Source of the DNA: an uncultured Chlorobiaceae bacterium
GTDB taxonomy: Bacteria; Bacteroidota; Chlorobiia; Chlorobiales; Chlorobiaceae
Length of the DNA stretch: 50,114 nucleotides
Reading direction: 5' to 3'
Assembly (NCBI GenBank): GCA_903869365.1
Contig: CAIPYV010000110.1
Coordinates: 1-50,114 of the forward strand
Positions within the stretch are counted from its first letter, which is position 1; each line of letters opens with the position of its first letter. The position numbers and the translations under genes were made by a program. Positions 1 through 50,114 of this stretch are shown here, in pieces. Below the pieces are notes generated by a model. That model ran no database searches and was not told the DNA's origin. It was given only the letters and a program-made list of their open reading frames with translations.

Positions 1-456
1 AGCCGTTCCGGAAAAGGCACTTATGCCGCTCTTGACCATGCAAGGGAGCATAACCGCCGATACCGCTGGTTTTTAAAACTGGATGTTCGCAAATATTTCG
101 AGAGCATTGATCATACCATACTGAAACAACAGCTTCGCAGGCTGTTCAAAGACAAGCTTCTGCTCTCGATTTTCGGGAAAATTATTGACAGCTATTCTAC
201 CGCAGCAGATAAAAGCGTTATTATCGGTACCAATCGTCCAGGGATGTTACTGCGAAAAAAAATGGCAGAGATCGGCCTTGATGTCGAGTACATCATGGAG
301 GGTGAGAAATTAGAGTTTACGGAGGAAACGCTGGAGATGAATGCCGCTGTAAGAAGGAAGCTTGCAGATATGAAGTATCGCATCGAGCAGCTGGAAAAAG
401 AATTGAGGGACATTCCCGGTTTGGAGTCTGAGCCAGATAAAAAAAAGAAAAAATGA
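1..456 (+). pseudogene. Reverse transcriptase fragment fused in frame to an unrelated (XRE-like?) C-terminus
   Basis: The frame is open from the first base of the window, so the 5' end lies outside. Residues 1-66 read like the N-terminal part of a retron/DGR/group-II-type reverse transcriptase: a conserved LKLDVRKYFESIDH block (first catalytic-Asp motif) followed by a helical LRRLFKD...IIDSY segment. The polypeptide then departs from the family. The expected GLPIGNLTSQ and YxDD motifs are absent. The last ~85 residues (RPGMLLRKKMAEIGLDVEYI, then a charged coiled coil ending in a lysine run) resemble the C-terminus of a phage-repressor/XRE regulator. I infer a deletion or recombination fused two genes in frame. 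The RT identity is fairly secure. The identity of the second half is tentative. The fusion cannot be an active polymerase. Confidence 0.6.
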
Positions 457-496
457 GTTTCGGGGTTGTACTTTGGCAGTCGCAACCCCGCCTCCT

Positions 497-721
497 TCAG
501 TTTTTATTGCCGGTCGCCAGATGGTGTATGAGGAGAGACTGTTTCCGGTCATGTTCATCAAGCATGGCGAGCAGCTCCTTGTAATCAGCAATCAAAGCAT
601 GCATATCATCAAGGAAGTGCCTGTATGCTTCAAGCTTTTCGGGATGGGTGTCTCTATAACTTCTGAGAATATCTTTTATGAAATGAATATGACTACCTGG
701 GGAGGGTGGAGTTTTTTGCAT
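497..721 (-). CDS. Small hypothetical protein (74 aa)
   Basis: Not recognised. It is a short, charged, predicted all-helical protein (HIHFIKDILRSYRD, then a Leu/Asp/Glu-rich helix ending near HDRKQSLLIHHL). There is no signal peptide or membrane segment. The opposite-strand frame over the same DNA has low-complexity composition and looks like a shadow. It lies between the chimeric RT ORF and the tandem integrases, with an 11-bp-arm inverted repeat 33 bp upstream of its ATG that could serve as an operator. It may be a small cargo gene of the integrase element. No function is proposed. Confidence 0.4.
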   Translation of the reverse strand: MQKTPPSPGSHIHFIKDILRSYRDTHPEKLEAYRHFLDDMHALIADYKELLAMLDEHDRKQSLLIHHLATGNKN

Positions 722-753
722 TTCTTTACTGATTAGTTTAAAAAAACTTTAGC

Positions 754-776
754 AATAATAAAGTAACTTTATTATT
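754..776. repeat. Perfect AT-rich inverted repeat (11-bp arms, 1-bp centre)
   Basis: The left arm AATAATAAAGT is followed by one base and then its exact reverse complement. It sits between the 3' end of the downstream integrase gene (stop at 815) and the start of the small gene at 721, both on the minus strand. It could be a dimeric operator for the small gene, a weak terminator hairpin for the integrase pair, or part of an attachment site. The sequence alone does not decide. Confidence 0.5.
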
Positions 777-814
777 CTACTGCCCCAATTTATTTTATTC
801 GGTATTTATACTTC

Positions 815-1969
815 TTATTCCTCCATATCTAAGATAATGGCATCAGCAGCTGCACGTCGACTTGCATTGACAACGTGTGCATAGATCATCGTTGTGTCAA
901 TTTTGGCGTGCCCCAGCATCTCGCTCAGGGTTTTGATGTTTGTATTTGCCAGAAGCTGCAGGGTGGCAAAGGTGTGGCGCATGGTATGGAAGGTTATATT
1001 TTTCTGAATACCGGCAGCCTGTATCCACTCTTTAAAAAACTTTCTGTAGGAATTGCAATGGATTTCCATCAGTCTTGGGAAAATAATTCCGGTTTGCGTT
1101 TCTGCATCCTTGTCAGCGGGTGATTTCTCCGCTGGTTCATCCTTTGTGGCGGCAATCTTTATTGCCTGTAGAGAGATGGGCAGGTAGTTGACTGCCTTGG
1201 TTTTTCGCTGCCTGAAATGAACGCAGGGTCCGGTGGGTTCAAAAACTACATCTTCCCATGTCAAGTGTGCAATATCTGAAATACGCATACCGGTAAGGGC
1301 TGCAAATAGGGCAGCTCGCTTGATCATTGGATTGCCGCAAGGCGTATCAGCGAGTATGTTTAATTCTTCCTGTGTCAGGTAGATAATTTTTGTCCGTTGC
1401 TGTGGTATTCCTCTTACCTGCTCGGTAAGCTTGACTTTCATCATATCATTGCGGTAGGCATGGTTCAGAGCTGTACGAATGTATGAAAAATCAGTGTTGG
1501 CAGTATTGATAGCATTATGTTCAATCAGGTGTGTCCGGAAATTTTCAAGCAGTTGCTTGTCGATTTCGGAAAAATACAAAGGCTGGTCAGGTTTAAGCTT
1601 CAAAAATGCCTGTAATTTCTTCAGCGAGTTTTTCCAATGGCTTTTTGTCTTGCTTGTAATATTTCTTTCCTCGGTATGCTTTTTAAAAAATTCTATAAAG
1701 TCAGCAGGCTTGTTCGTTATCAAAAAGTCATAGCGACCTGCATGAAGCTGTAACTGTGTTTTCGCAAGGATAGCGTTGACCAGTGTCATGGTCTCCTTAT
1801 TCTCCAGTCTTGCCTCTTTCGTTTTTGGGTTGACATGCAGTGACATGCCAAGATTGACAAACCGGGTAAGCTTGCCGGTTTCAGGGTGTGGTGCCGGAGG
1901 GTAAATATCAAGGCGTAATGAATAACGGGTTCCGTTATCGATCAGGCGTTTTCTGAGTGTCGCTTTCAT
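815..1969 (-). CDS. Tyrosine recombinase (phage/ICE-type integrase), copy B
   Basis: A 384-aa site-specific recombinase. Order of parts: N-terminal arm-binding region (MKATLRKRLIDNGTRYSLRL), SAM-like core-binding domain, C-terminal catalytic domain. Visible catalytic residues are Arg in TGMRISDIAHL, Lys in RQRKTKAV, HxxR in HTMRHTF, His in MLGHAKI, and the nucleophile Tyr in MIYAHV. I chose the ATG at 1969, not the in-frame upstream Met at 2029. It is preceded at good spacing by a strong GGGGGAG ribosome-binding sequence, and it matches the start of the upstream paralogue. The stop of that paralogue ends only 4 bp before this start, so the two are co-transcribed. All active-site residues are present. 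The target is unknown. Confidence 0.9.
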   Translation of the reverse strand: MKATLRKRLIDNGTRYSLRLDIYPPAPHPETGKLTRFVNLGMSLHVNPKTKEARLENKETMTLVNAILAKTQLQLHAGRYDFLITNKPADFIEFFKKHTEERNITSKTKSHWKNSLKKLQAFLKLKPDQPLYFSEIDKQLLENFRTHLIEHNAINTANTDFSYIRTALNHAYRNDMMKVKLTEQVRGIPQQRTKIIYLTQEELNILADTPCGNPMIKRAALFAALTGMRISDIAHLTWEDVVFEPTGPCVHFRQRKTKAVNYLPISLQAIKIAATKDEPAEKSPADKDAETQTGIIFPRLMEIHCNSYRKFFKEWIQAAGIQKNITFHTMRHTFATLQLLANTNIKTLSEMLGHAKIDTTMIYAHVVNASRRAAADAIILDMEE

Positions 1970-1973
1970 AATT

Positions 1974-3161
1974 CTACTCTCCCCCCATAGGAATGGTAAT
2001 GACATCAGCTGCAGCCCGTCGGCTTGCATTGACGACGTGGGCGTAAATCATCGTGTTCTCAATTTTGGTATGCCCCAGCATCTCGCTCAGGGTTTTGATG
2101 TTTGTATTTGCCAGAAGCTGCAGGGTGGCAAAGGTGTGGCGCATCGTATGGAAGGTTACATTTTTCTTGATACCCGCATCCCGAATCCAATTTTTAAAAT
2201 GAGGTTGTTTGCATTGGGTATGGAGTTCTATCAGTCTTGGGAAAACAAGTCCAGTTCGCTTCTCTGCAGGTATGTCAGCTGGTTTGTCAGTTTGGTTGCC
2301 GGTAGAGTTGCCGGTAGGGTTGTCGGGTACATCTGTTGCGGCAGCTATTTTTATTGCCTGTCGAGAGACCGGCAAGTAGTTGAGTGCCTTGGTTTTGCGC
2401 TGCCTGAAATGAACGCAGGGTCCGGTTGGATCAAAAACAACATCTTCCCACTTCAAGTGCGCAACATCTGAAATTCGCATACCGGTTAGGGCAGCAAAAA
2501 GGGCGGCTCGTTTAATCAGCGGCTTTCCACAAGGCGTTTTAACAAGTTTGTTTAATTCTTCCTTGGTCAGGTATATAATTTTAGTCCGTTGTGGTTGTAT
2601 TGCTTTGACCTGCTCGGTAATCTTGACTGTCATCATATCATTGCGATAGGCATGGATTAAGGCTGTACGGATGTTTGAGAAATCACTTCCGGCAGTATTA
2701 ATCGCAAAATTTTCAAGCAGGTAGGTTCGGAAATTTTCAAGGAGATTCTTGTCGATTTCGGAAAAATACAAAGGCTGATCTGGCTTAAGCTTTAAGAATG
2801 CCTGTAATTTTCTTAGCGATACGTTCCATTTTTTTTTTGTCGTGAGTGAAATATTTCTTTCCAGGGTATGCTTTTTATAAAATTCTATAAAGTCAGCAGG
2901 CTTGTTCGTTATCAAAAAATCATAGCGACCAGCATGCAGTTGCAGTTGTGTCTTGGTAAGGGTGGCATTTGCCAGTGCCATAGTCTCTTTATTCTCCAGT
3001 CTTGCCTCTTTCGTTTTTGGGTCGACCTGCAGTAACATGCCAAGATTGAGAAACCGGGTAAGTCTGCCGGTTTCAGGGTGTGGTGCAGGGGGATAGATAT
3101 CAAGGCGTAAAGAGTACCGGGTTCCGTTGTCGATCAGGCGTTTTCTGAGTGTCGCTTTCAT
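1974..3161 (-). CDS. Tyrosine recombinase (phage/ICE-type integrase), copy A
   Basis: A 395-aa paralogue of the gene immediately downstream, aligning along its whole length with near-identical start (MKATLRKRLIDNGTRYSLRL) and end (AHVVNASRRAAAD). Catalytic residues are intact: Arg in TGMRISDVAHL, HTMRHTF, MLGHTKI, and Tyr in MIYAHV. It carries a Pro/Thr/Asp-rich insertion (roughly DVPDNPTGNSTGNQTDKPAD) before the last catalytic block that the other copy has only in shorter, different form. An in-frame start at 3278 would add a segment translated from the GGAACA repeat array; I reject it because the paralogue starts at the equivalent of 3161. The tandem arrangement suggests duplication, or two recombinases acting together. 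Confidence 0.9.
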   Translation of the reverse strand: MKATLRKRLIDNGTRYSLRLDIYPPAPHPETGRLTRFLNLGMLLQVDPKTKEARLENKETMALANATLTKTQLQLHAGRYDFLITNKPADFIEFYKKHTLERNISLTTKKKWNVSLRKLQAFLKLKPDQPLYFSEIDKNLLENFRTYLLENFAINTAGSDFSNIRTALIHAYRNDMMTVKITEQVKAIQPQRTKIIYLTKEELNKLVKTPCGKPLIKRAALFAALTGMRISDVAHLKWEDVVFDPTGPCVHFRQRKTKALNYLPVSRQAIKIAAATDVPDNPTGNSTGNQTDKPADIPAEKRTGLVFPRLIELHTQCKQPHFKNWIRDAGIKKNVTFHTMRHTFATLQLLANTNIKTLSEMLGHTKIENTMIYAHVVNASRRAAADVITIPMGGE

Positions 3162-3475
3162 GGTATGATGGGTAAAATTGTAAAGCCAAATCGTTTTATC
3201 ATCGTGTGTTAAAGGAACGATCAGTGGAACAGATTCTGGAACAAATCGTGGAACAAAAACGGAACAACTCATGAACAAATCGGGAACAAATCGCGGAACA
3301 AATCGCGGAACAAATCAGGAACAAGCTGTGGAACAAGGTAAAAAAGCAAAGGTCACTATTCTTTGGTGTCCAGCGGAACAACTGTGGAACAAAAAGTAGC
3401 GAATTAATAACGAAACAAGAAATATAAAGAAAGAGGATAAGCTTGTAGAAGCAATGCTGGCGCTTGTTTTATACC
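3162..3475. repeat. Gene-free region with phased GGAACA repeat array
   Basis: This 314-bp stretch lies upstream of the integrase pair. Between about 3214 and 3391 it contains roughly a dozen copies of GGAACA, most extended to GGAACAAATCG. They begin near 3214, 3226, 3238, 3250, 3261, 3272 (TGAACA), 3283, 3295, 3307, 3318 and 3330, then 3375 and 3386. Steps are 11-12 bp, about one helical turn. No convincing gene is seen. On both strands the short frames here just translate the repeat. Plausible roles are arm-type integrase or excisionase binding sites, or an autoregulatory region. The function is inferred from position only. Confidence 0.7.
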
Positions 3476-5455
3476 TTAACGTATTTCTATGTTTTGCCCA
3501 CCATAACCATCAATCCAAGTCGCTGCACCAGCGTTCGCCAGGCCTGAGTTAGACCAGTTTGGTGTTGAGGTGACAGCATTGTTATTGCCAGCAAGAGCAA
3601 TGAGACTATATCCTGCCATATCATTAGCCGTTGAACCGGTCAGCATGGAGAGCAGTGTTCCATCTGGCTTGTAGAGGCGGACGGCACCTGCATTGGTTGC
3701 CGCAAAATCATCTGATGGAGTGGCAACAATAATATTGCCGTTGGAGAGTTCAACTATTTTACCTGAACCATGCTGGTTGCCTGCTTCAGGGTTGGCATCA
3801 GCTAACGGCGTGAGATAAAAAGTCTGAGTTGTCGGATGAACCTCAAGAGTTATGTTTCGCGGGTCGAGCAGCAGCAGACCGTTTTCGCCATTGGGGGCGG
3901 CGGTGATGACGTTACCTTCAAAGGTAAGCCTGTCATGGCTCGATATCTCGACCTCTCCACCGTTGCCGTTGTTTCTTCCTCCTCTCGCTTCGATTGTGCC
4001 GGCAAATGAGGTTGATTGGTCAGACCAGATTACTACGGTGCCGCCATTGCCGTTATCGAGTGCATTGGCGTTCAGCCTGGTGCTTTGAGTAACCAGTGTG
4101 GTTGCAGCGTTGGCCAGAGTGAAGTCGTTGCCCTGCCAGCCTCCGCCTATGAAGATTCGTCCGCCTCCGCTCTCTCCGTCAGCTGAGGCTGTTGTTCCGG
4201 CAATGATTGTTTCCGGCGCTGTGATGTCTATCTCCCCGCCTTGACCAGCAATGCCGCATGCGCTGACGCTTCCGGAAAAATAGAGTTTTTTTCCTGCGGT
4301 GATGGAGATGAGTCCACCCTGATTGCCATCGGCACGGATATGGCTGGCGGCGGTTTGTTCAATGCTGCCGAAAGCATTGATGAGGATATTCCCGCCGGTC
4401 GGATAGCCGCCTGTGTCCCATAAGCCGGCATCAAGCAGGTTATTGACGGTAGCATGAATTTCCGGAGCGCTGAATTTTCCTGTGTTGACCATCGTCCCTG
4501 CAGCGGTTGCATCAATGTTGTTTCCTGCCTCGATACTCCCACTGTTGCTGATTGTGCCGGCCTCAATGCTGACCTTGCCGTTGTGTTCTGTGATAGTGCC
4601 GGCACGCACCCTGCCGCTGTTGTTTACTCCTGTGGAAAGCAGTGCGTCAGCTGCGGATGCACTCATGACGACGCTGCCTCCATCAGCTTCAATAAGACCG
4701 CTGTTTTTTATCTGGGCGTTATAGGTTGCCTGATCTACCTTTATTGCAACAAGCCCGTAAGGATCAAAGCTGAGTGTGATTCCCTCTCCCACGGCTATTC
4801 CTGCCGTACCTTTGGATGCGATTATACTGCCTGTATTCTCAGCTGAGCTGCCGAGAAGTGCTGTAAAACCGGCGTTTATGTTCCCCTGGTTGATTACTGA
4901 GCCGGCAGAGCCATTCTTGAACAAGGTGTATTTTTCTGAGAGGAAATCGCTGTCCCTGATTGCGAGTGTTGAGGCTACCACGCCTCCTGCGTTTACGCTG
5001 GCTCCAGGGGCGAACAGCACACCGTTTTGGTTTACCAGAAAAATTTGTCCGTTGGCTGTGAGTGTTCCGAAGATGTGAGAAGGATTGTTCCCCAGCACCC
5101 GATTGAGCAGTATTGATTGGCATGTTGGTTGGGTAATGTTGACGGATTCGTTTTTGCTGATATCGAAGGAGTTCCAGTTAATGATGGCCTGCCTGCTTTC
5201 CTGAACGATATGCATGTCAGTGGAAGAGGGGTTGGTGATAGTGGCTTTTCCAACTGCCGTAAGCCCTTCTATCGGCAAGGCAGAAGTGCGGCCTTCGGGC
5301 AATAATGAGAATATCACTGCGACAGTTGTAATCCTGCATTTTCGGTACCATCTCCTTACCATCCTTTTCATGCCTGACTGCTGCTTTGAAATCGGCAATG
5401 TTAAAGAGTGCAGACGCGATGGCTGTTGTTCGATCTTGTCGTTCAGGATAGTCAT
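3476..5455 (-). CDS. Filamentous-haemagglutinin-type exoprotein (TpsA-like), probably C-terminally truncated
   Basis: A 659-aa secreted protein. A basic N-terminus and hydrophobic stretch (TTVAVIFSLLPEGRTSA) form an unusual signal peptide. Next comes a TPS/haemagglutination-activity domain (about residues 60-190) with the typical NQNGVLFAPGASVNAGG block. The middle is a beta-helix of NSGSIEAG- and GGEVEISS-like repeats. The last ~60 residues (RLYKPDGTLLSMLTGSTAND, AGYSLIALAGNNN) look like the first unit of a C-terminal repeat domain and then stop at GGQNIEIR. Related exoproteins are usually far longer. The stop is only ~85 bp from the integrase repeat region, so truncation by element insertion is plausible. 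No TpsB transporter is in the window. A Met at 5371 is an alternative start. Confidence 0.8.
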   Translation of the reverse strand: MTILNDKIEQQPSRLHSLTLPISKQQSGMKRMVRRWYRKCRITTVAVIFSLLPEGRTSALPIEGLTAVGKATITNPSSTDMHIVQESRQAIINWNSFDISKNESVNITQPTCQSILLNRVLGNNPSHIFGTLTANGQIFLVNQNGVLFAPGASVNAGGVVASTLAIRDSDFLSEKYTLFKNGSAGSVINQGNINAGFTALLGSSAENTGSIIASKGTAGIAVGEGITLSFDPYGLVAIKVDQATYNAQIKNSGLIEADGGSVVMSASAADALLSTGVNNSGRVRAGTITEHNGKVSIEAGTISNSGSIEAGNNIDATAAGTMVNTGKFSAPEIHATVNNLLDAGLWDTGGYPTGGNILINAFGSIEQTAASHIRADGNQGGLISITAGKKLYFSGSVSACGIAGQGGEIDITAPETIIAGTTASADGESGGGRIFIGGGWQGNDFTLANAATTLVTQSTRLNANALDNGNGGTVVIWSDQSTSFAGTIEARGGRNNGNGGEVEISSHDRLTFEGNVITAAPNGENGLLLLDPRNITLEVHPTTQTFYLTPLADANPEAGNQHGSGKIVELSNGNIIVATPSDDFAATNAGAVRLYKPDGTLLSMLTGSTANDMAGYSLIALAGNNNAVTSTPNWSNSGLANAGAATWIDGYGGQNIEIR

Positions 5456-5653
5456 GACGGTATAATTTACTTCTACAATACGTTTTTATTTAACGTAAAA
5501 ATACGCAAATTTATCGTCAAAACAAAAAATACGATGTATAATAGTTCAGTTCATCGCTGGATATGCTTTTTTTCTGTGGCATGAGGGGCAGGAGCCTTCT
5601 TCTGCAATGAACCAGGGGCTGGTCATGTCTGGCAAAGAGGCTCCGTCGAAGTG

Positions 5654-6847
5654 TCAGGCAAAAAAGGTATTGCGGATGTTCTCCCGATAAAGGGTAAGTC
5701 TTTTCTGAATTTCATCAAGATGATCGCCACCGAGTTTTTCCAGCAGTGCATTGGCGATGACCGGTGCGACAACTGCTTCAGCGACCACACCTGCTGCGGG
5801 AACTGCGCAAGTGTCGCTCCTTTCAAAGCGTGAAAGGGTCGGCTGCAGCGTTTCAATGTCAAACGAGAGCAGGGGAGTGACCAGTGAGGAGATTGGTTTC
5901 ATGGCTGCCCGGAGATGAATGATCTGACCGCTTGACATACTCCCTTCAACTCCGCCAGCCCGATTGGTTTTTCTTGCGACGCCATGTTCCGCACTAAGGT
6001 GAAATTCATCGTGTACCTGCGAACCGGTTTTTTTTGCGTTCTCAAAGGCGCTTCCGATTTCAACGCCCTTGACAGCCTGAATGGAGATGATTGCAGCTGC
6101 GAGTGCGGCATCAAGACGCCTGTCGTGTTGTACATAGCTTCCGAAGCCTGGCGGAACTCCGGTGATAAAAATTTCGATGATCCCGCCCAGAGTGTCACCA
6201 CTTTCTTTGGCTGCGTCAATAGCTGCCAGAGCTGCGGCCTCTGTTGTTTTGTCGAGCATGCGGACAGGTGAGATGTCGGCCTGTGTTGAAACTGCTTCTG
6301 CGCCTCGGATGAGGAGTTCGTCGAGCTGCAGTTTGTCAGAGGGTTCTGCCGCAGGTCCGATAGCCGAGATGTAACTGCCTATTTCAATCCCGAGGGTTTT
6401 AAGAAAGACTTTGCACAAGGTTCCTGCGGCAACACGTGCAGCTGTTTCCCGGGCTGATGAGCGCTCAATAACAGGCCGGATATCGTCAAAACCGTATTTT
6501 ATCCGTCCTGCTAGATCGGCATGGCCGGGTCTTGGAATCGTGATTTTGTCTATATTCTCATCAGGCTTCTCAAACTGGGCCATGGTGGTCGTCCAGTTAT
6601 CCCAGTCGCGATTTTTTATGACTAATGTGATTGGTGAACCGATGGTTTTGCCGAAACGGATGCCGGAGAGTACCTCAGCTTTATCGGTCTCTATTTTCAT
6701 GCGTCCTCCACGGCCATGTCCTTGCTGCCGGCGGGCTAACTGGGCGTTGATATCCTCGGAGGTTATAGGGACTCCCGCCGGCATGCCTTCCACTATTGCC
6801 GAAAGTGCAGGACCGTGGGACTCTCCTGCAGTAAAGTATCGTATCAT
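5654..6847 (-). CDS. aroC: Chorismate synthase
   Basis: Converts 5-enolpyruvylshikimate-3-phosphate to chorismate, the last common step of aromatic amino-acid synthesis, using reduced FMN. At 397 aa it has the family length. Signatures are present from the start (MIRYFTAGESHGPALSAIVE), through the RRQQGHGRGGRM phosphate/FMN-binding block near residue 40-50, and RPGHADLAGRIKYG, to the SSARETAARVAAG block. It lies downstream of hemB on the same strand but is separated by a terminator-like hairpin, so it probably has its own promoter. Confidence 0.97.
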   Translation of the reverse strand: MIRYFTAGESHGPALSAIVEGMPAGVPITSEDINAQLARRQQGHGRGGRMKIETDKAEVLSGIRFGKTIGSPITLVIKNRDWDNWTTTMAQFEKPDENIDKITIPRPGHADLAGRIKYGFDDIRPVIERSSARETAARVAAGTLCKVFLKTLGIEIGSYISAIGPAAEPSDKLQLDELLIRGAEAVSTQADISPVRMLDKTTEAAALAAIDAAKESGDTLGGIIEIFITGVPPGFGSYVQHDRRLDAALAAAIISIQAVKGVEIGSAFENAKKTGSQVHDEFHLSAEHGVARKTNRAGGVEGSMSSGQIIHLRAAMKPISSLVTPLLSFDIETLQPTLSRFERSDTCAVPAAGVVAEAVVAPVIANALLEKLGGDHLDEIQKRLTLYRENIRNTFFA

Positions 6848-6861
6848 GTTTTTATACAGTA

Positions 6862-6902
6862 AAATGCCCGGCTGTGTCCTGAGATGTGCAGCCGGGCTTT
6901 TT
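6862..6902 (-). terminator. Intrinsic terminator between hemB and aroC
   Basis: A 9-bp perfect GC-rich stem (GCCCGGCTG at 6866-6874 pairing with CAGCCGGGC at 6889-6897) with a 14-nt loop. It is flanked by a T run on the plus side and AT-rich sequence on the minus side. It lies just after the hemB stop and overlaps the aroC upstream region, so it most likely ends hemB transcripts. Confidence 0.7.
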
Positions 6903-6930
6903 CAATGAGTTATTCTTTTGTCAAGGATGT

Positions 6931-7938
<1,008 letters not shown>

Positions 7939-8010
7939 TTAAAAAGCCAAAAATACGAAAATCCAAGAACATCGCGAAGTTCCTGCAGGGAAAAACTACC
8001 ATGGATGCTT

Positions 8011-9162
8011 TTACAATAAAAAGCTCAACATAATGCCCGCCGCTACGGCTGAACCGATGACACCAGCGACATTCGGAGCCATGGCATGCATGATCAGGTG
8101 ATTGTCAGGGTCGGCTTTCAGTCCTTCAATCTGAACAACAAGCGCACTGTCCGGCACAGCAGAGACTCCTGCAGCACCGATCAGCGGATTTACCCTGTTT
8201 TCCGGTGAAAGAAAAAGGTTCATAAGTTTAGCAAAAAGCACCCCGCCAGCAGTTGATATCATAAAGGCAGTTGCGCCGAGAATAAAAATACGCAATGATT
8301 CTTGTGTAAGAAAGGTGGTTGCCTGGGTTGAAGCGCCGATGGTGAGACCAAGAATGATGGTGACCATATCGATCATGGCATTTTTTGCTGTATCGGCCAG
8401 ACGTTTTGTCACCATGGACTCTTTGAGCAGATTGCCTAAAAAAAGCATGCCGAGAAGCGGCAGCGATCCCGGCGCAATAAATCCCGTAAGAAGAAGAGCG
8501 ACAACAGGGAAGAGTATTTTTTCAAATTTACTTACTGAGCGCGGCGGTTTCATTTTAATTCTGCGTTCTTTTTTTGTGGTCAAAAGACGCATGATCGGTG
8601 GCTGAATGAGTGGAACCAAGGCCATATAAGAGTATGCGGCAATGGCGATAGGTCCAATGAGATGCGGAGCCAGTTTTGAAGAGAGAAATATTGCTGTTGG
8701 GCCGTCAGCTCCCCCGATTATTCCGATTGATGCAGCTTCCGGATTGGTGAATCCCAGTGAAAGAGCTCCGATGTAGGTTAGGAAAATGCCAAGCTGAGCT
8801 GCAGCACCGAGGAGCATGAGTTTGGGGTTTGAAATCAGGGGTGAAAAATCTGTCATGGCGCCGATTCCGAGAAAAATCAAGGGCGGGAAAATCCCTTTCA
8901 AGACACCCATGTAAAGATAATTCATAACGCTGCCTTCCTCATAGATGCCAAGATGCAATCCGGCATGTTCAGCGAATGGTGTGTTACCGATCAGGATACC
9001 GAATCCTATCGGGACGAGGAGAAGTGGCTTATATTCATATCGGATGGCAAGATAAATGAATATTAGTCCGACAAGAATCATCAACAGGTGTCCCGGAGTC
9101 GCATTGACAAAACCGGAATGTTCAAAAAACCGTACAAGTCCTTCCATAATAGTGTTATTCAA
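8011..9162 (-). CDS. oadB: Na+-transporting carboxylic acid decarboxylase, beta subunit (OadB/MmdB/GcdB family)
   Basis: A 383-aa polytopic membrane protein that couples decarboxylation of carboxybiotin to Na+ export. It has about 9-11 hydrophobic segments and the family's conserved blocks GIIGGADGPTAIFLSSKLAP (Na+/CO2 channel) and GAAGVSAVPDSALVVQ near the C-terminus. It is the last gene of a four-gene operon transcribed from 11503 and overlaps the biotin-carrier gene by 8 bp. The substrate is set by the carboxyltransferase upstream, so methylmalonyl-CoA is more likely than oxaloacetate. Confidence 0.93.
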   Translation of the reverse strand: MNNTIMEGLVRFFEHSGFVNATPGHLLMILVGLIFIYLAIRYEYKPLLLVPIGFGILIGNTPFAEHAGLHLGIYEEGSVMNYLYMGVLKGIFPPLIFLGIGAMTDFSPLISNPKLMLLGAAAQLGIFLTYIGALSLGFTNPEAASIGIIGGADGPTAIFLSSKLAPHLIGPIAIAAYSYMALVPLIQPPIMRLLTTKKERRIKMKPPRSVSKFEKILFPVVALLLTGFIAPGSLPLLGMLFLGNLLKESMVTKRLADTAKNAMIDMVTIILGLTIGASTQATTFLTQESLRIFILGATAFMISTAGGVLFAKLMNLFLSPENRVNPLIGAAGVSAVPDSALVVQIEGLKADPDNHLIMHAMAPNVAGVIGSAVAAGIMLSFLL

Positions 9163-9571
9163 TTTCGATCAGAATGTCGCCCTGCATAACGGTATCACCT
9201 ACGCCAACCCTGACTGTTGTAACGGTGCCGTCCTTTTCTGCAAAAACATTGTTTTCCATTTTCATGGCTTCCAGAATAATGACGGGCTGGTCGAGTTTAA
9301 TCTGCATACCAGGGTAGACGTTAATGGCAATAATTGTACCAGGAAGGGGAGCCTTGATCAAGCTCAGGCCAGGGGTATTGAGTACCGGCGCTTTTGGAGG
9401 GGTTGGAGGAGTGTACCTGACAAGTTTTGGGGTTTGGGGTGTTTTGATCTCCTTTCCAAGTTCAACCTGATAGGAGGTTCCGTTTACCTCGACCTCGGCA
9501 ATGTTTTCGTCAAATGATTTGATTTCAACGTTGTACTTGTTTCCGCTTATCGTGAACTTATATCGCCTCAT
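9155..9571 (-). CDS. Biotin carboxyl carrier protein of the decarboxylase/carboxylase complex
   Basis: A 138-aa protein: an N-terminal ~50-residue segment, a Pro-rich hinge (TPPTPPKAP, residues 54-62) and a C-terminal biotinyl domain. The biotin acceptor is Lys104 in EAMKMEN. This matches the stand-alone carriers MmdC/GcdC. It overlaps the gamma-subunit gene by 4 bp and the beta-subunit gene by 8 bp, which implies translational coupling. Biotin would shuttle the carboxyl group between the carboxyltransferase and the membrane pump. Confidence 0.93.
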   Translation of the reverse strand: MRRYKFTISGNKYNVEIKSFDENIAEVEVNGTSYQVELGKEIKTPQTPKLVRYTPPTPPKAPVLNTPGLSLIKAPLPGTIIAINVYPGMQIKLDQPVIILEAMKMENNVFAEKDGTVTTVRVGVGDTVMQGDILIEIE

Positions 9572-9948
9572 CGTTGAAAACGGTTAAAATTAATGACATT
9601 GTAAATTTTAGAATTCCATGGGGAATAGGATTTCCCTACTTTTTTTATGGTAAGAATTGCAGTTTCCTCATCGTGCAGCTCTTCCAGGTAGAGTGATATA
9701 GCTGTAGCGATTGCGGCACTGACCTCTCCTTGAATCATATTTCCCGCAAAAGCGGTTTTTTCCTCGCCACCCTCTTTTTGAAACTTTTTTCTCAGATTAC
9801 GGGTGAGAAACTTCGGAATGATAGTGAACACCAGAAAAAGCAGAAAAAGGGAAAGAAACACGACGCTATAACCGATGACGGCAAGGCCTATATGTTCCCT
9901 GCCGATTACTGAAAGATCAACAGGTAAAATTTGAACAAAAGCGGTCAT
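9568..9948 (-). CDS. Small membrane subunit of Na+-pumping decarboxylase (OadG/MmdD-like)
   Basis: A 126-aa protein with one strong membrane helix (LAVIGYSVVFLSLFLLFLVF), a basic stop-transfer segment and a soluble tail ending KVGKSYSPWNSKIYNVINFN. That architecture matches gamma/delta subunits that anchor the complex. I start it at 9948, 13 bp after the end of the carboxyltransferase gene. The longer frame to 10032 would overlap that gene by ~70 bp and add no membrane-protein signature. Its identity rests on architecture and operon position, since the family is poorly conserved. Confidence 0.8.
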   Translation of the reverse strand: MTAFVQILPVDLSVIGREHIGLAVIGYSVVFLSLFLLFLVFTIIPKFLTRNLRKKFQKEGGEEKTAFAGNMIQGEVSAAIATAISLYLEELHDEETAILTIKKVGKSYSPWNSKIYNVINFNRFQR

Positions 9949-9961
9949 TGACTTTTTCGGG

Positions 9962-11503
9962 TTATAGTGGAAGGGTAGAGTGCTTTTTTGGAGGATTGAC
10001 ATCCTTCTTGGTCGAAAGTGTCTGTAAGGCACGTATTATTCTGAACCGGGTATTTCGTGGTTCAATGATATCGTCAATATAGCCGTATTTTGCCGCTTCA
10101 TAAGGGTTGGAAAATTTCTCGCGATACTCTGCTGCATTATCCGACACAAACTTTGCACGTTCTTCAGGGTTTTCGATTGCCTGAAGGTCGCGATTATACA
10201 ACACCTCTATAGCACCGATTGGCCCCATGACCGCAATTTCTGCCGTAGGCCAGGCATAATTAACATCTCCGCGCAACTGTTTGGAACTCATGACAATGTA
10301 AGCGCCGCCATAAGCCTTTCGCAGGATAATAGTGATTTTCGGGACGGTGGCCTCTCCGTAGGCAAATATCAGTTTCGCACCATTACTGATAATACCTTCA
10401 AATTCCTGGGCACTTCCCGGAAGGAATCCCGGGACATCGACAAGGGTAACAATCGGGATATTAAAGGCATCACAGAATCTGACAAACCGGGCAGCTTTGC
10501 GTGAAGCGTTAATGTCAAGGCATCCGGCAAGAAAGTTCGGCTGATTGGCTACAATGCCGGTTGAAATTCCATTAAAAGTAACAAAACCAACAACGATGTT
10601 TCGGGCATATTGGCGCTGTACTTCGAGAAACTCCCCATTGTCCGCAATCGAATGAATAATATCCTTGACATCATAGGGAATTGATGGCTTGGCAGGGATG
10701 ATCGTATTCAGTTTCTCATCCAACCGGTCAGCTGGGTCACTGCAGACGGCTAACGGTGGTTCTTCAAGGTTGTTCTGGGGGAGGTAACTGAGCAGTTTTT
10801 TTATCAGAAGGATACCCTCGGTTTCATTAGCTCCGACAAAATGGGTGACTCCTGATTTTGTTGCATGAACTGTTGCTCCGCCAAGATCTTCATCAGTGAT
10901 GGTTTCACCGGTAACAGTCTTAACAACTTTCGGGCCGGTGACAAACATGTAACTGGTCTTTTCAGCCATGACGACAAAGTCAGTAAGTGCGGGAGAGTAG
11001 ACAGCACCTCCGGCGCAAGGTCCGAAAATAGCTGATATCTGGGGAATGACTCCCGAAGCCATGATGTTGCGCTGGAAAATACTTGCATAGCCGGAAAGGC
11101 TTCTTACTCCCTCCTGGATTCTTGCCCCTCCGCTGTCATTAATGCCGATAAGGGGGGCTCCGACCTTCATGGCCTGATCCATGACCTTGCAGATTTTCAG
11201 GGCATTCGTCTCTGAGAGCGAGCCGCCAAGAACGGTAAAATCCTGAGAGAAAACATAGACGGTACGTCCATCAATGGTTCCATGACCAGTGATGACTCCA
11301 TCTGAAAGATATTGCTCCTTGTCAAGACTGAAATCAGTGGTTCGGTGCGTGACAAACATATCGTATTCTTCAAAACTGCCTTCATCAAGCAGCATGTCAA
11401 GACGTTCCCGAGCGGTAAATTTGCCCTTTTTATGTTGTGCTTCTATGCGCTTTTCTCCGCCTCCGAGACGAGCTTTTTCGCGTTCCGCAATTAAGCGTTT
11501 CAT
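9962..11503 (-). CDS. mmdA: Acyl-CoA carboxyltransferase subunit (methylmalonyl-CoA decarboxylase alpha / propionyl-CoA carboxylase beta)
   Basis: A 513-aa crotonase-fold carboxyltransferase. It contains the two oxyanion-hole glycine regions ([19 protein letters not shown] and [20 protein letters not shown]), the family start ([16 protein letters not shown]) and a C-terminal [14 protein letters not shown] block. It transfers the carboxyl group between (S)-methylmalonyl-CoA or propionyl-CoA and biotin. The following genes encode the small membrane subunit, biotin carrier and Na+ pump. That makes an Na+-translocating methylmalonyl-CoA decarboxylase the simplest reading. Pairing with an outside biotin carboxylase to fix CO2 onto propionyl-CoA is the alternative. 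It is the first gene of the operon. Confidence 0.9.
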
Positions 11504-11747
11504 TGTGTTTTACGATATTGATTAAGTAACTTGCCTATGCGGCTTTTTTTTCTTTCAGAATAATCTCACCTCTACCCTCATACCGTTGATTTGGTATTTG
11601 GATAATGTGATGTGCCGCTTTGTATTCCTTTTTTGCGTTCTTTTGTGCTTAAATAGTGATAAAAAAAAAGGAATAACTGCTTTTCAGTCTGTAGGAATGG
11701 ATAATATTACATTTTATTGTTAAAGTTCTTAATAACGAGTAAAAACT
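11504..11747. promoter_or_regulatory. Divergent intergenic region between the mmd operon and the phosphatase gene
   Basis: 244 bp of AT-rich sequence separate the divergent starts at 11503 (minus) and 11748 (plus), so promoters for both must lie here. An A-run (about 11660-11668) and AT-rich stretches such as TAATATTACATTTTATTG at 11702-11719 are visible. I could not assign -35/-10 pairs or an operator with confidence. Confidence 0.4.
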
Positions 11748-12515
11748 ATGACTTCCGATCTTCAGCTTGCCGTTGAATTGGCCGAACAGGCTGGCCGATT
11801 AACCCTGGACTATTTTTCCCGTAAATCGCTTCAGGTTTTCACCAAAAGAGATGCAACACCTGTCACGGAAGCGGATCGAAAAGCTGAAGAGCTTATACGG
11901 GCCGCTATTACCGACCGGTATCCTGATGACGGACTGCTTGGCGAAGAATTTGATGAACGTCCTTCCGTTAATAAGCGTCGTTGGATTATTGATCCTATAG
12001 ATGGTACCAAGGCGTTTATTCATCGGGTTCCCCTGTACGGTGTTTTGATTGCTCTCGAAATTGACGGATTTATGCAGCTTGGTGTTGTTTATTTTCCTGC
12101 GCTTGGTGAACTTTATTATGCCGAGCGGGGAAGCGGAGCTTTTCTCAACGGATCGCCAATTTCAGTCTCCTCTCTTTCCGATGTCAGGCAAGCCACGGTT
12201 CTGTATACAGAACGTGAGTATCTGCTCGACCCTCCCTCTCTCCATCCTGTAGATCTGCTTCGCCGGGATGCGGCTCTTGTTCGCGGCTGGGGTGACTGCT
12301 ATGGCCACATGCTTGTCGCATCGGGCAGGGCTGAAGTCTCCGTGGATAAAATTATGAACCCATGGGATTGTGCAGCACTGATTCCAGTAGTGATTGAAGC
12401 GGGGGGATGCTGTTTTGATTATCAGGGAGTCACGACGATATCCGGTGAAGGGCTTGTCAGTGCCAACAAGCACATCGGCACAAGCTTGCTTGAGAGCATA
12501 GAAAAACAAGTATAG
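11748..12515 (+). CDS. hisN: Inositol-monophosphatase-family phosphatase, probable histidinol-phosphatase
   Basis: A 255-aa Mg2+-dependent phosphatase. Metal-binding motifs are intact: GEEFDE (residues 65-70), WIIDPIDGTKAFI (Asp82 and Asp85) and NPWDCAALIPVVIEAGG near residues 201-217. The spacing and the NPWDCAAL context match HisN-type histidinol-phosphatases, but the family also includes inositol and 3'-phosphoadenosine phosphatases, so the substrate is inferred. It is convergent with hemD and ends 8 bp from that gene's stop, with no room for a separate terminator. Confidence 0.85.
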   Translation: MTSDLQLAVELAEQAGRLTLDYFSRKSLQVFTKRDATPVTEADRKAEELIRAAITDRYPDDGLLGEEFDERPSVNKRRWIIDPIDGTKAFIHRVPLYGVLIALEIDGFMQLGVVYFPALGELYYAERGSGAFLNGSPISVSSLSDVRQATVLYTEREYLLDPPSLHPVDLLRRDAALVRGWGDCYGHMLVASGRAEVSVDKIMNPWDCAALIPVVIEAGGCCFDYQGVTTISGEGLVSANKHIGTSLLESIEKQV

Positions 12516-12523
12516 CATACCAG

Positions 12524-13264
12524 TTACTGCAGTGCTTCGGCTATGGCTTTTGCAAAGCATGAAGCATTGAAATCTTCAGGGATAACATCAACCTTAAGGC
12601 CAAGTTTTTTGAGCGCGTTTGCCGTTGTTGTACCTATGGCCGCTATCTGAACACCCGGAGGAAGAGATGTGGTGCCGAGGGCTTCAAAAAAATTAATTGC
12701 AGTCGACGGGCTGGTAAATGAAAGACAGGAAAGTCCACCCTGTTCCAGCAGTGTTTTTACTTTCGTACTCTCTTCAAGTGAGGGCGGCAGGTTTTCGTAA
12801 ACGGTGAGTTCAAGACAGTTTCCTCCCCGTTTGTTGATGACGCAGGGAATGGTTCCTAATGAAAGAGATCCTCTGAGAAAAAGAAACGTGTGTCCAGCAA
12901 GAGCATCATTACCAATCTCCTCCATCAGAGTAACGGCATCAGCAATTTTAGGTATCGGCTCAGTCGTGACACCGTATGCCGCAAGATCCTGAGCTGTTGT
13001 TTTTCCTACGGCCCATACCTTGAGCTTTTGAAGGTTTTTCAGTTCTTCCGGTGACTCCCGCAGCAGTTGTTCCATAAAAAAGCTGACACTGTTCGGGCTT
13101 GTAAAGAAAACGCCGTCAAATCCGCTCAATGAAGGGACTCCCCAACCGGAAACCGGTCTGATCTCGATTGTCGGAAAGACAAAAGAGTTCAGACCATACT
13201 GTTCCAGTTCTTTTACAAATGAGGCTGCCTGATGTTTCGGTCGAGTGACAAGGACAGTTTTCAT
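12524..13264 (-). CDS. hemD: Uroporphyrinogen-III synthase
   Basis: Cyclises hydroxymethylbilane with inversion of ring D to give uroporphyrinogen III. It is 246 aa, with the weakly conserved two-lobed family pattern: [13 protein letters not shown] at the start, [11 protein letters not shown] in lobe one, and [16 protein letters not shown] plus [16 protein letters not shown] in lobe two. Its ATG shares one base with the hemC stop (TGATG), so the two are translationally coupled. It is the last gene of the hemA-hemC-hemD run. Confidence 0.93.
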
Positions 13265-14205
13265 CAGCGGGTTTTGCGGATTTCTGAGAGAATTTTTTCT
13301 GCACCCTGTTTCAGCAGTTCCTTAGCCAGAGCAATTCCGACCTCTTCAGCCTGTTCAGGAGAAGTAAGACCAGTTTTTGTAATTTCATTGTTCAACCCTG
13401 TTTTGCCATCTACCGAACCAACATAGGCAAGAAGTTTCAGGGTGCCGTTTTTAAACGAGCCGTAGGCACCGATAGGAATCTGGCAGCCGCCTTGCAGATG
13501 ACGGAGCAGCGCACGTTCGGCTCTGCAGCAGTATTCTGTGGTGGAGTGATTGAGGATTCGGACAATCTCTCTTGTCTGTTCATCATCAACCCTGGTCTCA
13601 ATGCCGAGCGCTCCTTGTCCAACCGCAGGAAGCATCACTTCGTGTGGCAGGATTTCTGAAATGCGGTCACTGAAATTCAGGCGGTAGACGCCAGCATAGG
13701 CAAGCATCATCGCGTCAAAATGTCCCTCGTCAAACTTCTGGAACCGTGTGTTGAGATTTCCTCTGATATCACATATCTCAAAGTCAGGACGCATGCTTAA
13801 CAGCTGTGACATACGACGAAGACTGCTGGTAGCCACCTTCGCACCTTGAGGAAGATCCTTCAGCTTTAATCCGTTTTTTGAAATGATGACATCCCTTGTG
13901 TCCTCGCGTTCAGTAAAGGATGTTATAATAAGACCTTCAGGCGTTCCTGTAGGAACATCCTTCAAACTGTGAACAGCAAGATCAATCTCTTTGGTGATCA
14001 GATGTTTTTCAATGTCTTTGGTAAACAAACCCATATCCCCGATTTTTGAAAGGGGAGAGTCAAGCAGCTTGTCACCGGTTGTTTTAACCAGTTTAAGCGT
14101 TATTTCAAGCTCAGGGAAATGTCTGGAAAGTTCCGTTTTTGTGAATTCTGCCTGCCACAAAGCAAGGGGGCTGGATCTTGTGCCGATGATGAGCTGTTTT
14201 TTCAA
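13264..14205 (-). CDS. hemC: Porphobilinogen deaminase (hydroxymethylbilane synthase)
   Basis: Polymerises four porphobilinogens to hydroxymethylbilane. It is 313 aa, standard length. The start [13 protein letters not shown], catalytic Asp83 in HSLKDVPT, and Arg-rich [12 protein letters not shown] and DIRGNLNTR blocks are present. The dipyrromethane-cofactor cysteine is Cys241 in [13 protein letters not shown]. It lies 19 bp downstream of hemA and overlaps hemD by one base. Confidence 0.97.
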
Positions 14206-14224
14206 TGCAATTACTGATTTTTAT

Positions 14225-15502
14225 TTAGTGTGACTGATTTGGTTCTTCAAGATCAAAAACGTTGCGTACAAGATTGACTCTGTTCGGAATTGAGTTCGTT
14301 GTGTCAATTGGTGCTTTGAGCATTTTGATAGGGTGGTGCAGGATCTTTTTCAGGATCCTGTCCGTAAGGTGTTCCATTCTTGCGAGTTCCTCTTCGCTTA
14401 CCTTGTAACGGTATCGTTCTATCTCTTTATCCTTGATTTCAATGAACTTCGACTGAAGATCAACAATGGTCGGGCGGACTTTCAGGGTGTTGATCCATTG
14501 CCCGAAAGCTACCAGTTCCTCTTCGATGATGGCATTGACTTTTGGCAGCTCCGCACTGCGTCGTTCAAGGTTTTTATCAATGATATGCTTGAGGGCGTCA
14601 ATGTCTTTAAGGAACATGTTCTGCAGCTTGGCAATACCGGGATCAACATTTCTCGGTAATCCAAGATCAAGAATAATGACTGGCTTCAGTTTCCGCTTGA
14701 GCATGCTCTGGTGCATTTCAGCCTCACTGATGACATACTCTTTCGTGCTGACGGCAGTGATGATGATATCAAACTCGTGAAGATGATCCTTGAAACATTC
14801 AAAAGGAAGGACTTGTTTGGTGCCTAACTCTTCAGCGAGGGTTTCAGCTTTCGAAAGAGTTCTGTTCGTGATAACGATGTTGCGTGCGTTTTTCTGAAAC
14901 ATGTGTTTTGCTGCCAGTTCGCCAGTTTCTCCGGCTCCGACAAGCAGAATCTTCTTCAGAGAAAGATTCGAAAAAATCTTCTGGGCAAGCTCAACGGCCG
15001 CATAGCTGACCGAAACCGCACCCTCCATGATTTTGGTCTTAGTCTTGACCTTCTTGGCAACACTGAACGCGGTGTGACAGAGACGGGTAAGGAGAATACC
15101 TGCGGACTGTGTTTCGGCTGCAATTCGATAGGCATTCTTAACCTGACCGAGAATCTGCCCTTCACCAAGAACAAGTGAATCAATCGCGCTTGCCACTTCA
15201 AAAATATGCCGTGCGGTACCGCAGTAAAAACGGTTGAAGAAATGTTCAGGCCGTACCTCCTTGCGTGCATCCTTGAAAGAGATGAGATACTCCTTGAGGA
15301 ACTCACCCGTAACTTCATGCATGGCAGGCACGACATAGAGTTCGGTACGGTTACAGGTGGAAATGACCATGGCTTCATGAGCAAGACCGCTGGAAATAAG
15401 ACCGGTAATGAACTCCTTGTTTTGAACTTCTGAAAGGGAGATTCTTTCGCGGATTTCAATAGGTGCTGTCTTGTGATTGACACCAACTGAAATGATGTTC
15501 AT
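14225..15502 (-). CDS. hemA: Glutamyl-tRNA reductase
   Basis: First committed enzyme of C5-pathway tetrapyrrole synthesis; reduces Glu-tRNA(Glu) to glutamate-1-semialdehyde with NADPH. It is 425 aa. Catalytic Cys50 sits in [11 protein letters not shown], the Rossmann motif is [13 protein letters not shown] near residues 185-200, and the C-terminal dimerisation helix ends in HPIKMLK. The N-terminus [14 protein letters not shown] is diagnostic. It follows the HemX/CcsA-like gene and leads hemC and hemD. This step is the usual control point of the pathway. Confidence 0.97.
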
Positions 15503-15621
15503 AGCAGGTTTGTTTAAGTGATCTGTTTACGCACAATGCTTTCAGGCAAAACTGTAACCAGTGACAAAGTAATAAGCCATAAATATATCGTAAAAGCACA
15601 TATTTTCAAAGACAACGAATA

Positions 15622-16470
15622 TTATAAGCTCAGCTTATGGAATGTCGGCGAAAGAAACGTCATCAGGACAATCAACAACGTGATAAAAACAAACAGAAAA
15701 ATGAAAAGATAGGCCATATGTTTTATGTCCCATCCGATGATTGGCTTGATAACAATGCTGGTTCCGTAAAGCAGCCAGATGATGATCAGGGTGACAAGCT
15801 TCGGTTCTAAAAGGGAGATAGGCCAGCCGGAAGCCTTCTGTTCAATGATTCCTGCAAAAAGGGTTATTGATAGAAAGAGAAACCCGAATGAGACAGCATG
15901 CATCGTGAGTTTTTCAAGGACTTCAAGGTTCGGCAGGCGCTGAAACAGTAATTCAAATCGATTTTGCTCAATCTGACGGAAAAGCAGCAGATAGAGAATG
16001 CTGTAGAGTCCGGCAATTGCTATAGCGCTGAACCCGAAAATTGAAGCAATCAGGTGTACTCCCATTCCGATGCCGTTGAAGGTTCCGATTCCAGAATTGG
16101 GGATCTGAGCTGTCAGTATTGAAGAAATAAGCTGTGAACCCGAGGCAAAGGCAATAACAAAAAACCCTGTTTTGTCACTTTTGGTTGTAAATTCTATGAA
16201 CAGGTAGGTGATGGTCAACGTGAGAGCAACCATGGTCATGAGATTGACTGTCGAGTAGCTGATTTTGTAGCCTTCCAGAGAGGTCAGAAGACCAAGGTAC
16301 ACCACGTGTGAAAGCACTGTCAGTGCAAGAAGCGGCTGTTTGTATGTTTTGGCAAATGTAATATCCTTGAAAAAATGGGCTCCGTAAAGAAATGTCGTTG
16401 ACAGGTAGAGCAGTGAAACGACCTGATTAAGGACAAGTAACGGTAGATTGTTAAATAATATATTATTCAT
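15622..16470 (-). CDS. HemX/CcsA-like cytochrome c assembly membrane protein
   Basis: A 282-aa integral membrane protein with about eight hydrophobic helices. Conserved features include GMGVHLIASIFGFSAIAIAGLYSILYLLL (family-typical His in a helix) and a second His in LTMHAVSFGFLFLSITLFAG. The full WWD haem-handling motif of CcsA/CcmC is not seen; only a partial GWPISLLEPK remains in its place. That fits the HemX subgroup, often found beside hemA and thought to affect glutamyl-tRNA reductase levels. It is encoded directly upstream of hemA on the same strand with a 119-bp gap. Confidence 0.8.
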   Translation of the reverse strand: MNNILFNNLPLLVLNQVVSLLYLSTTFLYGAHFFKDITFAKTYKQPLLALTVLSHVVYLGLLTSLEGYKISYSTVNLMTMVALTLTITYLFIEFTTKSDKTGFFVIAFASGSQLISSILTAQIPNSGIGTFNGIGMGVHLIASIFGFSAIAIAGLYSILYLLLFRQIEQNRFELLFQRLPNLEVLEKLTMHAVSFGFLFLSITLFAGIIEQKASGWPISLLEPKLVTLIIIWLLYGTSIVIKPIIGWDIKHMAYLFIFLFVFITLLIVLMTFLSPTFHKLSL

Positions 16471-16640
16471 TGACCTGTTAGAAGTGGGGTGAATGGCTGC
16501 TGCATTAACGCTTTGACCTTTGCGGATTGCTGGCCTTCAATTCGTTGATCCACAAACAAAGATTGTGCCATAATTAAAAAGAAAAAATGTATATTCCGGC
16601 CAATACGAGCTGCAAATATACTTATTTACAAGGAAAAAAG

Positions 16641-18467
16641 ATGAGATCGACCAAGAATATTAGAAATATAGCCATTATCGCACACGTTGATCATGGAAAA
16701 ACAACACTTGTGGATTCTATTTTCCAGAAGACAGGTGCTTTCAGAGATAATCAGCAGGTAAGCGTCAGAGTACTTGATTCAAACCCTCAGGAAAGAGAAC
16801 GGGGTATAACCATATTTTCAAAAAACGCTGCAGCAGTCTATAACGACCATAAAATCAACATTGTCGATACTCCGGGTCATGCCGACTTTGGCGGCGAGGT
16901 AGAGCGTATTCTCCAGATGGTTGATGGAGTCCTGCTTCTTGTCGATGCATTTGAAGGCCCCATGCCCCAGACCAAGTTTGTACTGCGCAAAGCTCTTGAA
17001 CTGCATTTGAAGCCTATTGTGGTGATTAACAAGATTGATCGTCCTCAGTCTGATCCGGTCAAGGTTCACGATCAGGTTCTTGACCTGTTCATTGCCCTTG
17101 GCGCTGAAGAGCATCAGCTTGATTTCCCCTATATCTTCACTTCCGCGAAACATGGTATTGCCAAATACAGCATGGACGATGAAGATGGCGATATGAGCCT
17201 TCTGCTCGACATGATTATCAAGGAGATACCTCCACCGGTTGCTCATGACGACGGTGGCTTCCAGATGCTGGTGACGACGCTTGACTATAGCGACTACATC
17301 GGCAAGATAGCTATAGGACGTATCCAGCGCGGCAAGGTAAGCCCGGGCAGTCAGCTTGCGGTAGTAGGACCTGACGGTATCATGGGTAAGGGAACGGTAA
17401 CAAAAGTATTTCTTTTCGACAAGCTTCAGAAGATCGAATCCAAAGAGGCGACTTCAGGTGACATTATTGCCATTGCCGGTATTCCTGATGCCACAGTCGG
17501 TATGACACTTGCCTCTGTTGATGATCCGGTTTCGCTCGCCTCTTTTGACATCAGCAAGCCGACACTTTCCATGCTTTTTTCCGTGAACGACTCTCCCTTT
17601 GCCGGCCTTGAGGGCAAGGAGGTCACCAGTCGCAAGATTCGTGAGAGGCTGATGAAAGAGAAAATGACCAATGTGGCCCTCAATGTTGAGGAAACAGACA
17701 GTGCCGATACCTTCCGTGTTTCAGGAAGGGGAGAACTCCACCTTTCTGTTCTGATCGAAACAATGAGGCGCGAAGGTTTCGAAATCGCCATTGCAAGGCC
17801 TGAAGTTATTATGCATAATGATGAGGAGGGCAACCTGCTTGAGCCGATAGAGCATGTCACTATTGATATACCGGAGGAGTATACCGGTGTCATTATCGAA
17901 AAAATGGGTCGTAGAAAAGCCGAAATGACTCACATGGGTACCCTGCGCGGTGGCATGGTCAGAGTTGAATTTGAAATTCCGACAAGAGGCCTGATCGGTT
18001 ACAATCTTGAGTTTACTACCGATACCAAAGGCGAGGGAATCATGTCGCACGTATTTTTTGAATACCAGCCATTCAAGGGTAAATTGCCATCACGAGAGAG
18101 CGGTGCACTTGTTGTTGCTGAAACAGGAATATGTGTAGCATACTCACTTAGCGCCCTTGAAGATCGAGGCACCTTTTTTGTTTCGCCAAACACCAAGGTC
18201 TATGCCGGTATGATTGTCGGTGAGTCCACAAGAGGTCTTGATATCACCATCAATGTCTGCAAGACTAAGAAGCTCAGTAACATGCGCTCTTCAGGCACTG
18301 ATGAATCGCTTCGCCTGACTCCGCCGAAAATTCTCTCACTGGAACAGGCTCTTGAGTTTATCAATGATGACGAACTTCTTGAGGTTACTCCCCAGAGTAT
18401 CAGACTCAGGAAGAAGATTCTTGATGTGAACCTCAGACAAAAGGCTACCAAAAAGGCAAACGCCTAA
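16641..18467 (+). CDS. typA: Ribosome-associated GTPase TypA/BipA
   Basis: A 608-aa translational GTPase related to EF-G and LepA that binds the ribosome and helps assembly and stress responses. G1 is AHVDHGKTT (residues 14-22), G2 lies in [11 protein letters not shown]3 is [14 protein letters not shown], and G4 is NKID. EF-G-like domains III and V and the BipA-specific C-terminal domain ([15 protein letters not shown]) follow. I start at 16641 because AAGGA precedes that ATG at good spacing and [15 protein letters not shown] matches the family start. An upstream ATG at 16587 adds only unconserved sequence. It converges with bchX, with a 4-bp overlap of stop regions. Confidence 0.96.
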
Positions 18468-19570
18468 TTTTCGAAGAAAAGTTTTTTCAGTTGTGTCCGG
18501 GCACTCGCAAGCAGCTCCCGGACCGCTGATTCCTCTCTGTGTGTCAGTTCAGCAATCTCGCTGATACTTCTCTCCTGTTCAATCATCATGTAGACCTCTC
18601 TTTCTTCTGCGCTGAGCTGTTCAATGCACCTGCTCATCTTGAGATGATCATTGTCAAGCGAACTGCTGCAGATATCCTCCTGCGGAACGGAACTCTTTTT
18701 AAACCCGAAAAGCTCCTCTGAAGTCGCCGGTAATGGTGCGTCATCGCTGACATCGCCGAAAAGCCGGATAAAACGCATAAAATCAAGTCCTCCAGCTTCA
18801 CAGGGAGTTATCCGGTTTTCAACAATATCAAGCGCAAGTTGCTGAAATTTGTCCCTGATTTCAGGCAGTCTGACCGCAAAATCAAAGCTGTCATCCTTAT
18901 CTCGGGCCTCGGCGTTGTAGGGTACTTTCATGAGGACGGTAATGCCCGCCGCTTCGGCATATTTTTCAGCAATGCCGCTGCCGTCATCGCGGTTGATGAT
19001 CAGTCCGAGAAGCCGGGATTCTCCCCCAATGGTTCTGAAGTAGTTGTTTGCCTGACAGATATTGTTTGCCGTAAAGATAGACTGCCTGTCATTGTTGGTG
19101 ACAAGAATGACCTCTTCGCTGAGCGAACGGGCCAGAGGAGTAGCAAACCCGCCGCAGACAACGTCTCCAAGAAAGTCCATCAGAATGATGTCGATATCCC
19201 ATTTGAAGATTCCAAGTTTTTCAAGGACATCAAATCCCGAAATGATTCCCCTGCCGCCGCACCCTCTTCCAATTTGAGGTCCGCCAAGCTCGATACCGTA
19301 TATCGGCTGGGGAAAATCAGCTATATCTCTGCGAAAAACAATATCACTGATGGCAACTTGCTGGTTCAATGCGTTTTTTTCAGCGAAGACATCAGTCACC
19401 GTAGGCAGTGGGATACCACCGAACAGGGATGTTGTCGAGTCGTGTTTCGGATCGCAGCCTAATTGCAGCACCCGTTTGTTCATCAAGGCGAACGTGGCAC
19501 TGAGGTTGGTTGTTGTAAAGCTCTTTCCTATTCCACCCTTTCCATAAATCGCTATCGTTCTTGCTGCCAT
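18464..19570 (-). CDS. bchX: Chlorophyllide a reductase iron protein (BchX) with a sigma-region-4-like C-terminal extension
   Basis: NifH-like ATPase that donates electrons to BchYZ in bacteriochlorophyllide a synthesis. Visible are the P-loop YGKGGIGKSFTTTNL, the switch region CDPKHDST, and the 4Fe-4S-bridging cysteines in GRGCGGRGI and DFLGDVVCGGFATPL. The reductase part ends near residue 290. The last ~78 residues are an extra domain: a polar linker, then about residues 319-365 (LSAEEREVYMMIEQERSISE followed by ELTHREESAVRELL) reading like the sigma-70 region 4 helix-turn-helix. It follows bchC in the same operon. A GTG at 19615, overlapping bchC, is an alternative start. The function of the extension is unknown. 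Confidence 0.93.
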   Translation of the reverse strand: MAARTIAIYGKGGIGKSFTTTNLSATFALMNKRVLQLGCDPKHDSTTSLFGGIPLPTVTDVFAEKNALNQQVAISDIVFRRDIADFPQPIYGIELGGPQIGRGCGGRGIISGFDVLEKLGIFKWDIDIILMDFLGDVVCGGFATPLARSLSEEVILVTNNDRQSIFTANNICQANNYFRTIGGESRLLGLIINRDDGSGIAEKYAEAAGITVLMKVPYNAEARDKDDSFDFAVRLPEIRDKFQQLALDIVENRITPCEAGGLDFMRFIRLFGDVSDDAPLPATSEELFGFKKSSVPQEDICSSSLDNDHLKMSRCIEQLSAEEREVYMMIEQERSISEIAELTHREESAVRELLASARTQLKKLFFEN

Positions 19571-19601
19571 GCAGATACTACTTAAAATGTTCCGGCGATT
19601 A

Positions 19602-20585
19602 TCATCCTTTATCACCTTGCTTACTATAGGTTTTCCAGAGCAGTATCATTTTCAGGCAGTCAGGGTCGTTGAAAGCCTGCAGGTATGCCGAAGAAATATC
19701 ATCCTCAACGGTGTGTTTATGGGTAAATATGCGTTCAGCGTTAAGTTTGTGTTGTGCAAGAAGCTCTCTTACCCGTTCCAGATCCCCTTTAGCCCATTGT
19801 TTGGCTGCAATGAAAGAGAGCTCTTTCTGAAAAGCCTGAGAGTAATCGATGTTTATTCTCTGGTAATAACCTCCCAGGAGAACAACCCCATGAAATTTCA
19901 AGAACCTGAGTCCGGTATCAATCGCACTCATGATTCCAGTGCTGTCTATAAGGACGTCAAACTCATGACCGGCAAGTGCTGCAGAGACATCGTCCGTTTC
20001 AGCATTCACCTTCAAGTCTGCGGTTGAATAGTTAAGTCTGTTTTTTTGCGTATCAGTCGCGGCTACCAGCGTCGATCCCAGATGCTTTGCCAGTTCAACA
20101 GCGAGAATACCCACTGCACCCTGACCGAGTACAAGAACCTTCTTGTTTTTAACCTGTGCAAGATCAACAATATGCAAGGCGGTAGCACCAAGAGGCAGGG
20201 CAATACCGCACTCAGGATTCTCAAGACTGTCAAGCACGGTGATGCTCTCAACCGGACAGACAATATACTCCGAAGCACCACCAAAAGCGGCATTAACTCC
20301 TTCGTAACCGAAAGATCCTGCAACATAGGCAAATTTTCCGATCAAGCTCTGGTTGACATGGTCGCCGACCTCTTTGATCTTTCCAACGGTTTCATAACCG
20401 GGAATAAAAGGGAAGATAAACGGCCATGAAGGGATCAGCCCGTTATAAGCCATTTTTTCTGTACCGGTACTGATTGACGACCAGTATGTTTCAACAAGTA
20501 CATCAGTTGACGAAATGGGTTTCAGGGAAACTTCACAGAGTTCTATCTGCCTTACCCCTCTGAAGACAATCGCTTTAGCTTTCAT
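19602..20585 (-). CDS. bchC: 3-hydroxyethyl bacteriochlorophyllide a dehydrogenase
   Basis: Oxidises the C3 hydroxyethyl group to the acetyl group of bacteriochlorophyllide a. It is 327 aa and belongs to the medium-chain dehydrogenase fold. It has a BchC-type N-terminus (RQIELCEVSL, STGTEKMAYNG, FPFIPGYETVGKI) and the NAD(P)-binding VLVLGQGAVGILAVELAKHLG. The zinc-binding set of alcohol dehydrogenases is absent, as expected for BchC. It sits between bchF (26-bp gap) and bchX (31 bp from the ATG chosen for bchX). Confidence 0.95.
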   Translation of the reverse strand: MKAKAIVFRGVRQIELCEVSLKPISSTDVLVETYWSSISTGTEKMAYNGLIPSWPFIFPFIPGYETVGKIKEVGDHVNQSLIGKFAYVAGSFGYEGVNAAFGGASEYIVCPVESITVLDSLENPECGIALPLGATALHIVDLAQVKNKKVLVLGQGAVGILAVELAKHLGSTLVAATDTQKNRLNYSTADLKVNAETDDVSAALAGHEFDVLIDSTGIMSAIDTGLRFLKFHGVVLLGGYYQRINIDYSQAFQKELSFIAAKQWAKGDLERVRELLAQHKLNAERIFTHKHTVEDDISSAYLQAFNDPDCLKMILLWKTYSKQGDKG

Positions 20586-20611
20586 AACAATGTTTGTCAG
20601 GGTTGCTCAGG

Positions 20612-21076
20612 TTAGGCGTTCTTCAGCTTTTTTTCATTGTGCTTTTCAAGAAGCAGACGGATGACGAATTGTGCGGCATTGATAAGATAACTGAGATAGG
20701 CAAGCAGAGCAGTCCTGATAAGAATAGTCTCATCCAGTCCCAGAAAAAAGAGGATAAAGTACGATATATGAACAATCATGGCTATGGCGCTGCCGAAATC
20801 CTCCCAGAAAAATTCAGGAGCAAAAGCAAACGCACCGAAGACCTCTTTTTCAAAAAATCCCCCGGTTACAAAAATAAGCACCAGCATCAGGGTTTTCAGG
20901 ATCACAAAAAAAGTAATCCAGTAAAAGTTGTCTATCCAGATGTGGGCTTGGTAGAGATAGGTAACAGTGACGCCGATAAGAAACATTAGAAATTGTATGG
21001 GCGCCAGGATTCCCTGTACTTTTGTCCAGACCGAAGCATTTCTTCTTTCAAGCTGTTCAGGTGTATAACGGGGCAT
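20612..21076 (-). CDS. bchF: 3-vinyl bacteriochlorophyllide hydratase
   Basis: Hydrates the C3 vinyl group to hydroxyethyl, the substrate of the BchC dehydrogenase encoded next. It is 154 aa, family-sized, with the diagnostic N-terminus MPRYTPEQLERRNASVWTKV, GILAPIQFLMF, and FAFAPEFFWEDFGS between four to five membrane helices. It is the first bch gene in the order bchF-bchC-bchX. The binding-protein gene upstream ends 76 bp before it on the same strand and might be co-transcribed. Confidence 0.93.
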   Translation of the reverse strand: MPRYTPEQLERRNASVWTKVQGILAPIQFLMFLIGVTVTYLYQAHIWIDNFYWITFFVILKTLMLVLIFVTGGFFEKEVFGAFAFAPEFFWEDFGSAIAMIVHISYFILFFLGLDETILIRTALLAYLSYLINAAQFVIRLLLEKHNEKKLKNA

Positions 21077-21152
21077 AAAACATTGAGTTCATTGGTGAAG
21101 GCAGAAATTCAACAACTACTTTTCAGAAAAGATGTTGAATATAGTAAAAATG

Positions 21153-22850
21153 TTACTTTATGCTCCAATCAAAGGCATTGTAAAGCGTGGAGATAAGGTT
21201 CACGTCACAGTTTTTGATCTGCCTGTTGAATCCTTCCAGTTCATCATAGTAATAGAGAAATGTCCTCGGTTGCTCTTCATGCAGGATTTTCTGGTAGCTT
21301 TTCCAGAGAACAAGTTTGCGCTCATCGGAAAGAGGATGGTTGAGTTCTGCAATAATTAAGTCAAGCTCATGGTTTTGAAACGCTGACGAGTTGAACTGGT
21401 GTATTGCAAAATCGGAACCCCAGATAATAAGCTGGAAGGGGAGAGTCTCAGCGGCTATACCGGAGAGAGCAGCATCATAGCGGAACTCGTTCTGGTTCTT
21501 TAAAAAAATCAGACTCTCATCAAATTTCAGGCGGCAGTCGATTCCGATCTCTCTGAGATTCTGCTGTACAATTGTGGCAGCATAGTTGCGACGGGGATTG
21601 CCGACTGGAGCGGCCAGTTCAAAAGAGAATTTTTTCCCCTGTTTCTGCAGAATACCGTCCTGACCAAGCTTCCAGCCGGCTTCATGCAGCAGCGCGGAGG
21701 CCTTTTTCGGGTTATAGCTGTAAGGGTCAAGCGATGTGTTGGCTATAGCTTTGTAGGCTGGCGAAAGTGATGTGTTGACGATGGTAGCATGCTCAGGCCC
21801 CATGAAACCGTCAATAATTGATTGCCGATCAATGGCAAAGGTGAGCGCCTGGCGCACCAGTTTGCTGCCAAACAGGGCGTTTGGTCGGACTTTACCGCTG
21901 TTGCGATACTCCTCCCCATCAATATTCAGCCAGACAATGCTGTCGAAATATCGGTTCTTTACCGGTTTGATGACAATTGAAGGAGCTGTCCTGGCAAGTT
22001 CTTTACAATCTTTTGGATTGATACCGCCAGCTGAGATCATTGCATCAATCTGTCCTGATTTCAGCATGGAGAGCCGGGTAGTGTATTCCGGTACAACAAG
22101 AAAGATCAATGAGTTTATCGCGGCTGGCTTCGGCAGCATTGATAACGGGTTCCTGACAAGCTCAAGTTTTGTCTGGCGAGTCCACTTTTTCACTTTGAAT
22201 GCCCCTGCGCCAACTATAGGTATTTCTGATGCCTTGATGCGGATTTCATCAGGTTTAAATGATTTGAAGATATGTTCGGCTACCGGCATCAGATCGTTGA
22301 AATGATCCAGTACAATGTCGCTGTCCATCGGTTTGTTGAAATGCAGCACCAGCGTTGAGTCGTCAGGAGTTTCAACCCCGCGCTGAATGTCGGCTGTTCC
22401 ATCCTGAAGCAGCAGCAGGTCGTTGAGATAGTGCTGCCGGGAACTCGCAATTTTGGGATGCTTGTATAAGCTGTAGGAGTATTTAAAATCATGAGAAGTT
22501 ACTTTTATCCCATTTTCCCATACGACACCGCTCCGAAGGTGGAAAGTCACATTCTTCCCGTCTGAAGAGAACTCCCAGCTTTTTGCGGCATTGGGTAAAA
22601 AGGTTATACCGCCCTTTTTTTCATCATAAGAGGCTTTTACAAGAGCAGGATAAAGCAACCCGCAAACCTCCCGTGACATGGAAAGCTGAATAAGCAGGGG
22701 ATTGAGATAGTCGAAATCAGCCGAAACCCCCGCAATAATCCGTGTACTTCGGAGTTCATCAGAGTTATTTTTGCAGGAAGAGATAACAGCAAGGATCAGT
22801 AATATTGCTGCAGTAAAAAGCTTTTTTCGCGGGCTGAATATTTTCATCAT
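21153..22850 (-). CDS. Family-5 ABC transporter substrate-binding lipoprotein (oligopeptide/nickel type)
   Basis: A 565-aa periplasmic lipoprotein. The signal sequence ends in the lipobox ISSC (KKLFTAAILLILAVISSCKN). The SBP_bac_5 body includes LRSGVVWENGIKVTSHDFKYS (family signature), VRQALTFAIDRQSIIDGFMG, and NPKKASALLHEAGWKLGQDG. The ligand cannot be read from sequence; OppA/DppA-like peptide binding is the default. I start at the MM pair (22850), which puts the signal peptide at the N-terminus; the frame extends to 22898. An OppD-type ATPase lies 24 kb away at 47247. No permease is adjacent. Confidence 0.88.
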   Translation of the reverse strand: MMKIFSPRKKLFTAAILLILAVISSCKNNSDELRSTRIIAGVSADFDYLNPLLIQLSMSREVCGLLYPALVKASYDEKKGGITFLPNAAKSWEFSSDGKNVTFHLRSGVVWENGIKVTSHDFKYSYSLYKHPKIASSRQHYLNDLLLLQDGTADIQRGVETPDDSTLVLHFNKPMDSDIVLDHFNDLMPVAEHIFKSFKPDEIRIKASEIPIVGAGAFKVKKWTRQTKLELVRNPLSMLPKPAAINSLIFLVVPEYTTRLSMLKSGQIDAMISAGGINPKDCKELARTAPSIVIKPVKNRYFDSIVWLNIDGEEYRNSGKVRPNALFGSKLVRQALTFAIDRQSIIDGFMGPEHATIVNTSLSPAYKAIANTSLDPYSYNPKKASALLHEAGWKLGQDGILQKQGKKFSFELAAPVGNPRRNYAATIVQQNLREIGIDCRLKFDESLIFLKNQNEFRYDAALSGIAAETLPFQLIIWGSDFAIHQFNSSAFQNHELDLIIAELNHPLSDERKLVLWKSYQKILHEEQPRTFLYYYDELEGFNRQIKNCDVNLISTLYNAFDWSIK

Positions 22851-22984
22851 CAATAAATTGTATTTAAAGCTTGCCATTCTTCCCTGCCCCATTGCCAACT
22901 CTCTTTAATAAGATAAACTGTAAAGTACTGAAAACTTCGAATAACTTGAGAATGGGAAGATGTACTCTGTGCCTTCCTCTTTCT

Positions 22985-23236
22985 GTGTTCTTGCGTAAGC
23001 ATGGTGTATATTAAAACTGGCCGGATCGTCAATGTTATGCAACCTGTCAACAAGCCCCAAAGCGTATTATTGCCGAAGATATAAAACACAGCGATGAAGA
23101 AAATCGATTGTATTGTATTGGTCGCGTTGACGAAGGAATACTGACGGTAAGGTTTACCGTTAGAGGCAGTATCATCAGAATATTCGGAGCCGGATATTGG
23201 AGAAAAGGGAGAAAAATATATGAAGACCAAAATTAA
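22985..23236 (+). pseudogene. BrnT-like toxin remnant (frameshifted)
   Basis: The frame open from 23015 to 23236 contains a typical BrnT C-terminal half: HSDEENRLYCIGRVDEGILT, then VRFTVRGSIIRIFGA and RKGRKIYEDQN. No start codon precedes it, because a stop interrupts at 23012. A matching N-terminal scrap (RKHGVY) appears just before that stop in a different frame. I read this as a decayed ribonuclease toxin. It overlaps the antitoxin start by 17 bp, the usual brnTA arrangement. The minus-strand frame over the same region shows no family resemblance. Confidence 0.6.
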
Positions 23237-23459
23237 ATATACTGATGAACCATTGGGTGAATTAAAAGTAATTAAAGACTTTCTGCCTTCGCCTGCTCAA
23301 TTAATCCTGAAGGAAGAAAACGTCAAGATTACTATAGCGTTAAAAAAATCCAGTATAGAATTTTTCAAAAATGAGGCAAAGAGACATCATACTTCTTATC
23401 AAAAGATGATAAGACAACTCATAGACTGGTACGCAGTAAATAATACAAAAAGCGCCTAA
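23220..23459 (+). CDS. BrnA/CopG-type ribbon-helix-helix antitoxin
   Basis: A 79-aa protein whose C-terminal half (VKITIALKKSSIEFFKNEAK, then RHHTSYQKMIRQLIDWYAVN) is a ribbon-helix-helix DNA-binding domain as in CopG/BrnA antitoxins. The N-terminal half (DEPLGELKVIKDFLPSPAQL) would contact the toxin. It is intact, while the overlapping toxin gene is broken, so it may persist as an orphan antitoxin or repressor. Confidence 0.7.
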   Translation: MKTKIKYTDEPLGELKVIKDFLPSPAQLILKEENVKITIALKKSSIEFFKNEAKRHHTSYQKMIRQLIDWYAVNNTKSA

Positions 23460-23476
23460 TATCATCGTCAACCCTG

Positions 23477-23686
23477 ATGCGGGTTTTCAAGGATCTTGAC
23501 ATGGCGGAATACCTCGCCTCCGGCATGCCTTGGATTCTTAAAGCTTACCCACGTGAAGCCTACACTTTCTCTACCCATTTCATCAGGACAACCTTTCCTA
23601 TAGATTTGAAACACTGGAAAACGTTCCAGCAAAATTATTTGAATCCATTGATTGATGCTGTTTTTTTGGAGCAGAAAAGACAATGA
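23477..23686 (+). pseudogene. C-terminal fragment of an AlbA_2/AAA_4-type ATP-binding protein
   Basis: The 69 residues MRVFKDLDMAEYLASGMPWI followed by LKAYPREAYTFSTHFIRTTF match the C-terminal end of Schlafen-like/divergent-AAA (AAA_4) putative regulators or helicases, proteins often encoded beside type I restriction genes. The N-terminal several hundred residues are missing. Upstream DNA is the antitoxin gene. This is a gene remnant. Confidence 0.6.
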
Positions 23687-23730
23687 GAATACACTGACAA
23701 TTTCACCATTAACAGTACAGATACAAGCCG

Positions 23731-23793
23731 ATGCTTCAAAACAATCCTGAACTGAAATCAAAAATAGAGCAACTCTGGAACAAGTTCTGGAAC
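23731..23793 (+). pseudogene. N-terminal scrap of a type I restriction methylase (HsdM)
   Basis: It begins MLQNNPELKSKIEQLWNKFW, the typical start of one HsdM subgroup (normally followed by SGGI-NPLTAIEQ). The match ends at the repeated CTGGAACA (23775 and 23787), after which the sequence belongs to a YhcG-like gene in another frame. Only the first ~20 codons survive. Confidence 0.5.
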
Positions 23794-23921
23794 AGGCAAT
23801 CATCACCCAGTTGCAGGAGTTTTTGCTGGAGCTTGGCAACGGTTTCACTTTTGTGGCTCGCCAACAGAGAATTCATCTCAACGGCAGAAAGAGCTGTTCC
23901 GACGTGTATTGCGATTTTTGA
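23778..23921 (+). pseudogene. Fragment of a YhcG/DUF1016 PDDEXK-type nuclease
   Basis: In this frame the DNA reads EQVLEQAIITQLQEFLLELG, then NGFTFVARQQRIHLNGRKS, matching the start of the nuclease domain of YhcG-family proteins. It then hits a stop at 23919 before the catalytic core. Both ends are missing. The region after it (to ~24070) translates in several frames without a recognisable family. Confidence 0.5.
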
Positions 23922-24070
23922 AGCAGGGTCTGTTTCGCTTCAACATTCCGTATATTATTTTTCTTGGAAATGGGGTTTTCATTTGCCGAACGAAGAATCT
24001 CTTTGCAGCAGCGTTCAGCCACATTCAGGGGAGGAGACATTTTGGAGAAACTGGGGAATTCTTAAAAAAT

Positions 24071-24586
24071 ATGGGGATTGGAGCAGTAAAAAAAGAGCTT
24101 GCACGTCTGGACAAAGAAGAACTTATCAAGTTACTGGCCGAGTTGTACGGCAAAGACAAGGCAACTCGTGAGTTTCTTGATTTCTCTGTAAATCCGGATG
24201 AAAAGGCATTGCACATGAAATGCCGGGATAAGATTTTATATGCTTTTTTTCCGAAACGTGGTTACCGATTGCGTTTGGCCGAAGGGAAAAAAGCTATTGC
24301 TGATTTCAAAAAATATTCATCGAACGGTGAATTGCTTGCTGATCTCATGCTCTGGTATGTCGAGAATGGGGTAAAATATACCAACGAATATGGTGATATC
24401 GATATGCCGTTTTATAACAGTGTTGCCAGTGTTTATGACAATGCATTGGAATTGATCAAGCAAGAGCATCTTCTGACAAAATTTGCAGAACGAGCGGAAC
24501 AGATGGTTAATGAAACACGTGGTATTGGCTGGGGATTTCATGATGACCTTGCCGGATCGTATATGCGAACCTACCTGGTTGAGTGA
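24071..24586 (+). CDS. DUF6155-like protein (171 aa)
   Basis: From the ATG at 24071 it reads MGIGAVKKELARLDKEELIK, then LLAELYGKDKATREFLDF and NPDEKALHMKCRDKILYAFF. This resembles the small helical DUF6155 family (XXXLKKxLxxLxKEELIxLIxxLY... pattern), of unknown function. The frame runs upstream to 23909 but that part overlaps nuclease debris and lacks family resemblance. It is an apparently intact gene at the end of the decayed island. It has no signal peptide or membrane helix. Confidence 0.65.
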   Translation: MGIGAVKKELARLDKEELIKLLAELYGKDKATREFLDFSVNPDEKALHMKCRDKILYAFFPKRGYRLRLAEGKKAIADFKKYSSNGELLADLMLWYVENGVKYTNEYGDIDMPFYNSVASVYDNALELIKQEHLLTKFAERAEQMVNETRGIGWGFHDDLAGSYMRTYLVE

Positions 24587-24665
24587 TTGATATGACCACG
24601 TTAACTATTGAAAATCCAAGAGGTAACTATCTCTTGTAATATTATGGAATCTCTTAACGTACTCT

Positions 24666-25898
24666 GTGATCAGTTTCCTGAAGCAACCCCATAAGTGTTT
24701 CATAACAAAAGGTGAAATTCCGGAATTGGGATTTGCGGAATTCATTTCCCTTACAGCGATGATGATGTCGCTGGTTGCACTCTCCGTCGATACCATGCTG
24801 CCTGCTCTCTCCGAAATAGGCAGGGATCTCGGAATCATCGACAACAACAGCTCACAGCTCATCATCTCACTGTTTTTTCTTGGAATGGCTTTCGGTCAAC
24901 TGCTCTACGGTCCGGTGTCTGACAATACTGGACGCAAACCGGCTATTTATGTGGGTTACGGACTGTTCATAATTGGCTGTTTGCTCTCGCTTGCCGCTAC
25001 AACCCTTCCTGTCATGCTGGTGGGGAGATTCCTTCAGGGATTTGGAACAGCAGGCCCCCGCATTGTCTCGATCGCAATCGTCCGTGACCGTTGCGAGGGC
25101 AGTGCCATGGCCCGTGTCATGTCCTTTGTGATGACAGTTTTCATCATCGTGCCCATTATCGCCCCGGCCCTTGGACAGGGAGTGCTGTTTCTTGCAGGAT
25201 GGCGTGCTATATTCGCTTCATTTCTTGTTCTGACTTTACTCTCGCTTGTCTGGTTCGCCCTCCGTCAGCCCGAAACCTTGTCCAAGGAAAAAAGAGTCTC
25301 GTTCTCGTTCAAACGGATCATCGGCACCATGATGACAATTTTCAGCAACCGCAGCGCAATCGGCTATACCATAACCGCCGGTCTTGTCTTTGGCTTTTTT
25401 TTCGGCTACCTGAATTCTGCACAGCAGATTTTTCAGGAAATCTATGCGCTCGGAGCAGAGTTTCCGTTTTATTTTGCCGCTCTTGCGCTCTCGATAGGCT
25501 GCGCATCATTATTCAATGCACGGTTTGTGGTGCACCATACCATGCAGTTCCTTTCAAAAAGTTCGCTCATTGCAATCAGCGTACTCTCAGCCGGATTCTT
25601 TCTTCTTGCGTTTTGGCATCATGGACATCCGCCGCTGTGGACGCTCATGGCATATCTCTTTGCAACGTTTTTCGGCACCGGAATACTCTTTGGCAACCTC
25701 AACGCACTGGCTATGGAGTCACTCGGAAAAATCGCCGGTATCGGAGCAGGCGTTGTAGGTTCGCTCTCAACGTTTATTTCAATCATTACAGGGACCGCAA
25801 TCGGCCAGAGCTACAACGGATCCGTACTGCCTCTCACTGCAGGTTTTTTCATACTCAGCCTTGCATCGCTCGCCGCAATGAGATGGGCGGAAAAATAA
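24666..25898 (+). CDS. MFS multidrug exporter, Bcr/CflA type (DHA1)
   Basis: A 410-aa, 12-helix proton-driven exporter. The DHA1 motif A loop is GQLLYGPVSDNTGRKPAIYV, and the Asp in VDTMLPALSEIGRDLG (helix 1) is typical of Bcr/CflA. GFGTAGPRIVSIAIVRDRC follows (RG-rich helix 4 region). The start is uncertain: GTG at 24666 is the first in-frame start, and the first internal ATG would cut into helix 1. The substrate cannot be inferred. No regulator is adjacent. Confidence 0.88.
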   Translation: MISFLKQPHKCFITKGEIPELGFAEFISLTAMMMSLVALSVDTMLPALSEIGRDLGIIDNNSSQLIISLFFLGMAFGQLLYGPVSDNTGRKPAIYVGYGLFIIGCLLSLAATTLPVMLVGRFLQGFGTAGPRIVSIAIVRDRCEGSAMARVMSFVMTVFIIVPIIAPALGQGVLFLAGWRAIFASFLVLTLLSLVWFALRQPETLSKEKRVSFSFKRIIGTMMTIFSNRSAIGYTITAGLVFGFFFGYLNSAQQIFQEIYALGAEFPFYFAALALSIGCASLFNARFVVHHTMQFLSKSSLIAISVLSAGFFLLAFWHHGHPPLWTLMAYLFATFFGTGILFGNLNALAMESLGKIAGIGAGVVGSLSTFISIITGTAIGQSYNGSVLPLTAGFFILSLASLAAMRWAEK

Positions 25899-26032
25899 AC
25901 TTCTGGAGCAGCATTATGGATTATCGGCAGCGAAAAATTGTCAGGCAGAAAGCCGGTATACAATTTGCTGCATAATTCTGAACTGAAACTGACAAGAGTT
26001 GCGGGGATGCTTGATTCGCTTATGCCATGTAA

Positions 26033-26046
26033 TTTCTCATGAGAAA
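26033..26046. repeat. 14-bp perfect palindrome upstream of the response regulator
   Basis: TTTCTCATGAGAAA reads identically on both strands. It is ~100 bp upstream of the response-regulator start, in a 244-bp gap that holds no gene I can recognise. It could be a dimer-binding operator. Confidence 0.4.
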
Positions 26047-26142
26047 AGGGTATGATCTTAAGGGGTAATTTTTTTATGAATGTTTCAGTGCTGATTTTAT
26101 ATTTCACCCGAAATACCAATACCAACCCCTTGTGTCGCTCAG

Positions 26143-26571
26143 ATGTTTATGAATAATCTTGCTGATTTTGCCGTTTTGTGTGTTGATGATGAAGTCGAAA
26201 TCATCAATGCCTTAAAAAGTTGTCTTCGCAGGGAGCCATACACAAAAATGTTTGCAGAATCAGGCGAACAAGCTCTCACTTTGCTGCATGAAAGCCAAAA
26301 CAATGCCCGTATTATTGTTATCGTTACAGATATTCAAATGCCGGGTATGAACGGCACTGAATTGATTAAGAGGGTGAAAACCAGTTTTCCGGACACCATC
26401 TGTATGTTAGTCTCTGGAGCTAATAATATTAACGAGTTTATAAAGGATGGCGATACCGCTCATATTTATAACACTATTACAAAGCCGATAGATATACCGC
26501 TGTTTAAAAAAACCATAAACGACGCCATAGATTATTACCGTAATACTGCGATACCGCGATACCGATCATAA
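26143..26571 (+). CDS. Single-domain response regulator (CheY-like)
   Basis: A 142-aa stand-alone receiver domain. The acidic pair is in VLCVDDEVEI, the phospho-acceptor Asp in VIVTDIQMPGMNG, the conserved Ser/Thr in MLVSGANN, and the Lys in TITKPIDIPLF. The unusual segment NINEFIKDGDTAHIYNTITK before the Lys is characteristic of RpfG/HupR-type receivers. There is no output domain and no adjacent kinase. It could relay to an orphan kinase such as the hybrid kinase at 37766, but that is speculation. A second ATG lies two codons in. Confidence 0.85.
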   Translation: MFMNNLADFAVLCVDDEVEIINALKSCLRREPYTKMFAESGEQALTLLHESQNNARIIVIVTDIQMPGMNGTELIKRVKTSFPDTICMLVSGANNINEFIKDGDTAHIYNTITKPIDIPLFKKTINDAIDYYRNTAIPRYRS

Positions 26572-26589
26572 CCATGAGCCGATTATTGA

Positions 26590-26632
26590 AACACTTGTTA
26601 AGTGTTGAGACAGTTGTTAAGTGTTGAGACAC
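26590..26632. repeat. Tandem 18-bp direct repeat with embedded inverted repeat
   Basis: TTGTTAAGTGTTGAGACA occurs at 26595-26612 and 26614-26631 (period 19). The first copy also completes an inverted repeat, AACACTT-GTT-AAGTGTT, with the preceding bases. It lies 20-60 bp after the response-regulator stop. It may be a protein-binding repeat or replication slippage. Confidence 0.55.
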
Positions 26633-26666
26633 TGCAGGTGAATAAGTGATAGTCGGTGATGGAAAG

Positions 26667-26708
26667 ACAGCACTCCACCCCTTATGCGATGGAGTACTGC
26701 GTTTTTTA
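26667..26708. terminator. Probable intrinsic terminator (bidirectional position)
   Basis: A ten-base arm (CAGCACTCCA) pairs with TGGAGTACTG with one mismatch, separated by ~12 nt, and is followed by GTTTTTT. It lies between the converging response-regulator (+) and TPR (-) genes and most clearly ends plus-strand transcripts. Confidence 0.6.
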
Positions 26709-26723
26709 CTCTCCAAGCCCCAC

Positions 26724-27251
26724 TTAAATACCATTACTTTTCAGCCATTGTTGCGCGTCGGGATTCCCAAGTTTTGCGGCCTGCAACAGGTCATCTTTTG
26801 CTCCTGGTTTATCGCCTTGGTCGAGTCTTATGGCAGCTCGATTGAGGTAGGCAGGCACAAAGGATGGATTAACTTCAATGGTCTTGGTAAAGTCTGCCGT
26901 GGCTCCTTTACTGTCACCAAGATCAGCTTTTATACTGCCACGGTTATTGTAGCTGTCAGCAGATTTTGGATTAATTTCAATGGCTTTTGTGAAGTCATCT
27001 AAGGCGCTTTGTTTTTCACCGGTGCTGAACTCTGCAGCTGCCCGGCTGTTGTAGGCATCAGCAAATTTCGGATTCAGTTCAATAGCTTTTGTGTAGTCTG
27101 CTATGGCACCCTTGAAATCATTGTTACCGAATTTTACTTCAGCACTGGTGAAAAATGTTTTGGCATCATCTATCGAGTTAGCACTTGCAAGAGTATTTCC
27201 AAGCGGTAGCGCAAGTATCGCGGTAAAAAAAATTCGTAAATACTGTTTCAT
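26724..27251 (-). CDS. Exported tetratricopeptide-repeat protein
   Basis: A 175-aa protein with a signal peptide (LRIFFTAILALPLGNTLASA) and then four TPR units of 34 residues. The units are recognisable by repeating FKGAIADYTKAIELNPKFAD-type sequence (DYTKAIELNP, DFTKAIEINP, DFTKTIEVNP, then GDKPGAKDDLLQAAKLGN). It likely acts as a periplasmic protein-protein adaptor. It ends ..AQQWLKSNGI. The gene lies downstream of, and in the same direction as, the TonB receptor, 52 bp further upstream. No specific partner is known. Confidence 0.85.
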   Translation of the reverse strand: MKQYLRIFFTAILALPLGNTLASANSIDDAKTFFTSAEVKFGNNDFKGAIADYTKAIELNPKFADAYNSRAAAEFSTGEKQSALDDFTKAIEINPKSADSYNNRGSIKADLGDSKGATADFTKTIEVNPSFVPAYLNRAAIRLDQGDKPGAKDDLLQAAKLGNPDAQQWLKSNGI

Positions 27252-27302
27252 AGAGTCGCTTCAATTAATTGGTTAGTAAAAAATTCTTTATCTCGTTCAG
27301 GG

Positions 27303-29420
27303 TTAGAAGGTCTGTGTTAAACCAACATTCAACGAACGACCCTGTCCGGCAACTGATTCGAATGAGAAGAGTCGCTTGTTTGCCAGGTTGAGGTCATAGT
27401 TAATGCCACCGAGCGGCAGATAATAGAACCGGTCGAACAGGTTAGTGACACCGAAGTCTAATCGGAGGTTTTTCCATTGGTAATCCGTGTGCAGATTGAG
27501 CAGGGCGAAGCCTGGAGTTGTTGGCTCTTTACGAAGAGGATCAACCTCTGTTTTCTTGCTGACAAGTTGCAGTTCAAGCGCGTTGGTCCATCCGGCGACT
27601 CTCTGTTCCAGCGTCAGGTAACCATTCAGCGGCATGATATGGTAGAGAGAGTTCCCTGTGTCTGAGTTTCGGCCGTGCACATAGCCAAGACTTCCACGAA
27701 GCTGGCCGTGTCCGAAGCTGCTGCTCTCCCATACACCAACTTTTCCCGACACATCCATCCCATAAATTCTTGCGTTATGATTGGCAAACTGCAGGGTGTT
27801 GCCGGTTGATTTCAACGTTAAAATATTTACATCAATGTAATCATTGACATACGTGTAATAGGGAGTAACCTTCAACTCCCAGCTCTTGCGTTCACTGTCG
27901 TGCCACTCAGCCGAGAGACTCAAGGTATTAGCAACTTCAGGCTTGAGGTTGAGATTGCCTACATAAGCATTACCGTCACCAAACCAGTTGATCATGCCGC
28001 TGCACATAAAGCTTTTCGACCATGCATAGCGTTCGTAGAGGTTCGGGGAGCGGGTCTTGCGGGCATAGCCGATCTCATAGGACGCCTTTGATGAAGGCTC
28101 AAATCTGGCCAGAGCGGTAATGTCCAGATTGTTGTCGTTGCGGGCATGATCCAGGACATTGAAGGCATTTGCATCAGCAGCATACATCATGCCGGTGTTA
28201 TACCCCTGGACGCTGCCGGTATCCATCTGTACCAGTTCATCGCGTATACCGAGAACAGTAGTCACCTCTGTGCTTACCTTTGCTTCCCATTCGGCAAACA
28301 GACCGTACCTGTCACGCCGGCCATTATTGATATTGACGAAGGTGTTCGGCGACATCATCATACTGCCGGCAACCGGTGGCCATGAGTCGTTCAGGGTGAA
28401 GCGGTGGAATTCGTTGCCGAGGCGAAGGATGTTCTTTTCAGCAAAAGGAATATCTGTTTTCAACGAATAGCCAAGGTCGATACCGCGAGTCTCCATGGGC
28501 ATATCCTTCATTCCCGTCTGAACAGCAGGAATGGCCAGCTTGTCTTTGCCGGAATCCATCTTGTGATAGGTCTTCTCCCAGTATGCCTTGGCATCGAGTT
28601 TACCCCAGCCGAAGCTGTTCTTGTAGGCGATATTGATAAAAGAAGCGTTATTGTCGACCATGTCCATCCACTGGTTGACAAATCCCTGGCCAGAGATCGA
28701 TTGATGGCCTGCCTTGAAGGACAACAAGTTATCGTCACCCTTGAAGGCTAAAGTAGCTCCGAGATTACGCGACTCATAATAGGTTGATGTTACAGTATTA
28801 TCATGACCATCCTTGTAGTCATCGGCATGATCAATTGAACCGGTAACACCAAAGCTGACACTGCTGTTTGCCACTGCGGCTGAGAATGCTGCACCGGTGC
28901 TCTGATTGACGCTTCGGTAAGAGGTTGACACACTACCCGATTCTTTGATGCCATCACCAGGTTGAGCAAAAATCGGCTGATCCGATTCAACGTGAATCGT
29001 GCCCCCGACGTTGTCACCACCGTAACTGACTGGAGAAACAGCAGTTTTAACACCGATGCGGCTCACGTTTGAAGGAGCGATGTAGGACAACGGCGGATTC
29101 ATGTGGTTGGCACAGGCCGAAGTCAGACACATCCCGTCAACGTATATGGTTAAACGGTCGTCTCCCAGTCCGTGTATGATTGGCAGGCTCGAAACCCCCC
29201 CGCCCGTGGCAAGGGTGACTCCCGGTTCATCTTTGAGAAGCGAGGCAGTATCACTGGTTTTCAGTCGTTTGGATGCCAGTGGAGCCTCAGGTTTTTCTGA
29301 ACTTCCAGTAATAACCGTTTCCTGGCTTATCGCTTCTATACAAAATGCCGGCAAAGGCAGTGCCGCAGTTATCAGCAGAAACGTTAGCAAGGGAATAAAG
29401 TGGTTTGTTGAATTTCTCAT
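27303..29420 (-). CDS. TonB-dependent outer-membrane receptor (probable metal/copper-type)
   Basis: A 705-aa protein. It has a signal peptide (FIPLLTFLLITAALPLPAFC), then a plug domain with a shortened TonB-box region, IIHGLGDDRLTIYVDGMCLT and YGGDNVGGTIHVE, and a 22-strand barrel ending in aromatic F (GRSLNVGLTQTF). Met/His-rich stretches such as CANHMNPPLSYI, GSMMMSPNTF and NTGMMYAADA resemble OprC/NosA-like copper receptors, which is a substrate inference only. It lies just downstream of a small Cys/His-rich exported protein. I start at ATG 29420; a TTG at 29462 is weaker. Confidence 0.88.
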   Translation of the reverse strand: MRNSTNHFIPLLTFLLITAALPLPAFCIEAISQETVITGSSEKPEAPLASKRLKTSDTASLLKDEPGVTLATGGGVSSLPIIHGLGDDRLTIYVDGMCLTSACANHMNPPLSYIAPSNVSRIGVKTAVSPVSYGGDNVGGTIHVESDQPIFAQPGDGIKESGSVSTSYRSVNQSTGAAFSAAVANSSVSFGVTGSIDHADDYKDGHDNTVTSTYYESRNLGATLAFKGDDNLLSFKAGHQSISGQGFVNQWMDMVDNNASFINIAYKNSFGWGKLDAKAYWEKTYHKMDSGKDKLAIPAVQTGMKDMPMETRGIDLGYSLKTDIPFAEKNILRLGNEFHRFTLNDSWPPVAGSMMMSPNTFVNINNGRRDRYGLFAEWEAKVSTEVTTVLGIRDELVQMDTGSVQGYNTGMMYAADANAFNVLDHARNDNNLDITALARFEPSSKASYEIGYARKTRSPNLYERYAWSKSFMCSGMINWFGDGNAYVGNLNLKPEVANTLSLSAEWHDSERKSWELKVTPYYTYVNDYIDVNILTLKSTGNTLQFANHNARIYGMDVSGKVGVWESSSFGHGQLRGSLGYVHGRNSDTGNSLYHIMPLNGYLTLEQRVAGWTNALELQLVSKKTEVDPLRKEPTTPGFALLNLHTDYQWKNLRLDFGVTNLFDRFYYLPLGGINYDLNLANKRLFSFESVAGQGRSLNVGLTQTF

Positions 29421-29462
29421 AGTATTAAAAAATGATAAGTTAACGCTGTCTGTTGTTTCCAA

Positions 29463-29555
29463 ACAGATAAATTATGACAAACGCCTCATCCCTAACCTTG
29501 AGTTATCAAAAACCCAAGGTTGCGGTTGTCAGCGTTTCCAGTTCAAGAGGCGAAG
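29463..29555 (-). promoter_or_regulatory. Leader region between Cys/His protein and TonB receptor with inverted repeat
   Basis: A 7-bp inverted repeat (AACCTTG/CAAGGTT, about 29492-29528) lies in the 93-bp gap upstream of the receptor. It could form a hairpin in the leader and reduce read-through, or be an operator. No T run follows it, so it is not a standard terminator. Confidence 0.3.
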
Positions 29556-29942
29556 CTAAGCGTTAGGAGGGTGGTCGATGTGGCGCAGGACTCCATCGAG
29601 GAGAAAAGAGGAGAGATTTGAGGTAAATATATGACCGGCGGCGGCTGTCACATGAGCATGATGTATGTCAGGGAGAAGGCCGGGCATCAGATTGAATAGC
29701 TCTTCCAGAGTTTTTGTCGGAAGTTGTTTCTCCGATGAAGCTGGCTTTGTATCGCTCGTGGCGGCAATTGTTTTGTGCAGGAAACAGTGTCCGCAGCAAT
29801 CCATGTTTTTCTTTTCACAGACTGTTTCTGCAATTGCTTTCTGATTTAAAAAGAAAAGCCCATAACAGACAAATACGCCGTTAATTTGTAAAAGCATCCC
29901 GATAAGCATCAGAACGGCGATGGATCGGGTTGCTGCCCTCAT
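29556..29942 (-). CDS. Small exported/membrane-anchored Cys-His-rich protein
   Basis: A 128-aa protein with an N-terminal hydrophobic helix (SIAVLMLIGMLLQINGVFVC) that is a signal peptide or anchor. A cluster DCCGHCFLHKT (about residues 48-58) follows, then a C-terminal LLPDIHHAHVTAAAGHIF and a final HIDHPPN. Clustered Cys and His suggest metal binding in the periplasm. It directly precedes the TonB receptor in the same direction, so a joint role in metal uptake is plausible. I cannot place it in a named family. Confidence 0.7.
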   Translation of the reverse strand: MRAATRSIAVLMLIGMLLQINGVFVCYGLFFLNQKAIAETVCEKKNMDCCGHCFLHKTIAATSDTKPASSEKQLPTKTLEELFNLMPGLLPDIHHAHVTAAAGHIFTSNLSSFLLDGVLRHIDHPPNA

Positions 29943-30026
29943 AATGTCTTCTTGATATTCCGAAAATACTGATCAATCGCCCAAAAGATAGTCTTTTTTA
30001 CAATTGTTAAAAACACTTCCCGATTT

Positions 30027-30776
30027 TCAGGGGAATAAGGAACTGAACGATCTGATTCCCAGAGTGCCAGAAAGCCGGAACCCTTCACCAAACACGACAC
30101 CGATCTGTTCACCGAAATATCGAGCGCGTGCATCAAGTCCGGTAAGAAACTCCTTGCGCTTGATCAGCGTTAGAGGTTCCTCGGTTGTGCCTTCACGGTA
30201 AAACTGCGAACCGAAGGCAAGCACTCCTTTTCTGGATGCATCAAAAGTTTCCGAGACATCTACGATAAAGTCCGGTTCAAGGTGTTTGAACTGTATATAG
30301 TAAAGGAGGTGCTGCGGTCGGTGGGCCTCTTGCAGAGACCCGTTCATTGTTGTAGGAAGTTGCTGAAGACCGGCATAGTAAAAAGCATCGGTTACCAGCT
30401 TTGACGCTTTAGAGTGATCAGGGTGGCGTTCATCAGGGGGGTTGGCAAAAACCACATTCGGCCTGAAATGCCTTATAATCCGGATAATGTCAGCCAGGTT
30501 TTCTTCAGTATAGAATAATTTTGAATCGCCGAGATCAAGGGTGGTGCGACTCTGGTACCCCATAACTACTGCTGCGTCTTTCGCCTCACTTTTCCTTGTT
30601 TCAGGAGTTCCGAGTGTACCCATCTCTCCTCTTGTCAGGTCGCATACAGCTACTTGATGACCTTCACTCATGATTTTCAGCAGTGTAGCACCGCATGCCA
30701 GTTCAACGTCATCGGGATGAGCGCCGAATGCCAGCGCATAGACTTTTTCAGCTGAACTTTCCAATGGTCTTGTCAT
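30027..30776 (-). CDS. bshB1: Bacillithiol biosynthesis deacetylase BshB1
   Basis: A 249-aa LmbE/PIG-L zinc deacetylase that releases GlcN-malate from GlcNAc-malate in bacillithiol synthesis. Zinc ligands are in AFGAHPDDVELACGATL and DERHPDHSKASKLV; the sequence DLTRGEMGTLGTPETRKSEA is diagnostic of BshB1. Green sulfur bacteria are known to make N-methyl-bacillithiol, which fits. Other bsh genes are not nearby. The gene is divergent from dut. Confidence 0.93.
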   Translation of the reverse strand: MTRPLESSAEKVYALAFGAHPDDVELACGATLLKIMSEGHQVAVCDLTRGEMGTLGTPETRKSEAKDAAVVMGYQSRTTLDLGDSKLFYTEENLADIIRIIRHFRPNVVFANPPDERHPDHSKASKLVTDAFYYAGLQQLPTTMNGSLQEAHRPQHLLYYIQFKHLEPDFIVDVSETFDASRKGVLAFGSQFYREGTTEEPLTLIKRKEFLTGLDARARYFGEQIGVVFGEGFRLSGTLGIRSFSSLFP

Positions 30777-30830
30777 TAATCCTGTTATATTTTAAGCCGT
30801 CAACCCATGATAATATTACATTTCCTGCCA

Positions 30831-31292
30831 ATGTTGAAAGTAAAGATTGTTCGCCTTGACAAACAAGCGGTACTGCCCGTTTATGCAACCGCTCATGCAG
30901 CTGGAATGGATATTTCTGCATGCCTTAAAGAGCCGGTAACTATCCAGCCTTTTACAACCATGTTGATTCCTTCCGGTTTTGCACTTGAACTGCCAGAAGG
31001 TTATGAAGCGCAGCTTCGACCAAGAAGTGGTCTTGCATTACGCTCTCTGATATCACTTCCCAATACCCCCGCGACTATTGATGCCGATTATCGGGGGGAG
31101 GTTAAGGTGATTCTCATAAACTACGGTAGAGAACCGTTTACCGTTAGTCATGGCGATCGCATTGCGCAGATGGTAGTTGCTCAAGTTGAAAAGGTCAGCT
31201 TTGAAGAAGTTGAAGAGCTAAGTACGACCGGAAGGGGTGATGGGGGATTTGGTCACACAGGAACCGGTAATAATCAAGCTGTTACTGAATAA
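30831..31292 (+). CDS. dut: Deoxyuridine 5'-triphosphate nucleotidohydrolase
   Basis: Hydrolyses dUTP to dUMP, keeping uracil out of DNA and feeding dTMP synthesis. It is a 153-aa trimeric dUTPase. Motif 1 is AAGMDISA, motif 2 RPRSGLAL, motif 3 [15 protein letters not shown], motif 4 GDRIAQMVV, and motif 5 [12 protein letters not shown] start at 30831 because [16 protein letters not shown] fits the family length. ATG at 30807 would add eight unconserved residues. It converges with the regulator gene, with an 11-bp overlap of 3' ends. Confidence 0.95.
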
Positions 31293-32769
31293 AAGGTGAG
31301 CTTGTTTTGAGGTGCTCGAGGCCGAACTTGTCAAGTTTTCTGTAGAGAGTTGCCCGACCTATGCCGAGGATACGGGCTGTTTTGGTGAGATTACCGCGAG
31401 AAGCTCTGTATGCGGTGATGATGGCATCCCGCTCGTGCGCTTCAAGTGAATAAGAGTTCATGTCGTCGCTTTTGCCGGTGGGAACGTTGGGCTCCGTTAG
31501 AGTTTCCAGTAACTTTTTCTCAGAAATGCCAGCAGGTGTTGAATCAGGGACAGAAGCTGCACGCAGGGTTTCAATGGTGTTACCCTTTCGGGTTACGGCT
31601 GCTCGTTGTACGGCATTTTTCAGTTCACGGATATTTCCGGGCCATTGATAGTGCTCCAGGCTTTTGAGTGCTTCAGGTTTGAGTTGAAGTGGTTCAATGT
31701 TGTTTGCTTTTGCAAACTCGTCCAGAAAATATTTGGCAAGCAAAGGAATATCTTCGGCTCTGTCTCGAAGTGTCGGTATGAAAATCAGAAACTCTTCGAG
31801 CCGGTAGTAAAGATCTTCCCTGAAGAGATTTTCTTTAATCGCTTGGGAGAAATCTCGGTTGGTGGCTGAAATGATGCGAATATTGATATTTTTTTCGCTT
31901 TTATCTCCGACCTTGCGAATTTTTCTTTCCTGCAGCACTCTCAGAATTTTTGCCTGTACTTCAGAATTCATGTCACCTATTTCGTCAAGAAAAAGAGTGC
32001 CATTGTCGGCTTGTTCAAAAAAGCCGATATGATTTTTGTCTGCACCGGTGAATGAGCCTTTAATATGTCCGAAAAGAATGCTATCCGCCAGAGTGTTTGA
32101 AATAGCTGCGCAGTTGACTGAAACGAATGGGCCGTTTTTCCGCTTACTGCCGTAGTGAATGGCTTGGGCAAACAACTCCTTCCCTGTGCCGCTTTCGCCG
32201 AGAATAAGCACATTAAGGTCAGTATCCATGACTTGCCTGACCTGTTCCATCGTTTGTTTCAGTGCAGCACTTTTTCCTATGATATTGCTAAACAGCTCCC
32301 TGTTTTTCAGTTCTTTCTGCAGTTCCTGAACCTGGTTCTTCAGACAGGATTCCGCAAGTGCATTACGCATGACAATTTCAAGCCGTTCGATGTCCAAGGG
32401 TTTGGTCAGGTATTCGTATGCACCAAGTTTAATGCATGTTACTGCATTGGGGACATCATAAGATGCTGTAATCATTATCACCGGCATTGAGAATTTATGA
32501 GCTTTTAAGTGCTGCATTACCTCAAAGCCATTCTTCTTCGGCATATTTATATCAAGAAGAACAACGTCAAAAGTCGTTTCAGAAATGCATTGAATGCACT
32601 CATCACCGTCTTTTGCCTCTACCGTAGCATACCCCATTTTTTGCACATAATGGGAAAGAATTCGACGAGTGGTATTATCGTCGTCAGCTATAAGCACAAC
32701 TTTCTTTTGCGGTACACCTTTATTTCTTCCAGAATAAAGGTGAGCATTATCTTCATCCAACACATACAT
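31282..32769 (-). CDS. NtrC-family sigma-54-dependent response regulator
   Basis: A 495-aa protein. Receiver domain residues are ~22-140 (acidic cluster in [12 protein letters not shown]; phospho-Asp in [17 protein letters not shown]; Lys in YLTKPLD). The AAA+ domain is ~160-400 (Walker [13 protein letters not shown]; Walker [11 protein letters not shown]; sensor arginines DLYYRLEEF). A Fis-type HTH lies at the C-terminus ([20 protein letters not shown]). The sigma-54 contact loop reads GSFTGA, not the usual GAFTGA. No kinase gene is adjacent. Its targets are unknown. Confidence 0.93.
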
Positions 32770-32903
32770 ACTTAGCTATCTTCAAGGGGTTGGGGGTAAA
32801 GAAAGAACAATATATATATAAACCTTACAATATAACCATCAGGGATTTCCAAAAGTTCCGATTGTGCTCTTCTTGTTCAGGTATTACTCTTAAAAAAAGT
32901 GTT

Positions 32904-33515
32904 TTATGGGCGTTGTTCGATTTTTTGTTTCAGGACAGGTGCCGGAGTTGGAGTATCATGGACAATTTCTTTCGGAGAAAAGTGAATTTGTGTGATCTCC
33001 TTTTTACGCCGATCTTGACCTGTCGGCATTCCTGGTGAAACGATATTGTTCACAAGCTGGCCTAGTCCGGAACTGATATTGTTAAACAAGTTCTGAACTT
33101 GACCTGAGCTTACGGTTGAGTTCAGATTTTCGAGCAGGTTTTTCCATAATTTACCGAGCTCTTGAAAAGAGCTTTGAACCTGTTCTGAATTAATAGTGGC
33201 AGTCACACCATCAATCAACTGCCCGGTAGTAGAGGTGACACCTTCGATCAACTGTCCGGAAACAGAGTTGACATTATTAATGATTCCCTTGACTGGCTCC
33301 GAATTGATAGTCGAAGTAACCCCTTCAATCAGTTGTCCGGTAGCGGAACTTACCGAGCTTATGATTCCCTGGACTGATTCAATGGTTGAGTCAATCAAAA
33401 TGCCCACGTTGCCGATCAAATTAGCCATGTCCCCATTGCCGACATTGTTTTCCGGTGTTATCGGTGCCGACGGTTTTGGTGCGCCTGCCGGTTTGTTGAG
33501 CTCTGCTGCTGCCAT
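32904..33515 (-). CDS. Repetitive alanine/valine/serine-rich protein, possible chlorosome envelope protein
   Basis: A 203-aa protein with no signal peptide. Residues ~30-165 consist of imperfect repeats such as SATGQLIEGVTSTINSEPVK, SVSGQLIEGVTSTTGQLIDG and SSGLGQLVNNIVSP. These give amphipathic, hydrophobic helices broken by Gly/Ser. The N-terminus is Ala/Pro-rich (NKPAGAPKPSAP) and the C-terminus is polar and Pro-rich. This composition recalls CsmB/CsmF/CsmH-type proteins of the chlorosome surface, but I do not see a definite signature. The gene stands alone between the NtrC-like regulator and the transferase operon. An alternative is a generic apolipoprotein-like or phasin-like surface protein. 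Confidence 0.55.
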   Translation of the reverse strand: MAAAELNKPAGAPKPSAPITPENNVGNGDMANLIGNVGILIDSTIESVQGIISSVSSATGQLIEGVTSTINSEPVKGIINNVNSVSGQLIEGVTSTTGQLIDGVTATINSEQVQSSFQELGKLWKNLLENLNSTVSSGQVQNLFNNISSGLGQLVNNIVSPGMPTGQDRRKKEITQIHFSPKEIVHDTPTPAPVLKQKIEQRP

Positions 33516-33658
33516 AGTTGTAGATAGTTAAGGATAAGTAATTAGACGTATTTTGCTCAATATAACAATCTATTCACTAAGTTCGTTACCTCTCCAGGAG
33601 GTATTTTGATGAGGGGTGATGGTCTGTCAGGAGTTGTTACGGGCAATGTCGGGTTAAC

Positions 33659-34357
33659 TCACTCTCCGATGATATTGTCTCTGTAGTAACGGATAATTGT
33701 CTCCTGGTCACATCCAAGTGCATACATCAAATGAATGGTTCCAAAGATTAACTGGAGTCTGATTATACCGTTTTGGTGATACCTTCTGGCCGATGTGGTG
33801 ACCTGGTTTTCAAGAATATGGAATCGCTCGTGCTGTTCAATGCGAGTGATGATATTGATATCTTCCATGACCATCATGGTTTCGTCGAAACCTCCGATGT
33901 CATGAAACAGAGATTTATCAATAAAAAGGGACTGGTCCCCTCCGCGGCATACCATCAACGGAAATTGTGTGAACCATCCGTAAAGGCTCATGACAGGGTT
34001 GCTGTCGTTAAAGTCCATCCTGAAACATCCGGCTTTTTTCCCATCTGCAGAGGCTGAACGGATATTGTCGATAAAGGTTTCTGGAGGCAGAGTGTCAGCA
34101 TGCAGAAAATAGAGAATATCCCCTTGAGCAAGACGCGCACCAGTATTCATTTGTATGGCACGTCCTTTTTCGCTGCGGCATACGGTTACCTGGAAGTCCG
34201 AAAGGATCATAGGTGTCTCATCGTTGCTTGCATCACTAATGATTATTTCAACTTTCTCCGATTGTTCAGTTATCGACAGAAGTGTCTTGAGCGACTGAGC
34301 AATGATTGCCTCTTCGTTATAAGTCGGGATGATAATACTTATGCTTCGAGGGTCCAT
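33659..34357 (-). CDS. Family-2 glycosyltransferase, rSAM-associated (TIGR04283-like)
   Basis: A 232-aa GT-A fold transferase. It opens ISIIIPTYNEEAIIAQSL, has the DXD-equivalent in ILYFLHADTLPP, and the acceptor-side GGFDETMMVMEDINI. It matches transferase 2 of the radical-SAM/selenodomain-associated pair. It is the last gene of the operon, its start overlapping the upstream transferase by 19 bp. The substrate is unknown. Confidence 0.85.
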   Translation of the reverse strand: MDPRSISIIIPTYNEEAIIAQSLKTLLSITEQSEKVEIIISDASNDETPMILSDFQVTVCRSEKGRAIQMNTGARLAQGDILYFLHADTLPPETFIDNIRSASADGKKAGCFRMDFNDSNPVMSLYGWFTQFPLMVCRGGDQSLFIDKSLFHDIGGFDETMMVMEDINIITRIEQHERFHILENQVTTSARRYHQNGIIRLQLIFGTIHLMYALGCDQETIIRYYRDNIIGE

Positions 34358-34947
34358 AATCGGCTTTTTTTCAGGTCATCAAACGTATCGATATCCGACA
34401 GTTCAGGAAGCAGTTGGTGTGTTATATCGAGTCTCAGAAGTATTTCGATGGTTTCGCCGAGTACCTTGTTTGTGCTCCACTCACGATCGAGGAATATGTC
34501 TGGTATAAGCCTGTTTAATCCGATAAGGTAAAATCCTCCATCACTTGCAGGCCCCACGACTGCATCGGAATCTTCAAGAGCTGCGAATGCGGACTCAAGG
34601 ATAGTTGCACTTAACTCATAACAATCTGTTCCAATAAGCACGATATGACGAAATCCTGTATTAAAGCCTCTCCTCATTGCATGCAGCATTCGTTCACCAA
34701 GATTGTCACCAACCTGGAGTTGAGCAGTATAATTATCCGTGAGAAAAATATCAGTGGCAGGGAGGAAGTGAGAATAAAACACTGTTCGGCTCACCTCAAC
34801 CTTTTCAGCGATACAAGCAGTATGACGTCGAAGTGTTTCATAGACTGCAAGAGCTTTTTCATCACCTATAGAGCTGGCGAGACGTGTTTTCACCAATCCC
34901 GATTCAGGGTTTTTTGTAAAGATGATAAGCAGTGACTCGTTTGTCAT
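34339..34947 (-). CDS. DUF2064-type glycosyl/nucleotidyl transferase, rSAM-associated (TIGR04282-like)
   Basis: A 202-aa nucleotide-sugar-transferase-fold protein: FTKNPESGLVKTRLASSIGD (nucleotide-binding loop), VLIGTDCYELSATILESAF (metal-binding Asp) and DAVVGPASDGGFYLIGLN. I start at 34947 because its ATG overlaps the upstream arsS stop as ATGA, indicating coupling. A longer frame to 34989 would run inside arsS. It co-occurs with the TIGR04283 partner and an ArsS-type radical SAM protein in many genomes. Confidence 0.87.
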   Translation of the reverse strand: MTNESLLIIFTKNPESGLVKTRLASSIGDEKALAVYETLRRHTACIAEKVEVSRTVFYSHFLPATDIFLTDNYTAQLQVGDNLGERMLHAMRRGFNTGFRHIVLIGTDCYELSATILESAFAALEDSDAVVGPASDGGFYLIGLNRLIPDIFLDREWSTNKVLGETIEILLRLDITHQLLPELSDIDTFDDLKKSRLWTLEA

Positions 34948-35999
34948 ACCAGAGCTCCCTGGCAGCTGGAACCACATCCAGCCGTACATCCGTAACAGTG
35001 CTGACCTGTGGTTATCAGACGATTGCGGAGCTTGTCTTCATTGAACAAGCTAATGTGCTGCGGCACACCTTTTTCTAAAGGAAGATTGAGCATCTGGTTG
35101 AAATCACAGTCGTAAAGAGTACCGTCCCAGCCGACCGACACTGTTGTTCGACACATGAGGTTTTTCACTGCAAGGGGATTGTAACTCTTTGCAAGAAGCG
35201 TCATATACTGGCAATAATGGCCGCTCTCAAGCAGATCGTTGAGAAAGCGGCTGATCGGCATATTCGTAATTGTATAAAGCTGGTTGAAAACAATACCGTG
35301 CTCTTCGAAAAGTTTCGTTCGGTATTCACTTTCAAGCTTCAACTGTTCTTGTGGCAGCGAAGGGCCACAGGGATTATAGACAAGGTTTAGTCTGAGGTCA
35401 TGTTCCTGTTGACCGTATCCAAGGTTGTTGAGGAGTTTCAATGCCTCAATTGATCGGTCGAAAACCCCTTTTCCTCGTATAATATCGACAGTTGTCTTTG
35501 AGTAACAGGGAAGTGATGCAATAAGGGTTACCCCTTGCTGTTTGAGAAACTCCGGAATATCGCGATATTTTAGGCCACCAGTGAAAAGTGTCAGGTTTGA
35601 ACGGACAAGGATGGTTGCGCCAGGCACTCTGCTCCTTATATTTTTAATGAACCATCGGAATTCCGGATTCATTTCCGGCGCGCCCCCGGTAATATCAATG
35701 GTATTTATGGAACTTTGCTCAAGAGCATCAAGACAATGCAGCATTGTTTTGCGTGTCATTATCTCACTGCGGTCGGGTCCGGCATCAACATGGCAGTGAC
35801 GGCAGAGCAGGTTGCATGCATAGCCTGTGTTGATCTGAAGAACATCGATGCTCAAGGCAGAGAGCGGAGCACTTCCGGATTCGTCAACTTTTTTGCTGAA
35901 TGGAAGGATACCGCAGTCTGTCTCCTCAAGAAGCTTTACCTGAGCCTCAGCAGCGGTAACCATTGTGTTTTGCCGGTGTAGTGATTGTTTTTTTTGCAT
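34944..35999 (-). CDS. arsS: Radical SAM protein, arsenosugar biosynthesis ArsS-like (TIGR04167)
   Basis: A 351-aa radical SAM enzyme. The 4Fe-4S motif CNLLCRHC lies near residue 58, and the SAM-contact GGAPEM and the family's DITGGAPEMNPEF segment follow. The C-terminal DUF3641 region carries extra cysteines (MCRTTVSVGWDGTLYDCDFN and CYGCTAGCGSSCQGA) that probably hold additional clusters. In some organisms ArsS makes arsenosugars with ArsM; no arsM is visible here. It overlaps the downstream transferase by 4 bp. A second Met at 35963 is a possible start. Confidence 0.85.
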   Translation of the reverse strand: MQKKQSLHRQNTMVTAAEAQVKLLEETDCGILPFSKKVDESGSAPLSALSIDVLQINTGYACNLLCRHCHVDAGPDRSEIMTRKTMLHCLDALEQSSINTIDITGGAPEMNPEFRWFIKNIRSRVPGATILVRSNLTLFTGGLKYRDIPEFLKQQGVTLIASLPCYSKTTVDIIRGKGVFDRSIEALKLLNNLGYGQQEHDLRLNLVYNPCGPSLPQEQLKLESEYRTKLFEEHGIVFNQLYTITNMPISRFLNDLLESGHYCQYMTLLAKSYNPLAVKNLMCRTTVSVGWDGTLYDCDFNQMLNLPLEKGVPQHISLFNEDKLRNRLITTGQHCYGCTAGCGSSCQGALV

Positions 36000-36015
36000 A
36001 ACAGGAGTTGGCTGT

Positions 36016-37377
36016 TCAACCGCCTAATCTGCTGATGAGCTTTTCAGCAACCAGCTTTCCACTAAGCGCAGCCCCTTCCATAGAGGCAAGATAGTGTTGA
36101 TAGGTATAATCGCCGGCAAGGAAGAAGTTTTTGATAGGGCTGATCTGGTCAGGGCGGAATTGATCGACACCTGGAACTGCTTTATAAACCGACTCAGGAA
36201 TTTTGACAATAGTTGCTTTCAACAGCTTTGCATCTCGTGACTTTGGGAATCGTTCATGAATGTCTTTCATGACCAGACCGGTGATGACATCGTTAGGCAT
36301 ATTCATGAGCTGGTGTGCTGGAGCAAGCACAAGGCTCATGACGCTGCCACCGTTTGCCGTTCCCATATTTTTTTGGAAATCTTCAGGGCAGGTAATTGAA
36401 ACATCGGCAAAGGTTGCAAAAATAGTGCCTTGCGAAAACATGAGATTATCAGTGTCGGTTATTTTTCTGTCGAACCAGAGCTGACAGTTTGCAACCGGAC
36501 TGCCTTCAAATTCGTGCAGGTTACGGAAATATTTATAGGTAAGCCACGGAACAGGTATTATTTTTTTAATGTTATGTACTGGCAGAGCAGAAATATAGGC
36601 GTCAGCGTCAATGTTGTGACCGTCATGGAGTACTGCATGTTGAATGCTCTCATCACTGTTCAGTTCAAATCTGCTCAGCTTGGCATCGACAAAAATACGT
36701 CCACCCTTGCCCTGTATATACTGACGCATTGGTTCAATCATCGAATCGCCAGGATTTTTACGAAAAAAGCCAAACTTTGTTGACGTATAATCAGTACCGA
36801 AATATTTGAAAATAGTAATCATCGGTCGGGCGCTGATAACGTTCGGTTCGATGAAGTTCATGGCAAGTGCAATGGCTCGCCACAGCTTCTGCAATGAATG
36901 TTCAGAAGCGCCCTTCAGTCGGTGCCATTCCGAATAGGTCATATGATCCTGGGAGCGAAAATACTCCTCATTACCTATAATGGCAGGGAAGAGACCCTTG
37001 ATAAGAGAAATTTTATCCCACATGGTGAGAAAATCGGTCTGTAGACCACCCACCATCTCCGCCCAGGGGCTCGGTAGTTTTGCTTTTTTAAAATAAGACT
37101 GTCTTCCGTCAGACTCGGCATAGATGAGTGCATGCTCTTTCCAGTGATAATTATCTTCAGCACCGACTCGTTTGAGGTATTTCTGAAGCTGTTCGTAACC
37201 TCCGAAAACAATATGAAGTCCAGACTCTATGGAATCGCCGTCACTGTCTTTCCAGACGGAAACTTTTCCGCCAAGTATTTTGCGTTTCTCATAAATCTCA
37301 ACAGAGTGTCCTCGATCCACAAGTTCTATCGCTGCGCTGAGTCCCGCAACTCCTGCGCCGAAAATTGCTATTTTCAC
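36016..37377 (-). CDS. crtQ: Plant-type carotene desaturase (CrtQ-like)
   Basis: A 453-aa FAD-dependent desaturase. FAD-binding Rossmann motif is IAIFGAGVAGLSAAIELVDR; GGKVSVWKDSDGDSIESGLH follows. A C-terminal dinucleotide/FAD contact is FLAGDYTYQHYLASMEGA. Blocks such as LWRAIALAMNFIEPNVISAR resemble zeta-carotene desaturase more than phytoene desaturase, so CrtQ is preferred, but CrtP is possible. Green sulfur bacteria use this CrtP/CrtQ/CrtH route to lycopene. It is the first gene of the operon with arsS and the transferases, 16 bp before arsS. Confidence 0.8.
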   Translation of the reverse strand: MKIAIFGAGVAGLSAAIELVDRGHSVEIYEKRKILGGKVSVWKDSDGDSIESGLHIVFGGYEQLQKYLKRVGAEDNYHWKEHALIYAESDGRQSYFKKAKLPSPWAEMVGGLQTDFLTMWDKISLIKGLFPAIIGNEEYFRSQDHMTYSEWHRLKGASEHSLQKLWRAIALAMNFIEPNVISARPMITIFKYFGTDYTSTKFGFFRKNPGDSMIEPMRQYIQGKGGRIFVDAKLSRFELNSDESIQHAVLHDGHNIDADAYISALPVHNIKKIIPVPWLTYKYFRNLHEFEGSPVANCQLWFDRKITDTDNLMFSQGTIFATFADVSITCPEDFQKNMGTANGGSVMSLVLAPAHQLMNMPNDVITGLVMKDIHERFPKSRDAKLLKATIVKIPESVYKAVPGVDQFRPDQISPIKNFFLAGDYTYQHYLASMEGAALSGKLVAEKLISRLGG

Positions 37378-37765
37378 CGTTACTTATGATTTTTGATTAC
37401 AAGAGATGTGGATTGCCTGAATCAAGGCGTTAATATAAGTATTTATTATAAAACATTTCATCGCCTTTCCCAGGCAGTAGATTAAAATGGTCGAGGTTGA
37501 TTGAGTGTAGCTTGATGCGCAATATATTAAGTATTATTGCATTTTTACGTTGTTGCGTGCATCCGTTCAAAAAAAGTCGGGTCGTCAATGAGGCACAAAA
37601 TCTGTAAATTACACCACCGATGACAAGCTATTCGAAATAGTGTTTATATTTCATACGGATAACGTATTAAAATATTAGGGATAGGTATGTAACATTCAGG
37701 TTTCCATATTCACCTGTTTTTATCCAGTATATAAATAAATAATTGCAAATAAGTAATCATACTTT
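37378..37765. promoter_or_regulatory. 388-bp divergent intergenic region (crtQ-like operon / hybrid kinase)
   Basis: AT-rich, with no gene recognised on either strand. Promoters of both divergent transcripts must be here. A small inverted repeat, CTATT-CGA-AATAG, lies at 37628-37640. I could not assign -35/-10 elements with confidence. Confidence 0.4.
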
Positions 37766-40700
37766 ATGCAAAACGACAGCAATAAAGAAAACTGCAGAGA
37801 TAGCCATTACCAGCAATGCGATAATGCGTTCCATGTCATATTCAATAACATTGCTGAACCAGTGTTTATTATTGATCGTGAGGGAAAAATTCTTGAAGCG
37901 AACTTCGCATTTGCTGACATATTTGGCCGACAAGTACAAGAGTGTTTGCATGTGATCGTTTATGATCTTCTTCCTCCTGAATTGGCAGAATCTCGGAAAG
38001 AAATGGCTGATAAAGCCTTCCGCACTCATAAGCAAATCATTTTTGAAGATGAACGAAGCGGCCATTTTATTCGTCATTCAATTAACCCGATAGCCGAAAA
38101 AGACGGCACAATTTCCAGACTTTATATTATCTCACAAGATATTACCGAAATTAAGGCTGTCCAGAATGAATCGAAGAATTACCAGATTTTCAGCAACAGT
38201 GTGATTGAGGCTATTCCCGGTGCTTTCTATATGCTTGACGCTGAAGGACGTTTTGTCGTCTGGAATGCTTATCAACGTGACATTATTATTGGAAAACCAG
38301 AAGGTGAAATGGTAAATATCTTCGGCATTGATTCCATTCATCCAGATGATAAAGCCTGTATAGCAGAAAAAATGGCGCATATCATGCAGTATGGTACTGA
38401 AGAATCTGAAGAAGCAAAAGTTCTCATCCACGGTGGCCCTGAATTCCGATGGTTTCGAGTATCGGGCAAGAGAATTATCATCAACAATAACCCATTTCTC
38501 ATTGGGATAGGAACAGATATCACTGATCGCAAGAAGAGTGAAGAATCTGCGTTGAAAAATAGCGAGGAGCGATTTCGGAAACTGTTTGAGGAACACTCCT
38601 CCATCATGCTGGTCATAGATCCCATTACGCAACATATCCTTGATGCCAATCATGCAGCGGCTAACTTTTATGGGTGGTCAATTGATGAACTTAAAAAGTT
38701 GAGTGTAGAGCATCTTTCAATGTTATCTATGGAGTGTCTCATGGATGACATAAAAAATATGAGGATATCGAGACTGAACAAATTCTCAAGTATTCACAAG
38801 AGAGCGAACGGCTCCATTCGCGATGTTGAAGTAGCAATGAACGTGATTGTTATTGAGGGTAAAGAACTCATCTACGCGATCATTGCCGATATCACCGAGC
38901 GCAAGCAGACTGAGCAGGCATTGCTGGAGAGCGAAAAAAAGTTCCGCTCTATTACGGAACAAATGTCAGAGATGGTTTTTGTTACTGACTCCAAAGGATA
39001 TGTAACCTATGTTTCACCGACTGTTGAAAAAGTTACCGGATATAAGCCTGATGAAGTAGTTGGTCATCTCTTTAGCGAATTTATGGTGGAAGAGGATATT
39101 TCAAGAGCTGTTGAACATTTCAGCGTCGCCCTGTCGCATCATTTGAGCAATCAGGTTCTGGAATTCAAGTACAGGAAAAAAAACGGTTCTTGTTTTGATA
39201 CAGAAGTTCATTCTCAATATTTTGACAACAACGGCTCTGCCGGCGTAATCGGCTTGATCCTTGATATTACCGATCGCAAGCAGACTGAAAAACAACTCAA
39301 AAAACTGAGTGCAGCGATACAGCAAAGTCCCGCTGTTGTCGTTATTACCGATCCCCTTGGTGATATAGAATACGTCAACCCAATGTTTACAATACTTACA
39401 GGGTATTCTTCTGAAGAAGTAATAGGAAATAATCCCCGTATCCTGCAATCAGGCCTGACTCCAGCAGAGGTCTACGAAAATCTATGGCAAACAATTCTTT
39501 CAGGAGGCATTTGGCGTGGAGAGTTCCAGAACAAGAAGAAAAACGGTGAATTGTTCTGGGAAACAGCGGTTATCTCCGCCATTCTCGATAATAAAGGGGT
39601 GATAACCAATTATGTGGCGGTCAAGGAAGATGTTACTGCACAGAAAAAAATGTTAGGCGAATTGATCGAAGCTAAGGAGAAAGCAGAAGAGAGCGACCGG
39701 TTGAAATCAGCATTTCTGGCCAATATCAGTCATGAGATACGCACCCCGATGAATGGCATTCTTGGCTTTGCTCAACTGCTGAAGGAACCTGATGTGTCCG
39801 AAGAGGAACAGAGCGAATATATCGATCTGATTCAGCAAAGTGGCGAACGCATGTTGAGTCTTATTAACAACCTTATCAATATTTCGCTTATCGAAGCAGG
39901 TGAGATGAAGCTGCATCTGACCGCCACTCCGGTCAACGAACTGTTGCGAGATCTCTATGCCTTTTTCAAGCCGGAAATGAACAAAAAAGGATTGCTTTTT
40001 ACCTGTAGCACACCTCTTCCAGACAGCGAAAGCATCATTCAAACCGACAATGGAAAACTGGCCCAGATTTTGACAAACCTTATCCAGAATGCCCTGAAAT
40101 TCACGAACTCCGGAACAATTGACCTCGGATATAAGAAGATAAAGAGTACCCTGGAATTTTTTGTTCTTGATACAGGCATAGGTATTGCTCATGACATGAA
40201 AGAGAAAATATTCGATCGTTTTCATCAGGTTAATAACCGCATGACCCGAACCCACGAGGGAGCAGGTCTCGGTTTGAGCATTTCCAAGGTCTATGTGGAA
40301 ATGCTGGGAGGTACGACCCGGGTCGAATCGAGTGAAAATAGAGGAAGTGAATTCTATTTCACGCTGCCCTATAACCCTTCAGATTTCAAGACAATGCCTC
40401 CCTCTTCTCTTGCAACTGAGGAATCAGCCGTATCTTTCCCCGACATGATTATTCTCATTGCCGAAGATGACGAAGTGAGTCGCTTACTGCTTTTGACAAG
40501 CCTGAAAAACGCAAACATCACCACCTTGTCGGCCGTTAATGGACAAGAGGCCGTGATCATGGTTGAGCAACACCCGGAGATCAATCTCGTTCTCATGGAC
40601 GTTAAAATGCCTTTGATGAATGGTTATGAAGCGACAACTCTTATCAAAAAGATTCGGCCTGACCTGCCGGTTATCGTCCAGACTGCGTTTACTTCAAAAG

Positions 40701-40804
40701 AAGAGAGGCAAAAAGCACAGGACGCGGGTTGCGATGGCTTCATCACCAAGCCCGTCAATAACGATGAGCTGTTTGTGCTTATAAATAAAGTACTTAATAA
40801 TTAA
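37766..40804 (+). CDS. Hybrid sensor histidine kinase with five PAS regions and a receiver
   Basis: A 1012-aa cytoplasmic kinase (no signal peptide or membrane helix). PAS-like segments lie at about residues 20-135, 140-265, 270-385, 390-505 and 510-630, most ending in DITDRK/DITERK-type linkers. Then come the HisKA box SAFLANISHEIRTPMNGILG, HATPase motifs NALKFT, DTGIGIAHDMKEKIF and GAGLGLSISK, and a C-terminal receiver (AEDDEVSRLLL, LMDVKMPLMNGYEA, TKPVNNDE). Multiple PAS domains suggest redox, gas or light sensing by a bound cofactor, which is inference. It phosphorylates its own receiver; no downstream partner is adjacent. Confidence 0.95.
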   Translation: MQNDSNKENCRDSHYQQCDNAFHVIFNNIAEPVFIIDREGKILEANFAFADIFGRQVQECLHVIVYDLLPPELAESRKEMADKAFRTHKQIIFEDERSGHFIRHSINPIAEKDGTISRLYIISQDITEIKAVQNESKNYQIFSNSVIEAIPGAFYMLDAEGRFVVWNAYQRDIIIGKPEGEMVNIFGIDSIHPDDKACIAEKMAHIMQYGTEESEEAKVLIHGGPEFRWFRVSGKRIIINNNPFLIGIGTDITDRKKSEESALKNSEERFRKLFEEHSSIMLVIDPITQHILDANHAAANFYGWSIDELKKLSVEHLSMLSMECLMDDIKNMRISRLNKFSSIHKRANGSIRDVEVAMNVIVIEGKELIYAIIADITERKQTEQALLESEKKFRSITEQMSEMVFVTDSKGYVTYVSPTVEKVTGYKPDEVVGHLFSEFMVEEDISRAVEHFSVALSHHLSNQVLEFKYRKKNGSCFDTEVHSQYFDNNGSAGVIGLILDITDRKQTEKQLKKLSAAIQQSPAVVVITDPLGDIEYVNPMFTILTGYSSEEVIGNNPRILQSGLTPAEVYENLWQTILSGGIWRGEFQNKKKNGELFWETAVISAILDNKGVITNYVAVKEDVTAQKKMLGELIEAKEKAEESDRLKSAFLANISHEIRTPMNGILGFAQLLKEPDVSEEEQSEYIDLIQQSGERMLSLINNLINISLIEAGEMKLHLTATPVNELLRDLYAFFKPEMNKKGLLFTCSTPLPDSESIIQTDNGKLAQILTNLIQNALKFTNSGTIDLGYKKIKSTLEFFVLDTGIGIAHDMKEKIFDRFHQVNNRMTRTHEGAGLGLSISKVYVEMLGGTTRVESSENRGSEFYFTLPYNPSDFKTMPPSSLATEESAVSFPDMIILIAEDDEVSRLLLLTSLKNANITTLSAVNGQEAVIMVEQHPEINLVLMDVKMPLMNGYEATTLIKKIRPDLPVIVQTAFTSKEERQKAQDAGCDGFITKPVNNDELFVLINKVLNN

Positions 40805-40995
40805 CATAACAGCTATCACGTTCGACTGACAGAGCACAAGCCTCGTTAATCACTGTTTCAAGAGATAACAACCCCATTCAAAATCGTTGGTCATACTGCA
40901 AAGTCGAAGGTGTTCCTAAATTATTTAAGATATTTGTCGAAAAAGTTGCGAATTCTAAAGAAACCGGTTGTTATTTTCTTATTATTGGTTAATTT

Positions 40996-41009
40996 CCAAT
41001 TAAAATTGG
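40996..41009. promoter_or_regulatory. Inverted repeat upstream of the Lrp-type regulator, possible operator
   Basis: CCAATT-AA-AATTGG, a 6-bp-arm inverted repeat, sits 18 bp before the regulator's ATG. Palindromic AT-rich sites are typical for Lrp/AsnC autoregulation. Assignment is by position. Confidence 0.45.
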
Positions 41010-41027
41010 GTTAAACAAAATTATGTT

Positions 41028-41552
41028 ATGTCGGGCCATCTTGATCTGATCGACCTTAAAATTATTGAGTCTCTTGGAGAAAACGGTAGAGTTCGATTGA
41101 GCGAACTGGCTGAAATTGTCGGCCTTTCCATCCCCTCTGTCAGTGAGCGGCTGGATAAGCTTCAGAAGAACGGTATCATTAAAGGTTTTTCCATGGAGGT
41201 GGATGAGCGTCAGCTCGGTTTTGATATCCATGCTTTTGTGCGGGTAAGAATCGATTCCTCAAAGCATTACAAGTCTTTTATGGAGCATGTCATGAAAGAG
41301 GATGAGATTATGGAGTGTTTTTCCGTGACCGGCGAAGGCTCGCATATTTTAAAAGTCATGACGCATAACACAGCATCACTTGAGATGTTTCTTTCAAGGA
41401 TACAGAGTTGGCCCGGAGTGCTTTCTACCAATACAAGCTTTGTGCTTTCACAGTTGAAGAAAAATAAAAAGATCAGTGCCGAAATCGTTCGGACCAATCT
41501 TCAGGACCGTCAGGTACTGATCACATTTGATGAAAAAAAATCAAGGAAATAA
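41028..41552 (+). CDS. Lrp/AsnC-family transcriptional regulator
   Basis: A 174-aa protein with an N-terminal helix-turn-helix (LDLIDLKIIESLGENGRVRL, then SELAEIVGLSIPSVSERLDK) and a C-terminal RAM ligand-binding domain (about 70-150; FVRVRIDSSKH, SVTGEGSHILKVMT). It lies just upstream of type III glutamine synthetase in the same direction, so it probably senses an amino acid and controls that gene and itself. An alternative ATG lies at 41023 in another frame and is not used. Confidence 0.92.
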   Translation: MSGHLDLIDLKIIESLGENGRVRLSELAEIVGLSIPSVSERLDKLQKNGIIKGFSMEVDERQLGFDIHAFVRVRIDSSKHYKSFMEHVMKEDEIMECFSVTGEGSHILKVMTHNTASLEMFLSRIQSWPGVLSTNTSFVLSQLKKNKKISAEIVRTNLQDRQVLITFDEKKSRK

Positions 41553-41624
41553 TAAAGACAAGAGAGGTTCATTTTTTCGGAGACAACACACACCAATATC
41601 ATGCAAATCAACAAGGAGGGTCTT

Positions 41625-43769
41625 TTGAAGAGCGACAGTAAAATTCCGGTTTCCACCTACTTTGGTTCGATGACCTTTGATCACAAGGCCATGCGAGCAA
41701 AACTTCCTAAAGAGGAATTTGCCGCCTTGCAGGATACCATCAAAGCAGGTAAAAAAATATCTTCAGCAATCGCCGGTGTTGTTGCGCACGGCATGAAAGA
41801 GTGGGCAATGGAGCAGGGCGCTACTCATTACACCCACTGGTTCCAGCCTATGACGGGATCAACAGCGGAAAAACATGATGCATTTTTATCCATTGACCGC
41901 GATGGTACTCCCATCGAGCGTTTTTCCGGTGAACAGCTCATCCAGGGTGAGCCTGATGCGTCAAGCTTTCCGTCAGGCGGAATGCGTACTACCTTTGAAG
42001 CACGAGGTTATACCGCATGGGATCCTTCCAGCCCTGCTTTTCTTATGAAGGGAGGCAAAGATTTGACTCTTTGTATTCCAACTGTTTTCATTTCCTATCA
42101 CGGCGAAGCACTTGATGCCAAGACTCCGTTGTTACGTTCAATGGAAGCTGTCAGCAAATCGGCCATCCGTCTGCTTGAAGTCCTTGGAGTTACTGGTGTC
42201 ACACGAGTAAAAACCTTTGCCGGCTGTGAACAGGAATATTTCCTTATCGACAAGAAATTCTATACCGAACGTCCTGATCTTGTCATGTGCGGTCGTACCC
42301 TGCTTGGTGCCCTTCCACCGAAAGGCCAGCAGCTTGAAGACCACTATTTTGGTTCGATTCCAGACCGTGTGCTTGAGTTCATGCAGGATGTTGAACATGA
42401 GCTCTATCTGCTTGGTATTCCAGCCAAGACCCGTCACAACGAGGTTGCACCTCATCAGTTTGAAATTGCACCGATTTTTGAAGAGGCCAACATTGCCGTT
42501 GATCACAACCTGCTTGTCATGGAAGTGATGAGAAAGATAGCGGACAAAAAAGGCTTTGCCCTTCTTCTCGCTGAAAAGCCGTTTGCCGGCATCAACGGTT
42601 CAGGAAAGCACAACAACTGGTCGATCGGAACCAATACCGGTGTTAATCTGCTTGATCCAGGTGATACTCCTGAAAAGAATGTTCAATTTCTTGTCTTCCT
42701 TGTAGCCGTCCTCAAAGGTGTCTATAAGAGAGCTGATGTTCTGAGAATGTCAATAGCCAGTATGGGCAACGATCACCGTCTTGGTGCCAACGAAGCTCCT
42801 CCGGCTGTTGTAACCGTCTTCCTTGGCGAGTTGCTTGAAAGAGTGCTTGATGCCATCGAAAGCGGCAAGGTTGACCTGAAAACAGAGAAACAGGTTCTCA
42901 ATCTCGGTCTTTCACAGGTTCCGGAAGTCAATAAGGACTATACCGACCGTAACCGTACATCACCGTTTGCCTTCACAGGCAACAAGTTCGAGTTCAGAGC
43001 TGTTGGTTCATCCCAGGCTGCCTCTGTACCGAACATGGTGCTCAACACCCTTATGGCCGAAGCTCTTGACGAAATATCTGACGCTATTGTCACAAAACTC
43101 AAAGCTGGAAAGGAAAAGGAATCTGCAATCCTTGAAACACTTCGCGAGCAGATTACCGCTACCAAGCCCATCCGTTACCAGGGTGACAACTATGCCGAGG
43201 CACTTCAGAAGGCAGCCAGTGAGAGAGGTCTTCCGAACCTGAAGAACACCCCACAGGCACTCAGAGCCCTGCTTAAGAAAGATGTACAGGATATGTTTAT
43301 CAAATATGGTGTTTTGAGTCATCAGGAGATTGAGGCTCGCCTCCACATTCGTCTCGAACGCTATGTCAAGGGTATTGATATTGAAGCCCGCACACTGCAG
43401 CTCATGCTGAAGACCTTTGTTATTCCTGATGTGTCCGAATACCAGGGCGATCTCGGTAACTCCTTCAATAACCTGCTTGCCGCAGCTGATGCTATCGGAC
43501 TTTCCGACAAGGCACTCAAGAGTCAGGCTGATAACCTTAAAGTGGTCGCTGAAAACCTTTCGACTCTTATTGATCTTACTGCTGAACTTGATGAGGCTGT
43601 TGAAAAGATTGAAACACTGAAAACAGAGTTTGAGAAAGCTGACTATTGCGCTGATGAACTTCTCCCGTTCATGAGCACCGTGCGTGAGGTGGCCGACAGA
43701 CTCGAACAGGTTGTGGATCGTAGCCGCTGGCAGCTGCCAACCTATTCCGAAATGCTCTTTGAGCATTAA
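41625..43769 (+). CDS. glnN: Glutamine synthetase, type III
   Basis: ATP-dependent amidation of glutamate, about 714 aa, the large GSIII class. Diagnostic blocks include VSTYFGSMTFDHKAM, GMKEWAMEQGATHYTHWFQP, AGCEQEYFLIDKKFY, KTRHNEVAPHQFEIAPIFEE, KPFAGINGSGKHNNWSIGTN and a C-terminal helical domain. I start at TTG 41625, because AAGGAGG at 41613-41619 precedes it at ideal distance; the in-frame ATG at 41601 (giving 722 aa) has no clear ribosome-binding site and the added residues precede the conserved region. It follows the Lrp regulator by ~70 bp and ends before a terminator. Confidence 0.95.
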   Translation: MKSDSKIPVSTYFGSMTFDHKAMRAKLPKEEFAALQDTIKAGKKISSAIAGVVAHGMKEWAMEQGATHYTHWFQPMTGSTAEKHDAFLSIDRDGTPIERFSGEQLIQGEPDASSFPSGGMRTTFEARGYTAWDPSSPAFLMKGGKDLTLCIPTVFISYHGEALDAKTPLLRSMEAVSKSAIRLLEVLGVTGVTRVKTFAGCEQEYFLIDKKFYTERPDLVMCGRTLLGALPPKGQQLEDHYFGSIPDRVLEFMQDVEHELYLLGIPAKTRHNEVAPHQFEIAPIFEEANIAVDHNLLVMEVMRKIADKKGFALLLAEKPFAGINGSGKHNNWSIGTNTGVNLLDPGDTPEKNVQFLVFLVAVLKGVYKRADVLRMSIASMGNDHRLGANEAPPAVVTVFLGELLERVLDAIESGKVDLKTEKQVLNLGLSQVPEVNKDYTDRNRTSPFAFTGNKFEFRAVGSSQAASVPNMVLNTLMAEALDEISDAIVTKLKAGKEKESAILETLREQITATKPIRYQGDNYAEALQKAASERGLPNLKNTPQALRALLKKDVQDMFIKYGVLSHQEIEARLHIRLERYVKGIDIEARTLQLMLKTFVIPDVSEYQGDLGNSFNNLLAAADAIGLSDKALKSQADNLKVVAENLSTLIDLTAELDEAVEKIETLKTEFEKADYCADELLPFMSTVREVADRLEQVVDRSRWQLPTYSEMLFEH

Positions 43770-43784
43770 TCCGGTAATCCCATC

Positions 43785-43820
43785 CAATAAAAAAGGTCCG
43801 CCACAAGCGGACCTTTTTTT
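43785..43820. terminator. Bidirectional intrinsic terminator between glnN and mfd
   Basis: A near-perfect hairpin: AAAAAGGTCCGC, a five-base loop, then GCGGACCTTTTTTT. A runs and T runs flank both sides, so it can end transcripts from glnN (+) and mfd (-). Confidence 0.9.
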
Positions 43821-43839
43821 GTTACCAGCTTCTCAGCAC

Positions 43840-46800
43840 TCAAATCTCAGAACTCAATGCTTTTGATGCGGCGTTGAGTCTTTTCAGCAATGCCGAATAC
43901 TCATCGATCAAAGCGGTAGGAGTAGAATCTGTACCTGCTGGATGATGCAGGAGCAGTTTCATTTTTTTATCCATATTAAAGCCGGGTTTGTACTTTTGCA
44001 TCCATGGTTCCTGAACCGAAATAAAGAGGTACTGGAAAAAATCCCTGTTGCCAAGAGCTTCATCATGCTGATCAGGGAGAAAAAAGGTTACATGATGCTT
44101 TTGAATATCAATTTTTTCAAGTCCGAGAGACGATCCCGTGATTTTAAGTTTTGTCAGCAAAAGCAGGTTAGAAACCTCCTCAGGCAGGGAACCGAACCTG
44201 TCCTTAAGTTCGACTGCAAGGGCGTCGATCTTTTCTTCTGAAGGCGCTTTTGAGATTTTGTCATAATAGGCAAAGCGTTCATGGGTTGCGTTGACATAAT
44301 AATCCGGAATGAGAGCATCAAAGAAAAAGAGAAGATCACAAGATTTTGTTTGCCGTTCCGTTGGTTTGCCCTCTTCTGAAAACATGTGGCTGAATTCGGT
44401 TGATTTCAGTTCTGCCACAGTCTCCGCAAGCATTTTCTGATAGAGATCAAAACCAAGTTCATGGATATATCCGGATTGCTCAGCACCAAGCAGATTCCCT
44501 GCACCGCGGATATCGAGATCGCGAAGGGCGATGTTAAAGCCTGATCCGAGTTCTGTAAAGCTTTCAATAACGGCAAGACGCTGAACAGCCTCCCTTTTCA
44601 GGGTGTGCAGCGGTGGCGTGATCAGGTAGCAGTAAGCTTTTCGATCGCTTCGTCCCACTCTTCCGCGCAACTGGTAGAGATCGGAAAGTCCGAACATGTC
44701 AGCCCGATTGATAATGATGGTATTGGCATTCGATATGTCAAGACCGGAGCCGATAATCGTGGTGGAGATAAGCACGTCAACCTCTTTCTGCATGAAATCC
44801 ATCATGATTTTTTCCAGCTCCTTCGAGGGTAACTGGCCATGAGCGAAGACAATCCGAGCGGACGGCACAAGCTCTCTCAGGGTAATCAGGATATCATCAA
44901 GAGAAGAAATCCGGTTATGCAGAAAAAATACCTGCCCCTCCCGTTTGATTTCCCTGCGTATAGCCGATTGAATAAGTGCCGGGTCATAATCGGTAATAAT
45001 TGTTTCTACCGGTTGGCGGTTTTTTGGAGGAGTTGAGACAATCGAAAGATCTCGTGCCCCAAGCATGGAAAACTGCAGGGTTCTGGGAATAGGTGTTGCC
45101 GACATAGTCAAGGTATCAACACCAGGGAACTGTTCCCGCAGTTTCTCTTTCACTTCAACCCCGAAGTGCTGCTCTTCATCAATCACCAGAAGTCCAAGCT
45201 CTTTAAAGTGAACGTCCTTCGATACCAGTCGATGAGTACCGATGACAATATCAATCAGTCCCAGCTCTATTTTTTTAAGTATTTCCAATTGTTCCTTTCT
45301 CGTCACAAAACGACTGAGAACTGCAATGGAAATCGGAAAATTCTCAAATCTTCTGGTAAACGACTCGGCATGCTGATGGGCAAGAATAGTAGTCGGAGTC
45401 AGCACGGCAACCTGCTTTTTTGATTCCACAGCCTTGAATGCCGCTCTCATGGCAATTTCGGTTTTTCCGAAACCCGCATCCCCACAGATCAGCCTGTCCA
45501 TTGGATGAGGCTCCTGCATATCCTTTTTAACAGCCTCGATTGCCTTAAGCTGATCGGGGGTTTCGTCAAAAATAAAAGAGGACTCAAATTCGCGTATGAA
45601 GATAGAGTCCGCATCAAAGGCAAAACCCGGTTGCATTTTTCGCTGAGCATAAACTGTGATAAGGTTTATGGCAATATCACGAAGCTTCTTGCGAACCTTA
45701 TCCTTTTTAGCAGCCCATTTAGAACTTCCAAGTTTGGATAACGATGGAAGGGAGCTTTCCGAAGCAGCATATTTCGAGAGCAGGTTGATATTCTGAACAT
45801 TAACAAAAAGCTGATCGCCCCCGGAATATTCTATAAGCACAGATTCCTGCTCGGAATTTCCCACCGTTATGGTTTCAAGGGATTTGAAAATTCCGATACC
45901 GTAATCCTCATGGACGACATAATCCCCAACTTTAAGCTTCTGGAGATCCTTGAGTGAGATTCCACGTATTTTTCGTTTACGATGCGCCTTATGTGAGTGA
46001 AGTTTTCCGAAAATGTCGGATTCAGTATAAAGGTCAAGATCACCGAACGTGAAGCCGGTATGCAGGTTGATCGGAATCCAGCTTGCTTCAAGGGTATTCC
46101 TGCTTCCAGAATTCATCATTTCCTCAGTCAGAAAATCGGTCAACTCCTCGATTTCGCGGCGTGAACTGGTTGCAAAAAGCGGCTTTTTATTAGTAGCAGC
46201 TTCATTTTGCAGCAGGGTGGCAAGAATGCGGAAATTTGCATGAAGCTTTTTTTGTGCGTTTGAACTGAAGTCAATTGCCGAAGCCGAAGGGTGGCTGATG
46301 CTGACACAGCGAAACCGTGAAAGTGCATGAACCAAGGAATCATGATTATCCCGCGAGGCAAACTCCGTTGAGTCATCGATGATAATAACTGTTGAAGGAT
46401 CGAGATAGTCAAGAATTTTTGTTTCAGCTCCGGCGGTGTTTGTTGTCGAATCTGTAAAGCTCGCCGAAATATCAGCCGCACTCAATGTTTTTCCTGAAAG
46501 CTGACTGTTGATGTCAAAAATGCGCAGCGATATGACGGTATCTCCGAAAAATTCCACTCGAACAGGTTCCCTTGCTCCAAAAGAAAATGCATCAATAATA
46601 GAACCTCGAACGGAGAACTCACCCTCGTCCTCAACAAACTCTCTCTGCTCAAAGCCGTTTGCGGCAAGAAACCGTTTCAGGGCTTCATACCCCGAATCCT
46701 GGTCGATTTTTAGTCGAAAAATCCGATTTTCGGCATCCAGTGGTTTACAAAGGGTGACATCGAGATCATCAAAAAAGGAGAGTAAGAGCGATTTTTTTTT

Positions 46801-47157
46801 CCTCACTATTGCCCCAATAGACAGGGAGAGTTCATCCGAAGTATTGCAGATTCTCTCTTTGGGAAGAAGAGCATCAAAATCATTGTCATACAATTCAAAG
46901 CTGTTCTGACCACAAAGCACCATCAGCGAGGAGTGCAGATCGGAAAAAAGAGCTGCTGCAAGGATCGAAGAGAGTGAGCCCTGCAGCCCGGAAATCTGGA
47001 TAGGGCAAAAAGCATCATGGTCATCAGGCCGGCTGCCTCCTAAAGAGTCTTTAAGCAAGCTGTATGGAGTTGATTGCTTAACGGACTCAAAGATAAAATT
47101 GGAATTTCTTTTGGTGACGGCAGGGCTTTGCAGGTCTGAATCTGATAACGTTTTCAT
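43840..47157 (-). CDS. mfd: Transcription-repair coupling factor
   Basis: A 1105-aa ATPase that releases stalled RNA polymerase and recruits UvrA. In order: UvrB-like N-terminal region ([32 protein letters not shown]), the RNA-polymerase-interacting CarD-like domain ([20 protein letters not shown]), RecG-like helicase motifs (Walker [49 protein letters not shown]), and the C-terminal TRCF domain. It is full length for the family. It is divergent from the OppD-type gene. Confidence 0.97.
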
Positions 47158-47246
47158 ATGAAGCTTACAAACTATATTTTCATGCTTGATTCCGCAAACG
47201 CGGAGTAACCCTCTGAACTTTTTACAGTCAGGAAAGACTGTTATAT

Positions 47247-48215
47247 ATGGAAAAAATTCTTGAACTGAAAAATCTCAGGACTTACTACTCGACGGGGAGT
47301 GGTATAGCAAAAGCTGTAGATGGTGTGAGTTTTTCACTTGGACGCAACTCTACCCTTGGGGTAGTCGGAGAATCCGGGTGCGGAAAGTCGGTGACAGCAC
47401 TCTCCATTATGCGCCTTGTGCCCATGCCGCCAGGTTATTTTGCCGGAGGGGAAATTTTCTGGAAAGGGAGTGATCTCCTGAAGCTCTCTGAAGAAAATAT
47501 GCGCCAGTTGAGAGGAAACGAGATTGCCATGATCTTCCAGGAACCGATGAGTTCGCTCAATCCGGTGTTTACCTGCGGCAGCCAGATTATGGAACAGATT
47601 CGTATTCACAGGGAGATGAATCATGCAGAAGCAAAAAGTCGCTCAATCGAGCTTCTCCATCTGGTCGGTATTCCAAACCCCGCACAACGATTTTCTTCAT
47701 ATCCTCACGAGCTTTCAGGAGGTATGCGGCAGCGGGTCATGATAGCCATGGCGCTCTCCTGCAATCCCGCTTTGCTCATTGCCGATGAACCAACCACGGC
47801 GCTTGATGTTACCGTTCAGGCGCAGATACTGGATCTTATCAGTAAACTCAAGTCCGACACCGGCATGAGCGTCATGCTCATTACGCATGATTTTGGTGTT
47901 GTGGCCGAGCTCTGTGAAGAGGTTATTGTGATGTATGCTTCCAGAGTTGTCGAAAAAGGGTTGGTGCCGCAGCTTTTCAGCAATCCGCTCCACCCCTATA
48001 CAAGGGGGCTGTTGAACTCCATTCCTCGTTTAGGTTCAACAAAAAAAAGGCTTCATGTTATCGAGGGCAATGTGCCGAGCGCTGTAAATCTGCCTGAGGG
48101 GTGCAGATTTGCAGGCAGATGCCCTCTTGCCGATGAGCACTGCCGGTTGGTTCAACCGGAACTGGTCACCTATGAGCCCGGTCATGATGCCGCCTGCTGG
48201 AAAGCGGGGCTCTGA
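47247..48215 (+). CDS. OppD/DppD-type ABC transporter ATP-binding protein
   Basis: A 322-aa ATPase: Walker [17 protein letters not shown]-loop [14 protein letters not shown], signature [17 protein letters not shown], Walker [15 protein letters not shown]-terminal oligopeptide/nickel-type extension has a Cys-rich [15 protein letters not shown] (residues ~282-296) that may bind a cluster. No permease or partner OppF is adjacent; the family-5 binding protein at 21153 is a possible partner. It overlaps the Nudix gene tail-to-tail by 34 bp. Confidence 0.92.
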
Positions 48216-48706
48216 GTTTTATTGGCATCCAGGATAATCTGGATGTGCAGCGGGATTCGTACCTCCGGAATGAGATGTTGAGGATAAAAGCCGGCATCGA
48301 ACAACTCATGGTTGATCGTTATGGCGTCATGAGCAACGATAACCCTGTAGGCAACGACAAGCAGTGATCCATAGAGTTCAACATCACGATGATAAACGCC
48401 TATAAGTCTATCGATTCTTCCCTCAAGTGACGTCTCTTCCATCAGCTCCCGCAAACATCCTTCATGAGGTTCTTCGCCGGTTTCAAGAAACCCTCCAGGA
48501 AGAGCCCACTCATTGAATGCAGGCTCATGAGCCCGTCGGATCACAAGGAGTTCATTATTTTTGTTGACGGTATAGGCAACGGCAACAGGCAGGGGGTTGA
48601 TATAATGCACCCAGGAACATGACGGACAAAACATCCGTTCACGTCCATCAATCATGGCCTGCTGAAGCCTTTGAGCGCATAGAGGACAAAATGAATAAGA
48701 TTTCAT
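48182..48706 (-). CDS. Nudix hydrolase with N-terminal zinc ribbon
   Basis: A 174-aa protein. Residues 1-35 carry CPLC and CPSC pairs (zinc ribbon), as in NudC and ADP-ribose-pyrophosphatase-like proteins. The Nudix box GGFLETGEEPHEGCLRELME (then ETSLEG) lies at about residues 71-96, matching GX5EX7REUXEEXGU. The substrate (NADH, ADP-ribose or a nucleotide) is unassigned. It overlaps the ABC gene on the opposite strand. Confidence 0.9.
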   Translation of the reverse strand: MKSYSFCPLCAQRLQQAMIDGRERMFCPSCSWVHYINPLPVAVAYTVNKNNELLVIRRAHEPAFNEWALPGGFLETGEEPHEGCLRELMEETSLEGRIDRLIGVYHRDVELYGSLLVVAYRVIVAHDAITINHELFDAGFYPQHLIPEVRIPLHIQIILDANKTQSPAFQQAAS

Positions 48707-48785
48707 GGTACCGTGAAGAAACTTTTTGCAGGAGCAATTGATTTACCATTCAAGTAAGGTTATATAAACAGAATTAGTTTCATTC

Positions 48786-49265
48786 ATGTCAATTGCAATT
48801 CTTGAGGAAGGTACCGTTGCGCCGGCAATATTGGCTCAGGATCAGGACGGTAACGTTGTTTCGCTTGAAGAGTATCGAGGTCGGAAGGTCATTCTTTATT
48901 TTTATCCGAAAGATGATACACCAGGATGTACGAAGGAAGCTTGTGCTTTTAGGGATAATTTCCCTAACTTCAATAAACTCGGTGTCGATATACTTGGAGT
49001 AAGTATTGATAATGAGAGCAAACATAAAAAGTTTGCCGAAAAATTCAGCCTCCCGTTCAGGCTTGTTGCTGATCCAGACAGACTCATTGTTGAGGCATAC
49101 GGAGTATGGGGACAGAAAAAGTTTATGGGACGTGAGTATATGGGCACCAGCAGGGTGACCTATTTGATCAATGAGCAGGGAGTAATTGAGAAAGTCTGGC
49201 CAAAAGTTAATCCGGCACTGCATGCCGAAGAGTTGCTCGACTATCTGCAGCAAAAAACATCATAA
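48786..49265 (+). CDS. bcp: Thioredoxin-dependent peroxiredoxin Bcp
   Basis: A 159-aa peroxiredoxin that reduces H2O2 and alkyl hydroperoxides. The peroxidatic cysteine lies in KDDTPGCTKEACAFRDNF, with the second Cys five residues on (atypical 2-Cys Bcp arrangement). A Thr/Arg catalytic pair is in TSRVTYLIN. It is the first of two plus-strand genes, yqgE following six bases after its stop. The organism is anaerobic, so this is oxidative-stress defence. Confidence 0.95.
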   Translation: MSIAILEEGTVAPAILAQDQDGNVVSLEEYRGRKVILYFYPKDDTPGCTKEACAFRDNFPNFNKLGVDILGVSIDNESKHKKFAEKFSLPFRLVADPDRLIVEAYGVWGQKKFMGREYMGTSRVTYLINEQGVIEKVWPKVNPALHAEELLDYLQQKTS

Positions 49266-49271
49266 AAGAGC

Positions 49272-49835
49272 ATGGTAAACGAATTTGACAAGCTTAAAGC
49301 CGGGAAACTTCTGCTTGCGTCAGCCAATATGCTGGAATCGAATTTCAAGCGGACAGTTCTCATTATGTGTGAACATAACGAAAAGGGCTCTCTGGGTTTT
49401 ATTCTGAACCGTCCTATGGAATTCAAGGTTTGTGAAGCCATAGCCGGTTTTGAGGACATCGAGGAACCTCTGCACATGGGTGGCCCCGTTCAGGTTGATA
49501 CCGTACATTTTCTTCATCTACGGGGCGATCTCATTGAGGACTCACTTGAAATTTTACCCGGACTGTTCTGGGGAGGCGACAAAAACCAGCTGAGTTTTCT
49601 GCTCAATACAGGCCTTATGCAGCCATCGGAAATCCGCTTTTTTCTTGGTTATGCTGGCTGGACTGCCGGGCAGCTCGAATCAGAATTTGAAGAGGGAGCG
49701 TGGTATACCGCCGAAGCCTCAAAGGAGATGATATTCAGCGATGCCTATGAGAGGATGTGGAGCCGTTCAGTGCGCTCAAAGGGAGGAGAATACCAGCTCG
49801 TAGCTAACGCACCTGAGCTGCCAGGCCTGAACTGA
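49272..49835 (+). CDS. yqgE: YqgE/AlgH (UPF0301) family protein
   Basis: A 187-aa protein of the UPF0301 family, whose cellular role is not established. Typical blocks: GKLLLASANMLESNFKRTVL, HNEKGSLGFILNRPM, HMGGPVQVDTVHFLH, FFLGYAGWTAGQLESEFEEG and WYTAEAS. It is encoded six bases after bcp, so it is probably co-transcribed. Confidence 0.93.
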   Translation: MVNEFDKLKAGKLLLASANMLESNFKRTVLIMCEHNEKGSLGFILNRPMEFKVCEAIAGFEDIEEPLHMGGPVQVDTVHFLHLRGDLIEDSLEILPGLFWGGDKNQLSFLLNTGLMQPSEIRFFLGYAGWTAGQLESEFEEGAWYTAEASKEMIFSDAYERMWSRSVRSKGGEYQLVANAPELPGLN

Positions 49836-49939
49836 CCGGGAGTACCAGGGAATTAAAAAGAGAGAGAAGTTGTTGTTCTATTGGTTGAAAAAGCATATAT
49901 AACACTGCTTTCAAATTAGATTTGTTCTTTGTTAAGCAT

Positions 49940-50114
49940 GGGGATGACAGGCTTTCGACAGGGTAGATGTGAAATGGAGTTGCACTCCGAGTTTCAGCAT
50001 GGATGGACTCGTTAAAGAAGTCTATGCAACTATACATGCAGACGATTATTCGTATGCAATGGCTGCCTGATTAGCACAAGTTAATTAATCAGCCATCGTC
50101 CGTTGGGGGAGGCG
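49940..50114 (+). ncRNA. ssrA: Transfer-messenger RNA (tmRNA), 5' part
   Basis: It starts GGGGATGACAGGCTTTCGAC, the tmRNA 5' end, and runs off the window. The tag reading frame starts at GCA 50038-50040 and reads ADDYSYAMAA followed by TGA at 50068-50070, the Chlorobium-type tag. Pseudoknot sequence follows. tmRNA rescues stalled ribosomes and marks the peptide for proteolysis. The 3' acceptor end is outside the window. Confidence 0.95.

Follow-up and report, generated by a model that had tools for sequence, protein, structure and literature searches.

The window, a 50,114-nucleotide stretch of DNA from a green sulfur bacterium (Chlorobiaceae), carries on its minus strand four genes that the first-pass annotation had proposed as an operon joining a crtQ-like gene, an ArsS-type enzyme and two transferases, and we recovered all four between positions 37377 and 33659. 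The run begins with the crtQ-like gene (36016..37377, GTG start, 453 aa), whose product scored best against TIGR02731 (CrtP; 417 bits, under the cut-off of 569) and second against TIGR02732 (zeta-carotene desaturase, CrtQ; 346 bits, under the cut-off of 622), and is, as far as family models go, a CrtP/CrtQ-type carotene desaturase. It is followed by arsS (34944..35999, 351 aa), encoding a radical SAM enzyme that matched TIGR04167 over model positions 3–303 of 303 in a profile search (437 bits against a cut-off of 300) and has a C-terminal DUF3641 domain (182 bits). The TIGR04282/DUF2064 gene (34339..34947, 202 aa) encodes a putative CofC-like nucleotidyl- or glycosyltransferase (200 bits against a curated cut-off of 134), for which the nearest solved structure is 3cgx, a putative nucleotide-diphospho-sugar transferase (E = 8e-27). 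Last comes the TIGR04283 gene (33659..34357, 232 aa), encoding a putative GT2-family glycosyltransferase (238 bits against a curated cut-off of 182) with a Glycos_transf_2 match and with HAD and MED motifs invariant across seven relatives. Downstream, also on the minus strand, csmH (32904..33515, TIGR03058) for chlorosome envelope protein H forms a conserved flank of the slot occupied by arsS and the two transferase genes, hereafter the cassette.

The tight coupling described earlier was confirmed at every junction: a 16-bp gap separates crtQ from arsS (36000–36015), the arsS stop and the TIGR04282 start share an ATGA (34944..34947, 4 bp), and the two transferase genes overlap by 19 bp (34339..34357), with similar overlaps in most relatives. 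An alternative upstream start for the TIGR04282 gene lies at 34989. Promoter and terminator scanning gave no useful signal (20 promoter-like sites against 10.4 expected).

Among 86 Chlorobiaceae genomes used for comparison, the slot between crtQ and csmH was found in three states, namely crtQ-arsS-4282-4283-csmH, crtQ-4282-4283-csmH and crtQ-csmH. ArsS was present in 52 of the 86, TIGR04283 in 78–79, and the crtQ-like gene, usually single-copy, in 84. The four-gene arrangement is not a matter of chance, since crtQ lies directly beside arsS in 46 of the 52 ArsS-bearing genomes, the order is seen directly, and the ATGA junction (−4) between arsS and TIGR04282 recurs in most relatives, as does a 13–22 bp overlap between the transferase genes. 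In four genomes (G027, G031, G039, G072) the two transferases are fused into one continuous open frame. The cassette or the transferase pair lies away from crtQ in G032, G063, G065, G084, G085 and G039; in G039 arsS-4282-4283 was relocated as a single unit, and in G032 (locus L210) a radical SAM–methyltransferase gene pair, both members below family cut-offs, adjoins the relocated transferases.

These patterns bear on the glycosylated pigment that the first-pass annotation had raised as a product, in which CrtQ would supply a polyene, ArsS would adenosylate it and the transferases would add a sugar. HpnH, the adenosyl-hopene transferase that acts on diploptene, offers a precedent for adenosylation by a radical SAM enzyme, and the short gaps, the shared strand and the adjacency of crtQ and arsS in 46 genomes speak for such a product. 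However, crtQ persists in genomes that lack all three cassette genes, and ArsS homologues of about 50% identity sit in arsenic-type clusters without crtQ in other bacteria. The crtQ/arsS gap, ranging from about 3 to 372 bp among relatives, is moreover the most variable junction. Given that crtQ is the least firmly attached of the genes, and that relocations have parted it from the others, we regard a carotenoid product as very unlikely.

We found arsS to be intact and under purifying selection. All eight family cysteines are present: the radical SAM cysteines C62, C66 and C69 (CxxxCxxC) and the C-terminal cysteines C283, C298, C335, C338 and C346 are each 100% conserved both in Chlorobiaceae and in the outside group, and 114 of the 121 columns conserved outside Chlorobiaceae are retained. 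Ratios of dN/dS were 0.10–0.21 in pairs without ArsM and 0.14–0.22 in pairs with it; across arsS, TIGR04282 and TIGR04283 in the pairs tested they spanned 0.10–0.33, with open frames throughout. Within Chlorobiaceae arsS, and also the cassette as a whole, has been deleted several times, which might suggest a relic arsenosugar pathway, decaying after ArsM was lost, but these open frames and low ratios make decay highly improbable. The structure predicted for ArsS (pLDDT 91.4) matched generic radical SAM enzymes in Foldseek (SkfB, BlsE, DesII and EpeE, TM about 0.5), which gave no pointer to a substrate. The earlier statement that ArsS-type proteins lack an established product has been overtaken: the adenosylation of arsenic, which forms a C–As bond, is their established step in making arsenosugars (PMC12159101, citing Cheng 2021), and ArsM and ArsS of Synechocystis are assigned to arsenosugar biosynthesis (PMC8552651, citing Xue 2019).

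The absence of a visible arsM, noted earlier for the locus, extends to the whole genome: a profile search of the 99.99% complete assembly found no ArsM at the cut-off of either NF008823 or NF038099. The C67 methyltransferase was considered as a hidden ArsM and rejected, as it scored 80.9 against 263 bits for NF008823 and 41 against 400 bits for NF038099, has by our reading a single cysteine, and has similar-scoring matches in most relatives. By the same search, 22 of the 86 Chlorobiaceae genomes carry an over-cut-off ArsM, none of them of the NF038099 type. ArsM is absent from 35 of the 52 ArsS-bearing Chlorobiaceae and from all five members of a sister family, and among ArsS-bearing genomes it was rarer in Chlorobiaceae (16/43) than elsewhere (49/68; Fisher P = 4e-4, not tree-corrected). 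Within Chlorobiaceae, the raw association of ArsS with ArsM had P = 0.14 over the full set and P = 0.011 when restricted to genomes at least 90% complete; the tree offered few independent pairs (5–6) for it. The genome does meet arsenic, as shown by a complete copy of the canonical resistance operon (arsR-arsC-acr3-arsD-arsA), carried on a contig other than that of arsS.

Such a distribution would also be expected if ArsS here adenosylated arsenite or a non-arsenic nucleophile or alkene, with the transferases building a pentoside that is not an arsenosugar. Two residues characteristic of Chlorobiaceae ArsS, Cys165 (100% versus 7% elsewhere) and Cys29 (94% versus 0%), are in keeping with this, and ArsS without ArsM in 19 of 68 genomes outside Chlorobiaceae could likewise mean another ArsS substrate. 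On the other hand, no column separated the ArsS of ArsM-bearing from that of ArsM-less Chlorobiaceae beyond shuffles, the family's conserved columns are otherwise all kept, and methylated arsenic can come from outside the cell. We therefore consider a different ArsS substrate rather unlikely.

The transferases have a history partly separate from that of arsS. TIGR04283 is retained in 28 of the 34 arsS-less Chlorobiaceae, with TIGR04282 adjacent in all but G085, where it lies off the contig end. In several arsS-less genomes (G073, G082, G060) a scar consisting of the arsS 3' end is still in place, which indicates that arsS was lost by deletion from a locus whose transferases were retained. In arsS-less genomes the pair has a dN/dS of 0.11–0.25; it thus survived arsS deletion and is still under selection, and a dependence of either transferase on ArsS was not borne out. 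As they persist after arsS deletion, the two transferases are not purely arsenosugar enzymes, and naming them for arsenosugars is probably too restrictive. In this respect the suggestion of a modified sugar or glycosylated product stands for a role beyond arsenosugars and falls for the pigment.

Taken further, the pair could serve green sulfur bacteria as a general module for glycosylating the envelope or lipids, with arsS an unrelated passenger in the operon. Its presence without arsS, in some cases away from crtQ, the arsS scars beside an intact pair, and the similar constraint on the pair with or without arsS would all agree with this. Yet outside Chlorobiaceae the pair clusters with arsS, purine nucleoside phosphorylase (PNP) and arsM, the 4-bp arsS/TIGR04282 overlap holds in most genomes, and the three genes moved together in G039, so a passenger arsS appears unlikely. 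Outside Chlorobiaceae the genes around arsS are not carotenoid genes but arsM, PNP, TIGR04169 and rhodanese: 38 of 72 loci have arsM-like genes close to arsS, PNP follows TIGR04282 within two genes in 29 of 52 cases, and blastp placed TIGR04169 beside arsS in order-mates. None of the PNP, TIGR04169 and rhodanese genes lies beside arsS within the window, and the peroxidase-like TIGR04169 partner was found in 0 of the 86 Chlorobiaceae genomes, both of which weigh against an arsenoriboside module here.

Weighing these observations, we hold with roughly even confidence that arsS-4282-4283 forms a functional arsenoriboside module with translational coupling, that the arsenicals it uses are methylated elsewhere, and that its transferases have a further, ArsS-independent role. 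The module's entry into the crtQ-csmH slot of Chlorobiaceae would be an old event, and crtQ, which may share a promoter with it, would be a neighbour rather than a biosynthetic partner. Since the cell itself is unable to methylate arsenic, a trivalent methylated arsenical would have to enter from outside, presumably from sulfidic surroundings or neighbours. ArsS would add a 5'-deoxyadenosyl radical to it, and a PNP would then free 5-arsino-ribose-1-phosphate. Judging from fold and gene neighbourhood, the CofC-like TIGR04282 protein may convert this sugar phosphate into an activated nucleotide sugar, from which TIGR04283, the GT2 protein, may transfer the arsino-ribose to an acceptor such as glycerol or a lipid. 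Gene order outside Chlorobiaceae, with PNP soon after TIGR04282 and arsM-like genes near arsS, fits these steps. Both transferases would also act on other pentoses, 5-substituted or plain, and this would be what they do in ArsS-less genomes.

Arsenosugar biosynthesis is taken to begin with ArsM, and here an intact, selected ArsS occurs in a phototroph lineage mostly without it, while transferases thought to finish arsenosugars outlast the deletion of ArsS. Should the arsenoriboside reading be true, green sulfur bacteria would turn the methylated arsenic of others into ribosides, a new step of the arsenic cycle in sulfidic waters; the alternative is a set of enzymes with another substrate. More tentatively, ArsS and the pair may make a non-arsenosugar riboside, or an arsenoriboside from inorganic arsenite, the pair being a general pentose-activating and -transferring module only sometimes fed by ArsS and its database name being wrong in most Chlorobiaceae members. 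Cultured Chlorobiaceae exist for each gene state, making the question directly testable.

Among known systems, the genome we take to be Chlorobaculum tepidum (G020) has the order crtQ-4282-4283-csmH but, unlike the present genome, is without arsS; its desaturase orthologue gave the same TIGR02731/TIGR02732 scoring pattern, and we found no literature on CT1415–CT1417. HpnH is, like ArsS, a radical SAM enzyme, but the profile similarity between them is weak (30 bits, cut-off 225), and ArsS is not a member of that family. The closest enzyme, the DDMAA synthase ArsS (TIGR04167) known from Synechocystis and other bacteria, shares with Chlorobiaceae ArsS the full-length match, the cysteines and DUF3641, whereas the present genome differs in lacking ArsM, in having crtQ as the neighbour and in the lineage-specific Cys29 and Cys165. 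Finally, the Bacteroidota-type arsenosugar cluster runs TIGR04169 - arsS - rhodanese - TIGR04282 - PNP - NF038099 arsM - DUF547 - TIGR04283; while its PNP, arsM, TIGR04169, rhodanese and DUF547 genes are not in the Chlorobiaceae cassette, arsS, TIGR04282 and TIGR04283 are common to both.

The minus strand of the window carries a unit in which a CrtP/CrtQ-type desaturase gene (37377-36016) is followed by arsS (35999-34944), encoding a radical SAM enzyme, a TIGR04282/DUF2064 gene (34947-34339) and a TIGR04283 GT2 gene (34357-33659). The last three score over their curated cut-offs, and the desaturase falls below both carotene-desaturase cut-offs in family profile searches. The gene unit described in the first-pass annotation was confirmed, with a 16-bp gap between the crtQ-like gene and arsS, a 4-bp overlap (ATGA) between arsS and the TIGR04282 gene, and a 19-bp overlap between the two transferase genes. 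Downstream, the unit is flanked by csmH, which encodes a chlorosome envelope protein, and by genes for an NtrC-type regulator, dut and bshB1. These flanks and the named relatives together assign the window to the Chlorobiaceae, the green sulfur bacteria. csmH (32904-33515) additionally matches Pfam LPD38 (39 bits versus 27), perhaps through its internal repeats, and a TonB-dependent receptor (27303-29462) has as its top match a copper receptor model, below cut-off (175 versus 472 bits).

Gene order, read from crtQ and TIGR04283 neighbourhoods fetched from relatives, revealed a fixed slot, bounded by crtQ and csmH, that exists in three states: crtQ-arsS-4282-4283-csmH, crtQ-4282-4283-csmH and crtQ-csmH. 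arsS follows crtQ in 46/52 ArsS-bearing Chlorobiaceae genomes, the other six being contig breaks or relocations, and TIGR04283 lies within 1.2 kb of crtQ in 23 arsS-less genomes. Most genomes share an arsS/4282 junction of -4 bp and a 4282/4283 junction of -13 to -22 bp; crtQ/arsS spacing varies from about 3 to 372 bp. At four loci (L203, L208, L218 and L255, in G027, G031, G039 and G072), the two transferases occupy one uninterrupted open frame and, judging from sequence, may be made as a single protein. Coupling is thus strongest within the trio and weakest to crtQ. Moreover, the pair sits away from crtQ in G032, G063, G065, G084 and G085 (the last showing TIGR04283 alone, at a contig end), as does the trio in G039. 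The glycosylated pigment suggested earlier is therefore an unlikely product. The relocated pair of G032 (L210, G032:C113:2318-6976) adjoins two genes that reach no family cut-off, one for a divergent radical SAM enzyme and one for a methyltransferase.

The source genome (136 contigs, 99.99% complete) encodes one ArsS and, on a different contig, arsR-arsC-acr3-arsD-arsA. That no arsM was visible holds genome-wide for the arsenic methylase ArsM: the top NF008823 match, at 80.9 bits, fell short of the cut-off of 263. This ArsM-like protein was rejected, with 41 bits against 400 on the arsenosugar-type model NF038099 and, by inspection of its sequence, a single cysteine. Search sensitivity was adequate, as the same searches recovered over-cut-off ArsM in 22/86 Chlorobiaceae genomes, plus one broken copy. 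Over-cut-off ArsS occurs in 52 of the 86 and TIGR04283 in 78, with one further partial match; 17 have ArsS and ArsM, 35 ArsS alone, 6 ArsM alone and 28 neither. NF038099 exceeded its cut-off in 0/86, and TIGR04169 was found in 0/86, with control genomes also giving no match; by blastp, TIGR04169 adjoins arsS in order-mates. ArsM of either type accompanies ArsS in 49/68 ArsS-bearing phylum genomes outside Chlorobiaceae versus 16/43 Chlorobiaceae genomes at least 90% complete (Fisher P = 4e-4, ignoring relatedness of genomes). Chlorobiaceae are therefore not alone in having ArsS without ArsM: the other 19/68 genomes share this state, including 5/5 of sister family f3. At loci from sister families f2 and f3 (L271-L276), arsS mostly adjoins TIGR04169, with TIGR04282/TIGR04283 not nearby. 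ArsM matches in L134 (G024:C23:16063-16890) and G042:C31 each contain one in-frame TGA, which may reflect selenocysteine, a pseudogene or a sequencing error; those of six ArsS-bearing genomes of the phylum (G197, G260, G178, G206, G220 and G256) each contain one in-frame TAA.

Several arsS-less genomes retain arsS 3' remnants directly before the 4282 start: 23 residues in G073 (74% identity to ArsS 329-351), 38 in G082 (55-58% identity) and 13 in G060. G078 keeps only the last two arsS codons plus ATGA, with a 9-bp crtQ-4282 gap, likewise seen in G077 and G083. arsS was thus deleted in those genomes and the transferases kept. In G020 (L196), the crtQ-4282 gap of about 170 bp holds an inverted GGGCAGACCTGCGTGTCTGCCC repeat where arsS would be, and likewise in G002. 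The crtQ tree needs nine arsS state changes, at least six forced by well-supported branches, and Chlorobiaceae ArsS forms a single clade, a pattern consistent with one acquisition followed by repeated loss. Transferase dN/dS is 0.11-0.25 in arsS-less genome pairs versus 0.10-0.33 in pairs with arsS, and arsS dN/dS is 0.10-0.21 in ArsM-less pairs versus 0.14-0.22 in pairs with ArsM; by these substitution ratios, neither is decaying.

The window ArsS keeps 8/8 family cysteines, and of the 121 columns with conservation of at least 95% outside Chlorobiaceae it matches 114. Cys165 is present in all Chlorobiaceae ArsS versus 7% of others, and Cys29 in 94% versus none; no alignment column separated ArsS of ArsM-bearing from ArsM-less relatives beyond shuffles. 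The structure predicted for the window ArsS is confident overall (pLDDT 91.4, pTM 0.90; residues 344-351 low) and shows similarity, at TM about 0.5, to radical SAM enzymes of the SPASM/twitch type and to others of that class. The closest solved structure to the TIGR04282 protein is 3cgx, a putative nucleotide-diphospho-sugar transferase, and the TIGR04283 protein belongs to GT2 and carries the motifs usual for that family.

The first-pass annotation held that ArsS-type proteins with this pair of transferases recur without an established product. However, PMC12159101 describes radical SAM enzymes that make the C-As bond of oxo-arsenosugars by adenosylating arsenic, and PMC8552651 assigns the first steps in Synechocystis to ArsM and ArsS; the reaction is already established, so ArsS does not represent a new family. 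Outside Chlorobiaceae, arsS is surrounded by TIGR04169, rhodanese, TIGR04282, purine nucleoside phosphorylase (PNP), arsM, DUF547 and TIGR04283 genes, PNP lying within two genes after 4282 in 29/52 cases. From this chemistry and these neighbourhoods we infer a step order in which ArsS would make an arsenonucleoside, PNP would free a riboside phosphate, 4282 would activate it and 4283 would transfer it. The source genome's ArsS would draw its methylated arsenical from outside the cell, and the pair, because it survives without ArsS, must also serve another donor. Compared with known arsenosugar systems, the crtQ slot, the missing ArsM and transferases that outlive ArsS constitute a variant arrangement, one that calls into question whether TIGR04282 and TIGR04283 are rightly labelled 'arsenosugar biosynthesis'.
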